Below, in pieces: positions 1-64,000 of a stretch of 64,000 nucleotides of DNA; position 1 is the first letter of the stretch; every line of letters begins with the position of its first letter. The notes below the pieces were generated by a model. The model saw only the letters and a program-made list of their open reading frames with translations, was not told the DNA's origin and searched no databases. The stretch spans positions 1-64,000 of the forward strand of contig JASLQF010000029.1 in assembly GCA_030744625.1 (NCBI GenBank), written 5' to 3'. The translations under genes and the position numbers were made by a program. Source of the DNA: Rhodospirillales bacterium (GTDB taxonomy: Bacteria > Pseudomonadota > Alphaproteobacteria > Rhodospirillales > JASLQF01).

Positions 1-2
1 AT

Positions 3-131
3 CGCGTCTTCGCCGATTACGACGAGATCATCAATGCCGCGTGCCAAGCTTGGAACCGCCTCATCAACAGACCATGGAAAATCATGTCCATCGGAATGCG
101 TGAATGGGCTCACACAGGTCAATATCAATGA
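3..131 (+). mobile_element. C-terminal end of an IS630-family transposase, truncated by window edge
   Basis: Frame 3 reads RVFADYDEIINAACQAWNRLINRPWKIMSIGMREWAHTGQYQ*, the typical IS630 transposase C-terminus; absent from the ORF track because its start lies outside the window. Confidence 0.8.
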
Positions 132-549
132 CCGCTGGTATAAATTGGTCCGGGAAATACGCGAATCCTCGGAAGGCGATAACGACCTCCTCCCGCTGCT
201 GCCGTTCATGAGCAAAACCCGGATGGCCGCCGGCACGGTGTTGTTCAAGAAAGACGAGCGCTCCGAGCGCATGATCGTAATCGCCGACGGCACCGTCCAC
301 CTGAACGAGATCGGCGTCGATTGCGGACCCGGCGACGTGCTCGGTGAGATCGGTGCATTCACGCCGGACAACCGGCGCACCTGCACCGGTGTTTGCGCCA
401 CCGACTGCGACCTCTACATCATCTCCAACAACGACATGGTGCAGCTCTACTACCAGAATCCCAAGTTCGGCATGTACCTGATGCGCATCATCGTGGCCCG
501 CCTGCTGACCAACTGGCAGGATGCCGAGGGCCGCGCCAAGGCTATTTAG
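34..549 (+). pseudogene. Cyclic-nucleotide-binding-domain (Crp-like) protein, probably 5'-truncated by the IS630 element
   Basis: cNMP-binding fold motifs (AAGTVLFKKDERSERMIVIADGTV...GPGDVLGEIGAF...RRTCTG). The first ~33 codons overlap the transposase in another frame, so the annotated start is likely artefactual. Confidence 0.65.
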
Positions 550-1063
550 GCTCATCACCAGGGCCGGCCCCGCCACCGGACGCATCGCGCGCCGCGTCGA
601 GATGGGTCCGCACCTGCCGCAGGAAAGGCAGGGCATCGCCGAATCGGCGGGCCGCGAACCGCGCCTCGAGCCCGGCCATGGCCGGAGCCAGCGCCGCGAT
701 CGCCTCGTCGCGCGCCCGCAGGCCCTTGCGGGTGATGCGCACCCGCTTGGCGCGCCCGTCCCGCGGGTCGGGCCGGACCTCCACCAACCGACGCGCCTCG
801 AGCCGCCGCAACGTGTTGGTCATCGCCCCCTTGGTGACCTGGAAGGCGCGCGCCAGCTCGGCCGGGCTGCTCTCGACACCAAGGCGCGCGAAGTGGTTCA
901 GAACGCCGAAGTGGGGAAGCCTCAGCCCGTTGGGCAGGGCGCGCTCGAGAACGGTCTGGGAAAGCTGGGCGATGATCCCGATCTCGTTGAAAAAGGTAAA
1001 TACCGGGGGGTCCCGGCTGTCGTCCGCCATCAGATATCCATAATCCTGGTTTCGATCGGCCAC
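542..1063 (-). CDS. MarR family transcriptional regulator
   Basis: wHTH core LARAFQVTKGAMTNTLRRLEARRLVEVRPDPRDGRAKRVRITRKG. Confidence 0.85.
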   Translation of the reverse strand: MADRNQDYGYLMADDSRDPPVFTFFNEIGIIAQLSQTVLERALPNGLRLPHFGVLNHFARLGVESSPAELARAFQVTKGAMTNTLRRLEARRLVEVRPDPRDGRAKRVRITRKGLRARDEAIAALAPAMAGLEARFAARRFGDALPFLRQVRTHLDAARDASGGGAGPGDEPK

Positions 1064-2184
1064 CGCGGACTCGGCCCCACCTCGGGGCCATAGCCGAGAC
1101 GGCCCAGAATCTGCACGCGGTGCCCGCCGCCGGCCGCAAGCATGCCGTGGACCGCCGCGAAGTGCGGCCGCACCTCGGCATATTCCTGTAGCGCCTGGCT
1201 CAGGGGATGAATCCCCAGCCCCAGTTGGGCTGCCTTCAGATTGACGCGCACCCAGGCGCGTCCCACGGCAAGCTGCGTCACGCGGTCGTTTCCGCCGGTC
1301 TTGATCCAGACGAAGGCCATCGCCGAGCCGGTGATCTCGCGGAACATGTCCAGGCCCTGCCGGAAGGCGGTGGTGGCCGGATCGGAGAGCGCTTCCCGGC
1401 TCAACATGCCGAGCAGGCTCAGCGTCTCCAGGAACGGCCCGCCCAAGTCGATGCCGTCCGGGCTGGCCTCGATCTCGGCCTTGCCGATGCGCATGAGGTG
1501 GACGCTTTCCATATACGCCTGGCGGGTGGTCAGCTCGGTTTCCATGGCCCGCCAGGTCAGGTCGCGCAAATCCGCGACCCGGCCCGGCTCGTTGGTGGTC
1601 TCCACGGCGAGCCTGCCGCCCGCCGCGTTGGCCAGGTTGGCGAGGACCGCTTCACCGACCTGGCGCGCTCTGTCGTAGGGCTCCTTGTTGGAGCGGCGCT
1701 CGAGGACATGCGCGAACAGCGGGTCCTTGTCGACGGCTGCGGCGCGCTGGAAGCGAACCCGGGCGATGGGCTTTTCGCCCACATGCGCCGCCGGGACGCC
1801 CTCGGGGAAGGGCGCGATGTCCGCGGCATAGCCGTCCTCGGCGGCAGCCATGCGCAAAAGCTCGAGGAAGCATCCGAGCCCGATGACGATCTGACGACTC
1901 TCCGGGTCGGTTACCGGCAGCAGGCGCTCGGCGTCGCAGTAGAGCGTCAGTTCACCCGCCGTCCGCAGATCGACGAGCCAGGGCTGCCGGTTGTGCGGGT
2001 TGGGCGCGAGGATGGCATAGGACAGGGCTTTGAGGCGGGGATCCGAATCCACCCTTCCGGCGGCCCGCCAGGGCGCCGTCGCCCGGGTTGGCTGGCGGGT
2101 CAGGATGAAGGCGCCGCCGCCGGCGGCAAGAACCACGGCGGCGGCCCCGGCCATCTTCAGGGCGCCACGGCGATTGACGGACAT
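1030..2184 (-). CDS. Nitroreductase family protein with N-terminal signal/Tat-like leader
   Basis: MSVNRRGALKMAGAAAVV leader; APNPHNRQPWLVDL nitroreductase/Acg-like motif; overlaps marR. Confidence 0.75.
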   Translation of the reverse strand: MSVNRRGALKMAGAAAVVLAAGGGAFILTRQPTRATAPWRAAGRVDSDPRLKALSYAILAPNPHNRQPWLVDLRTAGELTLYCDAERLLPVTDPESRQIVIGLGCFLELLRMAAAEDGYAADIAPFPEGVPAAHVGEKPIARVRFQRAAAVDKDPLFAHVLERRSNKEPYDRARQVGEAVLANLANAAGGRLAVETTNEPGRVADLRDLTWRAMETELTTRQAYMESVHLMRIGKAEIEASPDGIDLGGPFLETLSLLGMLSREALSDPATTAFRQGLDMFREITGSAMAFVWIKTGGNDRVTQLAVGRAWVRVNLKAAQLGLGIHPLSQALQEYAEVRPHFAAVHGMLAAGGGHRVQILGRLGYGPEVGPSPRWPIETRIMDI

Positions 2185-2200
2185 GACTGTCTCCCAAATT

Positions 2201-2236
2201 GGTTCAACGTGAAACTATATAGTTTAACGTTGAACC
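2201..2236. promoter_or_regulatory. 36-bp near-perfect palindrome, candidate MarR operator
   Basis: GGTTCAACGTGAAACTATATAGTTTAACGTTGAACC, symmetric except one position pair, 16 bp upstream of the nitroreductase start. Confidence 0.7.
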
Positions 2237-2340
2237 TGATGCAAGAACTTTTTCGTGCATGGCGGCCGCGACGACGACTGACGCGCGGTCCGGGTCAGAG
2301 CCGACCCCCACGTGCCGCGTCGGGGGCGCCGGCCGAGGCC

Positions 2341-3729
2341 CTACCTGTGGGTGTTCGTGTTGTCGGCGTAGAAGGCGAGCGCGCCCATGACGCGCACCGC
2401 CGCGCTCGACGACTCGTAGACGGGCAGCCCGCATCCCTCGATCTCGCGCAGCCACCGGTCGCGCTCGGCGCCGCCGTGGATGACCAGGACCAGCGGCTTC
2501 TTGGGATGCTTGCGGCGCAACTCGGTGAAGACCTGCCCGACCTCGGGGAAGTCCGAGTTCGGCGACGCCAGCAGCAGGGCGAGGACCATGTCGGTGTTGT
2601 CGTCGGCCATCGCCGCGTCGAGGGGCACGGCGTGGCCTTCGCGGTTGCCCTTGACGTCGAGGGCGACCCAGAAATCGTAGGGATTGCCGGCCGGTTGCCA
2701 GTCGGGGAGGGCGGATTGCAGCCGCTCCAGGGTGGCCGGCGTGAACTCGGCGATTTCCATCCCGGCGTCGCTGAGCTGATCGACCGCCATGACGCCGAGT
2801 GCCCCGCTGGTGGTGAGGACGCCGACCCGCCGGCCGCCGGGCGCAGCGAGCATGGAGAAGGCCTTGAGCAGGCCGATGAAGTCGGCCTCGTCCCCGGCGC
2901 GGACGATTCCGTACTGGTTCAGCCCCGCGTCCAGCAGGGCGTCGTCGGTGGCCAGCGAGCCGGTGTGCGACGCCGAGGCCTTGGCGCCGGCGCTGGTGCG
3001 GCCCGCCTTGAGGACGACGATGGGCTTTTCGTCGCGCACCTTGGCGGCAGCCTCCAGGAACCCGCGGGGATCGCGCATGCTCTCCAGATAGAACCCGATG
3101 ACCTCGGTTGACGGGTCGGCGGCGGCGTAGGCCAGGAAGTCGATCTCGTCGACGTCGAGCTTGTTGCCGACGGCGATGCTCTTGCCGACGCCCAGGCGCT
3201 GGCTCTCGGCGCTCATCATCTGGCGCAGGTAGACCCCGGCGAAGAGGCCGGATTGCGCGAACAGGGAAACCCCGCCGCTTTCCCACTTGGGAAAGGACAC
3301 GAAGCTTCCCATCATGCCGATTTCGGCGTTCACCATGCCGACCGTGTTGGGGCCGGCGACCAGAATGTTGCCGTCGCGGGCTATTTTCCTCAGCTCCTCC
3401 TCGCCGCCGTCGCCGATCTCGGAGAAGCCGGCGGTAATGATGCAAACCGCCTTTGCGCCACTCGCCGCGCACTGGGACAGTGCTTCCTTGACGTGTTGGC
3501 GCGGCACCACGATGAAGACGAGATCGACGGCGTCGGGCACCTCGGCGATGGTGGGATACGCCTTGATGTCCATGACCGTCTCGGCGCGTGGATTGACCGG
3601 GTAGAGAGGTCCCGCGAATCCGCCGTCTAACAGGTTCTTGAAGAGGATGCCGCCTGACTTGGCGGGGTCGGTGGAGGCGCCGATCACGGCGATGGAGCGG
3701 GGCGCCACCAGGGGGGTGATGTCTCTCAT
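2341..3729 (-). CDS. NDP-forming acyl-CoA synthetase, CoA-binding (alpha) subunit
   Basis: MRDITPLVAPRSIAVIGASTDPAKSGGILFKNLLDGGFAGPLYPVNPR; internal start chosen from ORF 2341..3768. Confidence 0.85.
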   Translation of the reverse strand: MRDITPLVAPRSIAVIGASTDPAKSGGILFKNLLDGGFAGPLYPVNPRAETVMDIKAYPTIAEVPDAVDLVFIVVPRQHVKEALSQCAASGAKAVCIITAGFSEIGDGGEEELRKIARDGNILVAGPNTVGMVNAEIGMMGSFVSFPKWESGGVSLFAQSGLFAGVYLRQMMSAESQRLGVGKSIAVGNKLDVDEIDFLAYAAADPSTEVIGFYLESMRDPRGFLEAAAKVRDEKPIVVLKAGRTSAGAKASASHTGSLATDDALLDAGLNQYGIVRAGDEADFIGLLKAFSMLAAPGGRRVGVLTTSGALGVMAVDQLSDAGMEIAEFTPATLERLQSALPDWQPAGNPYDFWVALDVKGNREGHAVPLDAAMADDNTDMVLALLLASPNSDFPEVGQVFTELRRKHPKKPLVLVIHGGAERDRWLREIEGCGLPVYESSSAAVRVMGALAFYADNTNTHR

Positions 3730-3742
3730 GGATGTACCGCGT

Positions 3743-4447
3743 TCAGGGGCGCAGGGTGACCAGGCCATCGAGGGCGACGACGCCGTTTTCGCTGGCCGTC
3801 AGGGGGTTGATTTCCAGGGTGCCGATGAGTTTGCCGACGCCCGGCGCCGTCGCTATCCCGGCGCACGCCTTGATGACGGCGGCGAGCGCCGCCCTGTCGA
3901 CGGCGGGCTGGCCGCGAAAACCGTCCAGGCAGCGGCTTCCGCGGGTTTCGCCCAGCATCGACTCGACGTCGCCATCGGTGAGCGGCGCCAGGCGGAAGGC
4001 GACCTCGCCCAGCACCTCGACGAAGACGCCGCCGAGGCCGAACATGACGACCGGCCCGAACGCCTCGTCGCGCCTGACGCCGACGACGCACTCGACGCCG
4101 CCGGGCCGGAAGGCCTCGATCAGCACGCCCTCGATGCTCGCCTCGGGACAGTTGGAGCGGACCCGCCCGACGATGGCCTCATAGGCCTCCGCCGCGTCCT
4201 CCGCCGTGGCCACCGGGCAGACGACGCCGCCGGCCTCGGTCTTGTGGGTGATATCGGGGGACACCACCTTGGCCACCACCGGGGGGCCGATTTCGCGTGC
4301 CAGGTCGGCCGCGTCCTCCGCCGAGTTCGCCACGCCGCCGTCGGGCACGGGGATGCCCAGGGACTTGAAAAGGGCCTTGGCCTCGGGCTCGGTGAGGGTG
4401 TGGCGTCCGGCGCCGAGCGCCGCGCGAACCTGATCCTCGGCCTTCAT
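3743..4447 (-). CDS. NDP-forming acyl-CoA synthetase, ATP-grasp (beta) subunit
   Basis: LTEPEAKALFKSLGIPVPDGGVA...GPPVVAKVVSPDITHKTEAGGV ATP-grasp_5 motifs. Confidence 0.85.
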   Translation of the reverse strand: MKAEDQVRAALGAGRHTLTEPEAKALFKSLGIPVPDGGVANSAEDAADLAREIGPPVVAKVVSPDITHKTEAGGVVCPVATAEDAAEAYEAIVGRVRSNCPEASIEGVLIEAFRPGGVECVVGVRRDEAFGPVVMFGLGGVFVEVLGEVAFRLAPLTDGDVESMLGETRGSRCLDGFRGQPAVDRAALAAVIKACAGIATAPGVGKLIGTLEINPLTASENGVVALDGLVTLRP

Positions 4448-4481
4448 GTCTGGTGACTCCGTAAGGGCTCGGCCGCCGATG

Positions 4482-5261
4482 CTAGGTCAGATACATACCG
4501 TCGGGGTCGATTTCGTTAAGGATGCGCAGCTCTTCGGTGGTGGGGGGCTCGGTGACCCCGATCTTGTCGGGAAGGATGGGCTCGAAGCCGGTGTTCTCGA
4601 TCACGTCGGCGACTTCCACGCCTACGTGCAGGGCTTCCAGCTTCATGCGCTTCGTCTCCTCGTCGAAGCCCATGATGCAGAGGTCGGTGATGACCTTGTG
4701 CATGGAGCCGGTGATGAGGCCCGAATCGCGCCGGGTGGTGCCGCCGTCCAGGTAGCCCGGGCTGGTCACGAAATCGACTTTTTCGACGAAACGCTTCTTC
4801 TCGTGCGGCATGGCGACGATCATCCGCGCCAGGCTGGCGATATCGTTGCCGCCACCGCTACCCGGCAGCCTGATCTTAGGATCGGCCGGGTCGCCGATGA
4901 ACGAGCTGTTGAGGTTGCCGTACTGGTCGACCTGGGCGCCGCCCATGAAGCCGTAGTCCACGTAGCCGCGCTGCAAGAGGGCCAGCACGTCGGTCGGCGA
5001 GGGCACCATGTTGGCCATGCGCGAGGTGCGCGCCTCGTTGGTCGACGGCGGCAGCTTGCCGGATTCGATATAGGGTCCGACGACACCGCCCTCGAACAGG
5101 ATGGTCAGGTGCGGCGCGTGCATGCGCTGCGCCAGGGTCGCCGCCAGCAACGGGATGCCGACGCCGGCGAACAGGAGGGTGCCGTCCTCGAGGATGCGCG
5201 AGCTCATGACCGAGAGCAGCTCGGCCGTCGAGCATTTCGACTTGGTCACCGTATCAGTCAC
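4482..5261 (-). CDS. CoA-transferase subunit B (glutaconate CoA-transferase-like)
   Basis: LFAGVGIPLLAATLAQRMHAPHLTILFEGGVVG...GSGGGNDIASLA. Confidence 0.85.
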   Translation of the reverse strand: MTDTVTKSKCSTAELLSVMSSRILEDGTLLFAGVGIPLLAATLAQRMHAPHLTILFEGGVVGPYIESGKLPPSTNEARTSRMANMVPSPTDVLALLQRGYVDYGFMGGAQVDQYGNLNSSFIGDPADPKIRLPGSGGGNDIASLARMIVAMPHEKKRFVEKVDFVTSPGYLDGGTTRRDSGLITGSMHKVITDLCIMGFDEETKRMKLEALHVGVEVADVIENTGFEPILPDKIGVTEPPTTEELRILNEIDPDGMYLT

Positions 5262-6234
5262 TGTACAGCCTCCTTCCCGCTTTCGTCGCCTCGATGATAC
5301 CGGAGAAACCCAGGCGGTTCAGGAAATCGTTCCAGTCCTCGGGACCGTAAACGTATTCCTGGAGGTACTCGTTGGCGCCCTCGATGCCTTTCTCGCGGGT
5401 CAGCTTGGCGTAATAGTCCATGTGCGAGTAATAGGGCTCGTAGAGGCCCGAGCACTCGTGCGGCATGCAGCCGTAGGGCACCTCGACCACGGCTTCCACG
5501 GCGAAAAAAGGTATCTTGGTCTGGTCCGGGGCGCGCCGGATCTGGTCGTTGGAGATGATCTGCTCACAGGTCAGGATCACCTTGTCGGCGGCCAGGGCCA
5601 GGTCGGCCTCCATGAACGGCAGGCCGTCGTACTGGGCGTTGCCGTAAGCGTCGGCGCGATGGACGTGGATGAGCGCCACATCCGGGTTGAGCGCCGGCAG
5701 CAGGGCCAGCTTTTCGCCGGTGTAGGGACAGTCCATCTCCTTGATGTCGTCGGCCACCAGGCGCGCCATGTCCGAGCCCATCATCACGCGGGTCGGCATG
5801 AAGGGCAGGCCGAGGGCCCCGGCCCGGTACATCATGCCGATGCTCATGTGGCTCCACTCGTCGTAGCGCACGGCGCCCGACTCCATGAAGTGGCGCATCA
5901 CCTTGGAGACACCCCACACGATGCCCTGGCTGAACCAGCTCGTGATGTAATGCTCGGTACAGCCGCCGGCAAGGAGCATGTCGCCCTCGGACGAAGTGAT
6001 GTTGCGCGAAACGGTCAGGTTCTTTTTCTTTTGCCGCACCACCTCCCACACCGCCGCGAACGGGGTGCGCGAGAAGGTGTTGCCGCCGATCGCCATGTGG
6101 TCGCCGTCGTTGACGAGGCTTATGGCGTCGGTGAGGCTCATCACCTTTTCGCGCAGCCCACGGTCGCGGGCCTGCATGCGTTCGCGCAAATCCAGGTAGG
6201 ATGTGCCGCCCATTACATTCGAAGAAGCCGTCAT
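5254..6234 (-). CDS. CoA-transferase subunit A
   Basis: MSLTDAISLVNDGDHMAIGGNTFSRTPFAAVWEVVRQ...; internal start with upstream AAGG-type RBS. Confidence 0.82.
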   Translation of the reverse strand: MTASSNVMGGTSYLDLRERMQARDRGLREKVMSLTDAISLVNDGDHMAIGGNTFSRTPFAAVWEVVRQKKKNLTVSRNITSSEGDMLLAGGCTEHYITSWFSQGIVWGVSKVMRHFMESGAVRYDEWSHMSIGMMYRAGALGLPFMPTRVMMGSDMARLVADDIKEMDCPYTGEKLALLPALNPDVALIHVHRADAYGNAQYDGLPFMEADLALAADKVILTCEQIISNDQIRRAPDQTKIPFFAVEAVVEVPYGCMPHECSGLYEPYYSHMDYYAKLTREKGIEGANEYLQEYVYGPEDWNDFLNRLGFSGIIEATKAGRRLYSD

Positions 6235-6437
6235 CTTGTCGTTACCTTTGCGGTTTAGCCGTTCGCGGCGCGCACCGCCACGGGACCAGGGTGTGTATTC
6301 ATAAACCATAGGTTTGTCCACGGCCATATTGCAGACCCTTGGGGGGGGCGGCCTCGCATTTGCATTCATTCACGTCCTTGCCGCGACGTGTCTGATATAT
6401 TGGTTCTTAACCGCCATGAGATGACGAGGCCGCGACC

Positions 6438-7631
6438 ATGACATACGTTCCGGCGTCCGACGCCTTGAAGGGCATCACGGTTCTCGACCTCACCCGGGTG
6501 CGGTCGGGGCCGACGTGCGTGCGCCAGTTGGCCGACTGGGGCGCCGACGCCATCAGGATCGAGCCGCCCGAGGCGATCGAGCCCGACGGCGCCCTCGGCG
6601 CCCGGCGCCACACGGCGGATTTCCAGAATCTGCAACGCAACAAGCGCTCCCTCACCTTGAACCTGAAGGAAGCCGACGGCCGCGCCATCATGATGCGCCT
6701 GGTGGAGACGGCGGACGTCGTCGTCGAGAATTTCCGCCCCGACGTGAAGGCTCGCCTGGGCGTCGAATACGAACAGCTCTCGGCCGTCAATCCGGCCATC
6801 GTGCTCGGCAGCATTTCCGGTTTCGGCCAGGACGGGCCGTACGCCAGGCGCCCCGGCTTCGATCAGATTGCCCAGGGCATGGGCGGGCTGATGTCGATCA
6901 CCGGGGAGGCGGGGCGCGGGCCCATGCGCGTCGGCATACCGGTCGCCGATCTGACCGCCGGATTGTTCTGCGCCATGGGGATTCTGGTGGCCCTGATCGA
7001 GCGCGCCGGTTCCGGCAAGGGCCAGTGGATACAGACCTCGTTGCTGCAGGCGCAGGCCTTCATGCTCGATTTCCAGGCCGCCCGTTACCTGATGGAAGGC
7101 GTCGTCCCGGGGCAGGCCGGCAACGACCACCCGACATCGTTTCCGACCAGCGTATTTCCGACCAGCGACGGTCACATCAATATCGGCGCCGCCGGCGAAG
7201 TCATTTGGAGGCGGTTGTGCGAGGCTCTGAATACCGTTGAATGGGTGTCCGATCGGCGCTTCGAAGCCAACGACAAGCGCTCCCAAAACCGCGTTGAACT
7301 GCACGCCTTGATCAGTGAGCGGACGAAGCGGAAGTCCAGCGCCGAATGGCTTTCCATCTTCGCCGACGCCGGTGTTCCGTCGGGGCCGATCTACGACATG
7401 GAGGGATTGTTCGCCGACCCGCAGGTGCAACACCTAGGCGTAGCCGAGGCCATCGACACCTCATGTTTCGGCGAAACCCGGATGATGGCCCAGCCTTTTG
7501 CCCTCAGCCGCACGCCGAGCCGCCTCGCCGTGGCGCCTCCCGAACGGGGCCAGCAGACCGACGAAATCCTCGCCGCGCTCGGCATCTCGGACGACGAAAT
7601 CAAGGACCTCAGGGCGCGCCGCATCATCTAA
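6438..7631 (+). CDS. CaiB/BaiF family CoA-transferase
   Basis: LKGITVLDLTRVRSGPTCVRQLADWGADAIRIEPP...NKRSLTLNLKEADG. Confidence 0.9.
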   Translation: MTYVPASDALKGITVLDLTRVRSGPTCVRQLADWGADAIRIEPPEAIEPDGALGARRHTADFQNLQRNKRSLTLNLKEADGRAIMMRLVETADVVVENFRPDVKARLGVEYEQLSAVNPAIVLGSISGFGQDGPYARRPGFDQIAQGMGGLMSITGEAGRGPMRVGIPVADLTAGLFCAMGILVALIERAGSGKGQWIQTSLLQAQAFMLDFQAARYLMEGVVPGQAGNDHPTSFPTSVFPTSDGHINIGAAGEVIWRRLCEALNTVEWVSDRRFEANDKRSQNRVELHALISERTKRKSSAEWLSIFADAGVPSGPIYDMEGLFADPQVQHLGVAEAIDTSCFGETRMMAQPFALSRTPSRLAVAPPERGQQTDEILAALGISDDEIKDLRARRII

Positions 7632-7652
7632 CGCAACTCCAGGAGCCCGCCG

Positions 7653-8441
7653 ATGAACAGCGACAAATTGCTGGCCGAAAAGGCCCATGGCATTGGCCGC
7701 ATGATCTTCAACAACCCCGAACGCCACAACGCGGTTTCGCTCGAGATGTGGGACGCGGCGGACGAAATACTCCGGGACTTCGCCGACGACGACGCGGTCC
7801 GGGTCGTCGTCCTCGCCGGTGCCGGGGGCAAGGCTTTCGTTTCCGGCGCCGACATTTCGAAGTTCGAAAAGGAACGCAGCGGCGAAGACTCCGTGCGCCA
7901 CTACAACGACCGTGTCCGGCGCGCCTACGACAACGTCCAGGCATTGCCCAAGCCGACCATCGCCATGGTCGACGGCTACTGCATCGGCGGCGGCCTGGCG
8001 CTCGCCGTTTGCTGCGATCTCCGGTTCTGCTCGGAAAAATCCAGGTTCGGCCTGCCGGCGGCGAAACTCGGTCTCGGTTATCCGTTCGAGGGATTGAACC
8101 GCCTGGTCGCCACGGTCGGGCCGGGCGCGGCGCGGGACATTACCTTTTCGGGCCGCCAACTCGATGCCCAAGAGGCCCTCGACATCGGCCTCGTGCAAAA
8201 GGTCCTCGCCGGGGACGAACTCGAGGACTTCGTGGTCGGTTACGCCAAGACCGTGGCCGCCAACGCGCCGCTCACCGTGAAAGCCATGAAGGTCATCATC
8301 AACGAGGTCCTGAAGAACCCCGATGCCCCCGACCTCGACAAATGCCGCGCCCTGGTCGACGAGGCGTTTGCCAGCGAGGATTTCGCGGAAGGACGCCGCG
8401 CCTTCATGGAAAAACGGGAACCCCGGTTCAAGGGCCGTTAG
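7653..8441 (+). CDS. Enoyl-CoA hydratase/isomerase family protein
   Basis: VRVVVLAGAGGKAFVSGADISKFE...PTIAMVDGYCIGGGLALAVCCDLRF. Confidence 0.9.
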   Translation: MNSDKLLAEKAHGIGRMIFNNPERHNAVSLEMWDAADEILRDFADDDAVRVVVLAGAGGKAFVSGADISKFEKERSGEDSVRHYNDRVRRAYDNVQALPKPTIAMVDGYCIGGGLALAVCCDLRFCSEKSRFGLPAAKLGLGYPFEGLNRLVATVGPGAARDITFSGRQLDAQEALDIGLVQKVLAGDELEDFVVGYAKTVAANAPLTVKAMKVIINEVLKNPDAPDLDKCRALVDEAFASEDFAEGRRAFMEKREPRFKGR

Positions 8442-8521
8442 GGTCTTGTCGACCTGGATTGAAACGATCGCACCCTGGCGGCACTCGGGAGTGTGCTGCG
8501 TCCGAAGGGGACGTCCCCGCC

Positions 8522-10612
8522 CTACCCAAGCTCGACGATGATGTTGCCGCGCCCGTCGAGGGACGCCGTGGCGCCCGGCGGCACCAGGCAGGTGGTGTCG
8601 TATTCCTCGACGATGCACGGGCCGTGGTGCTGTGTCTCGAGGTCGGGGCGCGCCACCACCGGGGTCTCCAGCCACCCCTTCTCGGGGCCGAAATAGGCGT
8701 CGCGGGCGGGCGGTGGCGCGGCGCCGCGAGACCGTTCGAGGGCGAGACGTTCCGGCATGCGTGCTTGCTCCGGGATGCCCTGTCCGACGACCTGGGCGTT
8801 GACCAGCTCGACCGGCTCGTCGGCGCCGGCGCGGTGGCCGTAGGTGTGCTCGTGCTCCTCGCCGAAGGCTTCCTCGAGGGCGGCCAGCGAGGCCTGGTCG
8901 AGGACGCCGCCCGGCACCGCCACCGTGAGCTCGTATATCTGGCCCTTGTAGTGCATGTCGGCGGCGCGCCGGAATTGCATGCGTTCGGGCGGGAAGCCGT
9001 CGGCCGCCAGTTGTCGGCGCGCCGTCTCCTCGAGTTCGTCCCACACCTCGTTGAGGCGGGCCGGGTCGGCGGCGCCGAGCAGGCGCTGGATGGTACGCGA
9101 ATAGTGGTGTTCGACGTCGGCGTAAAGCAGGCCGAAGGCCGAGAACAGGCCGGCCGAGGGGGGCACCACGATGCGCTTCATGCCGAGCTCGTGCGCCATG
9201 CCGGCGGCGAACAGCGCGCCGTTGCCGCCGAAGGCGAAAAGCGTGTTGCCGCGCGGGTCGCGCCCACGCTCCGACGAGATCGCCTTGATGGCGCGGATCA
9301 TGTTGGCGATGGCGATCTGGCGGGCCCCGTAGGCGGCGTACTCAAGATCGAGGCCAAGCGGCTGGGCGATCTTGTCGGCGAACACCTGGCGGCTCCTCCC
9401 GGCGTTGAGGGAGAGCTCTCCGCCCACCAGGTACTCGGGGTTGAGGTAGCCCAGGATGATGCTGGCGTCGGTCACCGTCGGCTCGGTGCCGCCCAGGTCG
9501 TAGCACAGCGGCCCCGGATAGGCGCCGGCGCTTTCCGGGCCGATCTGCATGGAGCCGCCGGAATCGATCCACACGATGGAGCCGCCGCCGGCGCCGACCT
9601 CGGCCAGGTCGATGGCCGGCACCTTGAGCAGGTAGCCGCCGCCGGTCAGCAGGCGCGAGCCGATCATGATGCCGCCGCCGACGGAATGTTCAGACGTGCG
9701 CGTGAAGGCGCCGTTCTCGATGAGCGACGCCTTGGCCGTGGTGCCCCCCATGTCGAAGCTGATGACGTCGCGATAGCCGCTGCGGGTGGCCACGGCGTGG
9801 GCGCCGACGACACCGGCGGCGGGCCCCGATTCGACGATGTTGACGGGCTTCTGCCCCGCCTCCTCGCCGGTGGTGAGGCCGCCGTTCGATTGCATGAGCA
9901 GCAGCGGTGCTTCGATCTTGCGGTCGTCGAGTCCGGCGCGCAGGGTCTTCAGGTACTTGGAGACGACCGGCATGACGTAGGTGTTGACGACCGTCGTCGA
10001 CGTGCGCTCGTACTCCTTGATCTCGGGCAGCACGTCGTAGCTGATGCAGAACGGCAGATCGGGGGCGCGCTCGGCGATGACTTCTGCGATGAGCCGTTCG
10101 TGCGCCGGGTTGGCGTAGGAGTTGATGAGGCAGACGGCGATGGCCTCGACGCCCTCGGCGGTCAGCCTGTCGACGGCGCGTTCGGCGTCGTGGCGCTCCA
10201 GGGGCCTTTGCACGTTGCCCCCGGCGTCGATGCGCTCGTCGACGACGAGGCGCAGGTAGCGCTCGATCAGCGGCGCCGGCTTTTGCCATCTCAGGTCGTA
10301 GAGCTTCGGCATGCGCAGGTTGCGGATCTCCAGGATGTCGCGAAAACCCTTCGACGCGATGAGCCCGACGCGCGCGCCCTTGAGCTCGAGGATGGCGTTC
10401 GACGCGACGGTGGTGCCGTGCAGCACCTCGAGGATCTGTTCGCCGCCCATGCCGGTGTCGGCGAAGACCTCGGTCACACCGTCGACGATGGCTTGGGCGT
10501 AGTTGTCGACGCTCGACGATATCTTCTTGGTGAGCACCCGGCCGCCGTCGTCGAGAAAGACGATGTCGGTGAAGGTGCCGCCGATATCGACGCCGATGCG
10601 ATAGTCCGTCAT
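8522..10612 (-). CDS. Hydantoinase A/oxoprolinase family protein
   Basis: YRIGVDIGGTFTDIVFLDDGG; SNGGLTTGEEAGQKPVNIVESGPAAGVVGA; SFDMGGTTAKASLI. Confidence 0.92.
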   Translation of the reverse strand: MTDYRIGVDIGGTFTDIVFLDDGGRVLTKKISSSVDNYAQAIVDGVTEVFADTGMGGEQILEVLHGTTVASNAILELKGARVGLIASKGFRDILEIRNLRMPKLYDLRWQKPAPLIERYLRLVVDERIDAGGNVQRPLERHDAERAVDRLTAEGVEAIAVCLINSYANPAHERLIAEVIAERAPDLPFCISYDVLPEIKEYERTSTTVVNTYVMPVVSKYLKTLRAGLDDRKIEAPLLLMQSNGGLTTGEEAGQKPVNIVESGPAAGVVGAHAVATRSGYRDVISFDMGGTTAKASLIENGAFTRTSEHSVGGGIMIGSRLLTGGGYLLKVPAIDLAEVGAGGGSIVWIDSGGSMQIGPESAGAYPGPLCYDLGGTEPTVTDASIILGYLNPEYLVGGELSLNAGRSRQVFADKIAQPLGLDLEYAAYGARQIAIANMIRAIKAISSERGRDPRGNTLFAFGGNGALFAAGMAHELGMKRIVVPPSAGLFSAFGLLYADVEHHYSRTIQRLLGAADPARLNEVWDELEETARRQLAADGFPPERMQFRRAADMHYKGQIYELTVAVPGGVLDQASLAALEEAFGEEHEHTYGHRAGADEPVELVNAQVVGQGIPEQARMPERLALERSRGAAPPPARDAYFGPEKGWLETPVVARPDLETQHHGPCIVEEYDTTCLVPPGATASLDGRGNIIVELG

Positions 10613-10618
10613 GGCGCA

Positions 10619-12388
10619 CTAATCCTCGCGGCTTACGAAGGGCGCCTCGGCGCCCCCTCGGGCGGTGCGCATGTCGTCGCGCAGCTTGTCCGTCGCCGCC
10701 CCGTCGACGGCCCACGTCCCGGCGTCGATCACCACGCCGTAATCAAGGCGCGCCGCCTCGACGCTTATGATCTCGTTGCGGGCATCGTTGAGCACCAGAT
10801 CGGCGTCGCGCTCCAGCGCATCTCCCCATCCGCCGCCGCCGGCAATCACGTAGCGCATCACTTCGCCCTCGTGGAAATCCATGGTCACTTTGGAGGGAAG
10901 CTTGCGGTCCTCGGTCTCCGGGTTGAAGTGGCTGGAGCCGGGCTTGCCGGGCTTGCCGCCATAGAGGCCATAGGGACGGACGACCTGGCGGTCGGCGCGT
11001 ACCTGCAGGACAGCATCCTTCTCGCCCAGGCGGTAGTCCCGGTAGAACGGCGCCCCGCCGCGGTACTTGCCGGCGCCGCAGCGGTCCCCGGCCAGCTCGT
11101 AGGCGAGAATCTCGATGGGGTGTTCGGATTCGGTCACCTCGATGGACTGCGAGGCCATGTTGATGAACAGGTTGGTATTGCCCTCGAGGCCGTCGGCCCA
11201 CGGACGGCCGCCCCACGTGCCGCAGGCGAAGTCGACATAGATGAACGGTTTGCGGTCTTTGTCGTAGCCGCCGATGGAGACGCCGACGTTGCCACCGTCG
11301 CCGGCCGCGCCGACGAGCTCGGGCGACATCCTGGCCAGGGCGCCGAAGGCGCAGTCGAGCATGCGGAACCCGGTCAGCGCCCGCGCCGCGCAGGCGCCGG
11401 GCAGGACGACGTTGGTGATGGTGCCGGGCGGCGCCGTGACGTCGATCACCCGAAAGACGCCGTCGTTGTTGGGGATAGTGCCGGGCAGGATCGAGCGCAG
11501 CGCCGTATAGGACGCCGCCTGGGTCACCGAAAGCGTGCTGTTGATGGCGCCCTTGACCTGCTTGGCGCTGCCCGTCCAGTCGAAGGACATCCTGTCGCCT
11601 TCCTTGCGCACGGTCACGAACAGGCGAATGGGCTTGCCGAACTCGACGCCGTCGTCGTCGATCCAGTCCTCGAAGCTGAACTCGCCGTCGGGGAGTTCGC
11701 TGACCGCGGCGCGGGCCAGGCGCTCGGCGTAGTCCATGACCTCGGCCATGTAGACCTTGACGGTATCGGTGCCGTAGCGCGCCACCTGCTCCAGGAACTG
11801 CTTCTCGGCGACCTCGCACGCCGCCAACTGGGCGCGCAGGTCGCCGAACAGCCGCACCGGCAGGCGCACGTTGGTCTCGATGACGGTCCACAGGGTCTCG
11901 TTGCGGGCCCCGCCTTCGATCAGCTTGAGGGGCGGCAGGCGCAGCCCTTCCTGGTAGATCTCGGTCGAATCGGCGGCGTTGGAGCCGGGCACGCGACCGC
12001 CGACGTCCCCGTGGTGGGCCGTGGTCAAGACGAAGGCGATGCGCTGCCCGTCGGCGAATACCGGCTTGATGATGAAAATGTCGGGCAGATGCATGCCGCC
12101 CGCGAAGGGGTCGTTTAGGATGAACACGTCGCCGGCGCCGATGTCGTCCCCATAGCGCGCCATGACGGCGGCGATGGCGGTGTGCATGGAGCCCAGGTGA
12201 AACGGCAGGGTCAATCCCTGCGCCACCAGCCGGCCCTCGGCGTTGGCGATGGCGGTGGCGAAGTCCATGTTGTCGCGCAGGATTCCGGAATAGGTGGTGC
12301 GGCAGATGGTCACCGCCATCTCGTCGGCGATCGAGAAAATCGCGTTCTTGAACATCTCGAACGAGATGAGGTCGTCTATTTTCGTCAC
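10619..12388 (-). CDS. Hydantoinase B/oxoprolinase family protein
   Basis: DDLISFEMFKNAIFSIADEMAVTICRTTYSGILRDNMDFATAI...DVFILNDPFAGGMHLPDIFIIKPVF. Confidence 0.92.
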   Translation of the reverse strand: MTKIDDLISFEMFKNAIFSIADEMAVTICRTTYSGILRDNMDFATAIANAEGRLVAQGLTLPFHLGSMHTAIAAVMARYGDDIGAGDVFILNDPFAGGMHLPDIFIIKPVFADGQRIAFVLTTAHHGDVGGRVPGSNAADSTEIYQEGLRLPPLKLIEGGARNETLWTVIETNVRLPVRLFGDLRAQLAACEVAEKQFLEQVARYGTDTVKVYMAEVMDYAERLARAAVSELPDGEFSFEDWIDDDGVEFGKPIRLFVTVRKEGDRMSFDWTGSAKQVKGAINSTLSVTQAASYTALRSILPGTIPNNDGVFRVIDVTAPPGTITNVVLPGACAARALTGFRMLDCAFGALARMSPELVGAAGDGGNVGVSIGGYDKDRKPFIYVDFACGTWGGRPWADGLEGNTNLFINMASQSIEVTESEHPIEILAYELAGDRCGAGKYRGGAPFYRDYRLGEKDAVLQVRADRQVVRPYGLYGGKPGKPGSSHFNPETEDRKLPSKVTMDFHEGEVMRYVIAGGGGWGDALERDADLVLNDARNEIISVEAARLDYGVVIDAGTWAVDGAATDKLRDDMRTARGGAEAPFVSRED

Positions 12389-12442
12389 CTGGCAGTCCTC
12401 CCGCGCTTGGGTCTCGAGCCTGCGGCGCGTCGATCGAACCCT

Positions 12443-12463
12443 TAAGTAAGCATTCTCTTATTT
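12443..12463. promoter_or_regulatory. Candidate TetR operator, copy 1 (TAAGTAAG-N7-TTATTT)
   Basis: AT-rich imperfect inverted repeat in the hyuB/tetR divergent intergenic; same motif and spacing at 15810..15830. Confidence 0.55.
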
Positions 12464-12560
12464 CATTGCGTGTCAATAGGTATTATTCTTGGAGCGCCCG
12501 TTTGCCCGGCCCATGGAATGCCGGCGCTTGGAATGCCGGCGCAGGGAGTGATGGTGGAAA

Positions 12561-13247
12561 ATGGCAGGAAACGCCCCTCGGGACACCAACAGGCCGCGCC
12601 ACGGCAAGAAGCCGCGGCGCGAACTGTCCTTCAAGGCGCGCAACCCGGCCAAGACCAAGGAAAGAATCCTCAAGGCCGCCATCAAGGAGTTCAGTCTGCA
12701 CGGGTTCAAGGGCGCCCGCGTCGAGAAGATCGCCAAGCGGGCCAACGCCAACATGCGCATGCTGTACCACTACTTCGTCAACAAGGAGAAACTCTACGTC
12801 GCCGTCCTTGAGCACATGTACGCGCGGGTGCGTACCCAGGAACAGGAACTGGACCTCCAGCACCTGGAGCCCGAGGAAGGCATGCGCCGCCTCATCGATT
12901 TCACCTTCGAGCACTTCGTCGACAACCCGGATCTGATCAATCTGGTGATGGGCGAGAACCTGCTGCGTGCCAAGTACATCAAGCGCTCGGAACTGATCGC
13001 CGCGCTGACGCGACCGCTCCAGGAATCGCTCAGGCATCTGCTGGCGCGCGCCGCCAAGACCGGGGTGTTCAGGCCGGGCGTCGACCCGGCCCAGCTCTGG
13101 CTCACCATATTCTCGCTCTGTTGGGTGCACCTGTCCAACCGCCACACGTTGTCGTGGATGCTGCAGGACGACCTCGCCGACGCCGACTGGCTGCGCCTGC
13201 GCCGCGATCACGTCAAGGAGGTGGTCCTCGACTACCTCGCCGCCTAG
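12561..13247 (+). CDS. TetR/AcrR family transcriptional regulator
   Basis: KTKERILKAAIKEFSLHGFKGARVEKIAKRANANMRMLYHYFVNKEKLYVAVLEHMY. Confidence 0.92.
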   Translation: MAGNAPRDTNRPRHGKKPRRELSFKARNPAKTKERILKAAIKEFSLHGFKGARVEKIAKRANANMRMLYHYFVNKEKLYVAVLEHMYARVRTQEQELDLQHLEPEEGMRRLIDFTFEHFVDNPDLINLVMGENLLRAKYIKRSELIAALTRPLQESLRHLLARAAKTGVFRPGVDPAQLWLTIFSLCWVHLSNRHTLSWMLQDDLADADWLRLRRDHVKEVVLDYLAA

Positions 13248-13285
13248 GTCACGTGCTCATGAATGACGCCTTAACTGGATGCTCT

Positions 13286-13543
13286 TTATTTTCCGGCGAT
13301 CAGCAGAGCCACGTAGGGAACGACGTTGAAGACCAGAAAGATGATTTTGTACAACCCGAGGAATGAATAAATGATCACGTCGAAGGTTTCTCGGGGAATG
13401 GGAAACAATTTGCTATGCGTTTGGTACACAAAATCCGGGGCCAAAATGAATATTGTGGCCGAGAGGACCAACAGGACTCCATTTATGATTGTACACCACT
13501 TAAAGAATGTTATTAGCGTCTGAATATCCATGATGTTCCTCAC
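13286..13543 (-). CDS. Small two-TM membrane protein (DUF6868-like)
   Basis: 85 aa, hydrophobic segments, MDIQTLITFFKWCTIINGVLLVLSATIFIL. Confidence 0.6.
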   Translation of the reverse strand: MRNIMDIQTLITFFKWCTIINGVLLVLSATIFILAPDFVYQTHSKLFPIPRETFDVIIYSFLGLYKIIFLVFNVVPYVALLIAGK

Positions 13544-13659
13544 GCCGCCATGACCGAGAAGCTTCCTGGACCGTGCATATATTATAGTACGTTGTAGCAG
13601 CCGGGTTGCGGATAAATGGCTGCCCGGGGTCGCGACCGGTCATGAGAATGACCTGGCGC

Positions 13660-15552
13660 TTAGTCCGGCAGGCCCAGGCGACGCAGGACGGCCAGACCGC
13701 TCTCGCTCGCCTCTTTGTTCCTATTGAGGCTGCTACGTCTCATATGCGTCACCGTAATCGTGGAGTCGGCGTCGACGGCCTCGGTCACCGCGGCCCGTGC
13801 CGCGTCGTCTTGCCCGAGGGTGTGGTAGGCGCGCGCCCGGCCGAGGTGGGCATGCGCGGCATGCTTACCCGACGGCTCGCGTTCCAGGAATTTCGCGAAG
13901 GCGGCAAGCGCCTCCCCGGGCTGTTCGGCATCGAGGTAGGCGAAGCCCAGTTCCTCGAGAAACCAAGCCGGATAATAGGGGCTCAGGCGCATCGCCCTCT
14001 TCATTTTGCGGATGCCTTCTTTCGGTCGGCCCGCGTTGTGGAGAAACAAGGCGAGAAGCGCCGTGATGGTGGCATGGTTGGGACTGAGGGCGACGGCCTT
14101 CTCGCCGGACGCCACGGCGGCTTCGTGTCGTCTCTGGTAAAGGTGGATGGCACCCCGCAGCGCGTGGACATCGGGCAGTTCGTCGTCCACGGCGCGCGCC
14201 TTTTCGGCCAGGAACGCGGCGCGCTCGAACGACAGAGCCGGATGATCGCTCCATCCGTACTGGGCGTCGAACCAGTGGGTCCAGGCGAGCAGGGCCCAGG
14301 CCAGGGCGTAACCGCGGTCGGCCTTGATGGCCTCGTTGAATAATTGGCGGGCCCGCGCGTTGCCCGTTTTGTCGCGGCGGTAAAAATGCTCGATTCCCCG
14401 GGCAAGTAGGTTCCAGGCCTCCAGGTTGCGTGTGTGCTTGCGGTGGACGCGCATCTGCTCGCCGTCGGTGAGCTTGATTTGCAGGGCGGTGACGATGTGC
14501 TCCGTGATTTCATCCTGCAGGTCGAACAGGTCGGTCATCTTGCGGTCGTACCGTTCGCCCCACAGGTGGTTGCCGCTCAGGGCGTCGATGAGTTGGGCGT
14601 GGATTCGCACCTTGTCGCCTGACTTCTGGATACTGCCCTCGAGCACGAAGCGGACGCCGAGGTCGGCGGCCACCTTTTGCACCTTCACCGGCTTGCCTTT
14701 GTAAGTGAAGGACGAGTTGCGGGCGATGACGAACAGGTTGGAGGCCTGTGACAGGGCCATGATGATGTTCTCGGTGATGCCGTCGCCAAGATGGTCCTGA
14801 TTCGCGTCCCGGCTCAGGTTGTCGAAGGGCAAGACGGCGATGGAGGGCTTATCCGGCAGCGGGAAGGCCATGCTCTCGATGGACGCCGGCTCGACGTCCG
14901 GGCGCGTGAACTGCCACCAGGCAACGCCGCCGGCCCCCGCCAGCAGCACCAACACGCCTACCACGGCCGCCCACCGCCGGGACGAAGACGGGGCTTCGAG
15001 CGCCGGCGCGGTCTCCGCCCTTTTCCCCAGCAGCACCCGGTAGACGCGGACAGGCGTCGACAGGTGCTTGACCGTTTGCGCGCCCATGTCCTCGATGGCC
15101 AGGCCGACGCGCTTGTGGACCTGGTCGTGGACGGCACCCGAGATGCAGATGCCGCCGGGCTCGGCAAGGGCCTCCAGCCGAGCCGCAATGTTCACCCCGT
15201 CGCCATAGATGTCCTCTTCGTCGACGGTGATATCGCCCAGGTTCACGCCCATCCGGAAGTCCATGCGCCGCTCGGTGGGAACCCCGGCGTTGCGCTTTCC
15301 AAGCTCGGTCTGGATGGTGACCGCGCACGCGACCGCGTCCAGCACGGTCGAGAACTCGGCCAGGAAACCGTCGCCCGTGTGTTTGACGATGCGCCCGCCG
15401 TGCTCGGCAATCCGCGGGTCGATGACCTCTTTGCGCGCCGACCACCAGGCTTCCAGGGTCGCCTGCTCGTCCGCCTCCATCAAGCGGGTGTAGCCAGCTA
15501 CGTCGGCGGCGAGGATCGCCGCGAGCCTGCGCTCGACCCCTTGTTCGGGCAT
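13660..15552 (-). CDS. Class III adenylate/guanylate cyclase domain protein with TolB-like/TPR C-terminus
   Basis: RRLAAILAADVAGYTRLMEADE...GDGFLAEFSTVLDAVACAVTIQ...IAVLPFDNLSRDANQDHLGDGITENII...TPR region; start at MPEQGVE. Confidence 0.88.
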   Translation of the reverse strand: MPEQGVERRLAAILAADVAGYTRLMEADEQATLEAWWSARKEVIDPRIAEHGGRIVKHTGDGFLAEFSTVLDAVACAVTIQTELGKRNAGVPTERRMDFRMGVNLGDITVDEEDIYGDGVNIAARLEALAEPGGICISGAVHDQVHKRVGLAIEDMGAQTVKHLSTPVRVYRVLLGKRAETAPALEAPSSSRRWAAVVGVLVLLAGAGGVAWWQFTRPDVEPASIESMAFPLPDKPSIAVLPFDNLSRDANQDHLGDGITENIIMALSQASNLFVIARNSSFTYKGKPVKVQKVAADLGVRFVLEGSIQKSGDKVRIHAQLIDALSGNHLWGERYDRKMTDLFDLQDEITEHIVTALQIKLTDGEQMRVHRKHTRNLEAWNLLARGIEHFYRRDKTGNARARQLFNEAIKADRGYALAWALLAWTHWFDAQYGWSDHPALSFERAAFLAEKARAVDDELPDVHALRGAIHLYQRRHEAAVASGEKAVALSPNHATITALLALFLHNAGRPKEGIRKMKRAMRLSPYYPAWFLEELGFAYLDAEQPGEALAAFAKFLEREPSGKHAAHAHLGRARAYHTLGQDDAARAAVTEAVDADSTITVTHMRRSSLNRNKEASESGLAVLRRLGLPD

Positions 15553-15809
15553 GAGAAGCCTTCCACGCAACCCAACAGGCCCGGCCCCACCTCCCGCAGG
15601 CCAGCCCACACATTGCCGGCGCTCGTGCTCTGCCGGGAGTGAGCACCCTAGGGACGCGGAGACTCGGCTACCTTGATTTGCATCAACTATTTTCCTGGGT
15701 TGAATGGAACTCGGTTGCCGTCGCAATAAGTCCAGCGGCAAGGGGATTATGCCCTTTCCGCAACCCCCAGCCCCCGTCGCTCCGCAACGAAGCGGTTGAC
15801 TCGCCCCCA

Positions 15810-15830
15810 TAAGTAAGAGAATAATTATTT
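15810..15830. promoter_or_regulatory. Candidate TetR operator, copy 2 (TAAGTAAG-N7-TTATTT)
   Basis: TAAGTAAGAGAATAATTATTT, ~50 bp upstream of the 15881 start codon. Confidence 0.55.
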
Positions 15831-15880
15831 ACGGCGTCGCCCCGCGGTTCGGGAATTGCACAATCGAGCGCGCTTGGAAA

Positions 15881-17122
15881 ATGAAAAAGATCGACCACCT
15901 GGCCTGTGTCACCTGCTCCAAGACGTACGGCGTTGACGACGTCGATTACGTCTGCCCGGACTGCGGCCTCGATCGCGGCACCCTCGACGTCATCTACGAC
16001 TACGAGGCCATCCGTCCCCGCCTCACCAGGCGCCACCTGGCCGACAGCACCGAGGCCTCGCAATGGCGCTACTGGGAGATCCTGCCCCTTTCCAGGCGCG
16101 AGCTGTGCCCCCCCTTGCGCATCGGCTGGACGCCCCTATACCGGGCCGACCGGCTGGAGCGCGAGCTCGGCCTGAAGTGCCTGTGGTTGAAGGACGACAC
16201 CGGCAATCCATCGGCGTCGCTCAAGGACCGGGCCAGCGTCATGGCCGCCGTGCGCGCCAAGGAGCTGGGCAAGGACGCGGTGGCCGGGGCGTCGACCGGG
16301 AACGCCGCGACGTCGATGGCCTGCGTCTCCGCCTACTTGGGCCTCAAGCCCTACATCTTCGTGCCCGAACGGGCGCCCAAGGCCAAGGTCGCCCAGTTGC
16401 TGGTCTATGGGGCCACGGTGATCATGGTCAGGGGAAGCTACGACCAGTGCTTCGGCCTGGCCTGGGAGGCCAGTCAAAGATGGGGCTGGTACAGCCGCAA
16501 CACGGCGGTCAATCCTTTCCTCGGCGAGGGCAAGAAGACCGCCGCCCTGGAGATCTGCGAGCAACTCGAGTGGGAGGTGCCGGACAAGGTCTTTTGCTCG
16601 GTCGGCGACGGCTGCATCTTCGGCGGCTTGCACAAGGGGTTTGTCGACTTCCACCGCCTCGGGCTGATCGACCGCGTCCCCCAGCTCATCGGCGTCCAGG
16701 CGGCGGGCGCGGCACCGTTGGTCGAGGCTTTCGAAAAGGGCTGGCCGGAAATCAAGCCGCAACAGGCCGAGACGCTCGCCGACAGCATCTGCGTCGGATA
16801 TCCGCGCGACCAGATCAAGGCCCTGCGCGCGGCGCGCCACACCGGCGGCGGCTTCATGGCGGTCACGGACGAGGAAATTCTCGCCGCCCAGCGAAGGGTG
16901 GCGCGCGCCACCGGCGTGTTCGCCGAGCCGGCGGGGGTGACCGCCATCGCCGGGGTCATTAAGATGAAGGAGGCGGGGGATCTGGATGGGGCTGAGCGGG
17001 TGGTCGCCCTGGTTACCGGACACGGCCTCAAGGACATCGATTCGGCCCTCAAGGCGGCCCAGGGCGCGCCCATCATGGTCGAGCCCGACATCGAGGACAT
17101 CGCCGCCAAGCTGGCCGCCTGA
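15881..17122 (+). CDS. Threonine synthase-like PLP-dependent enzyme with N-terminal zinc ribbon
   Basis: CVTCSKTYGVDDVDYVCPDCGLD zinc ribbon; GNPSASLKDRASVMAA PLP lysine motif. Confidence 0.88.
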   Translation: MKKIDHLACVTCSKTYGVDDVDYVCPDCGLDRGTLDVIYDYEAIRPRLTRRHLADSTEASQWRYWEILPLSRRELCPPLRIGWTPLYRADRLERELGLKCLWLKDDTGNPSASLKDRASVMAAVRAKELGKDAVAGASTGNAATSMACVSAYLGLKPYIFVPERAPKAKVAQLLVYGATVIMVRGSYDQCFGLAWEASQRWGWYSRNTAVNPFLGEGKKTAALEICEQLEWEVPDKVFCSVGDGCIFGGLHKGFVDFHRLGLIDRVPQLIGVQAAGAAPLVEAFEKGWPEIKPQQAETLADSICVGYPRDQIKALRAARHTGGGFMAVTDEEILAAQRRVARATGVFAEPAGVTAIAGVIKMKEAGDLDGAERVVALVTGHGLKDIDSALKAAQGAPIMVEPDIEDIAAKLAA

Positions 17123-17151
17123 AAGCACTTTAAAGTGAGGAGACCAAGCGC

Positions 17152-18204
17152 ATGATAGAGAGACGGTCCTGGGAATCGAACCAGCGCGCCTGCCAGTCCA
17201 TGTTCGACGTCATCGGCAACACGCCGATGGTGCGCCTCAACCGAATCGCCAAAGACGTCGGCGCCGAAATCTATTGCAAGCTCGAATGGTACGGGCCCAC
17301 CGGCAGCCTCAAGGACCGCGCCTATTACAACATGATCACCGAGGCCGAGGCGCGCGGCGACCTGAAGGCCGGCATGACCATCCTGGAGTGTTCCACCGGC
17401 AACGCCGGGACGGCCTGCGCCTGGGTAGCGGCGCTCAAGGGCTACCGCTGCATCATCACCATGCCGGTCGGCATGAGCGACGAACGCAAGAAGCTCATGG
17501 AGGCCTACGGCGCCGAGCTGGTGTTCACGCCGGGCGGCGAAAGCGACGTCGACCTGGCCTTGGAGAAGGCCTTCGAGATCAGGGACCAGGACCCGGACCA
17601 ATACTGGGTACCCAACCAGTTCGACAACGATGACAACGTGCAGTCCCACTTCCTCACCACGGGCCCGGAAATCTGGGAACAGACCGAGGGCCGGGTCGAG
17701 GCCATCGTCGCCACCTCGGGCAGCGGTGGCGGCATCACCGGCATCGCCAAGTACCTCCAGGAACAGAACCCGGACGTGCAGATGTGGGCGGTCGAGCCCG
17801 AGGAATGTCCGCTCCTGTCCGAGCGCGGCTGGGGCTCCCACGGCATCGAGGGCATCGGCGACGGCCTGGTTCCCAGGAACCTCCACCTGCAGCACATGAC
17901 CGGCGTCATCACCACCCACACCGACGAGGCGGTGGAGATGGCCAAGCGCATGGCCCGCGAGGAGGGGATATTCTGCGGCATATCGTCGGGCAGTAACGTG
18001 GCGGCGGCCTTGAAGCTGGCCCGCAAGCACCCCGACATCGGCTATATCGTGTGCATGACCAACGATACCGGCCAGCGGTATTTCTCGACGGCGTTGTGCG
18101 GAGAGGCCAAACACGTCGAGATTCCGGAGCGCGACCACCCGCTGGGCGACTACACCGTGGAACAGTTGGATATCTACCAGTCCGGCTGGGAAGTAATCAA
18201 TTGA
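17152..18204 (+). CDS. Cysteine synthase-like PLP-dependent (fold II) enzyme
   Basis: VIGNTPMVRLNRIAKDVGAEIYCKLEWYGPTGSLKDRAYYNMI; STGNAGTACAWVA; SGSGGGITGIAKYL. Confidence 0.9.
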   Translation: MIERRSWESNQRACQSMFDVIGNTPMVRLNRIAKDVGAEIYCKLEWYGPTGSLKDRAYYNMITEAEARGDLKAGMTILECSTGNAGTACAWVAALKGYRCIITMPVGMSDERKKLMEAYGAELVFTPGGESDVDLALEKAFEIRDQDPDQYWVPNQFDNDDNVQSHFLTTGPEIWEQTEGRVEAIVATSGSGGGITGIAKYLQEQNPDVQMWAVEPEECPLLSERGWGSHGIEGIGDGLVPRNLHLQHMTGVITTHTDEAVEMAKRMAREEGIFCGISSGSNVAAALKLARKHPDIGYIVCMTNDTGQRYFSTALCGEAKHVEIPERDHPLGDYTVEQLDIYQSGWEVIN

Positions 18205-18250
18205 CCTGGGCGCCTCCGGTCATTGAAGAGCATAGGAAAGGAGACCAGCC

Positions 18251-19084
18251 ATGAGCACCGCGACAGCCGAGAAATTGGACAATAGCGTCGGCAAGGACGA
18301 GCTTCTCGACCTCCACCCCCGGGACCTGCGGGCGCTGGCCCGCGCCGGCAAGTGGACGGGCACCACCGAGGGCCTGGCCACGGGCTATGCCCAGGCCAAC
18401 CTGGTCATCATCCCCAAGGAGGCGGCCTTCGACTTTCTTCTGTTCTGCCTGCGCAACCCGAAGCCGTGCCCCATCGTCGAGGTCACCGATCCGGGCTCGC
18501 CGATGATCACGCAGGTGGCCGACAACGCCGACCTGCGCACCGATCTCCCCATGTACAGCGTCTATGAGAACGGCGAGCTCGTCGCCCAGCCGACCGACAT
18601 CACCGAGTACTGGCGCGACGACCTGGTGGGATTCCTTTTGGGGTGCAGCTATTCCTTCGAGACGGCGCTCCTCAACGCCAACATCCCCCTGCGCCACCAG
18701 GACGAGGACAAGATCGTCTCGATCTACACCACGGACGTGCAGTGCGCCCCGGCCGGCCGCTTCTCCGGCCCCATGGTGGTCAGCATGCGGCCCATCAAGC
18801 ACGAACAGGTGGTACGCGCCGTTCAGGTGACGTCGCGCTTCCCGGCCACCCACGGAGCGCCCGTCCACATCGGCGAACCCTCGGTCATCGGCGTCGATCT
18901 CGAAAAAACCACTTTCCAGACGGACTATGTCGGGCCCGGCGACGGCGAGGTGCCGGTGTTCTGGGGGTGCGGCTGCACGCCGCAGGCGGTGGCCCTCAAT
19001 TCGAAACTAGACTTCATGATCACCCACAAGGCCGGATACCTGTTCGTCACCGATACCCTGTCCGAGGAAATCGCCGCCCTGTAG
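18251..19084 (+). CDS. Putative hydro-lyase / DUF1445 (D-glutamate cyclase family, PF07286)
   Basis: GTTEGLATGYAQANLVIIPKEAAFDFLLFCLRNPKPCPIVEVTDPG...VPVFWGCGCTPQAVA. Confidence 0.88.
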   Translation: MSTATAEKLDNSVGKDELLDLHPRDLRALARAGKWTGTTEGLATGYAQANLVIIPKEAAFDFLLFCLRNPKPCPIVEVTDPGSPMITQVADNADLRTDLPMYSVYENGELVAQPTDITEYWRDDLVGFLLGCSYSFETALLNANIPLRHQDEDKIVSIYTTDVQCAPAGRFSGPMVVSMRPIKHEQVVRAVQVTSRFPATHGAPVHIGEPSVIGVDLEKTTFQTDYVGPGDGEVPVFWGCGCTPQAVALNSKLDFMITHKAGYLFVTDTLSEEIAAL

Positions 19085-19127
19085 CCCATAAAACCCTGTA
19101 GCCCACAAGATAGAGAGAACGGATTCC

Positions 19128-20165
19128 ATGAAAGCGGCTCTTATCCACGAAAACGGCCCCCCCGAGGCGTTGAGATACGAAGACGTCGAGCCGCTTCCGG
19201 TGGGTCCGCGCGATGCGATGATCAAGGTGCGGGCAACGTCCGTGAACTGGTTCGACGTCATGGGTCGCAGCGGCGAATACTCGGCCTTCAAGAACTTCCC
19301 CCACATCCTCGGCGGCGACATCGCCGGCGAGGTGGTCGAGGTGGGCTCGGAAGTCACCAACGCCAAGCCCGGCGACCGCGTGCTGGTCTATGCCACCGTC
19401 GCCTGCGGGCAATGCGAATATTGCCTGATCGGCCAGCCCAACATCTGCCAGCACTACAAGTACTACGGGTCCGGGGTGTGGGGCGGCTACGCCCAATACT
19501 TCACGGGGCGGGCAGCCAACCTCATCCAGCTCGACGAGGGGCTCGATTTCGGCGAATGCGCCAGCATCAACGTCGCCTTCCTGACGGCGTGGCACATGCT
19601 GCAGCGGGCCGACATCCGGGCCGGAGAGGACATCCTGATCCAAGCCGCCGCCAGCGGCGTCGGCGCCGGGGCGGTTCAAATGGCCAAGCTCGCCGGGCTG
19701 CGCGTCATCGGCACCGCGGGCAGCGACGAGAAGTGCCAGTGGGCACGCGATCTCGGGGCCGACCACATGATCAACTACAGGACCCAGGATTTCCGCCACG
19801 AGGTGCGCCAGCTCACCGGCGGGCGCGGCGTCGACGTGGTCGTCGAGCACGTCGGCGCCGATGTCTGGGAGGACAGCCTGCGCTCGCTGACGCGCATGGG
19901 CCGGCTGGTCACCTGCGGCGCCTCCTCGGGGATGCAGTGTACGGCCAACGTCGCCCACATCTTCCACAAGCAACTGACCGTCATCGGTTCCAACCACGGC
20001 ACCATGAACGAACTCAGGACCATCGTCAGGCTGCTCAAGGAAGGCAAGCTGAGGGCGGTCATCGGCCAGAGGCTGCCGCTCAGGGAGGCCGCCGAATCCC
20101 ACCGCATACTCGAGGCCCGAAATATTCTGGGCAAGATCGTCCTCGAACCCGAACACGACGACTAG
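19128..20165 (+). CDS. Zinc-type alcohol dehydrogenase/quinone oxidoreductase family
   Basis: GGDIAGEVVEVGSEVTNAKPGDRVLVYATVACGQCEYCLIGQPNICQ; GVGAGAVQMAKLAGLRVIGTAGSDEK. Confidence 0.9.
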   Translation: MKAALIHENGPPEALRYEDVEPLPVGPRDAMIKVRATSVNWFDVMGRSGEYSAFKNFPHILGGDIAGEVVEVGSEVTNAKPGDRVLVYATVACGQCEYCLIGQPNICQHYKYYGSGVWGGYAQYFTGRAANLIQLDEGLDFGECASINVAFLTAWHMLQRADIRAGEDILIQAAASGVGAGAVQMAKLAGLRVIGTAGSDEKCQWARDLGADHMINYRTQDFRHEVRQLTGGRGVDVVVEHVGADVWEDSLRSLTRMGRLVTCGASSGMQCTANVAHIFHKQLTVIGSNHGTMNELRTIVRLLKEGKLRAVIGQRLPLREAAESHRILEARNILGKIVLEPEHDD

Positions 20166-20184
20166 GCCGGGCGCGCCACGGGCG

Positions 20185-20901
20185 TTGCCGATGGAAGAGC
20201 ACATACGTATCGACAAGCGGTTCTGCGGGCCGCCGGGCAACGGGCACGGCGGCTACGTCAGCGGCGTGGTGGCGGCGAAGATCGGCGGCGGCGGTATCGG
20301 TGGGGCCGAAGTGACCCTGCGCAGCCCCGTCCCCCTGGACCGGGCGTTAAGCGTCGAGCGCCCCGAAGACGGCCGCGTCACCGTCCACGACGGCGCCACC
20401 CTCATCGCCGAGGCCACGGATGCCGAACTCGATCTCGACATCCCCGAGGCACCGACGCTTGCCCAGGCCGAGGACGCGGCACGGAGCTACTTTGGATTGG
20501 GCCAACACCCCTACCCGGATTGTTTCGCGTGCGGAGACGGGCGCGCCCCGGGGAGCGGGCTGGCCATCATGTCGGGCCCGGTTGATGGCAGCGATGTCGT
20601 GGCGGCGCCGTGGCTGCCGCACCAATCGCTGGCCGCTACTGACGGCACCGTGGGGCCGGAGTACCTGTGGGCGGCGCTCGATTGCCCGAGCGCCTGGGCG
20701 TTGTTGCGGGGCGACCACGTGCCGGTCCTGCTCGGCCGCATCACGGCCAGGGTGAAGGAGGGGCTCAAGACCGGCGCGTCGTGCATCGTCTATGCGTGGC
20801 CCATCGCCACCGATGGCCGCAAGCTCTATGGCGGATCGGCCATCGTCTCGGAGAGCGGCGAGCTATGGGGCGCCAGCCGGGCGACGTGGTTCAAGGTCTG
20901 A
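20185..20901 (+). CDS. Hypothetical protein, hotdog-fold (thioesterase-like) candidate
   Basis: CGPPGNGHGGYVSGVVAAKIGGG...PVPLDRALSVERPEDGRVTVHDGATLIAEA; in operon. Confidence 0.65.
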   Translation: MPMEEHIRIDKRFCGPPGNGHGGYVSGVVAAKIGGGGIGGAEVTLRSPVPLDRALSVERPEDGRVTVHDGATLIAEATDAELDLDIPEAPTLAQAEDAARSYFGLGQHPYPDCFACGDGRAPGSGLAIMSGPVDGSDVVAAPWLPHQSLAATDGTVGPEYLWAALDCPSAWALLRGDHVPVLLGRITARVKEGLKTGASCIVYAWPIATDGRKLYGGSAIVSESGELWGASRATWFKV

Positions 20902-20972
20902 CATCTCGTCGCAATGAACGGCGGGTTGCGGCTATAATTTAGGCGGTGCTCTTGCCCCGCCAGGGAATCGCC

Positions 20973-22097
20973 ATGGGATTGGAATTCATCGAGGGCAACG
21001 AAGCGATCGTGCGCGGCGCCATCAGGGCGGGATGCGGGTTTTTCGCCGGCTACCCGATCACGCCCGCTTCGACGATCCTCGAATACATGCTCCACCTGCT
21101 TCCCGCCGAGGGCGGCGTCGCCATGCAGGCCGAGGACGAAATCGCCTCCATGGGATTGTGCATCGGCGCCTCGATGGCCGGAAGGAAGGCCATGACCGCG
21201 ACCAGCGGGCCCGGCATCAGCCTGTACAGCGAAAACATCGGCCTCGCCATCATGGGCGAGACCCCGTTGGTCATCGTCAACGTCCAGCGCCAGGGGCCGG
21301 CGACGGGCTCGGCGACCAAGGGCGCCGAGGGGGACATCCAGTTCACCCGCTGGGTGACGTCGGGCGGCTTGCCGATGATCGCGCTCAGCCCCGCCACCGT
21401 GGGCGAGGCCTACGAGCTGACCTTCCGTGCCTTCAACCTGTCGGAGCAGTTCCGCGTGCCGGTGATCGTACTGTCCAACAAGGAGATCAGCCTCACCCAG
21501 GAGAGCGTCGATCTCGACGCCATCGAGCTGCCGCCGCTGGTCGAGCGACGGCGCCCCGCCGACGGGGAGAAATATCAGCCGCACCACTTCGAGACGCCGG
21601 AACAGGTTCCGGTGCTGTCGGACTTCGGCGGCGAGCACGTCACCCAATACACCACCTCGACCCATGACAAGGCCGGCTACCTCACCGCCGACCCCGGCCT
21701 GATCCAGGAGATGATCGACCATTACACGGCCAAGATCGAGGCGGCCACCGACGACATCGCTCTTTTCAGGCACGATCCGCAGGAGGACGCCGAGACCCTC
21801 GTCGTCAGCTACGGCGTCACGTCGCGGTCCGCCGCCATGGCCGTGCGGGAAGCCAGGGACAGGGGCAAGAGGGTATCGTCGCTCACCCTGCAGACCCTCT
21901 ACCCGGTGCCGGAAAGGGCCATCAAATCGGCCATCGACGGCGTCGCCAGGATCGTCGTCCCGGAAATGAACATGGGACAATACAGGTTGGAGATCGAGCG
22001 CCTGGCCCCCGATGGCGCCGAGGTCATCGGCGTCAACAAGATGAACACCACATTGATTTCGCCCGACGAAATCATCGCGGAGGGTGGATTGCTGTGA
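20973..22097 (+). CDS. 2-oxoacid:acceptor oxidoreductase subunit alpha
   Basis: EGNEAIVRGAIRAGCGFFAGYPITPASTILEYM...TSGPGISLYSENIGLAIMGETPLVIVNVQR; internal ATG start. Confidence 0.9.
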   Translation: MGLEFIEGNEAIVRGAIRAGCGFFAGYPITPASTILEYMLHLLPAEGGVAMQAEDEIASMGLCIGASMAGRKAMTATSGPGISLYSENIGLAIMGETPLVIVNVQRQGPATGSATKGAEGDIQFTRWVTSGGLPMIALSPATVGEAYELTFRAFNLSEQFRVPVIVLSNKEISLTQESVDLDAIELPPLVERRRPADGEKYQPHHFETPEQVPVLSDFGGEHVTQYTTSTHDKAGYLTADPGLIQEMIDHYTAKIEAATDDIALFRHDPQEDAETLVVSYGVTSRSAAMAVREARDRGKRVSSLTLQTLYPVPERAIKSAIDGVARIVVPEMNMGQYRLEIERLAPDGAEVIGVNKMNTTLISPDEIIAEGGLL

Positions 22098-23419
22098 GCA
22101 ATATGGCTTATCAGACCTACATGACCGACGAGCTCGGCCCGCTTCCCTTCTGTCCCGGTTGCGGCCACGAACGCCTGCTCAGGGAACTGGACAAGGCGCT
22201 CGTCGAACTTCAGCTAGACCCCACCAACGTCGTCATCGTCTCGGACATCGGCTGCATCGGCCTGGCCGACCGCTATTTCACCACCAACGCCTTCCATGGG
22301 CTGCACGGGCGCTCGCTGACCTACGCCACCGGCCTCAAGCTGGGCCGCCCGGAATTGACGGTGATCGTCCTCATCGGCGATGGCGGCTGCGGCATCGGCG
22401 GCGCGCACCTGTTGAACGCGGCGCGCCGCAACGTCGATCTCACCCTCGTCGTCGCCAACAACTTCAACTACGGCATGACCGGGGGGCAGCATTCCGTGAC
22501 CACGCCGAGCGGCGGACGCACGTTGACGACACCGCTCGGCAATATCGAGGGCGCCATGGACATCTGCGCCACCGCCATCGGGGCCGGCGCCACCTGGGCG
22601 TTCCGCGGCATCGGCTACGACGACGGCCTGGCCCAGCGCATCGTCGACGGCATCCGCCATCCCGGTTTCGCCCTGCTCGACATCTGGGAGCTGTGCACGG
22701 CCTACTACCTGCCGCGCAACGACTTCAACAAGAAGGAGCTCTACAACCTCATCGAAAGCACCGGCCAGGAGGTCGGCCTGCTTGCCGACAAGGAGCGCCC
22801 CGAGTTCGGCGCCGCCTACCGCCAGCGCGCCGCCGAAATTCCGAAAGGAAAGCCCCCCATCGTCATCGAGCCCGCCTTCGCCCACTCGCTGGAGCGCCAG
22901 AAAGGCATCGTCATGGCCGGTGGGGCCGGCCAGAAGGTCAAGTCGGCGGTCACCGTTTTGGCGCGGGCCGGGATGTTGTCCGGTCTCCAGGCCACCCAGA
23001 AGGACGACTATCCGATCACCATCATGACCGGCCACTCGCTATCGGAAATCAACCTGTCGCCGGACCCCATCGAGTATACGGCCATCGATTCCCCCGATTA
23101 CTTCCTGGTCATCTCCGAGGAGGGCCTCAAGAAAACGCGCTCCTGGATCAAGCGGCTGGCCCCGTCGTGCAGGCTGTACGCCGACGATGGGCTGGAGCTT
23201 CCCGACACCGAGGCGCGGGTGACCAGGCTGCCCCTGGCGCCAGCCGCCAAGGAGGTCGGGCGGCTCTCGAACGGCGTCATCGCGCTGGCCGCCATGTTGC
23301 AGGAGGCCGCCATGTTCCCCATGGACGCCTTCGAGCAGGCCATCTCCCGCTACCAGAAGCCGGAGATCGCCGAAACCAACCTCAAGGCCGTCAAGAAGGG
23401 CGTCGAACTGGTGTCCTGA
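22094..23419 (+). CDS. 2-oxoacid:acceptor oxidoreductase, fused TPP-binding (beta) and gamma-type domains
   Basis: LGPLPFCPGCGHERLLRELDKA...VIVLIGDGGCGIGGAHLLNAARRNVDLTLVVANNFNYGMTGGQ; C-terminal GIVMAGGAGQKVKSAVTVLARAGMLSG. Confidence 0.88.
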   Translation: MSNMAYQTYMTDELGPLPFCPGCGHERLLRELDKALVELQLDPTNVVIVSDIGCIGLADRYFTTNAFHGLHGRSLTYATGLKLGRPELTVIVLIGDGGCGIGGAHLLNAARRNVDLTLVVANNFNYGMTGGQHSVTTPSGGRTLTTPLGNIEGAMDICATAIGAGATWAFRGIGYDDGLAQRIVDGIRHPGFALLDIWELCTAYYLPRNDFNKKELYNLIESTGQEVGLLADKERPEFGAAYRQRAAEIPKGKPPIVIEPAFAHSLERQKGIVMAGGAGQKVKSAVTVLARAGMLSGLQATQKDDYPITIMTGHSLSEINLSPDPIEYTAIDSPDYFLVISEEGLKKTRSWIKRLAPSCRLYADDGLELPDTEARVTRLPLAPAAKEVGRLSNGVIALAAMLQEAAMFPMDAFEQAISRYQKPEIAETNLKAVKKGVELVS

Positions 23420-23436
23420 GCGGCGCCAGTCCAATA

Positions 23437-23539
23437 CCCCCCACCCCGGCCCTCCCCCACAAGGGGGGAGGGGGAATTTTTCCGCGTTTTCAGATAGATA
23501 GTCCTCCCCCCCCGATGGGGGAGGGTTGGGTGGGGGTGG
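23437..23539. repeat. MITE-like intergenic palindromic element between convergent genes
   Basis: CCCCCCACCCCGGCCCTCCCCCACAAGGGGGG... with inverted right end CCCCCCGATGGGGGAGGGTTGGGTGGGGGTGG. Confidence 0.7.
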
Positions 23540-23572
23540 CAATGACACGACTCCAACTGGCCGGATAATGCT

Positions 23573-24931
23573 CTATTTCTCGGCGCGCACTGGCGCCTCG
23601 GCGAGGACGTCTCCCAAGGCGGCGATGGGGCCGCCATCGGCCAGGGAGCGGCAGGCGGCAATCAGCCGTTCGGCCTCTTCCGGGCCGAGGCCGGCGGCGT
23701 CCATGTTGGCGCGCCCCTTGGCTTCGATCTCGGCCCCGCTCATGGGGTTCTCGGGGTCGCCCTTGGCGGTGGCGACGCTGGCTTGGCGGCGCGTGCCGTC
23801 GCCGAGGCGCACCTCGAGGCGGGCGCCGTAACGCTCCGGGAAGCCCTTGGTGAATTGGGCGTCTTCGCTGACCGTCACCTTGCCGCGCAACGCCGCGACC
23901 GCCGCGTCGGCCAGGGCTTCGGCTTCGAAATCGGCAAGCACCGGCGCCCCTTTGACGAGGGTCAGGGCAGCGCAGTGCTGCAGGCTGAAGCGCGCTTCGT
24001 CGGCACTCCCGGGCGCCGGCTTGTCACAGAACTCCACCGCTTCCAGGTAGGTGAATATATCGATCCCCGCCACCGCCCCGCTATCGAGGCCGTCGCGTAT
24101 ACCGAGCACCGCCTCGATCACCGGGTGGGCGTGGCGGCAGGCCGGCCACGGCTTGAAGCTGGTCTCCAGCATCTTCCACGGCGCCCCCCCGTCGGCGGTT
24201 GCGCGCTGCGGCTGGGCGTCGGGACAGGCGGCGGCGAAGAACCCGTGCGTGCCCTCGAGGATTTGCCTTGGCCCGGCCAGGCCGAGCCTGGCCAGATCGG
24301 CGGCGATGACGCCAGACTGCGCGGCGCGCCCCGCCGCCAGTTGCTTGGAGTGGGTGGGCTCGACGCGGCACTGCCACAAACCCGAAGCCTGCATGCCGGC
24401 CTGGCCAAGGGCGTCCGCCGTGCCCTCGCCGTCGAGGCCTTCGAGGGCCGCCGCCGCCGCCGCCGCGCCGAACACCCCGCAGGTCGCCGTCGGGTACCAG
24501 GTGCGGTAATGGCCGCGCCCGGCGGCCAGGCCGACGCGCACGGCGACCTCGTAGCCGCCGACCACGGCGTCGAGGAAGGGCACCGTCCCCATGCCGTCGC
24601 GCTCGGCCACGGCCAGCGCCGCCGGGATGACCACGTCGCCGGGGTGGACGATGGAGGTGCGGTGCACGTCGTCCATCTCGAAGATATTGCCGAGGCCGCC
24701 GTTGACCAGGGCCGCCGTCTCGGCGTCGCGCCGTCCGGCGCCGATGGTCAGGCTTGGGCCCGCCGGCCGCGTGCGGCCGTGGGCGGCCAGCACGCGCCCC
24801 GCTTCGGCGGTGGCGCCGAGCAGCGCGCAGCCCAGCCAGTCGAGGACGCGGACGGCGGCGTGCGCGCGCGTCGCGTCATCGACCGGTCGGGCGGCGAGGG
24901 CGGCGAGGCGCTGGCTCAAACTTGCGGTCAT
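23573..24931 (-). CDS. MmgE/PrpD family protein
   Basis: ARAHAAVRVLDWLGCALLGATAEAGR...NGGLGNIFEMDDVHRTSIVHPGDVVIPAALAVAE. Confidence 0.9.
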   Translation of the reverse strand: MTASLSQRLAALAARPVDDATRAHAAVRVLDWLGCALLGATAEAGRVLAAHGRTRPAGPSLTIGAGRRDAETAALVNGGLGNIFEMDDVHRTSIVHPGDVVIPAALAVAERDGMGTVPFLDAVVGGYEVAVRVGLAAGRGHYRTWYPTATCGVFGAAAAAAALEGLDGEGTADALGQAGMQASGLWQCRVEPTHSKQLAAGRAAQSGVIAADLARLGLAGPRQILEGTHGFFAAACPDAQPQRATADGGAPWKMLETSFKPWPACRHAHPVIEAVLGIRDGLDSGAVAGIDIFTYLEAVEFCDKPAPGSADEARFSLQHCAALTLVKGAPVLADFEAEALADAAVAALRGKVTVSEDAQFTKGFPERYGARLEVRLGDGTRRQASVATAKGDPENPMSGAEIEAKGRANMDAAGLGPEEAERLIAACRSLADGGPIAALGDVLAEAPVRAEK

Positions 24932-25042
24932 GGGGCGATCATCTCACGGGCCGCTTCGGCGGTAAACGTCGGCGCCGGGCGCCTCCCGCGACTTGCGCCT
25001 CGTCTTGTAGTATGATGCGGGCTTGGCAGAGGAAGAACACCG

Positions 25043-25303
25043 GTGGCACAAGAGCAGGATGACTATGGCGGCCTGACCGGTCCCGAGAAGGCGGCCATCT
25101 TCATGGTGGCGGTTGGCGAGGCGCATTCCGCCAGGCTTTTCGCGATGATGGACGACAATGAGATCCGTGAGCTCTCGCAGGCCATGTCGAACCTTGGCGG
25201 CATCAGCGCGCCGACGGTGGAGCGTCTTTTCGCGGAGTTCGCCACCCAGTTGTCGCCGACGGCGTCATTGATGGTCTCGTTCGAGAAGAAGGAACGGCTC
25301 TAG
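25043..25303 (+). CDS. Stand-alone FliG N-terminal-domain protein (truncated FliG)
   Basis: GTG start with AGAGGAAGAA upstream; GLTGPEKAAIFMVAVGEAHSARLFAMMDDNEIRELSQAMSNLGGISAPTVERLFAEFATQL...SFEKKERL*, stops where full FliG continues ERLLLKxL. Confidence 0.75.
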   Translation: MAQEQDDYGGLTGPEKAAIFMVAVGEAHSARLFAMMDDNEIRELSQAMSNLGGISAPTVERLFAEFATQLSPTASLMVSFEKKERL

Positions 25304-25430
25304 CCCGCCGATACCGGCCAGGCACCCGGGACGCCGCCTTTTGACTTACGCGCACCCCGGCATACTGTTAAGGTTTTCGCCAATTCCTGGTCATCCGCGA
25401 AATATCGGCTAATTCAGCGCCATTGGTGAG

Positions 25431-26567
25431 ATGAGAAACATTACCTGCATCGAGGATCTGCGGGCGCTTGCCCGGCGCAAGGTTCCGCGCTCCTTCTTCG
25501 ATTACGCTGAGGCGGGCTCCTATTCGGAGGAAACCCTGCGCGCCAATCGCGCCGACCTCGAACGGATCAAGCTGCGCCAGCGCGTGATGGTGGACGTCTC
25601 GTCGCGCGACACCTCCACCACCATGCTCGGCGAGACAGTGTCGCTGCCCCTTGCATTGGGGCCGGTTGGGATGACCGGCCTGCTGCACGGCAACGGCGAA
25701 ATCCTGGCCTGCCGTGCCGCGCACGCCGCGGGGATTCCATTCACCATGAGCACGGTTTCGATCTGCTCGATCGAGGACGTGGCGGCGGCGGTGGACAAGC
25801 CGTTTTGGTTCCAGCTCTATGTCATGAAGGACCGCGGCTTCGTGCGCTCTCTGATCGAACGCGCCGCCGCCGCGAAGTGCGGCGCACTTATGCTCACCGT
25901 CGATCTGCAGGTGTTGGGACAGCGCCACGCCGACATCAAGAACGGCCTTTCGGTGCCGCCGGCGCTCAAGGTCAAGAACCTCATCGACATGATGACCAAG
26001 CCGAGCTGGGTGTTCAGCGTGCTTTCAGGCAAACGCCGCACCTTCGGCAACCTCGATGGCCATGTGAAGGGCATGGAGGACGTCTCATCGCTCGCCCAAT
26101 GGGTGGGAGATCAGTTCGATGCGACGCTGAATTGGAAGGACGTGGAGTGGATCAGGAGCATCTGGCCCGGCAAGTTGATCATCAAAGGAATTCTTGATGT
26201 CGAGGACGCCAAGCTTGCGGCCAAGACCGGCGCCACGGCCCTGGTGGTGTCCAATCACGGTGGCCGGCAGCTCGATGGCGCGCCGTCCTCCATCTCGATG
26301 CTGCCGGAAATTGCCGAGGCGGTCGGCTCCGAGATCGAAGTGATGTTCGACGGCGGTGTGCGCACCGGCCAGGATGTGCTCCGCGCGTTGGCGCTCGGCG
26401 CGAGAAGCTGCTTCATCGGCCGCGCCTATATCTTCGGGCTCGGCGCGGGCGGCGAAGCGGGAGTGGCCAAGGCGATCGACGTCATCCGCAAGGAACTCGA
26501 TGTCAGCATGGCGCTCACCGGGGTCAAAAGCGTCGGGGACATCGACCGTCACATTCTGGTGCAATAG
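25431..26567 (+). CDS. FMN-dependent alpha-hydroxy-acid oxidase/dehydrogenase (lactate dehydrogenase-like)
   Basis: RSFFDYAEAGSYSEETLRANRADLERI...ALVVSNHGGRQLDGAPSSI...VMFDGGVRTGQDVLRALALGARSCFIGR. Confidence 0.92.
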   Translation: MRNITCIEDLRALARRKVPRSFFDYAEAGSYSEETLRANRADLERIKLRQRVMVDVSSRDTSTTMLGETVSLPLALGPVGMTGLLHGNGEILACRAAHAAGIPFTMSTVSICSIEDVAAAVDKPFWFQLYVMKDRGFVRSLIERAAAAKCGALMLTVDLQVLGQRHADIKNGLSVPPALKVKNLIDMMTKPSWVFSVLSGKRRTFGNLDGHVKGMEDVSSLAQWVGDQFDATLNWKDVEWIRSIWPGKLIIKGILDVEDAKLAAKTGATALVVSNHGGRQLDGAPSSISMLPEIAEAVGSEIEVMFDGGVRTGQDVLRALALGARSCFIGRAYIFGLGAGGEAGVAKAIDVIRKELDVSMALTGVKSVGDIDRHILVQ

Positions 26568-26674
26568 GATTCTGGCGGCGGCAGGTTCATGGCCGGGCGG
26601 CCATTCCCGTTTTCCCAGCGGTGCGCTGGCTGGCCAACGGGTTCTCTTGAATCTCGATGAACTCGTTGACCGCG

Positions 26675-26715
26675 CAAAAAAAAGCGGCGGCCTAAGGGGA
26701 GGTGTAAGGCCGCCG
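26675..26715 (-). terminator. Rho-independent terminator on the minus strand
   Basis: 10-bp stem GCGGCGGCCT/AGGCCGCCGC followed on the minus strand by T8; loop contains CCTCCCC. Confidence 0.75.
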
Positions 26716-26800
26716 CATATGGAAGGTTTCTTACTCGGGATATCGGTTTGTCGAATCCACAGTACGACGAAGCGGCTCTCAAATGCAAGCAAGTGATAAT
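26675..26800 (-). ncRNA. Candidate trans-acting sRNA ending at the minus-strand terminator
   Basis: Orphan terminator with no convincing upstream minus-strand CDS; AT-rich island upstream; 5' end not defined. Confidence 0.4.
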
Positions 26801-26972
26801 TGATTGCACTATTAACAATGTGGTAAGCAATTACAAATAATATTATTTAGGCAGGACACTCGAAGTTCGCGGATCTCCGTCTAGGGCCACCGTGTGTCAT
26901 TCCGACACGATCCAAGCGCACCCTGTCTCAGCACCAGCGGTAGAACTTCCTCGGCACAATTGGAAAACTGAA

Positions 26973-27227
26973 ATGGCGGTAGACCCGAACCTTCCCATCA
27001 AGGACTACAAGCCGGAATCCGCTGTCCTGAAGCAGATGCGTGAAGCAGTGCGGGCGGCCGGGCAGCACATCGAGGAGAGCAAGGAAGCGCTGAAGAATCC
27101 CAAGGAACCGACGGAGGCCAAGGGCGCTTCCCAGGAAAACATCGACGACGCCGACCGCGAAGACAGCGGCAATACCAATCAGCAGGCCACCGACACGCGC
27201 GGCGACGGCGTCGATATCGAGACTTGA
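26973..27227 (+). CDS. Small charged hypothetical protein
   Basis: MAVDPNLPIKDYKPESAVLKQMREAVRAAGQHIEESKEALKNPKEPTEAKGASQENIDDADRED; internal start in ORF 26892..27227. Confidence 0.5.
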   Translation: MAVDPNLPIKDYKPESAVLKQMREAVRAAGQHIEESKEALKNPKEPTEAKGASQENIDDADREDSGNTNQQATDTRGDGVDIET

Positions 27228-27391
27228 CGGCCTGGAGCCGTCCCTCGCCCGAGGACATGACTCGCCCGCCGCTACCAACCATGTGCGGAACTCCGGCCGG
27301 GTGTTATAAATCCAAAATCGATACGGACAACCCAGGCTGCGCCTGGCTCCACTGTTGACCGGCGGGCCTCATTTCAAAGGAAACGGCAACC

Positions 27392-27781
27392 ATGAATAAA
27401 CTCGTCAACCCCAAGGCCGTGCACGCACCTCTCGGCGCCTACACTCACAGCATCAAGGTTCCGCGCGACGCTGAATGGCTGGTCGTTGCCGGCCAAGTCG
27501 GCATGAACGCCAAGGGCCAGGTTCTTGACGGCATCCGCAAGCAGGCGGAGCAGGCGTTCCGCAACATCCTGGCATGCCTGAAGGAGTGCGGAATGCGTAA
27601 GAAAGACCTCGTCAAGTTCAACGTGTACCTCACCGATTCGCGCCATATTGAACCGTATCGGGCGGCCCGCAAGAAGGTTATCGGAGACGCCACCCAGCCG
27701 GCTTCGACCTTGCTCGTTATCGACGGGCTCGCCTCGCCCGACCTGCTGATCGAGGTGGAAGCCTGGGCAGCCAAGGCGTAA
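27392..27781 (+). CDS. RidA family protein
   Basis: HAPLGAYTHSIKVPRDAEWLVVAGQVGMNAKGQVLDGIRKQAEQAFRNILACLKE. Confidence 0.88.
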   Translation: MNKLVNPKAVHAPLGAYTHSIKVPRDAEWLVVAGQVGMNAKGQVLDGIRKQAEQAFRNILACLKECGMRKKDLVKFNVYLTDSRHIEPYRAARKKVIGDATQPASTLLVIDGLASPDLLIEVEAWAAKA

Positions 27782-27927
27782 CGCATGGGCCACGGGCGTT
27801 GCCACGGCCGAGGTCCGCTTTCGGCCTGGAGGCGGAAATTGGCACTGAAAACGCCGATCCGGTTCGTGTCCATGACCTGAAGAGCCCCCGGGCGCTATAG
27901 TATCGCTCCGCCAACCGGAGGTGTCTC

Positions 27928-28812
27928 ATGGGTTCGCAGCGATACGGCTTCCTCGGCCTCGGCAACATGGGCGGCCCCATGGCCGCCAACATCGCCGCCG
28001 CCGGCATCGACCTCGTCGTCCACGACAAGGCGGGGACCGAGGCGCGCGCCCCGGCCGGCGCCACGGTGGCGGCCGGCGAGGCGGAGGTGGCGACCGCCGC
28101 CGGTACCGTCTTCCTCAGCCTCCCCGACGGCGCCGCCTCGGTGGCGGTGGCGCGAGGCATCGCGGCGGCGGCGGGGACGGAGCCCGGGCGCGCCGCCTCC
28201 CTGGTCGTCGACCTTTCGACCATCGGCATCGACGCCGCCAAGGAGGCCCACGCCATCCTCGGCAAGGCCGGCGTCGCCTACGTCGATGCCCCGGTGAGCG
28301 GCGGCCAGGCCGGGGCGCGGGCCGGCACCATCACCATCATGTGGGCCGGCCCGGAGGGCATCCTGGACGACCACCAAGCCGCCCTCGACGCCATGGCCGG
28401 AAACGTCTTCCGGGTCGGCGGCGAGGCCGGCCAGGGGCAGACCATGAAGCTCCTCAACAACTTCCTCTCGGCGACCGCCATGGCGGCCACCACCGAGGCG
28501 GTGACCTTCGGCCAATCCCAGGGTCTCGAGCTTGCCACCATGCTCGACGTGATCAACGCCTCGTCGGGGCGCAACACCGCGTCGGCCGACAAGTTCCCCA
28601 ACCGCATCCTCGGCGGCACCTTCGATTCGGGGTTCGCCATGGCCCTGATGACCAAGGACGTGCGGCTTTACCGCGACAACGCGCGCGCCGCCGGCACGCC
28701 GATGCCCATCGGCGCCGGGATGGCCGATCTGTGGACCGCCGCCGACAAAGCCCTGCCCGGCGCCGACTTCACCCGCATCTACGATTTCATCCACGGGGGC
28801 GCGAATAGCTGA
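27928..28812 (+). CDS. NAD(P)-dependent beta-hydroxyacid dehydrogenase (3-hydroxyisobutyrate dehydrogenase family)
   Basis: YGFLGLGNMGGPMAANIAAAGIDLVVHDK...YVDAPVSGGQAGARAGTITIMWAG. Confidence 0.92.
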   Translation: MGSQRYGFLGLGNMGGPMAANIAAAGIDLVVHDKAGTEARAPAGATVAAGEAEVATAAGTVFLSLPDGAASVAVARGIAAAAGTEPGRAASLVVDLSTIGIDAAKEAHAILGKAGVAYVDAPVSGGQAGARAGTITIMWAGPEGILDDHQAALDAMAGNVFRVGGEAGQGQTMKLLNNFLSATAMAATTEAVTFGQSQGLELATMLDVINASSGRNTASADKFPNRILGGTFDSGFAMALMTKDVRLYRDNARAAGTPMPIGAGMADLWTAADKALPGADFTRIYDFIHGGANS

Positions 28813-28953
28813 GATCGCGAGGGCACCACCGACATGTTCCACTGAACCATCATGTGCGCTATTATCGGCGCCAACAATCATGAGTGCACGGGCAGGAGAT
28901 GCCTGCAAACGGCGCCATCCAATAATGGACAGGAAGAGAAAGGGAGGCTTCCA

Positions 28954-30132
28954 ATGAAGCAATGGGAATTCAATCGCCGCTACGTCCTGCAAGGGGTAGC
29001 GGCAATCGCCGCCGCCGCCGCCGCTGGCGGCATACCCGGCTTGTCCAGGGCCGCCGGCGATTTGAAGCTGTGGGCGGCCGGGATCCACAAGGTCGGAGCC
29101 AAGGACTGGAGCGCCATGTCGTCACAGGCCGGGATCGGCATCGCCTACACGACCAAGAGCGCCCGCGCCGACGAGGCCATCCAGAAGATGGTGGTGGGCG
29201 ACGGCAACAAGCTGTTCGACGCCATGACCGACAACGGCGGCGGCATGGAGAACGCGCTCGGCTCGCAGAAGGCGATCGTGCCGCTCGATACCACCAAGAT
29301 CCCGAACTGGAAGAACATCCTGCCCTCGTACAACGACGGCGGGCTGGCAGCGCACAGCATCCGCTACGACGGCAAGGTGTACGCCACACCAATGATCTCC
29401 AACGCCGATTCCATGGCCTATGACTACAAGAAGCTGGGGTTTCACCCGACCAGTTGGGAGGTGTTGTTCGACTCCCAGTTCAAGGGCCGCGCCGCGCTGC
29501 AGAACGACTTCGGTCCGACGCTCACCAACATGGCCATCTACCTCAAAGAGAGCGGCAAGATCGAAATCGGCAACCCGTCCGACATGACGCCCAACGAGGT
29601 CAAGGCGGTGTGCCAATACCTCATCGACTACAAGAAGAAGGGTCAATTCCGCACCTTCTGGGACGGCTTCCAGAACGGCGTCGGCATCCTGACCAGCGGC
29701 GAGGTCCTGGTGTCGTCTTGCTGGGAGCCGATCCAGATTGTCGCCAACAGAAAGACCGGCGACAAGGCCGACATTCGTTATGGCTCCATGAAGGAAGGCC
29801 ATCAGGCCTGGAACAACATAGTCATGTTGACCAAGGGTGGACACGAGCGCGGCATGGACGCCGCCTACTACGCGCTCGCCAACGTCTACCTGTCGCCGTG
29901 GTTCGGGGCCCGCACCCTTGCTGGCCTGGGCTTCGGAGCGCAGATGGTCGGTGTCGACGATTACATAAAGTCTCATCCGAAAGACTTCCCTGCCGCAAAA
30001 CAAGCGGAAGTGCTCGATATCCTGACCAGGAAGAACGAGCGCCTGGCCAACAAGGGCAACGCCTGGCAGAACGTCTTCCCGAAGCACTTGCGGGCCTATC
30101 AGGACTGGTGGGCGCGCCTGCAGGCGGCCTGA
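28954..30132 (+). CDS. ABC transporter substrate-binding protein (spermidine/putrescine type), Tat-like leader
   Basis: MKQWEFNRRYVLQGVAAIAAAAAAGGIP; followed by two permeases and an ATPase. Confidence 0.88.
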   Translation: MKQWEFNRRYVLQGVAAIAAAAAAGGIPGLSRAAGDLKLWAAGIHKVGAKDWSAMSSQAGIGIAYTTKSARADEAIQKMVVGDGNKLFDAMTDNGGGMENALGSQKAIVPLDTTKIPNWKNILPSYNDGGLAAHSIRYDGKVYATPMISNADSMAYDYKKLGFHPTSWEVLFDSQFKGRAALQNDFGPTLTNMAIYLKESGKIEIGNPSDMTPNEVKAVCQYLIDYKKKGQFRTFWDGFQNGVGILTSGEVLVSSCWEPIQIVANRKTGDKADIRYGSMKEGHQAWNNIVMLTKGGHERGMDAAYYALANVYLSPWFGARTLAGLGFGAQMVGVDDYIKSHPKDFPAAKQAEVLDILTRKNERLANKGNAWQNVFPKHLRAYQDWWARLQAA

Positions 30133-30138
30133 GGAGTC

Positions 30139-31080
30139 GTGTCGGAAGACATCGCAACGACCGTATTGCAATCCGCGGGGGGAGGCCGGGACGTCCCGGC
30201 CTCCCCATCGCCATGGCGTCGGTGGCTGGGTGAGAACGGGCTCCAGAAATGGGCCTTCTACGTTCCCGTCATCTTCTTGGTCCTGTTTTTCGTCCTTCCC
30301 ATGGCGACGACGGTGGTGTGGAGCGTGTTCGAACGGACCCAGTTCTGGATGGAGCCGGGGTTTACGTTCTTCGCCTATGAGAATTTCTTTACCTCGGCGC
30401 GCGCCGAGAACTACGTCTACTCGATGATCCATTCCGCTTGGGCGGTGGTCATTTCGTTCGCCCTGGGCTTTCCCATCGCCGTGTTCGTGCGGCGCCGCGT
30501 GCCCAGGGCGGCACAGCACCGGGTCATCCTTCTGTTCATCCTGCCGTTCATGATTTCCGAGCTGGTGCGGGTTTTCGCCATGCGCCCCATACTCGGTCGC
30601 TACGGTGTCTTGAACTCTCTCTTTATGGACATCGGGCTGATCGACGAGCCCATCACGGCGATTCTGTTCTCGCCGCTGGGGGTGGTCATCGGCGACGTGG
30701 TGTCGTTCCTGCCATTCATGGTGTTCGCCGGCTTTCTGGCCATGGAAGCGGTGCAGCCGTATGTGTTCGAGGTCTGCGACGATCTCGGCGCGCGGACGTT
30801 GCGGACCTTTCGCGACATCATTGTCCCGCTTGCCGCGCCCGGAATTTTCGCCGGCGGCATTTTTATCTTCGTCAACGGCCTGGGAGTGGCCCTGGTCCCC
30901 ATCATCCTCGGCGGTCCGGGCGCCGTAAACGCCGGTCTTATCGTCAACCAGGCGATTGTCGCCCTCGATTTTCCGCTGGCCATGGCCATCAGCACCATCA
31001 TGATCGCGACGCTGGTGGCGCTCCTCTACATCGGCCACCGGTTGTTCGACCTCACCAAGATCCTCGAACCCATCAACTGA
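30139..31080 (+). CDS. ABC transporter permease
   Basis: Multi-TM; DLGARTLRTFRDIIVPLAAPGIFAGGIFIF EAA-loop-like motif. Confidence 0.9.
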   Translation: MSEDIATTVLQSAGGGRDVPASPSPWRRWLGENGLQKWAFYVPVIFLVLFFVLPMATTVVWSVFERTQFWMEPGFTFFAYENFFTSARAENYVYSMIHSAWAVVISFALGFPIAVFVRRRVPRAAQHRVILLFILPFMISELVRVFAMRPILGRYGVLNSLFMDIGLIDEPITAILFSPLGVVIGDVVSFLPFMVFAGFLAMEAVQPYVFEVCDDLGARTLRTFRDIIVPLAAPGIFAGGIFIFVNGLGVALVPIILGGPGAVNAGLIVNQAIVALDFPLAMAISTIMIATLVALLYIGHRLFDLTKILEPIN

Positions 31081-31086
31081 GCGGCC

Positions 31087-31977
31087 ATGCGAGACGATTA
31101 CACAAGCGAGTTGGGACACGGGCTCAAATGGGCGTACCTGCTGGGCATCGTTGGTGCGTTGTTGGCGCCGGTGTTCTACGTCATCTACATCTCGTTCAAC
31201 GAATTCGGCTTCGGCGCCCGCATCTACGTGTTCACCGTCGACTGGTACCGGGTGGTGCTGGGCGACAAGATGCTGGTGGCGTCCCTGGAATGGACCATCT
31301 ATCTCGCCCTGGCGGCGGTCGCCACCGCCGTACCCATGGGCCTGCTCTCGGCCAAGCTCTATAAGAAGACGAGGTACAAGGTGGCAATCGTCACCCTGAT
31401 GCTGGCGCCGTTGTTCGTGCCCGCCGACATCATGGCATCCAGCCTGTTGGTATTTTTCAGGCACCTGAACGGCATCTTCGAACTCATCGGCGAGGCGCTG
31501 GGCTGGGCATGGCTCACCCATTGGTTCGAGCTCGGCTTCTTCACGGCACTGGTCGGCCAGATTCTCTACACCCTCCCTTATGCCTTCGTCGTCATCCTGA
31601 TCACCATGTCCCGCTACCATCCCCAGCAGACGGAGGCGGCGCGCAGCTGCGGGGCAACGGCGTGGCAGGCCTTCTGGCACGTGGAGTTTCCCCAGATCCG
31701 GGCCGGCGTGTTCAGCGCCTGTGCCTTCGTCGTCATTCTTTCTTTCAACGAGGCGACGCGGACGGCACTTCTCAAAGGAGGCTTCGATACTTTCTCCAAC
31801 GTCCTGGTGTCGCAGATGCTGAACGTCGGCATGTCCGAGGAATCCTACGCCATGGCCGGCATCATGAGCATCGGTGCCATGACGGTGATCGGCTCCATCC
31901 TCATCTACACCCTGGTCCGCTCGGAGCGCCTGGAGCGCGAGGCGCGGGCCAAGGCCGAACCCGTGATGTCCACATGA
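31087..31977 (+). CDS. ABC transporter permease
   Basis: Multi-TM; SCGATAWQAFWHVEFPQIRAGVFSACAFVVILSFNE. Confidence 0.9.
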   Translation: MRDDYTSELGHGLKWAYLLGIVGALLAPVFYVIYISFNEFGFGARIYVFTVDWYRVVLGDKMLVASLEWTIYLALAAVATAVPMGLLSAKLYKKTRYKVAIVTLMLAPLFVPADIMASSLLVFFRHLNGIFELIGEALGWAWLTHWFELGFFTALVGQILYTLPYAFVVILITMSRYHPQQTEAARSCGATAWQAFWHVEFPQIRAGVFSACAFVVILSFNEATRTALLKGGFDTFSNVLVSQMLNVGMSEESYAMAGIMSIGAMTVIGSILIYTLVRSERLEREARAKAEPVMST

Positions 31978-33092
31978 GCGCCCAGCCCGACACCGCCGTC
32001 GAGGTGGACGGCCTTTCCAAGAACTACGGGCCGGTGGCGGCGCTCTCATCGGTGAGCTTCTCCATCGAGAGCGGCCAGTACTTCGTCCTCCTGGGGCCCA
32101 GCGGCGGCGGCAAGACGACGCTCTTGAGGCTGATCGGCGGTTTCATCAGGCCGAGCCGGGGCCGCGTCCTGCTGCACGGCCGCGACGTCGGCGACGAGCC
32201 CCCCAACAGGCGCCCCACGTCCATGGTGTTCCAGAGCTACGCGCTCTTCCCCCACATGAGCGTCGAGCGCAACGTCGCCTACGGCCTCAAGCTGCGCAAG
32301 ATGGCGGCGCCGGAAATCGGTCGGCGGGTAGCGCGGATGCTCGAGCTGGTCGGCCTCGCCGGCTACGAGGCGCGCATGCCCCACGAGCTCTCGGGCGGCC
32401 AGCAGCAGCGCGTGCAGCTGGCGCGGTCGCTGGTTCTGGAGAGCGACATCCTGCTCCTCGACGAGCCCCTGGCGTCGCTCGACGCCAAGCTTCGCAAGGA
32501 CATGTGCCTGGAACTCAAGCACATCCAGGAGAAGGTCGGCATCACCTTCATCCACGTCACCCACAACCAGGAAGAGGCGATGACCATCGCCGACCGCATC
32601 GCCATCATCGCCGACGGCCGCCTCGTCGAGGAGGGCACGGCGCGCGACGTCTACGAACGGCCGCGCCGGCGCTTCACCGCCGAATTCATCGGTGACAACA
32701 ACCTGCTCCACGGCACCGTTTCGGCGATCGCCGCCGAGCCCGGAGGGCGGGTGAAGGTGGACCTTGGATACGCCGAGGTCGCCGTCGACGCCACAGTTGC
32801 CGAAGGCACCGACGTCGCGGCGGGCGATGCGGTCTCTCTCTCGGTGCGTTCCGAGCTCGTCGAGCTGGTGGCGCCGGGGGGCGCCGAAGACGGCGCCCGC
32901 CAGACCGTCCCCGCCACCTATCTCGAAGAAGTGTACCTCGGCCTCACCACCTCGCACCTGGTGCGCCTGCCTGACGGCAGCGAGGTCGCCGTCAGGCGCA
33001 TCTCCGAGGGGGGAGACGCCGCTCCCCCGGCCCCCGGCCAGGAGGTGCGCATCGGCTGGAAAACGCCCAGCGCCCGCCTGCACGTGGAGTGA
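31974..33092 (+). CDS. ABC transporter ATP-binding protein
   Basis: LLGPSGGGKTTLLRLIGGF; LSGGQQQRVQLARSL; DILLLDEPLASLD. Confidence 0.95.
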   Translation: MSAQPDTAVEVDGLSKNYGPVAALSSVSFSIESGQYFVLLGPSGGGKTTLLRLIGGFIRPSRGRVLLHGRDVGDEPPNRRPTSMVFQSYALFPHMSVERNVAYGLKLRKMAAPEIGRRVARMLELVGLAGYEARMPHELSGGQQQRVQLARSLVLESDILLLDEPLASLDAKLRKDMCLELKHIQEKVGITFIHVTHNQEEAMTIADRIAIIADGRLVEEGTARDVYERPRRRFTAEFIGDNNLLHGTVSAIAAEPGGRVKVDLGYAEVAVDATVAEGTDVAAGDAVSLSVRSELVELVAPGGAEDGARQTVPATYLEEVYLGLTTSHLVRLPDGSEVAVRRISEGGDAAPPAPGQEVRIGWKTPSARLHVE

Positions 33093-33098
33093 CATCGC

Positions 33099-34286
33099 CT
33101 AACCCCCGGTCTCCGGGGCGCGACGCAGCAAAGCCAAACCGGGCAGCAGGCAGATCGCGGCCAGCACCCAGAAGGCCATGCGCAGGTCGCCGCCGGCCGA
33201 GGCGATGGCGCCGAACACCGCCGGTCCCACCGTCATGCCGGCGAAGGTGAAGAAGAGGACGCCGCCGGTGGCGTTCGCCGAGCGCTCCGGCGAGGTGACG
33301 CGCACCACCTCGGCCAGGTAGATGCCGTTCCAGCCCACCGCCGTCGCCCCGAAGGCGGCGGCGATGGCGGTAATGGCGGCCACCGGCCAGTGGCCGGTGA
33401 TCAGCGCCGTGACGCCCGCCGCCGCCGCCATGGCGAAGCCGAGCCAGGCCAACAGCCGGCGTGCCGTGACCAGGCGATCGGCGATGGCTCCCCAGGCAAG
33501 GCGCCCGGTGATGCCGGCGCCCTGGGCGACGGCCAGGGTCAGCCCGGCCTCGACGAGGCCGTACCCGACCTCGCCGACCAGATAGACCACGAGATAGGTG
33601 CCGAGGCAGATCTGGGCGGCGGAAAAGGACAGCGAGACCAGGCCGAGCTGGCGCAACACCGGGGTCCGGACGACCGTCAGCAGCGGCCCGGCCAGGCTGC
33701 CGGCGAGGCTGATCGGGCCCGCCCGGCGATCGCTGTCGAGAGCGCCGCGCAAGGGCTGCAGGGCAAGCGCCGTGGCGACGCCGAGCAGCGCCACGGCGAG
33801 TGCCGCGCCGCGCCAGCCGAGCGCGCCGTGCAGGGCGGGCAGCAGGAGCCCGGCCAGGGCGCCGCCGATGGGCACGCTGGTCTGCTTGAAGGAGAACACA
33901 AAGGGCCGCGAGGCGGGCGTCGTGACGCGGGCCAGCATGTGGGTTGAGCCTGGCGTCATCGGCCCGTAGCCGAGGCCCACCACCATACCGCCCAGCGCCG
34001 CCAAGGGCAGCGACGCCGTCGCCGTCAGGGCCATGCCGGCGGCGGCGCACAACAGGCACGCCTGGGTCACGCGGATGGCGCCAAAGCGCTCGACCACGGG
34101 GCCGGCGGCGAGGGCCGAAAACATGGCGGTCAGGAACAAGATCGTCGTGAAGGCGCCGACATCGGCCGGCGCGATTCCAAGATCGGGGGCCGCGACCACG
34201 GCCAGCACCGGCGGCGTCAAGGCGCACACGCCGACGACAACCTGCGCCCCCAGGGTGGCGGCGAGCGGTTTGACGACAGCTTTCAC
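33099..34286 (-). CDS. MFS transporter
   Basis: 12-TM pattern; FAAGPVVERFGAIRVTQA. Confidence 0.88.
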   Translation of the reverse strand: MKAVVKPLAATLGAQVVVGVCALTPPVLAVVAAPDLGIAPADVGAFTTILFLTAMFSALAAGPVVERFGAIRVTQACLLCAAAGMALTATASLPLAALGGMVVGLGYGPMTPGSTHMLARVTTPASRPFVFSFKQTSVPIGGALAGLLLPALHGALGWRGAALAVALLGVATALALQPLRGALDSDRRAGPISLAGSLAGPLLTVVRTPVLRQLGLVSLSFSAAQICLGTYLVVYLVGEVGYGLVEAGLTLAVAQGAGITGRLAWGAIADRLVTARRLLAWLGFAMAAAAGVTALITGHWPVAAITAIAAAFGATAVGWNGIYLAEVVRVTSPERSANATGGVLFFTFAGMTVGPAVFGAIASAGGDLRMAFWVLAAICLLPGLALLRRAPETGG

Positions 34287-34335
34287 GGGGTGGCTTTCAA
34301 GGGGTGGCTTTCAGGGAACGATGGACACGAACCGC

Positions 34336-34635
34336 TTACGCGCCCTCGACGGGGCCCTCGACGGCAATCGCCTCGACCGCCGCGATGCCGTCGCGCATCC
34401 CCTTCACCGCCTGGTACTCGGGCGAGGCCGCGAAGGCGCGCAGGCGCTCCATGGAGGGGAACTCGACGACCACCAGGAGACGCCGGTCGTCGCTCCCCTC
34501 CAGGTGCTGGGGCGTACCCAGGCGCACCAGGAAGCGGCCGCCGAACAGCCCCAGGATGGGCACAACCGCGTCCTGGTAGAGGCGGAACGCCTCGACGTCA
34601 CCGATGTCGGCGCGGGCGACGATGTATGACGGCAC
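34336..34635 (-). CDS. DUF1330 domain-containing protein
   Basis: YIVARADIGDVEAFRLYQDAVVPILGLFGGRFLVRLG...LLVVVEFPSMERLRAFAASPEYQAVK. Confidence 0.85.
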   Translation of the reverse strand: MPSYIVARADIGDVEAFRLYQDAVVPILGLFGGRFLVRLGTPQHLEGSDDRRLLVVVEFPSMERLRAFAASPEYQAVKGMRDGIAAVEAIAVEGPVEGA

Positions 34636-34645
34636 GGCCTCTTCC

Positions 34646-35323
34646 CTATTCCGCCGCCGCCGGTTTTGCCGGGCGCGCCGTGCCGGCTCCCCAGATGTCC
34701 ATGACCTCGGCGCACGTCGTCACCAGGCCGAAGCGCGCATCGACGGTGGTCAGGGTGGAGGCGTGCAGGTCCATGTTCCACGACGCGACGCCGTCCTCGG
34801 GCACGCAGACATAGTAGTTGTATTCGAAGGCGTCGCGCAGCGTGCTCTCCACGCAGACGTTGGTGGAGACGCCGGTGGGCACCACGGTCTGGATGGAGTG
34901 GGCGCGCAGCATCATGTCGAGGTCGGTGCCCTTGAAGGCGCTGTAGCGGTGTTTCCTGATGACCAGCTCGCCGTCGGCGGGGCTGAGCTCGTCGATGAAC
35001 TCGGCGCCTTCCGTGCCGGCGATGGCGATCCTGTCGGAGGCATAGGTGGCGCGCCGGCGCTGCGCCAGCCACGGCCCCGAATCGCTCTCGTGGTCGGGCA
35101 GGGTCCAGAAGCCGACGTGGCAGACCAGGGCTTTCGCCGCCCGCGCCGCGGCCAGCAGCCCTTCGAGGCGCGGGATGATCGACTGGGCGGCGGCCAGCGG
35201 GCGCCCCGCCCTGGACGTGGCGAAGCCGTCGACGCAAAAGTCCTTCTGCATGTCGATGATGATCAGCGCCGCGCGCCCCGGCTCCAGGCGCTCGGCCAGG
35301 CTTTGCAGGATCGGCGGTTCCAT
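34646..35323 (-). CDS. Cysteine hydrolase (isochorismatase-like family)
   Basis: RAALIIIDMQKDFCVDGFA...VVPTGVSTNVCVESTLRDAFEYNYYVCVPEDGVAS. Confidence 0.9.
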   Translation of the reverse strand: MEPPILQSLAERLEPGRAALIIIDMQKDFCVDGFATSRAGRPLAAAQSIIPRLEGLLAAARAAKALVCHVGFWTLPDHESDSGPWLAQRRRATYASDRIAIAGTEGAEFIDELSPADGELVIRKHRYSAFKGTDLDMMLRAHSIQTVVPTGVSTNVCVESTLRDAFEYNYYVCVPEDGVASWNMDLHASTLTTVDARFGLVTTCAEVMDIWGAGTARPAKPAAAE

Positions 35324-35325
35324 GG

Positions 35326-36201
35326 CTATTCGCCTCCCTTGTCGGCCTCGACGAACCAGTCGGCGATCTGGCTGCCGGTCATGAAGACCACGTCGTCGCG
35401 CGCCATCAGCAGATCGAGCATGGCGGCCAGATAGCCGATGCGGTGCGGCACCCCGATCAGGTGCGGGTGCAGGCCGAGCGCCAGGACCCTGGGCTGGGAC
35501 GGCAATTCGCCGTCAAAGGTGGCGAGGGTCGCCTCGAGGCGCTCGTACATTTCCGGCGAGCTGTGTTTCTCCACGGCATAAAGGACGCTGTCGTTGATCT
35601 CCAGGTTGTAGGGCATGGCAATGAGGGGGCCGTGCTTGGTGGTCATCCAGCACGGCAGGTCGTCGACCACCCAGTCGCACACGTAGTCGATGCCCGCCGC
35701 CTTGAGGATGTCGGGCGTCTCGGCGCTTTCGCGCAAGCCCGGGCCGAGCCAGCCGCGCGGAGCCGTGCCGGTGAAGCCGGAGACCTTGTCGAGGGCCTGG
35801 GTGACCAGGGCCGCCTCGTCGGCCTCGGCGTCGAGGGCGCGCTGGTGGAAGCCGTGGCCGATGAACTCCCAGCCGGCGTCCAACATGGCCTCGGCGGCGG
35901 CCGGGTGGGCGTCGATGACGCCGGCGTTCAAGGCGGTGGAGGCCGGCAGCCCGCGCTCGGCGAGCAGGCCCAGGATGCGCGGCATGCCGGCGCGCATGCC
36001 GTATTCGGCCCACGAGAAGTTGGGGATGTCGGGGACGCTGTCGAAGCCGTGCGGCCCGGGGATGATCTTGCGCGGCATGGGCTGGTCGAAGCGCCAGTGC
36101 TCGACGTTGAGCACGACGTGGACCATGAGCGGCTTGCCGTCCGGCGGCGCCAGCTTCTTGCGCCGGTTCGACATCTCATAGGGAATGCGCGGGTTTGACA
36201 T
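35326..36201 (-). CDS. Polysaccharide deacetylase family protein
   Basis: VNVEHWRFDQPMPRKIIPGPHGFDSVPDIPNFSWAEYGMRAGMPRILGLLAERGLPASTALNAGVIDAHP. Confidence 0.85.
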   Translation of the reverse strand: MSNPRIPYEMSNRRKKLAPPDGKPLMVHVVLNVEHWRFDQPMPRKIIPGPHGFDSVPDIPNFSWAEYGMRAGMPRILGLLAERGLPASTALNAGVIDAHPAAAEAMLDAGWEFIGHGFHQRALDAEADEAALVTQALDKVSGFTGTAPRGWLGPGLRESAETPDILKAAGIDYVCDWVVDDLPCWMTTKHGPLIAMPYNLEINDSVLYAVEKHSSPEMYERLEATLATFDGELPSQPRVLALGLHPHLIGVPHRIGYLAAMLDLLMARDDVVFMTGSQIADWFVEADKGGE

Positions 36202-36268
36202 GGCTCACTCTCTCGTTGTGTCGGGCCGTTCAAGCTAAGCCGTTGATGCTACAGGGCCGGCCATTTCG

Positions 36269-36291
36269 AATGATGACATTTTGTCATCATT
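36269..36291. promoter_or_regulatory. Perfect 10-bp inverted repeat, candidate operator
   Basis: AATGATGACA-TTT-TGTCATCATT, ~70-90 bp upstream of the deacetylase start. Confidence 0.5.
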
Positions 36292-36736
36292 TGTCACCCC
36301 CTTGCGGTTCGTCCATGGTGGGGGCAGCGGCGGGCGGCTCGTTGTCTCCCGAGGCGCGCAGGCGCTCGTTGACCGAGGGCATGAGGCCGGCGAGCCGCGC
36401 CTGGATCTCCACGGTGCGCGCCGCCGCCACGTAGTGGCGGTCCTCGATGGCCCGGTTGTAGATGTTCTCCAGCTTGCCGAGGAGCACGCCGGTTTCCCGG
36501 CAGCCGTCCTCGGCCATGCCCCGGCGGATGGCGGCGACGCGCGCCGCTATGGCTGGGATACGCAGCAGCCGGTGGCCCTGCTGGCGGGCCGAGGCCGCCT
36601 CGTAGCCGGCCTCGCGGGCGGCGTTGGAGGCGTTGGGGAAGTAGACGTAGGAGTGGCAGAACACCTCCTGGCGGGGGGAAAGCGGGGTGGCGCTCGGGGA
36701 AAGGGACGCGGTGCGGAGGGAGGTCATGACGGTCAT
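36287..36736 (-). CDS. Phage terminase small subunit-like protein (orphan)
   Basis: LSPRQEVFCHSYVYFPNASNAAREAGYEAASARQQGHRLLRIPAIAARVAAIRRG; start at MTVMTSL assumed. Confidence 0.6.
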   Translation of the reverse strand: MTVMTSLRTASLSPSATPLSPRQEVFCHSYVYFPNASNAAREAGYEAASARQQGHRLLRIPAIAARVAAIRRGMAEDGCRETGVLLGKLENIYNRAIEDRHYVAAARTVEIQARLAGLMPSVNERLRASGDNEPPAAAPTMDEPQGGDK

Positions 36737-36822
36737 TCCTGTTGTCGGGCCTGCTTGGGGGAAAAACAGGAATGAAGACCACGGAACGCCGGAAATGTCA
36801 AGAACAAATAGAGAACATTCTT

Positions 36823-36846
36823 GAAAAAAAAGGGGCCGTCCCCTTT
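36823..36846 (-). terminator. Rho-independent terminator after the minus-strand CoA-transferase gene
   Basis: Minus strand AAAAGGGG-ACGG-CCCCTTTTTTTT (8-bp stem and U tract), 60 bp after the stop at 36906. Confidence 0.7.
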
Positions 36847-36905
36847 TGCGCCGCCGTCCGCATTCTATCGGCAGCCCACCGGGAGGCACCAGATGCCGCC
36901 CACGC

Positions 36906-38111
36906 TCAAATCACCTCATCGGCTCTCAGAGCCGTAATCTCGTCGCCACTGAGACCGGCCAGCTCGGTCAGCACCGCGTCCGTATCGGCGCCGAGGACGG
37001 GCGGCGGCGCCTGCGCCGCGGCCGGTGTGTCCGAGAACGTGTAGGGGATGCCGAGGATGCGGATAGCCCCGGCGGTCGGGTGATGCATCTCGATAACCAT
37101 GTCGTTGGCCCTGGTCTGCTCGCTCTCGAGGACTTCGTCGACATGGTTCACCTTGCTGCAGGGGATGCCTTCGGCTTCGAGAACCCGGGTCCACTCCTGT
37201 GCTGAGTCCGCCGACAGGGCAGCGATGATGAGGCCGTCGATCTCGGCGCGGTTGGTGACCCGCGCGGCGTTGGTCTTGAAGCGCGAATCATCGGCCCATT
37301 CGGGGTGGCCGACGAGCCGCGCGAAGCGGGCAAACTGCGCATCGTTGCCCACCGCGAGCGCGATCTCGCCCTCGCCGCAGACATAGTCCCTGTAAGGGAC
37401 GATGTTGGGGTGGCCGTTACCGTAGCGGCCGGGCCGGGTGCCTTCGATCAAGTAATTCGAGGCGACATTGATCAGCATCGAGAGCGACGTGTCGTAGAGA
37501 GAGAGGTCGAGCCGCTGGCCGCGGCCGGTGCGCTGGCGAGCGTGCAAGGCGGCGAGGATGCACATGGCGGCGTACTGGCCGGTGCAAAAGTCGACGATGG
37601 CGACGCCGAGCTTGGCCGGTTCGCCGGCTGCCTCGCCGGAGATGCTCATCAGTCCGCTTTCGGCCTGGAGCAGGAAGTCGTAGCCCGGCATGCCGCCCTT
37701 GGGCCCCTTGGCGCCATAGCCGGTGATGGCACAGTGCACCACGCGCGGCGCGTGCTCGGCCATCCATTGGTCGGTGAAGCCCCAGCGATCGAGCGTGCCG
37801 GGCTTGAAATTCTCGATCAGCACGTCGGCGTCTTTTAACAATGTGCGCAACAGGTCCTTTCCACGCTCGTCTCTTAAATTGATGGTGACGCTTCGCTTGT
37901 TGCGGTTGATGCCGAGAAAATACGCCGCTTCGCCGCCCGCGAACGGCGGGCCCCAGCCACGGGTGTCATCGCCGTGCCCGGGGTGCTCGATCTTGATGAT
38001 CTCGGCACCCATGTCGCCGAGGTTCATGGTGCAGAAGGGACCGGCAAGGATGCGGGTGAGATCGATCACCCGAATACCGGCGAGCGCACCTTCGGATGCC
38101 GTCTCGTTCAT
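36906..38111 (-). CDS. CaiB/BaiF family CoA-transferase
   Basis: LAGIRVIDLTRILAGPFCTMNLGDMGAEIIKIEHPGHGDDTRGWGPPF. Confidence 0.92.
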   Translation of the reverse strand: MNETASEGALAGIRVIDLTRILAGPFCTMNLGDMGAEIIKIEHPGHGDDTRGWGPPFAGGEAAYFLGINRNKRSVTINLRDERGKDLLRTLLKDADVLIENFKPGTLDRWGFTDQWMAEHAPRVVHCAITGYGAKGPKGGMPGYDFLLQAESGLMSISGEAAGEPAKLGVAIVDFCTGQYAAMCILAALHARQRTGRGQRLDLSLYDTSLSMLINVASNYLIEGTRPGRYGNGHPNIVPYRDYVCGEGEIALAVGNDAQFARFARLVGHPEWADDSRFKTNAARVTNRAEIDGLIIAALSADSAQEWTRVLEAEGIPCSKVNHVDEVLESEQTRANDMVIEMHHPTAGAIRILGIPYTFSDTPAAAQAPPPVLGADTDAVLTELAGLSGDEITALRADEVI

Positions 38112-38114
38112 GGT

Positions 38115-38984
38115 TCAGGCCTTCGGCGGTGCACGGTTGCGGTCGTAGGCCAAGTCTTCCAGATACCGCTCGACCTTTTCCTTGCGCTCGCGGCGGAATT
38201 TCTGGAAGTCGGGTTCGCGCTTCTCAAGGAACGCATTCATGCCCTCGAGCGATTCCTCCGAGCCCCAGATCTCGGCCAGCAATTCCATGCCCTGTTGCCA
38301 CGATGCATAGAGCTGGTCCGATTCGAAGTTGAGAGATTTCTTGGTCGCACGGATGGTTTGGCCGGAGTAGCCTTTGATTTGCTGACACCACGCTTCGGTC
38401 TGCTCGCGAAGGCGTGCTTTAGGCACCACCTTGTTGATGAGCCCGATCTCGACCGCTTCCTCGGCCGAGAAGGTGCGACACAGGAAGATCATCTCTTTCG
38501 CCAGGCGATCGCCGATCAATCGCGGAATGTACTGCGTCGCACCGACGGTCGGGCAGGCGCCGACTCGCGCGCCGGTCTGGCCGAAGCGCCCGTCGTCGGC
38601 GGAGATCACGAGATCGCACCACAGGGCAATCTCGTGCCCACCGCCCATGCAGTGGCCGTGGACCATGGCGATGACCGGGATCGGCACGCCGCGGATGGCC
38701 ATGGCGAGACCGAGCATGCGGTCGTTCCAGTGCACGGCATTTGCCCGGTTGAGCTTCATCATGGCGTGAAAATCGCCACCGGCCGAGAATGCTTTGTCGC
38801 CGGCGCCGGTGATCACCGCGGCGACCAGCGACGGATCCTCGCGCGTCGATCTGATCGCCGCGGTGAGCTCGTCCAGGGTTTGCTCGCGAAATGCGTTCAG
38901 CACATCGGGCCGGTTGATGGTGATCCAGGCGACGTCGTCCTTCGCCTCGAAAAGAATTTCCTTGTAGTTCCGTTCAAGAGTCAC
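38115..38984 (-). CDS. Enoyl-CoA hydratase/isomerase family protein
   Basis: VAAVITGAGDKAFSAGGDFHAMM...PVIAMVHGHCMGGGHEIALWCDLVISADDGRFGQ; GTG start. Confidence 0.9.
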   Translation of the reverse strand: MTLERNYKEILFEAKDDVAWITINRPDVLNAFREQTLDELTAAIRSTREDPSLVAAVITGAGDKAFSAGGDFHAMMKLNRANAVHWNDRMLGLAMAIRGVPIPVIAMVHGHCMGGGHEIALWCDLVISADDGRFGQTGARVGACPTVGATQYIPRLIGDRLAKEMIFLCRTFSAEEAVEIGLINKVVPKARLREQTEAWCQQIKGYSGQTIRATKKSLNFESDQLYASWQQGMELLAEIWGSEESLEGMNAFLEKREPDFQKFRRERKEKVERYLEDLAYDRNRAPPKA

Positions 38985-39103
38985 GCGCCGGCCTCCCGGT
39001 TCTCGAGAGGTCGGCGTCCTCGATCTTGATCGAGGTGCCGAAGGAATCCATGGGATGAATGAAGGAGAGCTTGCGCTCGAATCGGTACATCTGTGGCGCT
39101 CAT
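38974..39103 (-). pseudogene. Relic of a VOC (glyoxalase/methylmalonyl-CoA epimerase-like) gene
   Basis: RBS+ATG at 39103, then in a shifted frame FERKLSFIHPMDSFGTSIKIEDAD, resembling a VOC C-terminus. Confidence 0.35.
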
Positions 39104-39143
39104 GGAATGTCTCCCTGTTCGTGGGGGAAAGAGGGCAATCGTG

Positions 39144-40391
39144 CTATGCCGTGACGTAGACGGCGTTCTGCGAGGCGCCCATGACCGCCACCGCTTCGAT
39201 TTCGAGCACCATGCAGTCCTGGGCGAGCCCGCCGATGGCGATCGTCATGGCCGGATAGGGCGCCGTGAAGAAGCGCGCGTACTCTTCGAGGAACGCCGGG
39301 ATCATCTGTGCCTCGGTGATTGTGACATTGGTCTTGACGATGTCGTCCATGGTGGCGCCGAGGGCGCGCATGGTGACGACGTGGTTCTCGAGTGTCTTAC
39401 GCGTCTGGGCGCGAATCTCGCTCCAGCCGATCATGATCCCCGGGGGCTCCCACGGGATCTGGCCGCACACGTAGGCGACGGCGCCGACCCGGACCGCGTG
39501 AGAATGCGGCGCCATCGCGCCGGGGAGCTCCGGCACGTAGATCGTGTCATCTCGCTTCTTGTTCGATAGATGCCCGATACCGGTCACGACCGATTCGATG
39601 GTGAGCCGGTCCGCGCCCTTGGCGGCCACCGCCTCGAACTCAAGCAGCCCGGCCTCGGTCGAAATCTCGCCTTGCACCGTGGCGCGGGCCGGGAACGGCT
39701 CGCGGAAGTACTTCGCGTAAATCTCGTTGTATCGCATGAAGCCGTACCAAGCCGGTACCGTGCAGTTCATCTTGACCACGTCGGCGAAGTCGAAGCCCGC
39801 GGCCGCCAGACAAACCCCGAGATTGTCAAGCGCCTGCTCGACCTGGCCGCGGATGTCGCCACGCGCAACCAGGGTGCCCTCGGCGTCGATCGACGGATGG
39901 GCATTGGAGAAAAAGAAGTCGCCGCCGGTCGTGCCGCCGGGCGCTATCGGGTGGTTGCCGAGTGGTGGTGAGGGCAGCTCGACCGGTTGCGGCAGACCAT
40001 CGACGCAAGCCGTCGCCTCCAGCTGAACGACCGCATCCCTGACCGGCAGGAACGCGCCGACGCAGGCGTGCGCGGGATAGGGTTCGGGCATCGCCTCGGC
40101 GTAAACCGACTGGTAGCGCTCGCGATGGCGGAGGTCAGTCATGTAACTCTTGACCTTGGTCACCTGGGCGAGCGAAACGTCGAGCGTTTCGAGCACGCTC
40201 GACATGCTCTGCACACAACGCGCCGATTGCGCCTCGACATCGGCGACTCCGGGCGAGGTGCCCACAATGGCGCCATCAGCCGCAAGCGGCAGCATGCCGG
40301 CGGTGAAGGCCCAGTCGCCCGCTTTGACCCCGTGACTGGAGGGACCCTGAACGGGCGGCAGATCGGAACGGACGAGGACCTCGCGCGCCAT
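39144..40391 (-). CDS. Triple-domain RidA family fusion protein
   Basis: Three tandem RidA-like units ending PYPAHACVGAFLPVRDAVVQLEATA, PFPARATVQGEISTEAGLLEFEAVA and PYPAMTIAIGGLAQDCMVLEIEAVA. Confidence 0.88.
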   Translation of the reverse strand: MAREVLVRSDLPPVQGPSSHGVKAGDWAFTAGMLPLAADGAIVGTSPGVADVEAQSARCVQSMSSVLETLDVSLAQVTKVKSYMTDLRHRERYQSVYAEAMPEPYPAHACVGAFLPVRDAVVQLEATACVDGLPQPVELPSPPLGNHPIAPGGTTGGDFFFSNAHPSIDAEGTLVARGDIRGQVEQALDNLGVCLAAAGFDFADVVKMNCTVPAWYGFMRYNEIYAKYFREPFPARATVQGEISTEAGLLEFEAVAAKGADRLTIESVVTGIGHLSNKKRDDTIYVPELPGAMAPHSHAVRVGAVAYVCGQIPWEPPGIMIGWSEIRAQTRKTLENHVVTMRALGATMDDIVKTNVTITEAQMIPAFLEEYARFFTAPYPAMTIAIGGLAQDCMVLEIEAVAVMGASQNAVYVTA

Positions 40392-40476
40392 GTCAATTCC
40401 TTGCGAGTTCTCTTGGCATGGCGGTTAGCCCGACATTTCCCGGATAGTCTTCAAATCCACGCTGACCATACCCAAA

Positions 40477-40582
40477 TCACATCGCCGTTGAAATGGTTTT
40501 CCGTCGCAACGGCCTGACCACCTTGGCCCCGATCTTGACCGGCTTCTCGCGCAGGGTAGTCGCGGATTTGAAGCGCTGGCCC
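40477..40582 (-). mobile_element. Decayed IS1380-like transposase fragment
   Basis: Minus strand RFKSATTLREKPVKIGAKVVRPLRRKTISTAM*, cf. IS1380 TLREKLIKIGAKVVRHGRYVTFQMAEV. Confidence 0.45.
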
Positions 40583-40585
40583 GAA

Positions 40586-41014
40586 TTACTCCGCGATCGC
40601 TTCGCCGGAGCCGCCGAATTCGGCCGGGAAATCCTTCAGTTTGGGAAGGCCGTCCTTCATGGGCAGGACCGTCTCCGCGTAGTTGACGTGGACGGCGGGC
40701 TCGAACGTCAGGCCCGGCAGGGTGGCCGCGTACACGTCGACCATGCCGAGAGGCGGGTGGTCGGTCATCACGTGGCCGCCGCATTCCCGGCAGTACTGCC
40801 GTAGGCTGAGGTCGGTTTTCTGGTACGTGCCCAGGTGTTCGGCGCCCTTGGTGACCTTTACCGCGTCGGGCTTCCACAACGTGAAGGCGTTGAGCGGCGC
40901 CGCCGACCATGACCGGCAGGACGCGCAATGACAGTAGCCCATCGCCTCCGGGCTTCCGGACGCTTCCAGTCGAACGGCTCCGCAGAAACACTGGCCTGAA
41001 TGTATACCGCTCAT
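40586..41014 (-). CDS. GFA family (glutathione-dependent formaldehyde-activating-like) protein
   Basis: GQCFCGAVRLEASGSPEAMGYCHCASCRSWSAAPLNAF...YCRECGGHV. Confidence 0.88.
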   Translation of the reverse strand: MSGIHSGQCFCGAVRLEASGSPEAMGYCHCASCRSWSAAPLNAFTLWKPDAVKVTKGAEHLGTYQKTDLSLRQYCRECGGHVMTDHPPLGMVDVYAATLPGLTFEPAVHVNYAETVLPMKDGLPKLKDFPAEFGGSGEAIAE

Positions 41015-41142
41015 CGCAACACTCTCCCCTGTTAGTCTCCATTCGATTTTTTCCGGCCGGTAGTTTCCGGCCGGCACTGCCGGGATTACCACCGCGCACC
41101 CCTCGCCTCGCGGCAAGGCTGCCGTGGCGCAATGCGCTTTCG

Positions 41143-42012
41143 CTATGGCACCCGACGCTTGCTGGCCCGGAACTTGATGCTGATGACCTTTCCTTCCACC
41201 GAAGCGATATCTTCCCTGGCCGGAACGGGGGTGAATTCCGGTCCCGGACAACACGCCATTCCCTCCAGTTCCGCCGGCTCCAGCGGGTGGCGTGCCACGA
41301 ACTCGACGGCGCCGAAGCCGGCGTCTTGAACGATTTGAAAATAGCGGTCCTCTTCGATTGCCCCGCCCACGCATCCCGCCCACGTCGATTGGAAGCGCTT
41401 TCGGACTTCGGAATCGATCTTCCCAGCATAGACGATGTCGGAAATAGCCAGGCGCCCGCCTGGTTTGAGTATGCGAAAGGCTTCGCGGTAGACGGCTTCC
41501 TTGTCGGGGCACAGGTTGATGACGCAGTTGGAGATCACCACGTCGGCGACGCCGTCGGCAAGCTCCACCCGCCCCAAGCCGCTGACGACGAACCCGGTCA
41601 TCTCCGTCAGGCCCGCCTCGGCCACCGTCTGCCTGGCGCGCTCGATCATGTGAGCGGAGAAATCCACGCCCACCACTTTTCCGCCAGCCCCCACCTTGTG
41701 GGCGGCGAGGACAACGTCGATCCCCGCGCCGCATCCCAAATCCACCACTGTCTCGCCCAATTGAAGATCAGCGAACCCCGTGGGGTTGCCGCAGCCTCGC
41801 GAAAGGGTGAAGGCGGTTTCGGGGACCAGCGAAAGCTCTTGCTGGCTGTAGAGGCCGTGCTCGGCGGCAAAGCTCGGACCGGCGGGTGTCTCACCGGCGC
41901 AGCACACCGCCCCCTCTCCACCGCCCCGCTCGGCGCATGCGTCGTAGCGGCCCTTGATGATGTCCTCGATGTTCTGCTCTGTCGTCATACTCGCCGCATC
42001 CTTTGCCGTCAT
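41143..42012 (-). CDS. arsM: Arsenite methyltransferase-like SAM-dependent enzyme
   Basis: GCGNPTGFADLQLGETVVDLGCGAGIDVVLAA...VISNCVINLCPDKEAVYREAFRILKPGGRLAISDIV...WAGCVGGAI. Confidence 0.82.
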   Translation of the reverse strand: MTAKDAASMTTEQNIEDIIKGRYDACAERGGGEGAVCCAGETPAGPSFAAEHGLYSQQELSLVPETAFTLSRGCGNPTGFADLQLGETVVDLGCGAGIDVVLAAHKVGAGGKVVGVDFSAHMIERARQTVAEAGLTEMTGFVVSGLGRVELADGVADVVISNCVINLCPDKEAVYREAFRILKPGGRLAISDIVYAGKIDSEVRKRFQSTWAGCVGGAIEEDRYFQIVQDAGFGAVEFVARHPLEPAELEGMACCPGPEFTPVPAREDIASVEGKVISIKFRASKRRVP

Positions 42013-42041
42013 TTGCTTTTCGCGGTTCCGGGCCGACCCGC

Positions 42042-42926
42042 TTAGAGGATCTTTTCTTCTTCCTCCTCGTCGGACGAGAGCGACGCCGCCGCCACCGCCA
42101 TGGCGGCGGCCGGCAGCAGCCTGATCCCGGCCTCCTTGAGAGCCGCGTGGGCGATGCCGTTAACCGCATAGCGCACCTGAAAGTATTTTTCGCTGGGCAC
42201 CCAGAACCTGAGGCCAATGACGATGCCGCCGTAGGTAAATTCGTGAATGCCGACGAGGGGCGCCGGACCGCCCTTCAAATCGCCGATGGCGCCGAGCGCT
42301 TCGCCGAGCACGGCGACGGCGCGCTCCCAATCCTCGCCTTCATTGATGCATACCTTGCCCTGGACGACGCGGAATTTCCGCGAATTGACGATGACCCGGC
42401 CGACGATCTCCTTGTTGGGGATGGTGATCCTTTCGCCGTCCTCGCCGGCCAGGATGGTATGGGACAAGGTGATGTCCTTGACCATTCCCGAGGTGTCGCG
42501 GTTGACCGTGATGGTGTCGCCGACCGCGAACGGCCGGGCCAGGATGATCGACAGGCCGGCGCCGTAGTTGGAAAGGGGCCCCTGGATGGCGACCGTCGCG
42601 CCGAAGGCCATCGCGCCGGCGAGGGCGATCAGCGGAGCGATCGAGATGCCGAAATTTCCAAGCGTGATGATGATCAGGAAAATGACCATGACCACCTTTA
42701 TGACGTTGCCCAGAAAACGCCCCAGGGTGGGGTCGACGTCCTTGGCGTCGAGGATCTTGGCCACCTTGCTCCCGGCCCAGTTGGCGACCTTGAGGCCGAT
42801 GAACAGGAAGACCAGGGCGCCGAGGATCTGGAAGCCGTAGGTGATTCCGAACTCGATCAAGGCGTCGATCCAGCGGGCCACCGTTTCCACCTGTTGGACG
42901 ACGACCTCTTCCACCTGCTTTTCCAT
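42042..42926 (-). CDS. MscS-type mechanosensitive channel family protein
   Basis: LIALAGAMAFGATVAIQGPLSNYGAGLSIILARPFAVGDTITV...ERITIPNKEIVGRVIVN. Confidence 0.9.
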   Translation of the reverse strand: MEKQVEEVVVQQVETVARWIDALIEFGITYGFQILGALVFLFIGLKVANWAGSKVAKILDAKDVDPTLGRFLGNVIKVVMVIFLIIITLGNFGISIAPLIALAGAMAFGATVAIQGPLSNYGAGLSIILARPFAVGDTITVNRDTSGMVKDITLSHTILAGEDGERITIPNKEIVGRVIVNSRKFRVVQGKVCINEGEDWERAVAVLGEALGAIGDLKGGPAPLVGIHEFTYGGIVIGLRFWVPSEKYFQVRYAVNGIAHAALKEAGIRLLPAAAMAVAAASLSSDEEEEEKIL

Positions 42927-42941
42927 GGCTTCCGTCCTTTG

Positions 42942-43376
42942 TCAGGATTGCTCGACGCGGCACGCCGTGCCGCTGGCGACCAGGAACAGCATCGATTTTC
43001 CGTCGCCCGAGATTTCATTGTAGCTGAGATCGACGGCGATCACCGCGTTGGCGCCGAGAAGCAGCGCCTCGCGGCGCAGTTCCGTCAGGCAGACGCGGCG
43101 CGAATCCCGCAGCACCTTCTGCGAGGACGACGAGCGGCCGCCGAAAATATCGCGAATGCCGGCGAACATGTCGCGGAACACATTCATCCCGAAGACGCAT
43201 TCGGCGGTGATGATTTCGAGCCGCTCGGCCACGTGGTAGCCGGAAAGAACGGTTTCGGTGGTCAGCACGATGTCCTTGGCGATCTCGTCGATGACCTCGG
43301 TCGGCAGCTCATCGTACTGCTTGGCGTCGATAAGCTCCTGGATTTCCTTTTCGTTCTTGCCGAACAGACCGAACAT
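42942..43376 (-). CDS. YbjQ/UPF0145-like heavy-metal-binding domain protein
   Basis: [81 protein letters not shown]. Confidence 0.82.
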
Positions 43377-43379
43377 GGC

Positions 43380-43640
43380 TCAGGTCCTTTTCCCCCGGTC
43401 GCGCAGCCAGCCGATGGCGAAAAATATCAGCCAAATGGGTACCACGACAATGGCGCCGAGCAGGACGTATTTGACGGCCCATTCGACAACCGACGCCACG
43501 GCCGAAAATATATGCTGAACGGTTTCACCGAAATCGGCCAGAAGCTCGCGCGGGTCGATATCGAAGAACCCAAGCAACAGTCCGACGATAAGCGACGCGA
43601 TGGCGATCTTGATGGCGGTTTCCTTGACCCGTGGCGGCAT
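43380..43640 (-). CDS. Small membrane protein (DUF6460-like)
   Basis: ETAIKIAIASLIVGLLLGFFDIDPRELLADFGETVQ...VKYVLLGAIVVVPIWLIFFAIGWLRDR. Confidence 0.65.
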   Translation of the reverse strand: MPPRVKETAIKIAIASLIVGLLLGFFDIDPRELLADFGETVQHIFSAVASVVEWAVKYVLLGAIVVVPIWLIFFAIGWLRDRGKRT

Positions 43641-43753
43641 GACCTGTTTCCCCGTCGGTTCGAACGTACACGACCCTCCACGCCATGGAAAAGGTGATTT
43701 CCATGAAATGTACTTGCCGCCGCCGGCCGAGGCCGGAATCCCGCTTCGTCGCC

Positions 43754-44614
43754 TCAGGCCAGTTCCGCCTCGGCGGTCATGGCGAGGGCGCCTTCGGCGT
43801 CGATGGCGGCGACGGTGCAGGTGGCGCCGCCGGCCTCCAGCCGGCCGCCCACCGTGAAGGGCGCGGTTGCGAACAGCGGGCTTCTGGCGCGGAAGGCAAA
43901 GCGCCCGAGCGCCCACCCGCTTTCGTCGCGGGCGAGATCGGCGAGCAGGGTGGCGATGAGGGGCCCGTGCACGATGAGGCCGGGATAGCCCTCGACGCCG
44001 GTGACATAGGGGTGGTCGTAATGGATGCGGTGGCCGTTGAAGGTGAGGGCCGAGTAGCGGAACAGCATGACCGGATCGGGGGCGACGGTGCGCCGCCAAT
44101 CCCCGTCGCGCGTATCCGCCTTCTCGGCCGGCTGGGGCGCCGCCTGTTGGCCGGGGGGTGGGGCGTCGCGGTAGACGATGTCGTGTTCCTCCTCGATGGC
44201 CAGGCCGCGGTCGGTGACGATGCGGTAGCCGACGGTGACGAAGACCAGCTCGCCGGTGCGGCCCTCCTTGCGCGCCACTTTCATGATCTCGCCCTCGCGG
44301 CGCACGTCGTCGCCGATGCGGATGGGCTCGTGGAAGGTGGCCCGCCCGCCGGCGAACATGCGCCTCGGTAACGGGACGGGAGGCATGAAGCCGCCGCGCC
44401 GGGGGTGGCCGTCGGGGCCCAGTTCGGAGTGCCGGGCCTTGGGCGCGAAATACATCCAGTGCCACAAGGGCGGCACCGGGTCGCCCATTCGCGGCGCCTC
44501 GTCATCGCGGTCGAGGGTGGCGATCATGCCGGCGACCGACGACAGCGTGGCGACGTCCTCTGCCTCCTCGCGGCGCCCGATCCAGTCGCTGAAATCGGTG
44601 CCGGTTTCGCTCAT
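43754..44614 (-). CDS. FAS1-like/MaoC-like dehydratase (mesaconyl-CoA hydratase-like)
   Basis: MYFAPKARHSELGPDGHPRRGGFMPPVPLPRRMFAGGRATFHEPIRIGDDVRREGEI...HGPLIATLLADL. Confidence 0.82.
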   Translation of the reverse strand: MSETGTDFSDWIGRREEAEDVATLSSVAGMIATLDRDDEAPRMGDPVPPLWHWMYFAPKARHSELGPDGHPRRGGFMPPVPLPRRMFAGGRATFHEPIRIGDDVRREGEIMKVARKEGRTGELVFVTVGYRIVTDRGLAIEEEHDIVYRDAPPPGQQAAPQPAEKADTRDGDWRRTVAPDPVMLFRYSALTFNGHRIHYDHPYVTGVEGYPGLIVHGPLIATLLADLARDESGWALGRFAFRARSPLFATAPFTVGGRLEAGGATCTVAAIDAEGALAMTAEAELA

Positions 44615-45783
44615 GGTTCGTTCCCTGATGTTTCGGTGCCGTCATCCGTCCCTTCATTTGTGGCCGCGAACTCGGCACGGATGGCGGCGCTCTGCTCACC
44701 CAGGCCCGGCACCGGGCGCAAGTCAGGCTCCTCGCCGGCGAGGCGGACGGGCGGGGCGACGGCATCGATGGTGCCGCCGGGCGTCGCCACCGGGGCGCGC
44801 CGCAACTGGGCGTGGGCGGCGAGGTCGGCCGGCGAGTTGACGGCGCCGTAGGCGATGCGGGCCTCTTTCAGGCGTGCCGTCAGCGTCTCGCGGGTGAGGT
44901 TCGAGAACACCGCCTGGATCTCGGCGATGACGGCGGCCCGGTTCTCGTTGCGCGCCTCGTTGCCGGCGAAGCGCCGATCGCTCGCCATGGAGGGGCGCTC
45001 CAGGACCTGTTGGCAGAGATTGACCCATTCGCGCTCGTTCTGGATGGAGATGATGACCCGCTCTCCGTCCTCGGTCTCGAAGGCCTCGTAGGGCGTGATC
45101 GAGGGATGGCGCAAGCCCACCCTGGCCGGCCCCCGGCCGGTGAAGTCGTGGTACAGGAGGGGCACCGACATCCAGTCGGCCATGGCGTCGAACAGCGACA
45201 CCTGGACGCCCTTGCCCAGCCCGGTGCGCTGGCGCTCGTACAAGGCCTCGAGGATGCCGGTGAGCGCGTACATGCCGGCGGCGATGTCGCACACCGAGAC
45301 GCCGACGCGGCTCGGCCCCTCGGGGCCACCGGTGATCGAGGCCAGCCCGCTTTCCCCCTGCACCAGCAGGTCGTAGGCCTTCATGTCGCGGTAGGGCCCG
45401 TCGTCGCCGTAGCCGCTGATATCGCAGGTGATCAGGCTCGGCAATCGCGCACGCAAGGCAACCGAGCCGAAGCCGGCGCGTTCCGCCGCGCCCGGTGCCA
45501 GGTTCTGGATGAAGACGTCGGCCTGCCCGATCATGCGCTCCAGGAGCGCCGCGTCGCCCGCGTCCTTGATATCGAGTTCGACCGATTCCTTGCCCCGGTT
45601 GAGCCACACGAAATAGGCGCTCTCGCCATTGACGACGGTGTCGTAGCGGCGCGCGAAATCGCCGCCCGGGCGTTCCACCTTGATGACCCGGGCGCCGGCG
45701 TCGGCCAGGCGCGACGCGGTATAGGGTGCCGCCACCGCCTGGTCGAGGGAAACCACCAAGATGCCTTCGAGGGGGCCCTCCAT
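44611..45783 (-). CDS. CaiB/BaiF family CoA-transferase
   Basis: LEGILVVSLDQAVAAPYTASRLADAGARVIKVERPGGDFARRYD; 4-bp overlap with downstream gene; start at 45783. Confidence 0.9.
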   Translation of the reverse strand: MEGPLEGILVVSLDQAVAAPYTASRLADAGARVIKVERPGGDFARRYDTVVNGESAYFVWLNRGKESVELDIKDAGDAALLERMIGQADVFIQNLAPGAAERAGFGSVALRARLPSLITCDISGYGDDGPYRDMKAYDLLVQGESGLASITGGPEGPSRVGVSVCDIAAGMYALTGILEALYERQRTGLGKGVQVSLFDAMADWMSVPLLYHDFTGRGPARVGLRHPSITPYEAFETEDGERVIISIQNEREWVNLCQQVLERPSMASDRRFAGNEARNENRAAVIAEIQAVFSNLTRETLTARLKEARIAYGAVNSPADLAAHAQLRRAPVATPGGTIDAVAPPVRLAGEEPDLRPVPGLGEQSAAIRAEFAATNEGTDDGTETSGNEP

Positions 45784-46991
45784 CAATAAGACCGGGGCAG
45801 GCCGAGGACGTGCTCGGCGATATAGGAGAGGATGAGGTTGGTGGAGATCGGCGCGATCTGATAGAGGCGCGTCTCGCGGAACTTGCGCTCGATGTCGTAT
45901 TCCTCGGCGAAGCCGAAGCCGCCGTGGGTCTGCAGGCACATGTCGGCGGCCTGCCAGGAGGCCTCGGCGGCCAGGTACTTGGCGAGGTTGGCCTCCTTGC
46001 CGATGGTGGCGCCCCCGTCGAAAAGGGCGGCCGCCTTGCGCACCATCAGGTCGGCCGCCTCGGTGGCCGCGAAGGCGCGGGCGATGGGGAACTGGATGCC
46101 CTGGTTCCGGCCGATGGGGCGATCGAAGACGCGGCGCTCGTTGGCATACGAGACGGCCTTTTCGATGAACCAGCGGGCGTCGCCGATGCACTCGGCGGCG
46201 ATCAGCACGCGCTCGGCGTTCATGCCGTCGAGAATATAGCGGAAGCCCTTGCCCTGCTCGCCGATGAGGTTGGCGGCGGGGACGCGCAGGTCGTCGAAGA
46301 AGACCTCGGTGGTGGCGTGGTTGATCATGGTGCGGATGGGCCGGATGGTTAGGCCATTGTCGAGGGCGGCGCGCATGTCGACGAGCAGCACCGAAAGGCC
46401 GTCGGTGCGCTTTTCGATCTCGTCGCGGGGCGTCGTGCGGGCCAGCACCAGCATGAGGTCGGAATGCTCGGCCCGCGAGGTCCACACCTTCTGGCCGTTG
46501 ATGACGTAGTCGTCGCCGTGGCGCTCGGCGGTGGTGCGCAGTGCCAGGGTGTCGGTGCCGCTGGTCGGCTCGGTGACGCCGAAGGCCTGCAGGCGCAATT
46601 CTCCGGACGCGATCCCGGGCAGCCATTGGGCCTTCTGGGCGTCGCTGCCGTGACGGAGGATGGTCCCCAAGATGTACATCTGGGCGTGGCAGGCGGCGCC
46701 GTTGGCGCCGCTGGCGTGGACTTCCTCGAGGATGGCGGCGGTGGTGGCCAGGCCCAATCCGCTGCCGCCGTATTCCTCGGGCACCAGGGCGGCCAGGTAG
46801 CCGGCCTTGGTGAGCGCTTCGACGAATTCCACGGGATAGGTGCGCGCGCTATCGTGGGCGCGCCAGTAGGCGCCGGGGAAATCGGCGCACAGAGCGCGTA
46901 CCGCGGCGCGTATCTGCGCCGTCTCGGCGTCGGTGTGGCTGGCGCTGGCGCCATCGGTCACTGCGATCCTCCCCCGTTCCTGGGCTTGCAA
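45783..46991 (-). CDS. Acyl-CoA dehydrogenase family protein
   Basis: FGVTEPTSGTDTLALRTTAERHGDDYVINGQKVWTSRAEHSDLM...CLQTHGGFGFAEEYDIERKFRETRLYQIAPISTN. Confidence 0.92.
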   Translation of the reverse strand: MQAQERGRIAVTDGASASHTDAETAQIRAAVRALCADFPGAYWRAHDSARTYPVEFVEALTKAGYLAALVPEEYGGSGLGLATTAAILEEVHASGANGAACHAQMYILGTILRHGSDAQKAQWLPGIASGELRLQAFGVTEPTSGTDTLALRTTAERHGDDYVINGQKVWTSRAEHSDLMLVLARTTPRDEIEKRTDGLSVLLVDMRAALDNGLTIRPIRTMINHATTEVFFDDLRVPAANLIGEQGKGFRYILDGMNAERVLIAAECIGDARWFIEKAVSYANERRVFDRPIGRNQGIQFPIARAFAATEAADLMVRKAAALFDGGATIGKEANLAKYLAAEASWQAADMCLQTHGGFGFAEEYDIERKFRETRLYQIAPISTNLILSYIAEHVLGLPRSY

Positions 46992-47059
46992 GGAATATTA
47001 TGCCGTTCCCGGGCGCCCGTCAGGTGTTGATTGCGCCGCCCGTGGTTCGGTCACGCCCT

Positions 47060-48067
47060 TCAGTCGTGGTCGCCGCCGATGTCGATGAGGGTGCCGACGC
47101 CGCGCTCCTCGGCGCGGCTCTCTATGTACTGGGCCGTCACCAGGTCCTGGATGGGTACGCCCATGCCTTTGTAGTACGTGATCTCGTCGTCCGATTGGCG
47201 GCCGGCGCGGCGCCCGGCGACGACGTCGGCGATGCCGGCGATGTCGTCTTCGCCGATCACGCCCTCGCCCAGCGGCACCATCAGGTCGCCGGCGTTCTTG
47301 AGGCTGTCGACGGGGCTGTCGACGACGCGCCTGGCGGCGCGGCGGATGGTTTCGGTGTCGACCTCGCGGGCACCGACGTCGTGAGCCCCGACGGCGGCGA
47401 CGAAGGTGCCGGCGCTCAAGGCGGCGCCGTCGATTACCGGCTGGCGCGCCGTGGTGGCGCACACCACGATGTCGGCGCCGCCCACCGCCGCGTCGCGCTC
47501 AGGCGCCAGTTCGATATCCGTCGGCACCTTGCCGCCGGCCGCCGACATGCGTTCCACGAACTCGCGTCCGCGCCCCTCGGAGCGCGTGACGACGCGGACC
47601 TTCTCCAGCCGGCACACCTCGGCGAGCGCCGCCAGCTGGTTGCGGGCGACGCGGCCGGCCCCGATCAGGGTAAGGACCCGGCTGTCGCGGCGCGCCAGAT
47701 GGCGGGCCGCCAGCGCGGTGCCGGCGCCGGTCCTGAGATCGCTCATGTAGCCGGCCTCCATGATGGTGCGCGGCAGCCCGGTCTCTCCGTCGAACAAGGC
47801 GACGATGGCCGACATGCGGGGCACGCCCAGTTCCGGGTTTTCGTAGAAGTCGGAGACCACCTTGATGCCGTAGCCCTTGCCGCCCTTGAGGAACGACGGA
47901 TTGAAAATGACGCCGCCCGGCGGATCCTCCGACAAGGCGAAGCTCCTGAGCCCCTCGATCGAGCCGCCCTCGGCGAGGATGGTGAAGGCTTTCGCCTGCA
48001 GATCGATGGCGTCGGCCATGGCGACGAGGCCGCGCGCGTCGTCCTCGGTGAGGATTCTCAGTTTCAT
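47060..48067 (-). CDS. Ornithine cyclodeaminase/mu-crystallin family protein
   Basis: MSDLRTGAGTALAARHLARRDSRVLTLIGAGRVARNQLAAL...VGAHDVGAREVD; internal start MKLRILTED. Confidence 0.88.
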   Translation of the reverse strand: MKLRILTEDDARGLVAMADAIDLQAKAFTILAEGGSIEGLRSFALSEDPPGGVIFNPSFLKGGKGYGIKVVSDFYENPELGVPRMSAIVALFDGETGLPRTIMEAGYMSDLRTGAGTALAARHLARRDSRVLTLIGAGRVARNQLAALAEVCRLEKVRVVTRSEGRGREFVERMSAAGGKVPTDIELAPERDAAVGGADIVVCATTARQPVIDGAALSAGTFVAAVGAHDVGAREVDTETIRRAARRVVDSPVDSLKNAGDLMVPLGEGVIGEDDIAGIADVVAGRRAGRQSDDEITYYKGMGVPIQDLVTAQYIESRAEERGVGTLIDIGGDHD

Positions 48068-48310
48068 CTCGTTCTCCCCGTGCCCTCTGTGCCCGCTCCG
48101 GAAATCGCTATCGGGAAGTATCGCCGCGCCGCGCCATCCCCTCCCGAAGTCGGCTCCCTGCTTGGAGAGGGGCCCGAATTGACGCGCCAAAAAGTTTTAC
48201 CAAACATCGACACTGATAGGGTGACAGGCCGATCGCGATACGTCTATACTCGCGCCGGCAACATTGATATCTTTGCGAAATCGACATTCCAAGAGAACGG
48301 GAGGAACGCA

Positions 48311-49405
48311 ATGGTCTTGGGAAAATTGACTAGGGGGCTTGTCGCCTTCGCGGCCTTGGCATTGTTAGCGGGCCTGGTCACCACCAGCCCCGCGACGGCG
48401 AAGGTCAAGTGGACCTGCACCCACTTCACACCGAAGACGTCGGGGTTTTGGAAGTTCACCACGATACCTTGGGAAGCGCGGCTCAAGCAGCTTACCAACG
48501 GCGAGGTGCAAAGCAACTGCAAGGCGGTTGGCATCATCGCGCCGGGCTTCAAGGGATTCGACGCGGTGATGGAAGGTCTTGCCGACGCTCAGCACACGAC
48601 GACCCTCTACATCGTCAACAAGCATCCGGTGAACGGTTTCTTCGCCAACCACCCGGCTGGGATTCCGGCCGAGGGTTATTTCTTGTGGTATTACCTGAAG
48701 GGTGGCGGACACGACCTGCTGACCGCCTTCCACCGCGAGAGCCTGGGTCTGCAGACCTGGGGCCAGGGCTATGCGGCGCAGGAGATGTGGATGTCCCACT
48801 CTCCGGTGACCAAGCTTGAGCACCTGAAGAACAAGAAGTTCCGCACCGTCGGCGTCTGGGCCAACATCGTCAACGATTACTTCGGCGGAAACGCCACGGC
48901 GACCCCGGGCTCCGAGATTTACGTCATGCTGGAGCGCAAGGCCCTCGACATCGCCGAGTGGTCGGGCCCCTTCGAGAACCTCAACAAGGGCCTGTTCGGC
49001 ATCGCCAAGTATGTCGTGACCCCTGGCTACCACTGGCCTGGCGGATTCCTGCACTACAGCGTCAAGAAGGAGGCCTGGGACGGCCTGTCCAAGGACCTTC
49101 AGGGCAAGGTCATGGCCGCTTCCAAGCTCGCCAACTTCGATTCCTATATCGAGTGGCACTGGGCCGACCTCGATGCCATGCAGAAGATCCTGAAGAAGGA
49201 CAATGTGTGGGCCCGCCTGACCCAGGACACCATGGACGCCATGTCGCAGGCCACCAAGGACTGGGCCTACGAGAAGGCCGCGGAAATGTCGAAGAAGGGC
49301 GACCACTGGATGAAGAACGTCTCCGATTCCTATTACGCCTTCTTCAAGAAGTGGAACGAAGGCGCTATCTGGAAGCCGCCGCTCATCGCCGGCCACTTCA
49401 AATAG
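48311..49405 (+). CDS. TRAP transporter substrate-binding protein (DctP-like)
   Basis: Signal peptide GLVAFAALALLAGLVTTSPATAK; LKNKKFRTVGVWANIVNDYFGGNATATPGSEIYVMLERKALDIAEWSGP. Confidence 0.85.
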   Translation: MVLGKLTRGLVAFAALALLAGLVTTSPATAKVKWTCTHFTPKTSGFWKFTTIPWEARLKQLTNGEVQSNCKAVGIIAPGFKGFDAVMEGLADAQHTTTLYIVNKHPVNGFFANHPAGIPAEGYFLWYYLKGGGHDLLTAFHRESLGLQTWGQGYAAQEMWMSHSPVTKLEHLKNKKFRTVGVWANIVNDYFGGNATATPGSEIYVMLERKALDIAEWSGPFENLNKGLFGIAKYVVTPGYHWPGGFLHYSVKKEAWDGLSKDLQGKVMAASKLANFDSYIEWHWADLDAMQKILKKDNVWARLTQDTMDAMSQATKDWAYEKAAEMSKKGDHWMKNVSDSYYAFFKKWNEGAIWKPPLIAGHFK

Positions 49406-49440
49406 CACCTGAGAACGCGGCGTCCTAACCGACGCCGTCC

Positions 49441-49474
49441 AGGGCCGCGCCTTCGGGTGCGGCCCTTTCTTTTT
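49441..49474 (+). terminator. Rho-independent terminator after the TRAP receptor gene
   Basis: AGGGCCGC-gccttcgggt-GCGGCCCT followed by TTCTTTTT. Confidence 0.85.
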
Positions 49475-49498
49475 GCGCGATTGCCGGTATCGGGTCCG

Positions 49499-51052
49499 TC
49501 AGACGCGGCGCCCTTGGCCTTCCCAGAAGGGCTCGCGCAGCACGTTCTTCTTGACCTTGCCGGTCGGCGTGCGCGGCAGCGCCTCGATGAAATCGACCGA
49601 TTTGGGGATCTTGAAACCGCCCAGCTTGCCGCGGCAGAACTCGACGATGTCGGCCTCCGCCACATCGGCATCGGCGCGCACCGCGACGATGGCCTTGACG
49701 GCCTCGACCCAGCGTTCGTCGGGCACGCCGACGACGGCGACCTCCATCACCTCGGGATGGGCCGAGATGACGTTTTCCACCTCGGCCGGATAGACGTTCT
49801 CGCCGCCCGATACGATCAGGTCGTTCTTGCGGTCGACGATGTAGATGTAGCCTTCGGTGTCCATGCGCCCCATGTCGCCGGAGTGCAGCCAGCCGCCGCG
49901 CAGCGTTTGCTCGGTGGCGTCCGGCCGGTTCCAGTAGCCGCTCATGACGCTGTCGCCGCGGATCAGGACCTCGCCGACCTCGCCGGGCTCGAGCGCCTTG
50001 TCCTCGCCGTCGGCGATCATGACGTCGTAGCCGATGCACGTCCTACCGCAGGATTCGAGCAATCCGACGTCCCCCCCCGCGACCGCCCGGCGGTGCTCGC
50101 CGCCGCTCAGGTGGGTGACGAAGACGGCGGCCTCGGTCTGGCCGTAGATGCCCTGGAAATCGGCGTCCAGGACCTCCAGCCCGCGGGCCAGACGGTCGAC
50201 GGGAATGGGCGAGGCGCCGTACTGGATGCGGCCGAGGCTGGACAGGTCGGCCTTGCCGATCCGTTCCGATTCGAGAAGGAAAATGAGCATGGAGGGGACC
50301 AGGCCGGCATAGGAGATGCGCTCCTTCTCGATGGTGCGCAAAACCTCGTCGGGGTCGAATTGGTTATGGATGTAGATGGTGGAACCGGCCACGAACTGTT
50401 GCATGAAGTACATGTTGCCGCCGGCGTGGAACTGCGCCAGCAGGTGCAGCGCCACCTCGTCGGCGCGCGCCCCGTACTCCATCACCGAATAGGCGAACCC
50501 CTGCAGCATCTGGCGGTGGGTCACCATGACCCCCTTGGGCAGGCCGGTGGTGCCGCTGGTGTGCATGATGGCGAACAGGTCTTCGGGCACGGCGCGGCGC
50601 GGCGGCGCCCCATCGCCGGCCTTTTCCAGAAGGCCGTCGTAGCTTTCGCCGATGGCGGCGCCGTCCCCGATGCCGATCCAAAGGCGCACGCTGGTGGCTT
50701 CGTCGCGTAGCGCCTCGACCGTTTCCAGCATGTCGGCGCTATAGACCATTGCCGAGCATTCGACGCCGTTGACGATGACGCCGACCTCGCTCGGCGTCAG
50801 GCGGTAATTCACCGGCACCCACAGGGCGCCGATCTCGGACAGCGCGAACACGGTCTCGGCGTGCTCGACGCAGTTGGTGGCGAGGAGGCCGACCCTCTCC
50901 CCCTTGCCTATGCCCAGGCCAACCAGCGCATTGGCAAGGCGGCGCACGCGGCCGGCCAGCTCGGCGTAGGTGTAAGTCCTGCCATCCCACACGATGGCCG
51001 CCTTGTCGGGTCGGCACGCCGCGTGATGCCAGAGAACGTCGCTGTTGATCAT
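49499..51052 (-). CDS. AMP-binding acyl-CoA synthetase/ligase
   Basis: LFAIMHTSGTTGLPKGVMVTHR; GYWNRPDATEQTLRGGWLHSGDMGRMDTEGYIYIVDRKNDLIVSGGENVYPAEVE; internal start MINSDV. Confidence 0.92.
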   Translation of the reverse strand: MINSDVLWHHAACRPDKAAIVWDGRTYTYAELAGRVRRLANALVGLGIGKGERVGLLATNCVEHAETVFALSEIGALWVPVNYRLTPSEVGVIVNGVECSAMVYSADMLETVEALRDEATSVRLWIGIGDGAAIGESYDGLLEKAGDGAPPRRAVPEDLFAIMHTSGTTGLPKGVMVTHRQMLQGFAYSVMEYGARADEVALHLLAQFHAGGNMYFMQQFVAGSTIYIHNQFDPDEVLRTIEKERISYAGLVPSMLIFLLESERIGKADLSSLGRIQYGASPIPVDRLARGLEVLDADFQGIYGQTEAAVFVTHLSGGEHRRAVAGGDVGLLESCGRTCIGYDVMIADGEDKALEPGEVGEVLIRGDSVMSGYWNRPDATEQTLRGGWLHSGDMGRMDTEGYIYIVDRKNDLIVSGGENVYPAEVENVISAHPEVMEVAVVGVPDERWVEAVKAIVAVRADADVAEADIVEFCRGKLGGFKIPKSVDFIEALPRTPTGKVKKNVLREPFWEGQGRRV

Positions 51053-51256
51053 CGGCGGTTTCCCGCGCCCCGGAGAGCGGCCCTCATGAGGCCAGGGCCT
51101 GGCGGGCGCGCTGCGGGCACACCGCCGTCCCGTAGTGATAGAGTTCGAGCATCCTCCCCCCCCTTGGCGCCGATTTTCGCCGATTGTTCTGGATCGGCCG
51201 GCCACCGTCAAGTGGCGGGCCGGCGAGCCCGGAGGCCGCGGCCGGCGAGTTCGCCC

Positions 51257-52930
51257 TCAGTGGGTGACGTGCGGGGGCGCCGCCATGACGCCGGAGCCGC
51301 GCAGCGGCACGCTCTTCAGGTGGAAGTTCTGGAAATGGCAGGCACGCCACACCACCACCGCTTTCCAGTACCAGCCGCCGAGCATGGCGACGAGCCCGGC
51401 GAGGGCCAGCAATCCGGGGGCCGAACCGACCGGCAGGGAAAGGACGACGGCGAACAGCATGAGCGGCACGCCGCGCCCGGCGATCTGGATGACCGAGGAG
51501 TGCCGGGACAGCACCCGCATGGTTTCCACCGGCACCGCTTCGGCGCAGTGCTTCATGTAGTTCAGCCACAGCACCCCGTTGACGGCGGCCAGCACCAGGC
51601 CCGCCACCGGCGCCGCGGCGGCAAGGTCGGGGGGGAATGTGAAGCCGCCCACCCACAGGGCAACGACGAGAAGGCCGAGCCCCTCGAAGAGCCCGGAGAA
51701 CACCAGCATCCACGTCATCACCGGCGGGCGCCACGCCGGTACGCCCTTGGCCACTTGCAGGATGCGGGCCTGGCAATAGAGGAACCCCGCCCCCAACAAG
51801 GAGGCGATGAGCGATAGCTCGCCGGCCGTCGTCAGCAGCTCGAGCGCAGGCGTAGCGGCGAACAGCTTGAGCGCAGCGACGCCCATGAAGAGCATTGCGA
51901 CGATGGCCTCGCGCGACATCCAGGACGTGCGGTACCCCATGAACACGTTGAGGAAACGCGCCTGGCGGTTGATCTCCAGGAACACCGAAAAAAGGCCGAG
52001 CCCCATCAGCGCGGCGCCCAGGTGATAGAGGTCGAAGACCAGCGGAACACCGGCCAGCGTCATCTCCAGGCTGGGCAAGGCCGGCCCGCCACCGGCAATC
52101 ACGATCAGGCCGAGGAGCGTGAGCAGACCGCTGCTCGTTCCGCCCAGCGAAAAGTTGCCGACGGCGCGCAGGTCCCAATTGTTCTGGCGCTTCGCCGGTA
52201 TCGGCTTCATGGCGGGGCGGTTCGCAGGTTCGGGGACGGGAGCGCCGTCGGCGTCCCTCGGCTGGTGCCACACGTAGACGAGGTTGGGCTTGGTGCCGAG
52301 TTCCTCGTGCATGCGCGTCGAGGCCTTGTCGCGCTCCATGGCGGAGATGTTGCTGTCGGGGTCGTTGAAGTCGCCGAAGTGGAGGGCCTGGCCGATGCAC
52401 GAAAGCACGCACGCCGGCGTCACCGCGCCGTCGATGCCGGGAACCAGGTCGGTGCCCTTCGCCTCGTCGACCTTCTCGACGCAGAAGGTGCACTTGGTGG
52501 AGACGCCGAGACGCTGGCCCTGGTAGTGGACTTCCTCGACCGACGATTGGCGGCCCTCGAAGTAGCCGACCGCGTCGGCGACCAGGAAACGCGCCTGATA
52601 GGGACACGCCAGGTGACAGTACATGCAGCCGATGCACAGGTCATAGCGCTGAAAGACGAGGCCGTCCTCGCGCTGGCGGGTCGCCGTCGTCGGACAGACA
52701 TCCATGCAGGGCGGTTCCGAGCAATGCATGCAGCCGACCGGCATGAAAATGCGCTCGACGTTTGGATACTCGCCGATCTCGAAATCGCGCACCGAGCGCC
52801 ACTGCACCCTCGGCGGCGTCAAGTTGGAATGCTTGCAGGCCACCGTGCAGGTGTTGCACCCGACGCACTTCTGGATGTCGACGACCATGCCCCACCGGTT
52901 CGCGGGGTCTCCTCCCGGCTCGATTGTCAT
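51257..52930 (-). CDS. Fused 4Fe-4S ferredoxin-type subunit plus DmsC-like membrane anchor
   Basis: CVGCNTCTVACKH, CMHCSEPPCMDVCP, CIGCMYCHLACPYQ, CTFCVEK cluster motifs, followed by ~8 hydrophobic segments. Confidence 0.88.
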   Translation of the reverse strand: MTIEPGGDPANRWGMVVDIQKCVGCNTCTVACKHSNLTPPRVQWRSVRDFEIGEYPNVERIFMPVGCMHCSEPPCMDVCPTTATRQREDGLVFQRYDLCIGCMYCHLACPYQARFLVADAVGYFEGRQSSVEEVHYQGQRLGVSTKCTFCVEKVDEAKGTDLVPGIDGAVTPACVLSCIGQALHFGDFNDPDSNISAMERDKASTRMHEELGTKPNLVYVWHQPRDADGAPVPEPANRPAMKPIPAKRQNNWDLRAVGNFSLGGTSSGLLTLLGLIVIAGGGPALPSLEMTLAGVPLVFDLYHLGAALMGLGLFSVFLEINRQARFLNVFMGYRTSWMSREAIVAMLFMGVAALKLFAATPALELLTTAGELSLIASLLGAGFLYCQARILQVAKGVPAWRPPVMTWMLVFSGLFEGLGLLVVALWVGGFTFPPDLAAAAPVAGLVLAAVNGVLWLNYMKHCAEAVPVETMRVLSRHSSVIQIAGRGVPLMLFAVVLSLPVGSAPGLLALAGLVAMLGGWYWKAVVVWRACHFQNFHLKSVPLRGSGVMAAPPHVTH

Positions 52931-52955
52931 GACTGTGGCGCTTTCTTTACTTGCT

Positions 52956-55850
52956 TTATTTGGCTGGCCGGATGGTCACGCGCACGATATCGGCGCTCGA
53001 TCCGGTGGAATCGGTGAGCCGCATGCTCATGGGAATCACCGAGTTCAGCGAGGGGACGTGCAGGTTCTTGGCGAACGGCGTCTTCCAGTGGTCCATCTGG
53101 CCGACCATGAGCAGGGTGTCGGGGCGGATGCCCTGGCGCACGACGGCGCGCCCGGTGGTCTCGCCGACGGCCGATTCCACGGTTACCTCGTCACCATCGG
53201 CGATGCCGAGCTCGGCCGCCTTGCTGGCGTTGATGACGACGCCCTTGTGGGTCTCCACGTTCTCGGCGGCCTCGCGAATGAGCGGTATCTGGACGTTGGC
53301 CCCCCAGCTGTACTGCATGGACCGCGTGGTCAGCAGCCAGAACGGGTAGTCCTTGGGGTCCTTGCCGTATTCGGCGGGGTCGTTCTCCCAGACGCCGGGA
53401 ATGTTGTCGCTCCAGTCTGGCAGGGGCACGTATTCGTGCAGCTTGTCGTCCCACCACTCGATGCCTTCCTCGTGCAGGCGGTTGCCGAGCTCGACGCCGA
53501 TGCGCTTGATGCGCTCCTGATAGGGCATCTCATAGCGGATTTGGGCGTCCTCGATGGCCGGATGCAGGTACCACTCGAGCTTGGAGATGGGCTGGACGTA
53601 GTAACCGTGCGACTTGAAATAATCGAGGCCGTGCACTTCCTCGCCGTCGCTCAGCACATGGGTGCCGGCCTTGGCCACGGCATCGAAAATCTCGTCGACC
53701 GAACAGGCACGGTCCAGGGGCAGGGAGTAGTCGTAGTTTTCGGCGTTCGATTTCTGGCCTTCGCCGGTCTTCTTGGCGAGGCTGATCGAAAGGGCGCCCT
53801 TGTTGATGGCGTCGTTGTATTCGGAGAGCAGACCCGCGCGCAGGGCGAGCTGGGTGGCGATCTCGGTCATGTCCTTGACGTCGACGCCGGTGGTCTTGGG
53901 GGCGGCGGCGGGCTGGCGCAAGGCCCATCCGTTGTGCTGCCAGTAGACCTCCTGGTACTTGGCGCCGCCGATGCGGTACATCTGCGTGCTCTCCAGGTCG
54001 GTGGCCTCGGGCAGCAGGAGGTCGGCCATCCAGTTGGTCTCGTCGTGGGTGTAGGCGAAGCACACCATGAACGGGAACTCGGTCAAGCGCTCGGTCACGC
54101 CCTTGCGGTCCCAGCTCGATATGGCCGGATTGGTGCGGAAGACGAAGAATATTTCCGGCACCGACATGCGCGGCCAGTTGTCCGGCGATTTCTTCTGGAA
54201 CATCCACGGGAAGTGGGACGGCCCCAGCGCCGGCGCCCACGGGCCGTCGCCGACCAGTGGACTGAGCGTGGTATGGGCGCTGCGCGTCGCCGGCTTGCGC
54301 TGCCAATCGCGCTTCGAGGTGGAATTGTGAGGCTGCGTCATGAAGCCGTCGGCGCCCCTGTTCACCGACGCGGCGCGTGTCGTCGCCGGCCGGTTGAGGC
54401 GTACCGCCGTGCCCAGCATGCCGCCCGGCACCTCTAGGGCGCCGACCAGGGTCACCAGGATGGTGCGCGCCCAGCAGCACTCGTACCCGCCCCAGCCGTT
54501 GTTGACGGTCTTGCCGAGCACCACGGCAACCGGCCGCAAGGGCATGGTGCGGCCCTCGACCTCGGTGGTCTCGCCGACGCAGGCGTTGTCCAGGAACTCG
54601 GCGCCGATGCGGCGGATGGTGTCGACCGGCACGTCGCAGATTTCCGCCGCCCACTCGGGGGTGTGCTTTCCTGAGTGGTCGAGCAGCATCTGGAAGGACG
54701 TCGGGACCGTCACCGTATCGTAGGTCCACGTTTCGCCGTCACCGCCGATCTCGATGGGGTTGGCGGCGACGGTGCCGGCCTGGGTTCGCACTTCGAGGGG
54801 GCCGACGGTGAAGGTGCCGTCGAGGGCGAAGGCGCCGTGGTCCTTGGCGTCGAATTCGACGGCCCGTCCGGCTTCGCTGTCCCAGCACAGGGGCTTTTCG
54901 CTGTTCGGGTGGCGCAGGTAGAAGCCATTGGGGCCGACCAGATAGGGGGACGCGGTGCGGTCGCGCAGGTGGGGGATGTCGCAGACGGCGCGCCAGTCAT
55001 GCTCATGCAAGATGACGTTGATGAGCGCGAGCAGGAAGGCGGCGTCGGTCTTCGGGCGAATGGGTACCCATTCGTCCGACGTCGTCGCCGAGATCCCCAT
55101 GTGGGGCTCCAGGAAGATGCGCCGCATGCCGCGCCCGCGCGCCGCGGCGCCGCGCCACACGCCCTGCACGCCGCCCGCCGCGTCTACGTTCGAGCCGCAC
55201 GAGATGACATAGCGGGTAAGGGGCGTGTCCTGGACCACCGTGAAGGCGCGGTGCCAGAGCTCGCCGTAGAGGTGTTCGGAGTGGGTGCACTTGATGCCCT
55301 GGCCGGCGCCGTAGCTCTGATCGACCTCGGCCCAGGCGGCGAGGAAGGCCGTCCACCCGCCCTGGTAGGCGACCGGGGTGCCGCCGCCGCCGCTTATCCA
55401 CGCCAACTTGGGAAAGCCGCTGTCGTCGCACAGATCGCCGCTGTCGGTGATCTTCTTGAGCCGCTCGGCGATCATATCCAGGGCCTCGTCCCAGCCGATC
55501 GGCTCCCAGCCCGGGTCCACGTCCTGGCCCTTCTCGGGGTTGGTGCGCTTCATGGGCTGTTTGATGCGGTCCGGATTGTAGGTCTTCTGGATGAGCCCGT
55601 AGGCCTTGACGCAGACGCGCCCGCCGGCGGGATGGACGTCGGCCGCCGCGTAGTTGGATTCGACCTTGGTGGCGTAGCCGTCGTCGTCGACCTCGACGGT
55701 GAGCAGGTCGGGGCCGGCCACGCACTGGTAGCAGTAGACCGGCACCTTCTTCTTGCCGCCGCCGCCCTTGCCTCGGTTGTCGTAGTTAGAATCGCTGGTG
55801 GCGCCGCTTTGCCGCGCGCCGCCGCCTGAAGTATCACCGTCCGGTGCCAT
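52956..55850 (-). CDS. Molybdopterin-dependent oxidoreductase (DMSO reductase family) catalytic subunit
   Basis: VYCYQC...GRVCVKAYGLIQKTYNPDRIKQPMKR...WEPIGWDEALDMIAERLKKI; start MAPDGDTS with no Tat motif. Confidence 0.88.
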   Translation of the reverse strand: MAPDGDTSGGGARQSGATSDSNYDNRGKGGGGKKKVPVYCYQCVAGPDLLTVEVDDDGYATKVESNYAAADVHPAGGRVCVKAYGLIQKTYNPDRIKQPMKRTNPEKGQDVDPGWEPIGWDEALDMIAERLKKITDSGDLCDDSGFPKLAWISGGGGTPVAYQGGWTAFLAAWAEVDQSYGAGQGIKCTHSEHLYGELWHRAFTVVQDTPLTRYVISCGSNVDAAGGVQGVWRGAAARGRGMRRIFLEPHMGISATTSDEWVPIRPKTDAAFLLALINVILHEHDWRAVCDIPHLRDRTASPYLVGPNGFYLRHPNSEKPLCWDSEAGRAVEFDAKDHGAFALDGTFTVGPLEVRTQAGTVAANPIEIGGDGETWTYDTVTVPTSFQMLLDHSGKHTPEWAAEICDVPVDTIRRIGAEFLDNACVGETTEVEGRTMPLRPVAVVLGKTVNNGWGGYECCWARTILVTLVGALEVPGGMLGTAVRLNRPATTRAASVNRGADGFMTQPHNSTSKRDWQRKPATRSAHTTLSPLVGDGPWAPALGPSHFPWMFQKKSPDNWPRMSVPEIFFVFRTNPAISSWDRKGVTERLTEFPFMVCFAYTHDETNWMADLLLPEATDLESTQMYRIGGAKYQEVYWQHNGWALRQPAAAPKTTGVDVKDMTEIATQLALRAGLLSEYNDAINKGALSISLAKKTGEGQKSNAENYDYSLPLDRACSVDEIFDAVAKAGTHVLSDGEEVHGLDYFKSHGYYVQPISKLEWYLHPAIEDAQIRYEMPYQERIKRIGVELGNRLHEEGIEWWDDKLHEYVPLPDWSDNIPGVWENDPAEYGKDPKDYPFWLLTTRSMQYSWGANVQIPLIREAAENVETHKGVVINASKAAELGIADGDEVTVESAVGETTGRAVVRQGIRPDTLLMVGQMDHWKTPFAKNLHVPSLNSVIPMSMRLTDSTGSSADIVRVTIRPAK

Positions 55851-56148
55851 GATCGCTTTCCCTAAGCTGTTCGCTGCCGGTCTCGCCGACTCTACGCCAG
55901 CCGCGCCCGGCGAACAACGCCCAAGCGGGCGCCGCCAGCCTATAACCCTAATGTAATTGCCATTATTAGCACTCTCTAATATAGGCGCTCCGCGGCCTTC
56001 CCGACAAGTCGCTTTCATTAGGCCCGGCGTCCCATGCGTCCGCCGAGACGCCCCAGACCATGTCCCCAAAATCTGTAGCTCTGCTCACCGCTGCATCGCA
56101 GACTTTTGGACCCGCCCTTTTCCCGTGAACGTTCGCGTTTTAGCCGAT

Positions 56149-56229
56149 CATGTCCGCTTTACGCCCAACAGCAGACAATGGCGCAGGGTCACCGGCACTT
56201 CTGATAATGACCCAAAGCGGACATCTTGA
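56149..56229. repeat. Interspersed GCGGACAT-type repeat, copy A
   Basis: ATGTCCGCTTTACGCCCAACAGCAGACA...AATGACCCAAAGCGGACATC; related to 59976..60052. Confidence 0.5.
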
Positions 56230-56334
56230 TCCAGCCTCCACGACATGGAGGCGACAGCCGGATCGGCCTTTCTCTCCATTGGTGTCCGGTCAATTTAAAG
56301 AGTGGTATCGATTATTGTAGCGGGTCAGGACGGT

Positions 56335-57540
56335 TCACTCGATCACGCCCAGGTCACGCCCGACCTTGGCCAAGGCGGCGATTGCCCGATCCAGGTGTTC
56401 GGTCGTGTGGGTGGCCGACATCTGGGTGCGGATGCGCGCCCGGCCCTTGGGCACCACCGGGTAGGAAAATCCGATCACGTAGATGCCTTCCTCTAGCAGT
56501 CGCGCCGCCATCTCCTCGGCCAGCCGCTCGTCTCCCAGAATGACCGGGATGATCGGGTGCTCTCCCGGCACCAGCGTGAAGCACAGTTTTTCCATGCCGG
56601 CGCGAAAATATCGGCTGTTTTCGTGCAGCCGGACGCGCAACTCGTCGCTGCTTTCCAGCATGCCCAGCACGTAGAGCGTGGTGGCCGCGATGACCGGCGC
56701 CAGCGTGTTCGAAAACAGGTACGGGCGCGAACGCTGGCGCAGCCAGGCGACGATCTCGCGGCGGGCGGACGTGTAGCCGCCCGAAGCACCGCCGAGCGCC
56801 TTGCCCAGGGTGCCGGTGACGATGTCCACCCGTCCCTCGACGCCGCAGTACTCGGGCGTGCCGCGGCCGCCCGGGCCCATGAACCCGACGGCATGGGAAT
56901 CGTCGACCATGACCAGGGCATCGTACTTCTCCGCCAACTCGCAGATGGCGGTCAGATCGGCGATGATGCCATCCATGGAGAACACGCCGTCGGTGGCGAT
57001 CAGGCGAAAGCGGCGATTGCGCGTCTCCTTGAGGCAGCGTTCCAGGTCCACCATGTCGCTGTTGGCATAGCGCTTGCGCTCGGCCTTGCTGAGCCGAATG
57101 CCGTCGATGATGCTGGCGTGGTTGAGGACATCGCTGATGACGGCATCGTCCTCGCCGAGCAGGGTCTCGAAGAGTCCGGTGTTGGCGTCGAACCCCGACG
57201 GATAGAGGATGGTGTCCTCGGTACCAAGGAAAGCGCTGATCCTTGCTTCCAGCTCCTTGTGCACGTCCTGGGTGCCGCAAATGAAGCGCGCCGACGACAT
57301 GCCGAACCCGTAGTGATCCAGCGCCTCCTTTGCCGCCGCCACCAGATCGGGGTGGTTGGCGAGGCCGAGGTAGTTGTTGGCGCAGAAGTTGAGGACTTCG
57401 CCGCCGTCGTCCAACCTTGCGCCCGGCGCCCGGATCACCGCGTCCTGGGGCGAGGTGATGACCCGCTCCACCTTATACAGCCCCTGATCGCGAAGGGCCT
57501 CGGTTTCATCGCTCAAACGGTCGAGAAATGCCCGACTCAT
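56335..57540 (-). CDS. kbl: Glycine C-acetyltransferase (2-amino-3-ketobutyrate CoA ligase)
   Basis: [49 protein letters not shown]...[49 protein letters not shown]. Confidence 0.93.
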
Positions 57541-57727
57541 GACGCGCTCCCAGTCCACCCTTTGCAAGTGAGATTTTCCATTTTGCCACCCTTTCGAGGC
57601 TCGACGGTACCAGTTTGACGACAACTTATCTGATCAGCGGCATCTCGGCGCTCAAGATTCGTGACAAGCCCGCTTTTTGAATTAAGATCGCCGATATTAT
57701 GGGGTCCACCCGGTAAAGGTCGGCCGA

Positions 57728-59314
57728 ATGAAGCGAGAGTTGCGATTTATCGAGGAGACGCTTCGCGATGGACAGCTGTCGCTTTGGGCGACAAGGATGA
57801 GCACCGAAGACATGCTGTCCATCGCCGGTGTCATCGACCGCGCCGGTTTCTTGAAGGCTTGCGTGACCAGTGGCGCGGCCTTTGACACGGCCATCAAATT
57901 CTTGCACGAGGATCCCTGGGAACGGGTCCGCCAGGTCAAGCAGCTGATGCCCGAGACGCCGCTGATGTTCCTTTTTCGGAGCAGGAACCTGATGGGTTGG
58001 CGTCGTTATCCCAATGACGTTGTCGAGATGCTTATGAAGTGCATCGCACGTCAGGGCTTCGAGTGGATTCTCGTCGCCGACGGGCTCAACGATTTTTCCA
58101 ACATCGAGTTTCATGTCTCCTGTGCGGCGCGCTGCGGGCTTCGTATCAACGCGTGCCTGTTCTTCGCAGTGAGTCCGGTGCACACGGACGAGTACTTCGT
58201 GGCCAAGGTGGACGAACTCGTGTCGCTTGGCGTCGACGCAATCACCTTCTACGACGCCAGCGGGCTACTGACCCCGGAGCGCGCCAAGGCGTTGATCCCC
58301 GCCGTCATCCGTTCTGTCGGAAAGGAGGTGGCGCTGGAGCTCAATGTTCACGATTCGACCGGCCTCGCAGTCGAATGTTACCGCGAAGGGGTTCGGCTGG
58401 GCGTCGACGCCATTGCCACCGCCGCCGCCCCTTTGGCGCACGGCGACTCGTTGCCGGCGACGGTCGAGATGATCGGGGAGGCAAGGGAACTGGGCTTGGA
58501 GGTCAACGTCGACGAAGGATGCGTCTCCCGGATCGACGATTATTTCCACTGGATAGCTTTTCATCATGGCCATGCCGTTCGCGAGCGGGTCTCCTTTGAC
58601 CCGGTCGCCTACGAGAAGTACGCGGCGCACCAGATTCCGGGCGGCATGATGTCGAACTTCGTTCGTCAATTGACCGATGCGGGAATCGCGGAACGGCTGC
58701 CCGAGATTTTGGACGAGGTGGGTCGGGTGCGTGCGGAGGTTGGATATCCGCCCATGGTCACGCCGTACTCCCAATTGGTGGGCGTGCAGGCGACGCTCAA
58801 CGTCATGGGGGAAGAACGCTATGCAAACATCTCGGGTGAACTTTCGCTGTACCTCAACGGGCATCATGGCAAGGTCTGCGGCCCGATCGATCAGAACGTC
58901 CTCGATCGTGTCGCCTCGGGCGAGGATTCGACGCCTCCGGATTTCAATGAACCGGATGCGGAGCTCGCATTACTGAGGTCGAAGTACCCCAGTCTGTCTG
59001 ACGAAGAGATCCTGCTTCGTCTGTCCTTCGGCGAGCAATCGACCGAAGAATATGAACGAAGGCGTGTCGGTGTCGACGCTGGGCTTGTCGCAACAACCCC
59101 CCTGACCGAATTAATCAAGGAGATTCTGGTGCGCCGACACAGCCGGCGCTTGTCGATCAGCGTAATCGACCCGGCGTCGCGCCAGTCGCATGCGGGTGAC
59201 AGCGGCCTGGCGTATCGAGACGTACAAGCGGCGGCGGCATACCTTGATGCCGCGCCCGAAGCCGGTGAACTCGAGATAGCCTCCGAAGGATTTCATCTTT
59301 CGGTGGCCAGATAG
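57728..59314 (+). CDS. OadA/PycB-like carboxyltransferase-domain protein with divergent metal site
   Basis: ETLRDGQLSLWATRM...FLHEDPWERVRQVKQLMPETPLMFLFRSRNLMGWRRYPNDVVE...QIPGGMMSNFVRQL. Confidence 0.85.
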   Translation: MKRELRFIEETLRDGQLSLWATRMSTEDMLSIAGVIDRAGFLKACVTSGAAFDTAIKFLHEDPWERVRQVKQLMPETPLMFLFRSRNLMGWRRYPNDVVEMLMKCIARQGFEWILVADGLNDFSNIEFHVSCAARCGLRINACLFFAVSPVHTDEYFVAKVDELVSLGVDAITFYDASGLLTPERAKALIPAVIRSVGKEVALELNVHDSTGLAVECYREGVRLGVDAIATAAAPLAHGDSLPATVEMIGEARELGLEVNVDEGCVSRIDDYFHWIAFHHGHAVRERVSFDPVAYEKYAAHQIPGGMMSNFVRQLTDAGIAERLPEILDEVGRVRAEVGYPPMVTPYSQLVGVQATLNVMGEERYANISGELSLYLNGHHGKVCGPIDQNVLDRVASGEDSTPPDFNEPDAELALLRSKYPSLSDEEILLRLSFGEQSTEEYERRRVGVDAGLVATTPLTELIKEILVRRHSRRLSISVIDPASRQSHAGDSGLAYRDVQAAAAYLDAAPEAGELEIASEGFHLSVAR

Positions 59315-59326
59315 CTGGGTACGCTC

Positions 59327-59818
59327 ATGACCGTTTCAGTCGACGAAATCGTTTCGATATTGAGGTTGGCGCAATGCTCGTCATGTGAAGAACTGCGAAT
59401 CGAGATCGGCGACTTCAAGTTGCTCTTTCGGCAGGCGAGAGGGTCTCCGGCCGACGACGCCATCGAACGAGGCCGGCACTCGGTGCCCGCCCCCGCGTCC
59501 GAGGATGAAGTGCCCTCGGAGGACGTGACGCCCAAGGCAACTTCCGAGGCACCTAGCGCCGAGCCGCCCGAGGGCGAGGCGATGGGCATCAGGGCGCCGA
59601 TGGTCGGCACCTTCTACCGGTCGCCAAGCCCCGACGCGCCTCCGTTCGTCGATGTCGGAAGCAATGTGGAGAAGGACACGATCTTATGCATCATCGAAGT
59701 GATGAAGGTCATGAACCCGATCAAAGCGGGACGCAGAGGTCGAGTTGCCCGTATCGCGGTCGGAAACGCCGAAACCGTTGAGTTCGGTCAATTGTTGATG
59801 ACCATCGAGCCGGATTGA
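59327..59818 (+). CDS. Biotin carboxyl carrier protein (AccB-like)
   Basis: APMVGTFYRSPSPDAPPFVDVGSNVEKDTILCIIEVMKVMNPIKAGRRGRVARIAV. Confidence 0.92.
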   Translation: MTVSVDEIVSILRLAQCSSCEELRIEIGDFKLLFRQARGSPADDAIERGRHSVPAPASEDEVPSEDVTPKATSEAPSAEPPEGEAMGIRAPMVGTFYRSPSPDAPPFVDVGSNVEKDTILCIIEVMKVMNPIKAGRRGRVARIAVGNAETVEFGQLLMTIEPD

Positions 59819-59975
59819 GGGATGCGGGAAGCGCGGACCGATTGGCAAGCACGGCGGCATGCCTGGGCATCCGTTTACCCCCTTCTTGCGAGGCCCCAGG
59901 GACCCAACCTCTCGAATTAGCTTTTGGATCCGGTTAAGGGGGATTGGTCATGTGGGAATAGTCGCCGGGTCACTC

Positions 59976-60052
59976 AATGACCGCTTTTGGCTAAAAGCGG
60001 ACGTTCTTAAGGTCGGTTGAATTCCGTCCGCTTCACCCCAGAAAGTAGACAT
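59976..60052. repeat. Interspersed GCGGACAT-type repeat, copy B
   Basis: CTAAAAGCGGACGTTCTT...CGTCCGCTTCACCCCAGAAAGTAGACA; 19/25 identical to copy A over the TCCGCTT..AGACA segment. Confidence 0.5.
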
Positions 60053-60091
60053 ACCGAAGGCATTTCAGGGACATTTCAGGGACAACATTTT

Positions 60092-60180
60092 AGGGACACA
60101 ATACTAAATCGGAAAGTCCAAGCCGGGCCCGAAGAGAAAAGCCGGACCAGATACAAGATGGAATTGAGTGTTGTGTCCCC
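60092..60180. repeat. Inverted-repeat relic of the AGGGACACAATACTAAAT type
   Basis: AGGGACACAATACTAAATC ... GAATTGAGTGTTGTGTCCCC form near-matching inverted arms. Confidence 0.45.
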
Positions 60181-60239
60181 GGAACCGTGTCCCCGGAACC
60201 ACTCTCGAGGGGCTGCGCCTCAAAAGATTTTTCAGCACC

Positions 60240-61928
60240 CTACTCCTCTCCGGGCGAATACCCGTAGTGGCGCTTCAGGTAGGCCGCCGAGAACTTGCCG
60301 CTGGCCAGGTCGTCGGCCAGGGCTTGGGCGGCGCGTTTGCCGGGCGCGCCGTAGCCGCCGGCGCCCGGGGTCTCGATGACGATGCTTTCGCCCTCGTCGA
60401 CGCGCACGCCCATGGGCTTGGTGGCCAGCGCCGTCTCGCCGCCGCCGGCGTCGACGTGGCGGAAGCGCCCCGAGGCGCCGGCGCCGCCCCCGAACAGGCC
60501 CCACGGTTGGTGGGTGAAGCGCTCGCCGGCGCCGTTGAACTCGCAACTCCCGCCCACCGGGCGGATGACGCGGCTGAGGCCCATGCCGCCCCGGTACGTG
60601 CCGGCGCCCCCTGAATCCTCGATCAGACCGTAGCTTTCGACGATCAGCGGGTATTCCATCTCGATGGCCTCGACGGGCAGGTTGGAGGTATTGGTGATGT
60701 GCACCTGCACGCCGTCCTTGCCGTCCTTGGCGGCGCGCCCGCCGAAGCCGCCGCCCAGGGTCTCGAGATAGAGATAGCCGCTACCCGAGCGCGGGTCGGT
60801 GCCGGAAAACACGGCCGTCGTGTTGGCCCCGTTGGCGGCGGCCACGGCGTGCTCGGGCAGGGCCTCGGCAAGCGCCCCGATGATCACGTCGACGATGCGC
60901 TGGCAGGTGTTGGCGCGGGCAGCTACCGGGGCGGGAAAGGCGGCGTCCAAGAGCGAGCCCTTGTCGATGACCAGCTCGGGGATATCGAGAACGCCCTGGT
61001 TGTTGGGCACCTCGGGGTCGAGAAGCGCCTTCAGGGCATAGCACACCGCCGAGTGGGTGGCGTTGGCGGTGACGTTGATGTTGCCGCCGACCTGGGGCGC
61101 CGTGCCGGTGAAGTCGAAGCGGATGGCCTCGCCGTCGATGTCGATGCGCACACGGATGGGGATGTCCCGGGCGCCCAGGCCGTCGTCGTCCATGACGTCG
61201 TCGAAGGCGTAGGTGCCGTCGGGAATCCCGGCGATGGCGTGGCGCATGCGCTTCTCCGTCAGGGCGATGATCTCGGCGAAGGCGGCTTGCAGGGGATCGA
61301 AGCCATAGACGCCGGCGGTCTCCAACAGACGCCGCGCGCCGAGCTTGCAGGCGGCGACTTGCGCGTAGTAGTCGCCGCGCCGTTCCTCGGGGATGCGCAC
61401 GTTGAGCAGGATGAGGTCGAAGACGTCCTGGCACAGCTCGCCGCCCCGGAACAGCCGCACCACCGGAATGCGCAGGCCTTCCTGGTAGATCTCCGACATG
61501 CCGCCGGCCATGCTGCCGGGGGCCATGCCGCCGACGTCGGCGTGGTGGGCGATGTTGCACATGAAGGCGAGCAGGGTGCCGCCGTCGAAGACCGGCATCG
61601 CCATGTTGATGTCGGGCAGGTGGGTGCCGCCGGCGACGTGCGGATCGTTGGCGATGAAGATGTCGCCTTCACCGATGTCGCCGCCGAACTTGTCGAGAAG
61701 CTTGGTCATGAGCCCGGTCATCGAGGCGACGTGGACGGGCAGCGAGCTTTCGGCCTGCACGACAAGCCGGCCGGCGGTGTCCATGATCGCCGTGGAGTGG
61801 TCGCGGCGCTCCTTGATGTTGGTGGAATAGGCGCTCCTCATGAGGGCGATGAAGGTCTCGTCGCCGATCGACTTGAGGGCGTTGTAGAGGATCTCCAGGG
61901 TGATGGGGTCGGGGGCCGGGGATTTCAC
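60240..61928 (-). CDS. Hydantoinase B/oxoprolinase family protein (second copy)
   Basis: DPITLEILYNALKSIGDETFIALMRSAYSTNIKERRDHSTAIMDTAGRL...FIANDPHVAGGTHLPDINMAMPVF. Confidence 0.92.
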   Translation of the reverse strand: MKSPAPDPITLEILYNALKSIGDETFIALMRSAYSTNIKERRDHSTAIMDTAGRLVVQAESSLPVHVASMTGLMTKLLDKFGGDIGEGDIFIANDPHVAGGTHLPDINMAMPVFDGGTLLAFMCNIAHHADVGGMAPGSMAGGMSEIYQEGLRIPVVRLFRGGELCQDVFDLILLNVRIPEERRGDYYAQVAACKLGARRLLETAGVYGFDPLQAAFAEIIALTEKRMRHAIAGIPDGTYAFDDVMDDDGLGARDIPIRVRIDIDGEAIRFDFTGTAPQVGGNINVTANATHSAVCYALKALLDPEVPNNQGVLDIPELVIDKGSLLDAAFPAPVAARANTCQRIVDVIIGALAEALPEHAVAAANGANTTAVFSGTDPRSGSGYLYLETLGGGFGGRAAKDGKDGVQVHITNTSNLPVEAIEMEYPLIVESYGLIEDSGGAGTYRGGMGLSRVIRPVGGSCEFNGAGERFTHQPWGLFGGGAGASGRFRHVDAGGGETALATKPMGVRVDEGESIVIETPGAGGYGAPGKRAAQALADDLASGKFSAAYLKRHYGYSPGEE

Positions 61929-63985
61929 AGGCCCACCTCTATGACCATGTTTAGACCCTCGTCGATCCTGAGCCTGTCCGTGGGGTGGAGAACGGTGGTG
62001 GCGTCGAATTGCTCGATGACGGCGGGCCCGGCGAGCACGTGCCCAGGCGCCAGGGCGGCGCGGTCGTAGACCGGCGTCTGCCTGGGTCCATCACCGTCGA
62101 AATGGACGGGGCGGCGCGACGAGACGGCGGGCGGCGCCGCTTCTCCAGCCATGCCGGCGGCGGCGGCGGCGCGCGGCAGGGCTGCCGACGCGGTGACGCG
62201 GACGTTGATGACCTCGACCGGGTCGGCCGGGTTGTGAAAGCCATAGTGTTGTTCGTGGACCCGGAAGAAAAGGTCGTGCAGCTCCCGTGCCCCGGGCAGA
62301 CGCGGCTGGGCGCCGCCCGTCTGCTGGTCGATGGGCACGGATAGCTCGAAGTTCTGGCCGACGAAGCGCATGTCGAGGCTGACCCGCAGGGTGCGTTCGG
62401 CAGGGTCCACGCCTTCCGCCTCGAACCATGCGCCGGCCTTGTCCAGCAAGCCATCCAGGTGGGCCTGGACGATCCCCGTGCCGGCACCCGCCAGGAGGAT
62501 GCGGTCGGTACTGACGAAGTCCTCCTTCAACTCGGAGACAATGAGCCCCTGGGCGCACAGAATGCCGGGCGCCGGGGGCACCAGGATCTCTCCGATGCCG
62601 AGCGCCCGCGCCACGTCCCCGGCGTGCAGGGCGCCGGCGCCGCCGAAGGCCATCAGGCTGTAGTCGCGGGGGTCCAGGCCGCGCTCCACCGACACGGCGC
62701 GGATGGCCCGTACCATGGTCGCCACGACGATGCCGACGACGCCGAGCGCCGTCTCCTCGACAGCCAGGCCGAGGCGCTCGGTGGCGGGGGCCAGGGCGGC
62801 GCGCGCGGCGGCCTCGTCGAGCCGCATGCGGCCGCCGATGAGGCCGTCCGGAGACAGCCGCCCGAGCACGAAGTTGGCGTCGGTCACCGTCGCCTCGGCG
62901 CCGCCCCGGCCATAACACGCCGGGCCGGGGTCGGCGCCGGCGCTCTCCGGGCCTACTTTGAGGAGGCCGTCGCGGTCGAACCAGGCGACCGACCCGCCGC
63001 CGGCGCCCACCGTGTTGATGTCGACCATGGGCAGGCGCACCGGAAAGCCTGCGATGTCCCTCTCGTGGCCGATGCCGGCCTCGAAATCGTGGATCAGGCA
63101 GACGTCGGCGCTGGTGCCGCCCATGTCCAGCGAAATGACGTTGGGGCGCCCCGCCAGCCGCGCGCAATGGATGGCGCCGACGGCTCCCGCCGCCGGCCCC
63201 GACATGGCCGTGCGTACCGGAAAGCGGCGCGCCCGATCGATCGACATCAGGCCGCCGCTGGATTGGTAGATGCCGAGGGCGGCGGCGGGCAGGGCCGCGC
63301 CGACGTGGCGCCGCAAATCCCCCAGGTAGCGCTCCATGACCGGCTGGAAGTAGGCGTTGAGCACGGTCGTCGAGAAGCGCTCGTATTCGCGGAACTCGGG
63401 TTGCACCTCGGACGACAGGGAAACCTTGACGTCAGGCGCCGCTTGGGCGAGGGCCTCGCCGACGCGCCGCTCGTGGTCCCCATTGAGGAAGGAGAACAAC
63501 AGGCAGACGGCGCACGCCTCCGCCCCCGAACCCGTCAGCGCCGCCACCGCGGAGGCCACGGAACCGGCGTCGAGTTCGCCTACCACCTGGCCCCCCGCCG
63601 TGATCCTCTCCGTCACTTCAAGGCGCAGGGCGCGGGGGACCAGGGGTGACGGGTGGTCGCGCTGCAGGTCGAACATGTGCGGCCGGGTCTGGCGCCCCAC
63701 CTCGAGGAGGTCGCGGAACCCTTCGGTGGTGATCAGCGCGACCTTTCCGCCGCGCCTCTGGATGAGGGTGTTGGTGGCCACCGTGGTGCCGTGGGACAAA
63801 CGCTCCACGGCTCCGGCCTCGATGCCGTTGGCGGCGCACAACTCGGCCAGTCCCTCGATGATGGCGCGCGCCGGGTTGTCCGGGGTCGACGGGCACTTGA
63901 ACAGTTGCACCGTGCCCGCCGCCGCCTCGAAGGCGTAGAAATCCGTGAAGGTGCCGCCGACGTCGACGCCGATCAGCCAGGACAT
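61925..63985 (-). CDS. Hydantoinase A/oxoprolinase family protein (second copy)
   Basis: SWLIGVDVGGTFTDFYAFEAAAG; SSGGLMSIDRARRFPVRTAMSGPAAGAVGA; SLDMGGTSADVCLI; 4-bp overlap with HyuB. Confidence 0.92.
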   Translation of the reverse strand: MSWLIGVDVGGTFTDFYAFEAAAGTVQLFKCPSTPDNPARAIIEGLAELCAANGIEAGAVERLSHGTTVATNTLIQRRGGKVALITTEGFRDLLEVGRQTRPHMFDLQRDHPSPLVPRALRLEVTERITAGGQVVGELDAGSVASAVAALTGSGAEACAVCLLFSFLNGDHERRVGEALAQAAPDVKVSLSSEVQPEFREYERFSTTVLNAYFQPVMERYLGDLRRHVGAALPAAALGIYQSSGGLMSIDRARRFPVRTAMSGPAAGAVGAIHCARLAGRPNVISLDMGGTSADVCLIHDFEAGIGHERDIAGFPVRLPMVDINTVGAGGGSVAWFDRDGLLKVGPESAGADPGPACYGRGGAEATVTDANFVLGRLSPDGLIGGRMRLDEAAARAALAPATERLGLAVEETALGVVGIVVATMVRAIRAVSVERGLDPRDYSLMAFGGAGALHAGDVARALGIGEILVPPAPGILCAQGLIVSELKEDFVSTDRILLAGAGTGIVQAHLDGLLDKAGAWFEAEGVDPAERTLRVSLDMRFVGQNFELSVPIDQQTGGAQPRLPGARELHDLFFRVHEQHYGFHNPADPVEVINVRVTASAALPRAAAAAGMAGEAAPPAVSSRRPVHFDGDGPRQTPVYDRAALAPGHVLAGPAVIEQFDATTVLHPTDRLRIDEGLNMVIEVGL

Positions 63986-64000
63986 GACCGGGTGCCTCGC

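Follow-up and report, generated by a model that had tools for sequence, protein, structure and literature searches.

A fused three-unit RidA protein from a Rhodospirillales bacterium that keeps the catalytic arginine only in its central unit

What becomes of the active sites of a RidA homotrimer when three RidA units are joined in one chain? This question is raised by a gene in a 64,000-nucleotide stretch of a Rhodospirillales bacterium (contig JASLQF010000029.1, positions 1 to 64,000; hereafter the window), whose product had been read in a preliminary description as three RidA-like units with a single catalytic arginine. The gene (39144..40391) lies on the minus strand, which that description did not give, and is an intact ORF of 415 aa with an ATG start; a promoter and terminator scan found nothing. 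The protein matched PF01042 three times (E 6.5e-52, 175.1 bits vs a cut-off of 27.3) and TIGR00004 in three stretches (181.7 vs 106.25 bits). By these curated cut-offs it is a member of the Rid (YjgF/YER057c/UK114) family, and it consists of three tandem fused RidA units, the arrangement of a 3x-RidA. The three-unit architecture is not new because Niehaus et al. (2015) described three tandem RidA units under the name 3x-RidA, with the presumption that the chain forms a covalent trimer (PMC4433059); no later paper on 3x-RidA was found in the literature searched. The window protein resembles the 3x-RidA EF_0115 of Enterococcus faecalis (PMC4433059) in its three tandem units, its length (about 415-425 aa), and its presumed state as a covalent trimer.

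All three units lie on the minus strand: unit 1 at 39999..40370 (about residues 8-131), unit 2 at 39615..39977 (about residues 139-259), and unit 3 at 39177..39536 (about residues 286-405), with 26%, 31%, and 32% identity to E. coli RidA, respectively. In the alignment with E. coli RidA, Arg105 corresponds to His108 in unit 1 (codon 40068-40070), Arg236 in unit 2 (39684-39686), and Met382 in unit 3 (39246-39248); the three minus-strand codons were confirmed by eye in the DNA. The catalytic arginine of a RidA-type imine hydrolase is therefore found at one of the three sites, in unit 2 only, as had been claimed. In TdcF, Asn88 orients Arg105, and a bond across the interface joins Glu120 to residue 107 (PMC1884159). 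Unit 1 of the window protein has Gln94 at the Asn88 position and Gln123 at the Glu120 position, and unit 3 has Leu368 at the Asn88 position but keeps Glu397 and a conserved PHSH loop (His296, His298). Unit 2 retains Asn222 at the Asn88 position together with Arg236 and Thr238, so that Asn88 survives in this unit only. The possibility that units 1 or 3 are not RidA was ruled out, since PF01042 matched all three, and no arginine was seen beside the Arg105 site of unit 1 or unit 3 in the alignment. Because no arginine adjoins either site, neither of the two findings named beforehand as telling against the preliminary description was made. Its picture of one canonical and two altered sites fits the sequence. 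An assembly error at Met382 was also ruled out, because the same Met occurs in the independent genome of Pseudorhodoplanes L017.

The orthologues form a graded series. Written as the residues at the Arg105 position in units 1, 2, and 3, the Rokubacteria protein L018 (52% identity to the window protein) is R/R/R, the Pseudorhodoplanes protein L017 (62%) is R/R/M, and the window protein is H/R/M, giving three, two, and one arginine. Asn88 is present in all three units of the Rokubacteria protein and in unit 2 only of the Pseudorhodoplanes protein. Between the window protein and L017, identity was 41% in unit 1, 79% in unit 2, and 75% in unit 3, and unit 1 is the least conserved of the three; the loss of both its Asn88 and its Glu120 equivalent suggests decay. 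The change of Glu120 to Gln in unit 1 was found in the same two proteins, window and L017, as the change of Arg to Met in unit 3. This covariation, seen in few sequences, suggests that the Arg of each unit faces the Glu of the next and therefore that Arg236 may stand opposite unit 3. The high identity of units 2 and 3 to L017 agrees with this placement, as does the PH[S/A]H motif of unit 3 (PYVQ in E. coli RidA), which is conserved across the clade, down to relatives of 33% identity, and was absent from the single Rid proteins collected. A wider search of 385 genomes from the class and 399 from the phylum gave no further orthologue, with at most four candidates scored in most of them.

Structure prediction had been proposed as a check, and the AlphaFold2 model, computed from an input of 22 three-unit proteins with two rows from plasmid records left out, is one compact chain (mean pLDDT 91.5, pTM 0.92) in which the secondary-structure pattern is repeated three times. 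Solved single RidA chains matched one unit each (about 125 residues, TM-score by target mostly 0.8-0.92), and each unit is accordingly modeled with the RidA fold. The only whole-length matches among solved chains were chorismatases (about 370 columns, TM-score by target 0.62-0.67). Together with the confidence of the model, this match gives some support to a putative covalent pseudo-trimer. Chorismatases (PDB 5ag3, 5a3k, and 4bps) thus stand alone among solved single chains in sharing the arrangement over the whole length, but they have just 12-16% identity to the window protein in the structural alignment and their chemistry is different, the catalytic Glu being Glu334 in Hyg5 (PMC7170507). 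No chorismatase was found among the 53 PDB sequence hits of the window protein.

A survey of three-domain RidA proteins, also proposed beforehand, yielded 76 distinct three-unit proteins, of which 58 are R/R/R; the window protein thus differs from other 3x-RidA proteins, which mostly keep all three arginines. On the tree, unit 1 has seven maximal clades without Arg, unit 3 has three, and unit 2 has two, and one clade of each unit is the same protein, Rokubacteria L056, which has no Arg at all. These counts are small and rough because Vibrionaceae dominate the sample (a 3x-RidA occurs in about 36% of the sampled Vibrionaceae genomes), and they point to recurrent but uneven loss, unit 1 having lost its Arg independently about seven times, unit 3 three times, and unit 2 twice. 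The unit 1 replacements across lineages (H, A, E, K, C, and Y) follow no pattern. A rule that the central Arg is always kept was rejected: unit 2 has lost its Arg alone once, in the Vibrionaceae protein L118 (R/Q/R), and L056 lacks it too. Vibrio mediterranei and two close relatives are Y/R/L, and because they sit in the other clade, the lone central Arg has arisen at least twice, these Vibrio proteins having reached it independently of the window protein. According to Niehaus et al. (2015), Ser replaces Arg in about 10% of RidA proteins, and Rid4-Rid7 are without it (PMC4433059).

In the single-unit tree, the window clade, the Vibrio/Enterococcus clade, and two Rokubacteria proteins stand apart, on deep branches that are weakly supported; this separation points to what are apparently at least four independent triplications. 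The units of the window clade group by position and apart from those of the Vibrio/Enterococcus 3x-RidA proteins, which apparently stem from a separate triplication. A viral or plasmid origin was rejected, as no viral relative was found and no plasmid match to P0001 reached E 1e-25, the weaker plasmid matches being other Rid proteins. Several other multi-unit proteins were recorded. The three-unit Rid of Rokubacteria L043 (1075-2400), whose units are mutually 73-78% identical and all read PPRTT, is a recent triplication. That of Rokubacteria L056 (5359-7734) is A/S/S at the Arg position, with an amidohydrolase gene just downstream and crotonase genes nearby. Pseudorhodoplanes L057 has two multi-unit Rid proteins (5164-6585 and 15057-16505; 473 and 482 aa) without Arg at the catalytic position in any aligned unit, and the second gene is followed by a CoA-transferase-like and an acyl-CoA dehydrogenase-like stretch.

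The neighborhood of the window gene was as first described, with an enoyl-CoA hydratase-family and a family III CoA-transferase gene beside it and no PLP enzyme among the neighbors scanned (33.1-47 kb). Downstream on the minus strand lie a crotonase-family gene (enoyl-CoA hydratase/MenB/BadI-like, 38115..38984) and, 3 bases further, a CaiB-type (family III) CoA-transferase (36906..38111). These are followed on the same strand by a polysaccharide-deacetylase-fold amidohydrolase (35326..36201; PuuE-like, below the PuuE cut-off), an isochorismatase-fold hydrolase (34646..35323; RutB/biuret amidohydrolase-like, below the cut-offs of those families), and an MFS transporter (33099..34286). A 200-aa ORF similar to Terminase_2 (36287-36889, minus strand; phage terminase small subunit PF03592, 46 bits) stands alone within this otherwise metabolic gene row. 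Upstream, also on the minus strand, is a methyltransferase-domain gene (41143-42012), whose product, at a guess, may be an arsenite methyltransferase. Elsewhere in the window, a single-unit Rid protein that has Ser for Arg105 (27359-27781, plus strand) neighbors FMN-dependent dehydrogenase, 3-hydroxyisobutyrate-dehydrogenase-like, and polyamine-type ABC transporter genes. In Pseudorhodoplanes L017, an orthologous crotonase (68%) adjoins the 3x-RidA gene in divergent orientation, and further neighbors are a two-subunit CoA-transferase, a branched-chain amino acid type ABC transporter, and a second 3x-RidA. The latter (14079-15314), with 25% identity to the window protein, lies downstream of the branched-chain-type transporter genes. 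In the other three genomes with relatives, the best crotonase matches had only 32-37% identity. A pathway role in the breakdown of a nitrogen-containing compound is plausible.

The reading that we prefer, and to which we give roughly an even chance, is that of a catabolic deaminase of enamines and imines, built as a RidA trimer fused into a single chain of which just one site still works. One active site per chain is probable because two of the three units lack the catalytic Arg, and it probably lies at the unit 2/unit 3 interface. There, Asn222, Arg236, and Thr238 of unit 2 would bind the carboxylate of the substrate, with the pocket closed by the opposing loops of unit 3 (His296, His298, Gly310, and Glu397); the remaining two interfaces would be structural only, their sites having decayed. 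The substrate would be an unsaturated amino acid or imine from the breakdown of a nitrogen-containing compound, its carbon skeleton then being processed by the adjacent CoA-transferase and crotonase. The window protein shares the fold of the RidA/TdcF homotrimer and, in unit 2, its Asn88-Arg105-Thr/Cys107 set, whereas it differs in being one chain, in having lost two of three arginines, and in carrying His at the Tyr17 position of unit 3. Counted in favor of such a single-site deaminase were the three PF01042 units, the confidence of the model, the stepwise loss of Arg, and the crotonase neighbor in L017. Precedents exist within the family, in catabolic deaminases that resemble RutC and AmnE: the 2-aminomuconate deaminase AmnE and RutC each serve one catabolic pathway, and their solved structures match. 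Unlike the window protein, both are homo-oligomers of single-unit chains, AmnE pairing two trimers into a hexamer (PMC6742747), and the window protein did not reach the NCBIfam RutC equivalog cut-off (113.9 vs 169.1 bits). Against this reading, the crotonase pairing was seen in two genomes, with the opposite gene orientation in the second, and the 33%-identity relatives (L109) lie beside other genes, namely DUF1989, peptidase, and amino-acid transporter genes. The literature searched contained no activity measurement for any 3x-RidA.

A generic damage-control RidA, a stable fused trimer acting on many imines for which one site suffices and the CoA genes are incidental, is rather unlikely, although 3x-RidA genes do occur in unrelated contexts: beside agmatine deiminase/carbamoyl-phosphate genes on a Vibrio plasmid, beside a PLP aminotransferase and ornithine cyclodeaminase in Enterococcus, and with the peptidase and transporters of the Xanthobacteraceae relatives. 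An ornithine-cyclodeaminase-like gene also lies 7 kb from the 3x-RidA gene in the window. However, there are 13 other PF01042 matches in the genome already, the closest orthologue likewise has this crotonase beside it, and the unit 3 loop is specialized. A new reaction on the pseudo-trimeric fold, other than imine deamination, would accord with the whole-length chorismatase matches and with the proposed origin of AtzD from concatenated YjgF units (PMC3758960), but we consider it improbable: Arg236, Asn222, and Thr238 keep a RidA site, and there is no sequence relation to chorismatases or the AtzD family. The cyanuric acid hydrolases AtzD/TrzD (Toblerone fold) differ in placing catalytic Ser-Lys pairs in a repurposed central barrel (PMC3758960), and in Pfam the window protein matched PF01042 only, not the AtzD profile. 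Just as improbable is that the altered sites are functional, with His108/Cys110 of unit 1 and Met382 of unit 3 binding a second ligand or regulating the canonical site. The protein is intact, its outer units are retained, and the unit 3 Met is common to Pseudorhodoplanes; yet the unit 1 replacements are patternless, unit 1 is the least conserved, and the Asn88 and Glu120 equivalents are lost along with Arg. The new ligand specificity suggested at the outset is thus unsupported, unit 1 diverging fast, and while the observation behind the preliminary description was confirmed, its interpretation was partly supported.

What is newly added is the pattern of site loss, which proceeds by grades among the orthologues, recurs in separate clades, and falls mainly on unit 1. 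We tentatively consider, as possible but somewhat doubtful, that fused RidA trimers repeatedly shed sites, mostly in unit 1, with two unrelated clades ending with the central Arg only, and that this could be a route to chorismatase-like single-site pseudo-trimers. The orthologues of one fused trimer provide a natural graded series of three, two, and one catalytic arginine, joined by a second, independent case in Vibrio. This series makes the question of how a symmetric oligomer becomes an asymmetric single-site enzyme directly testable with a few expressed proteins.
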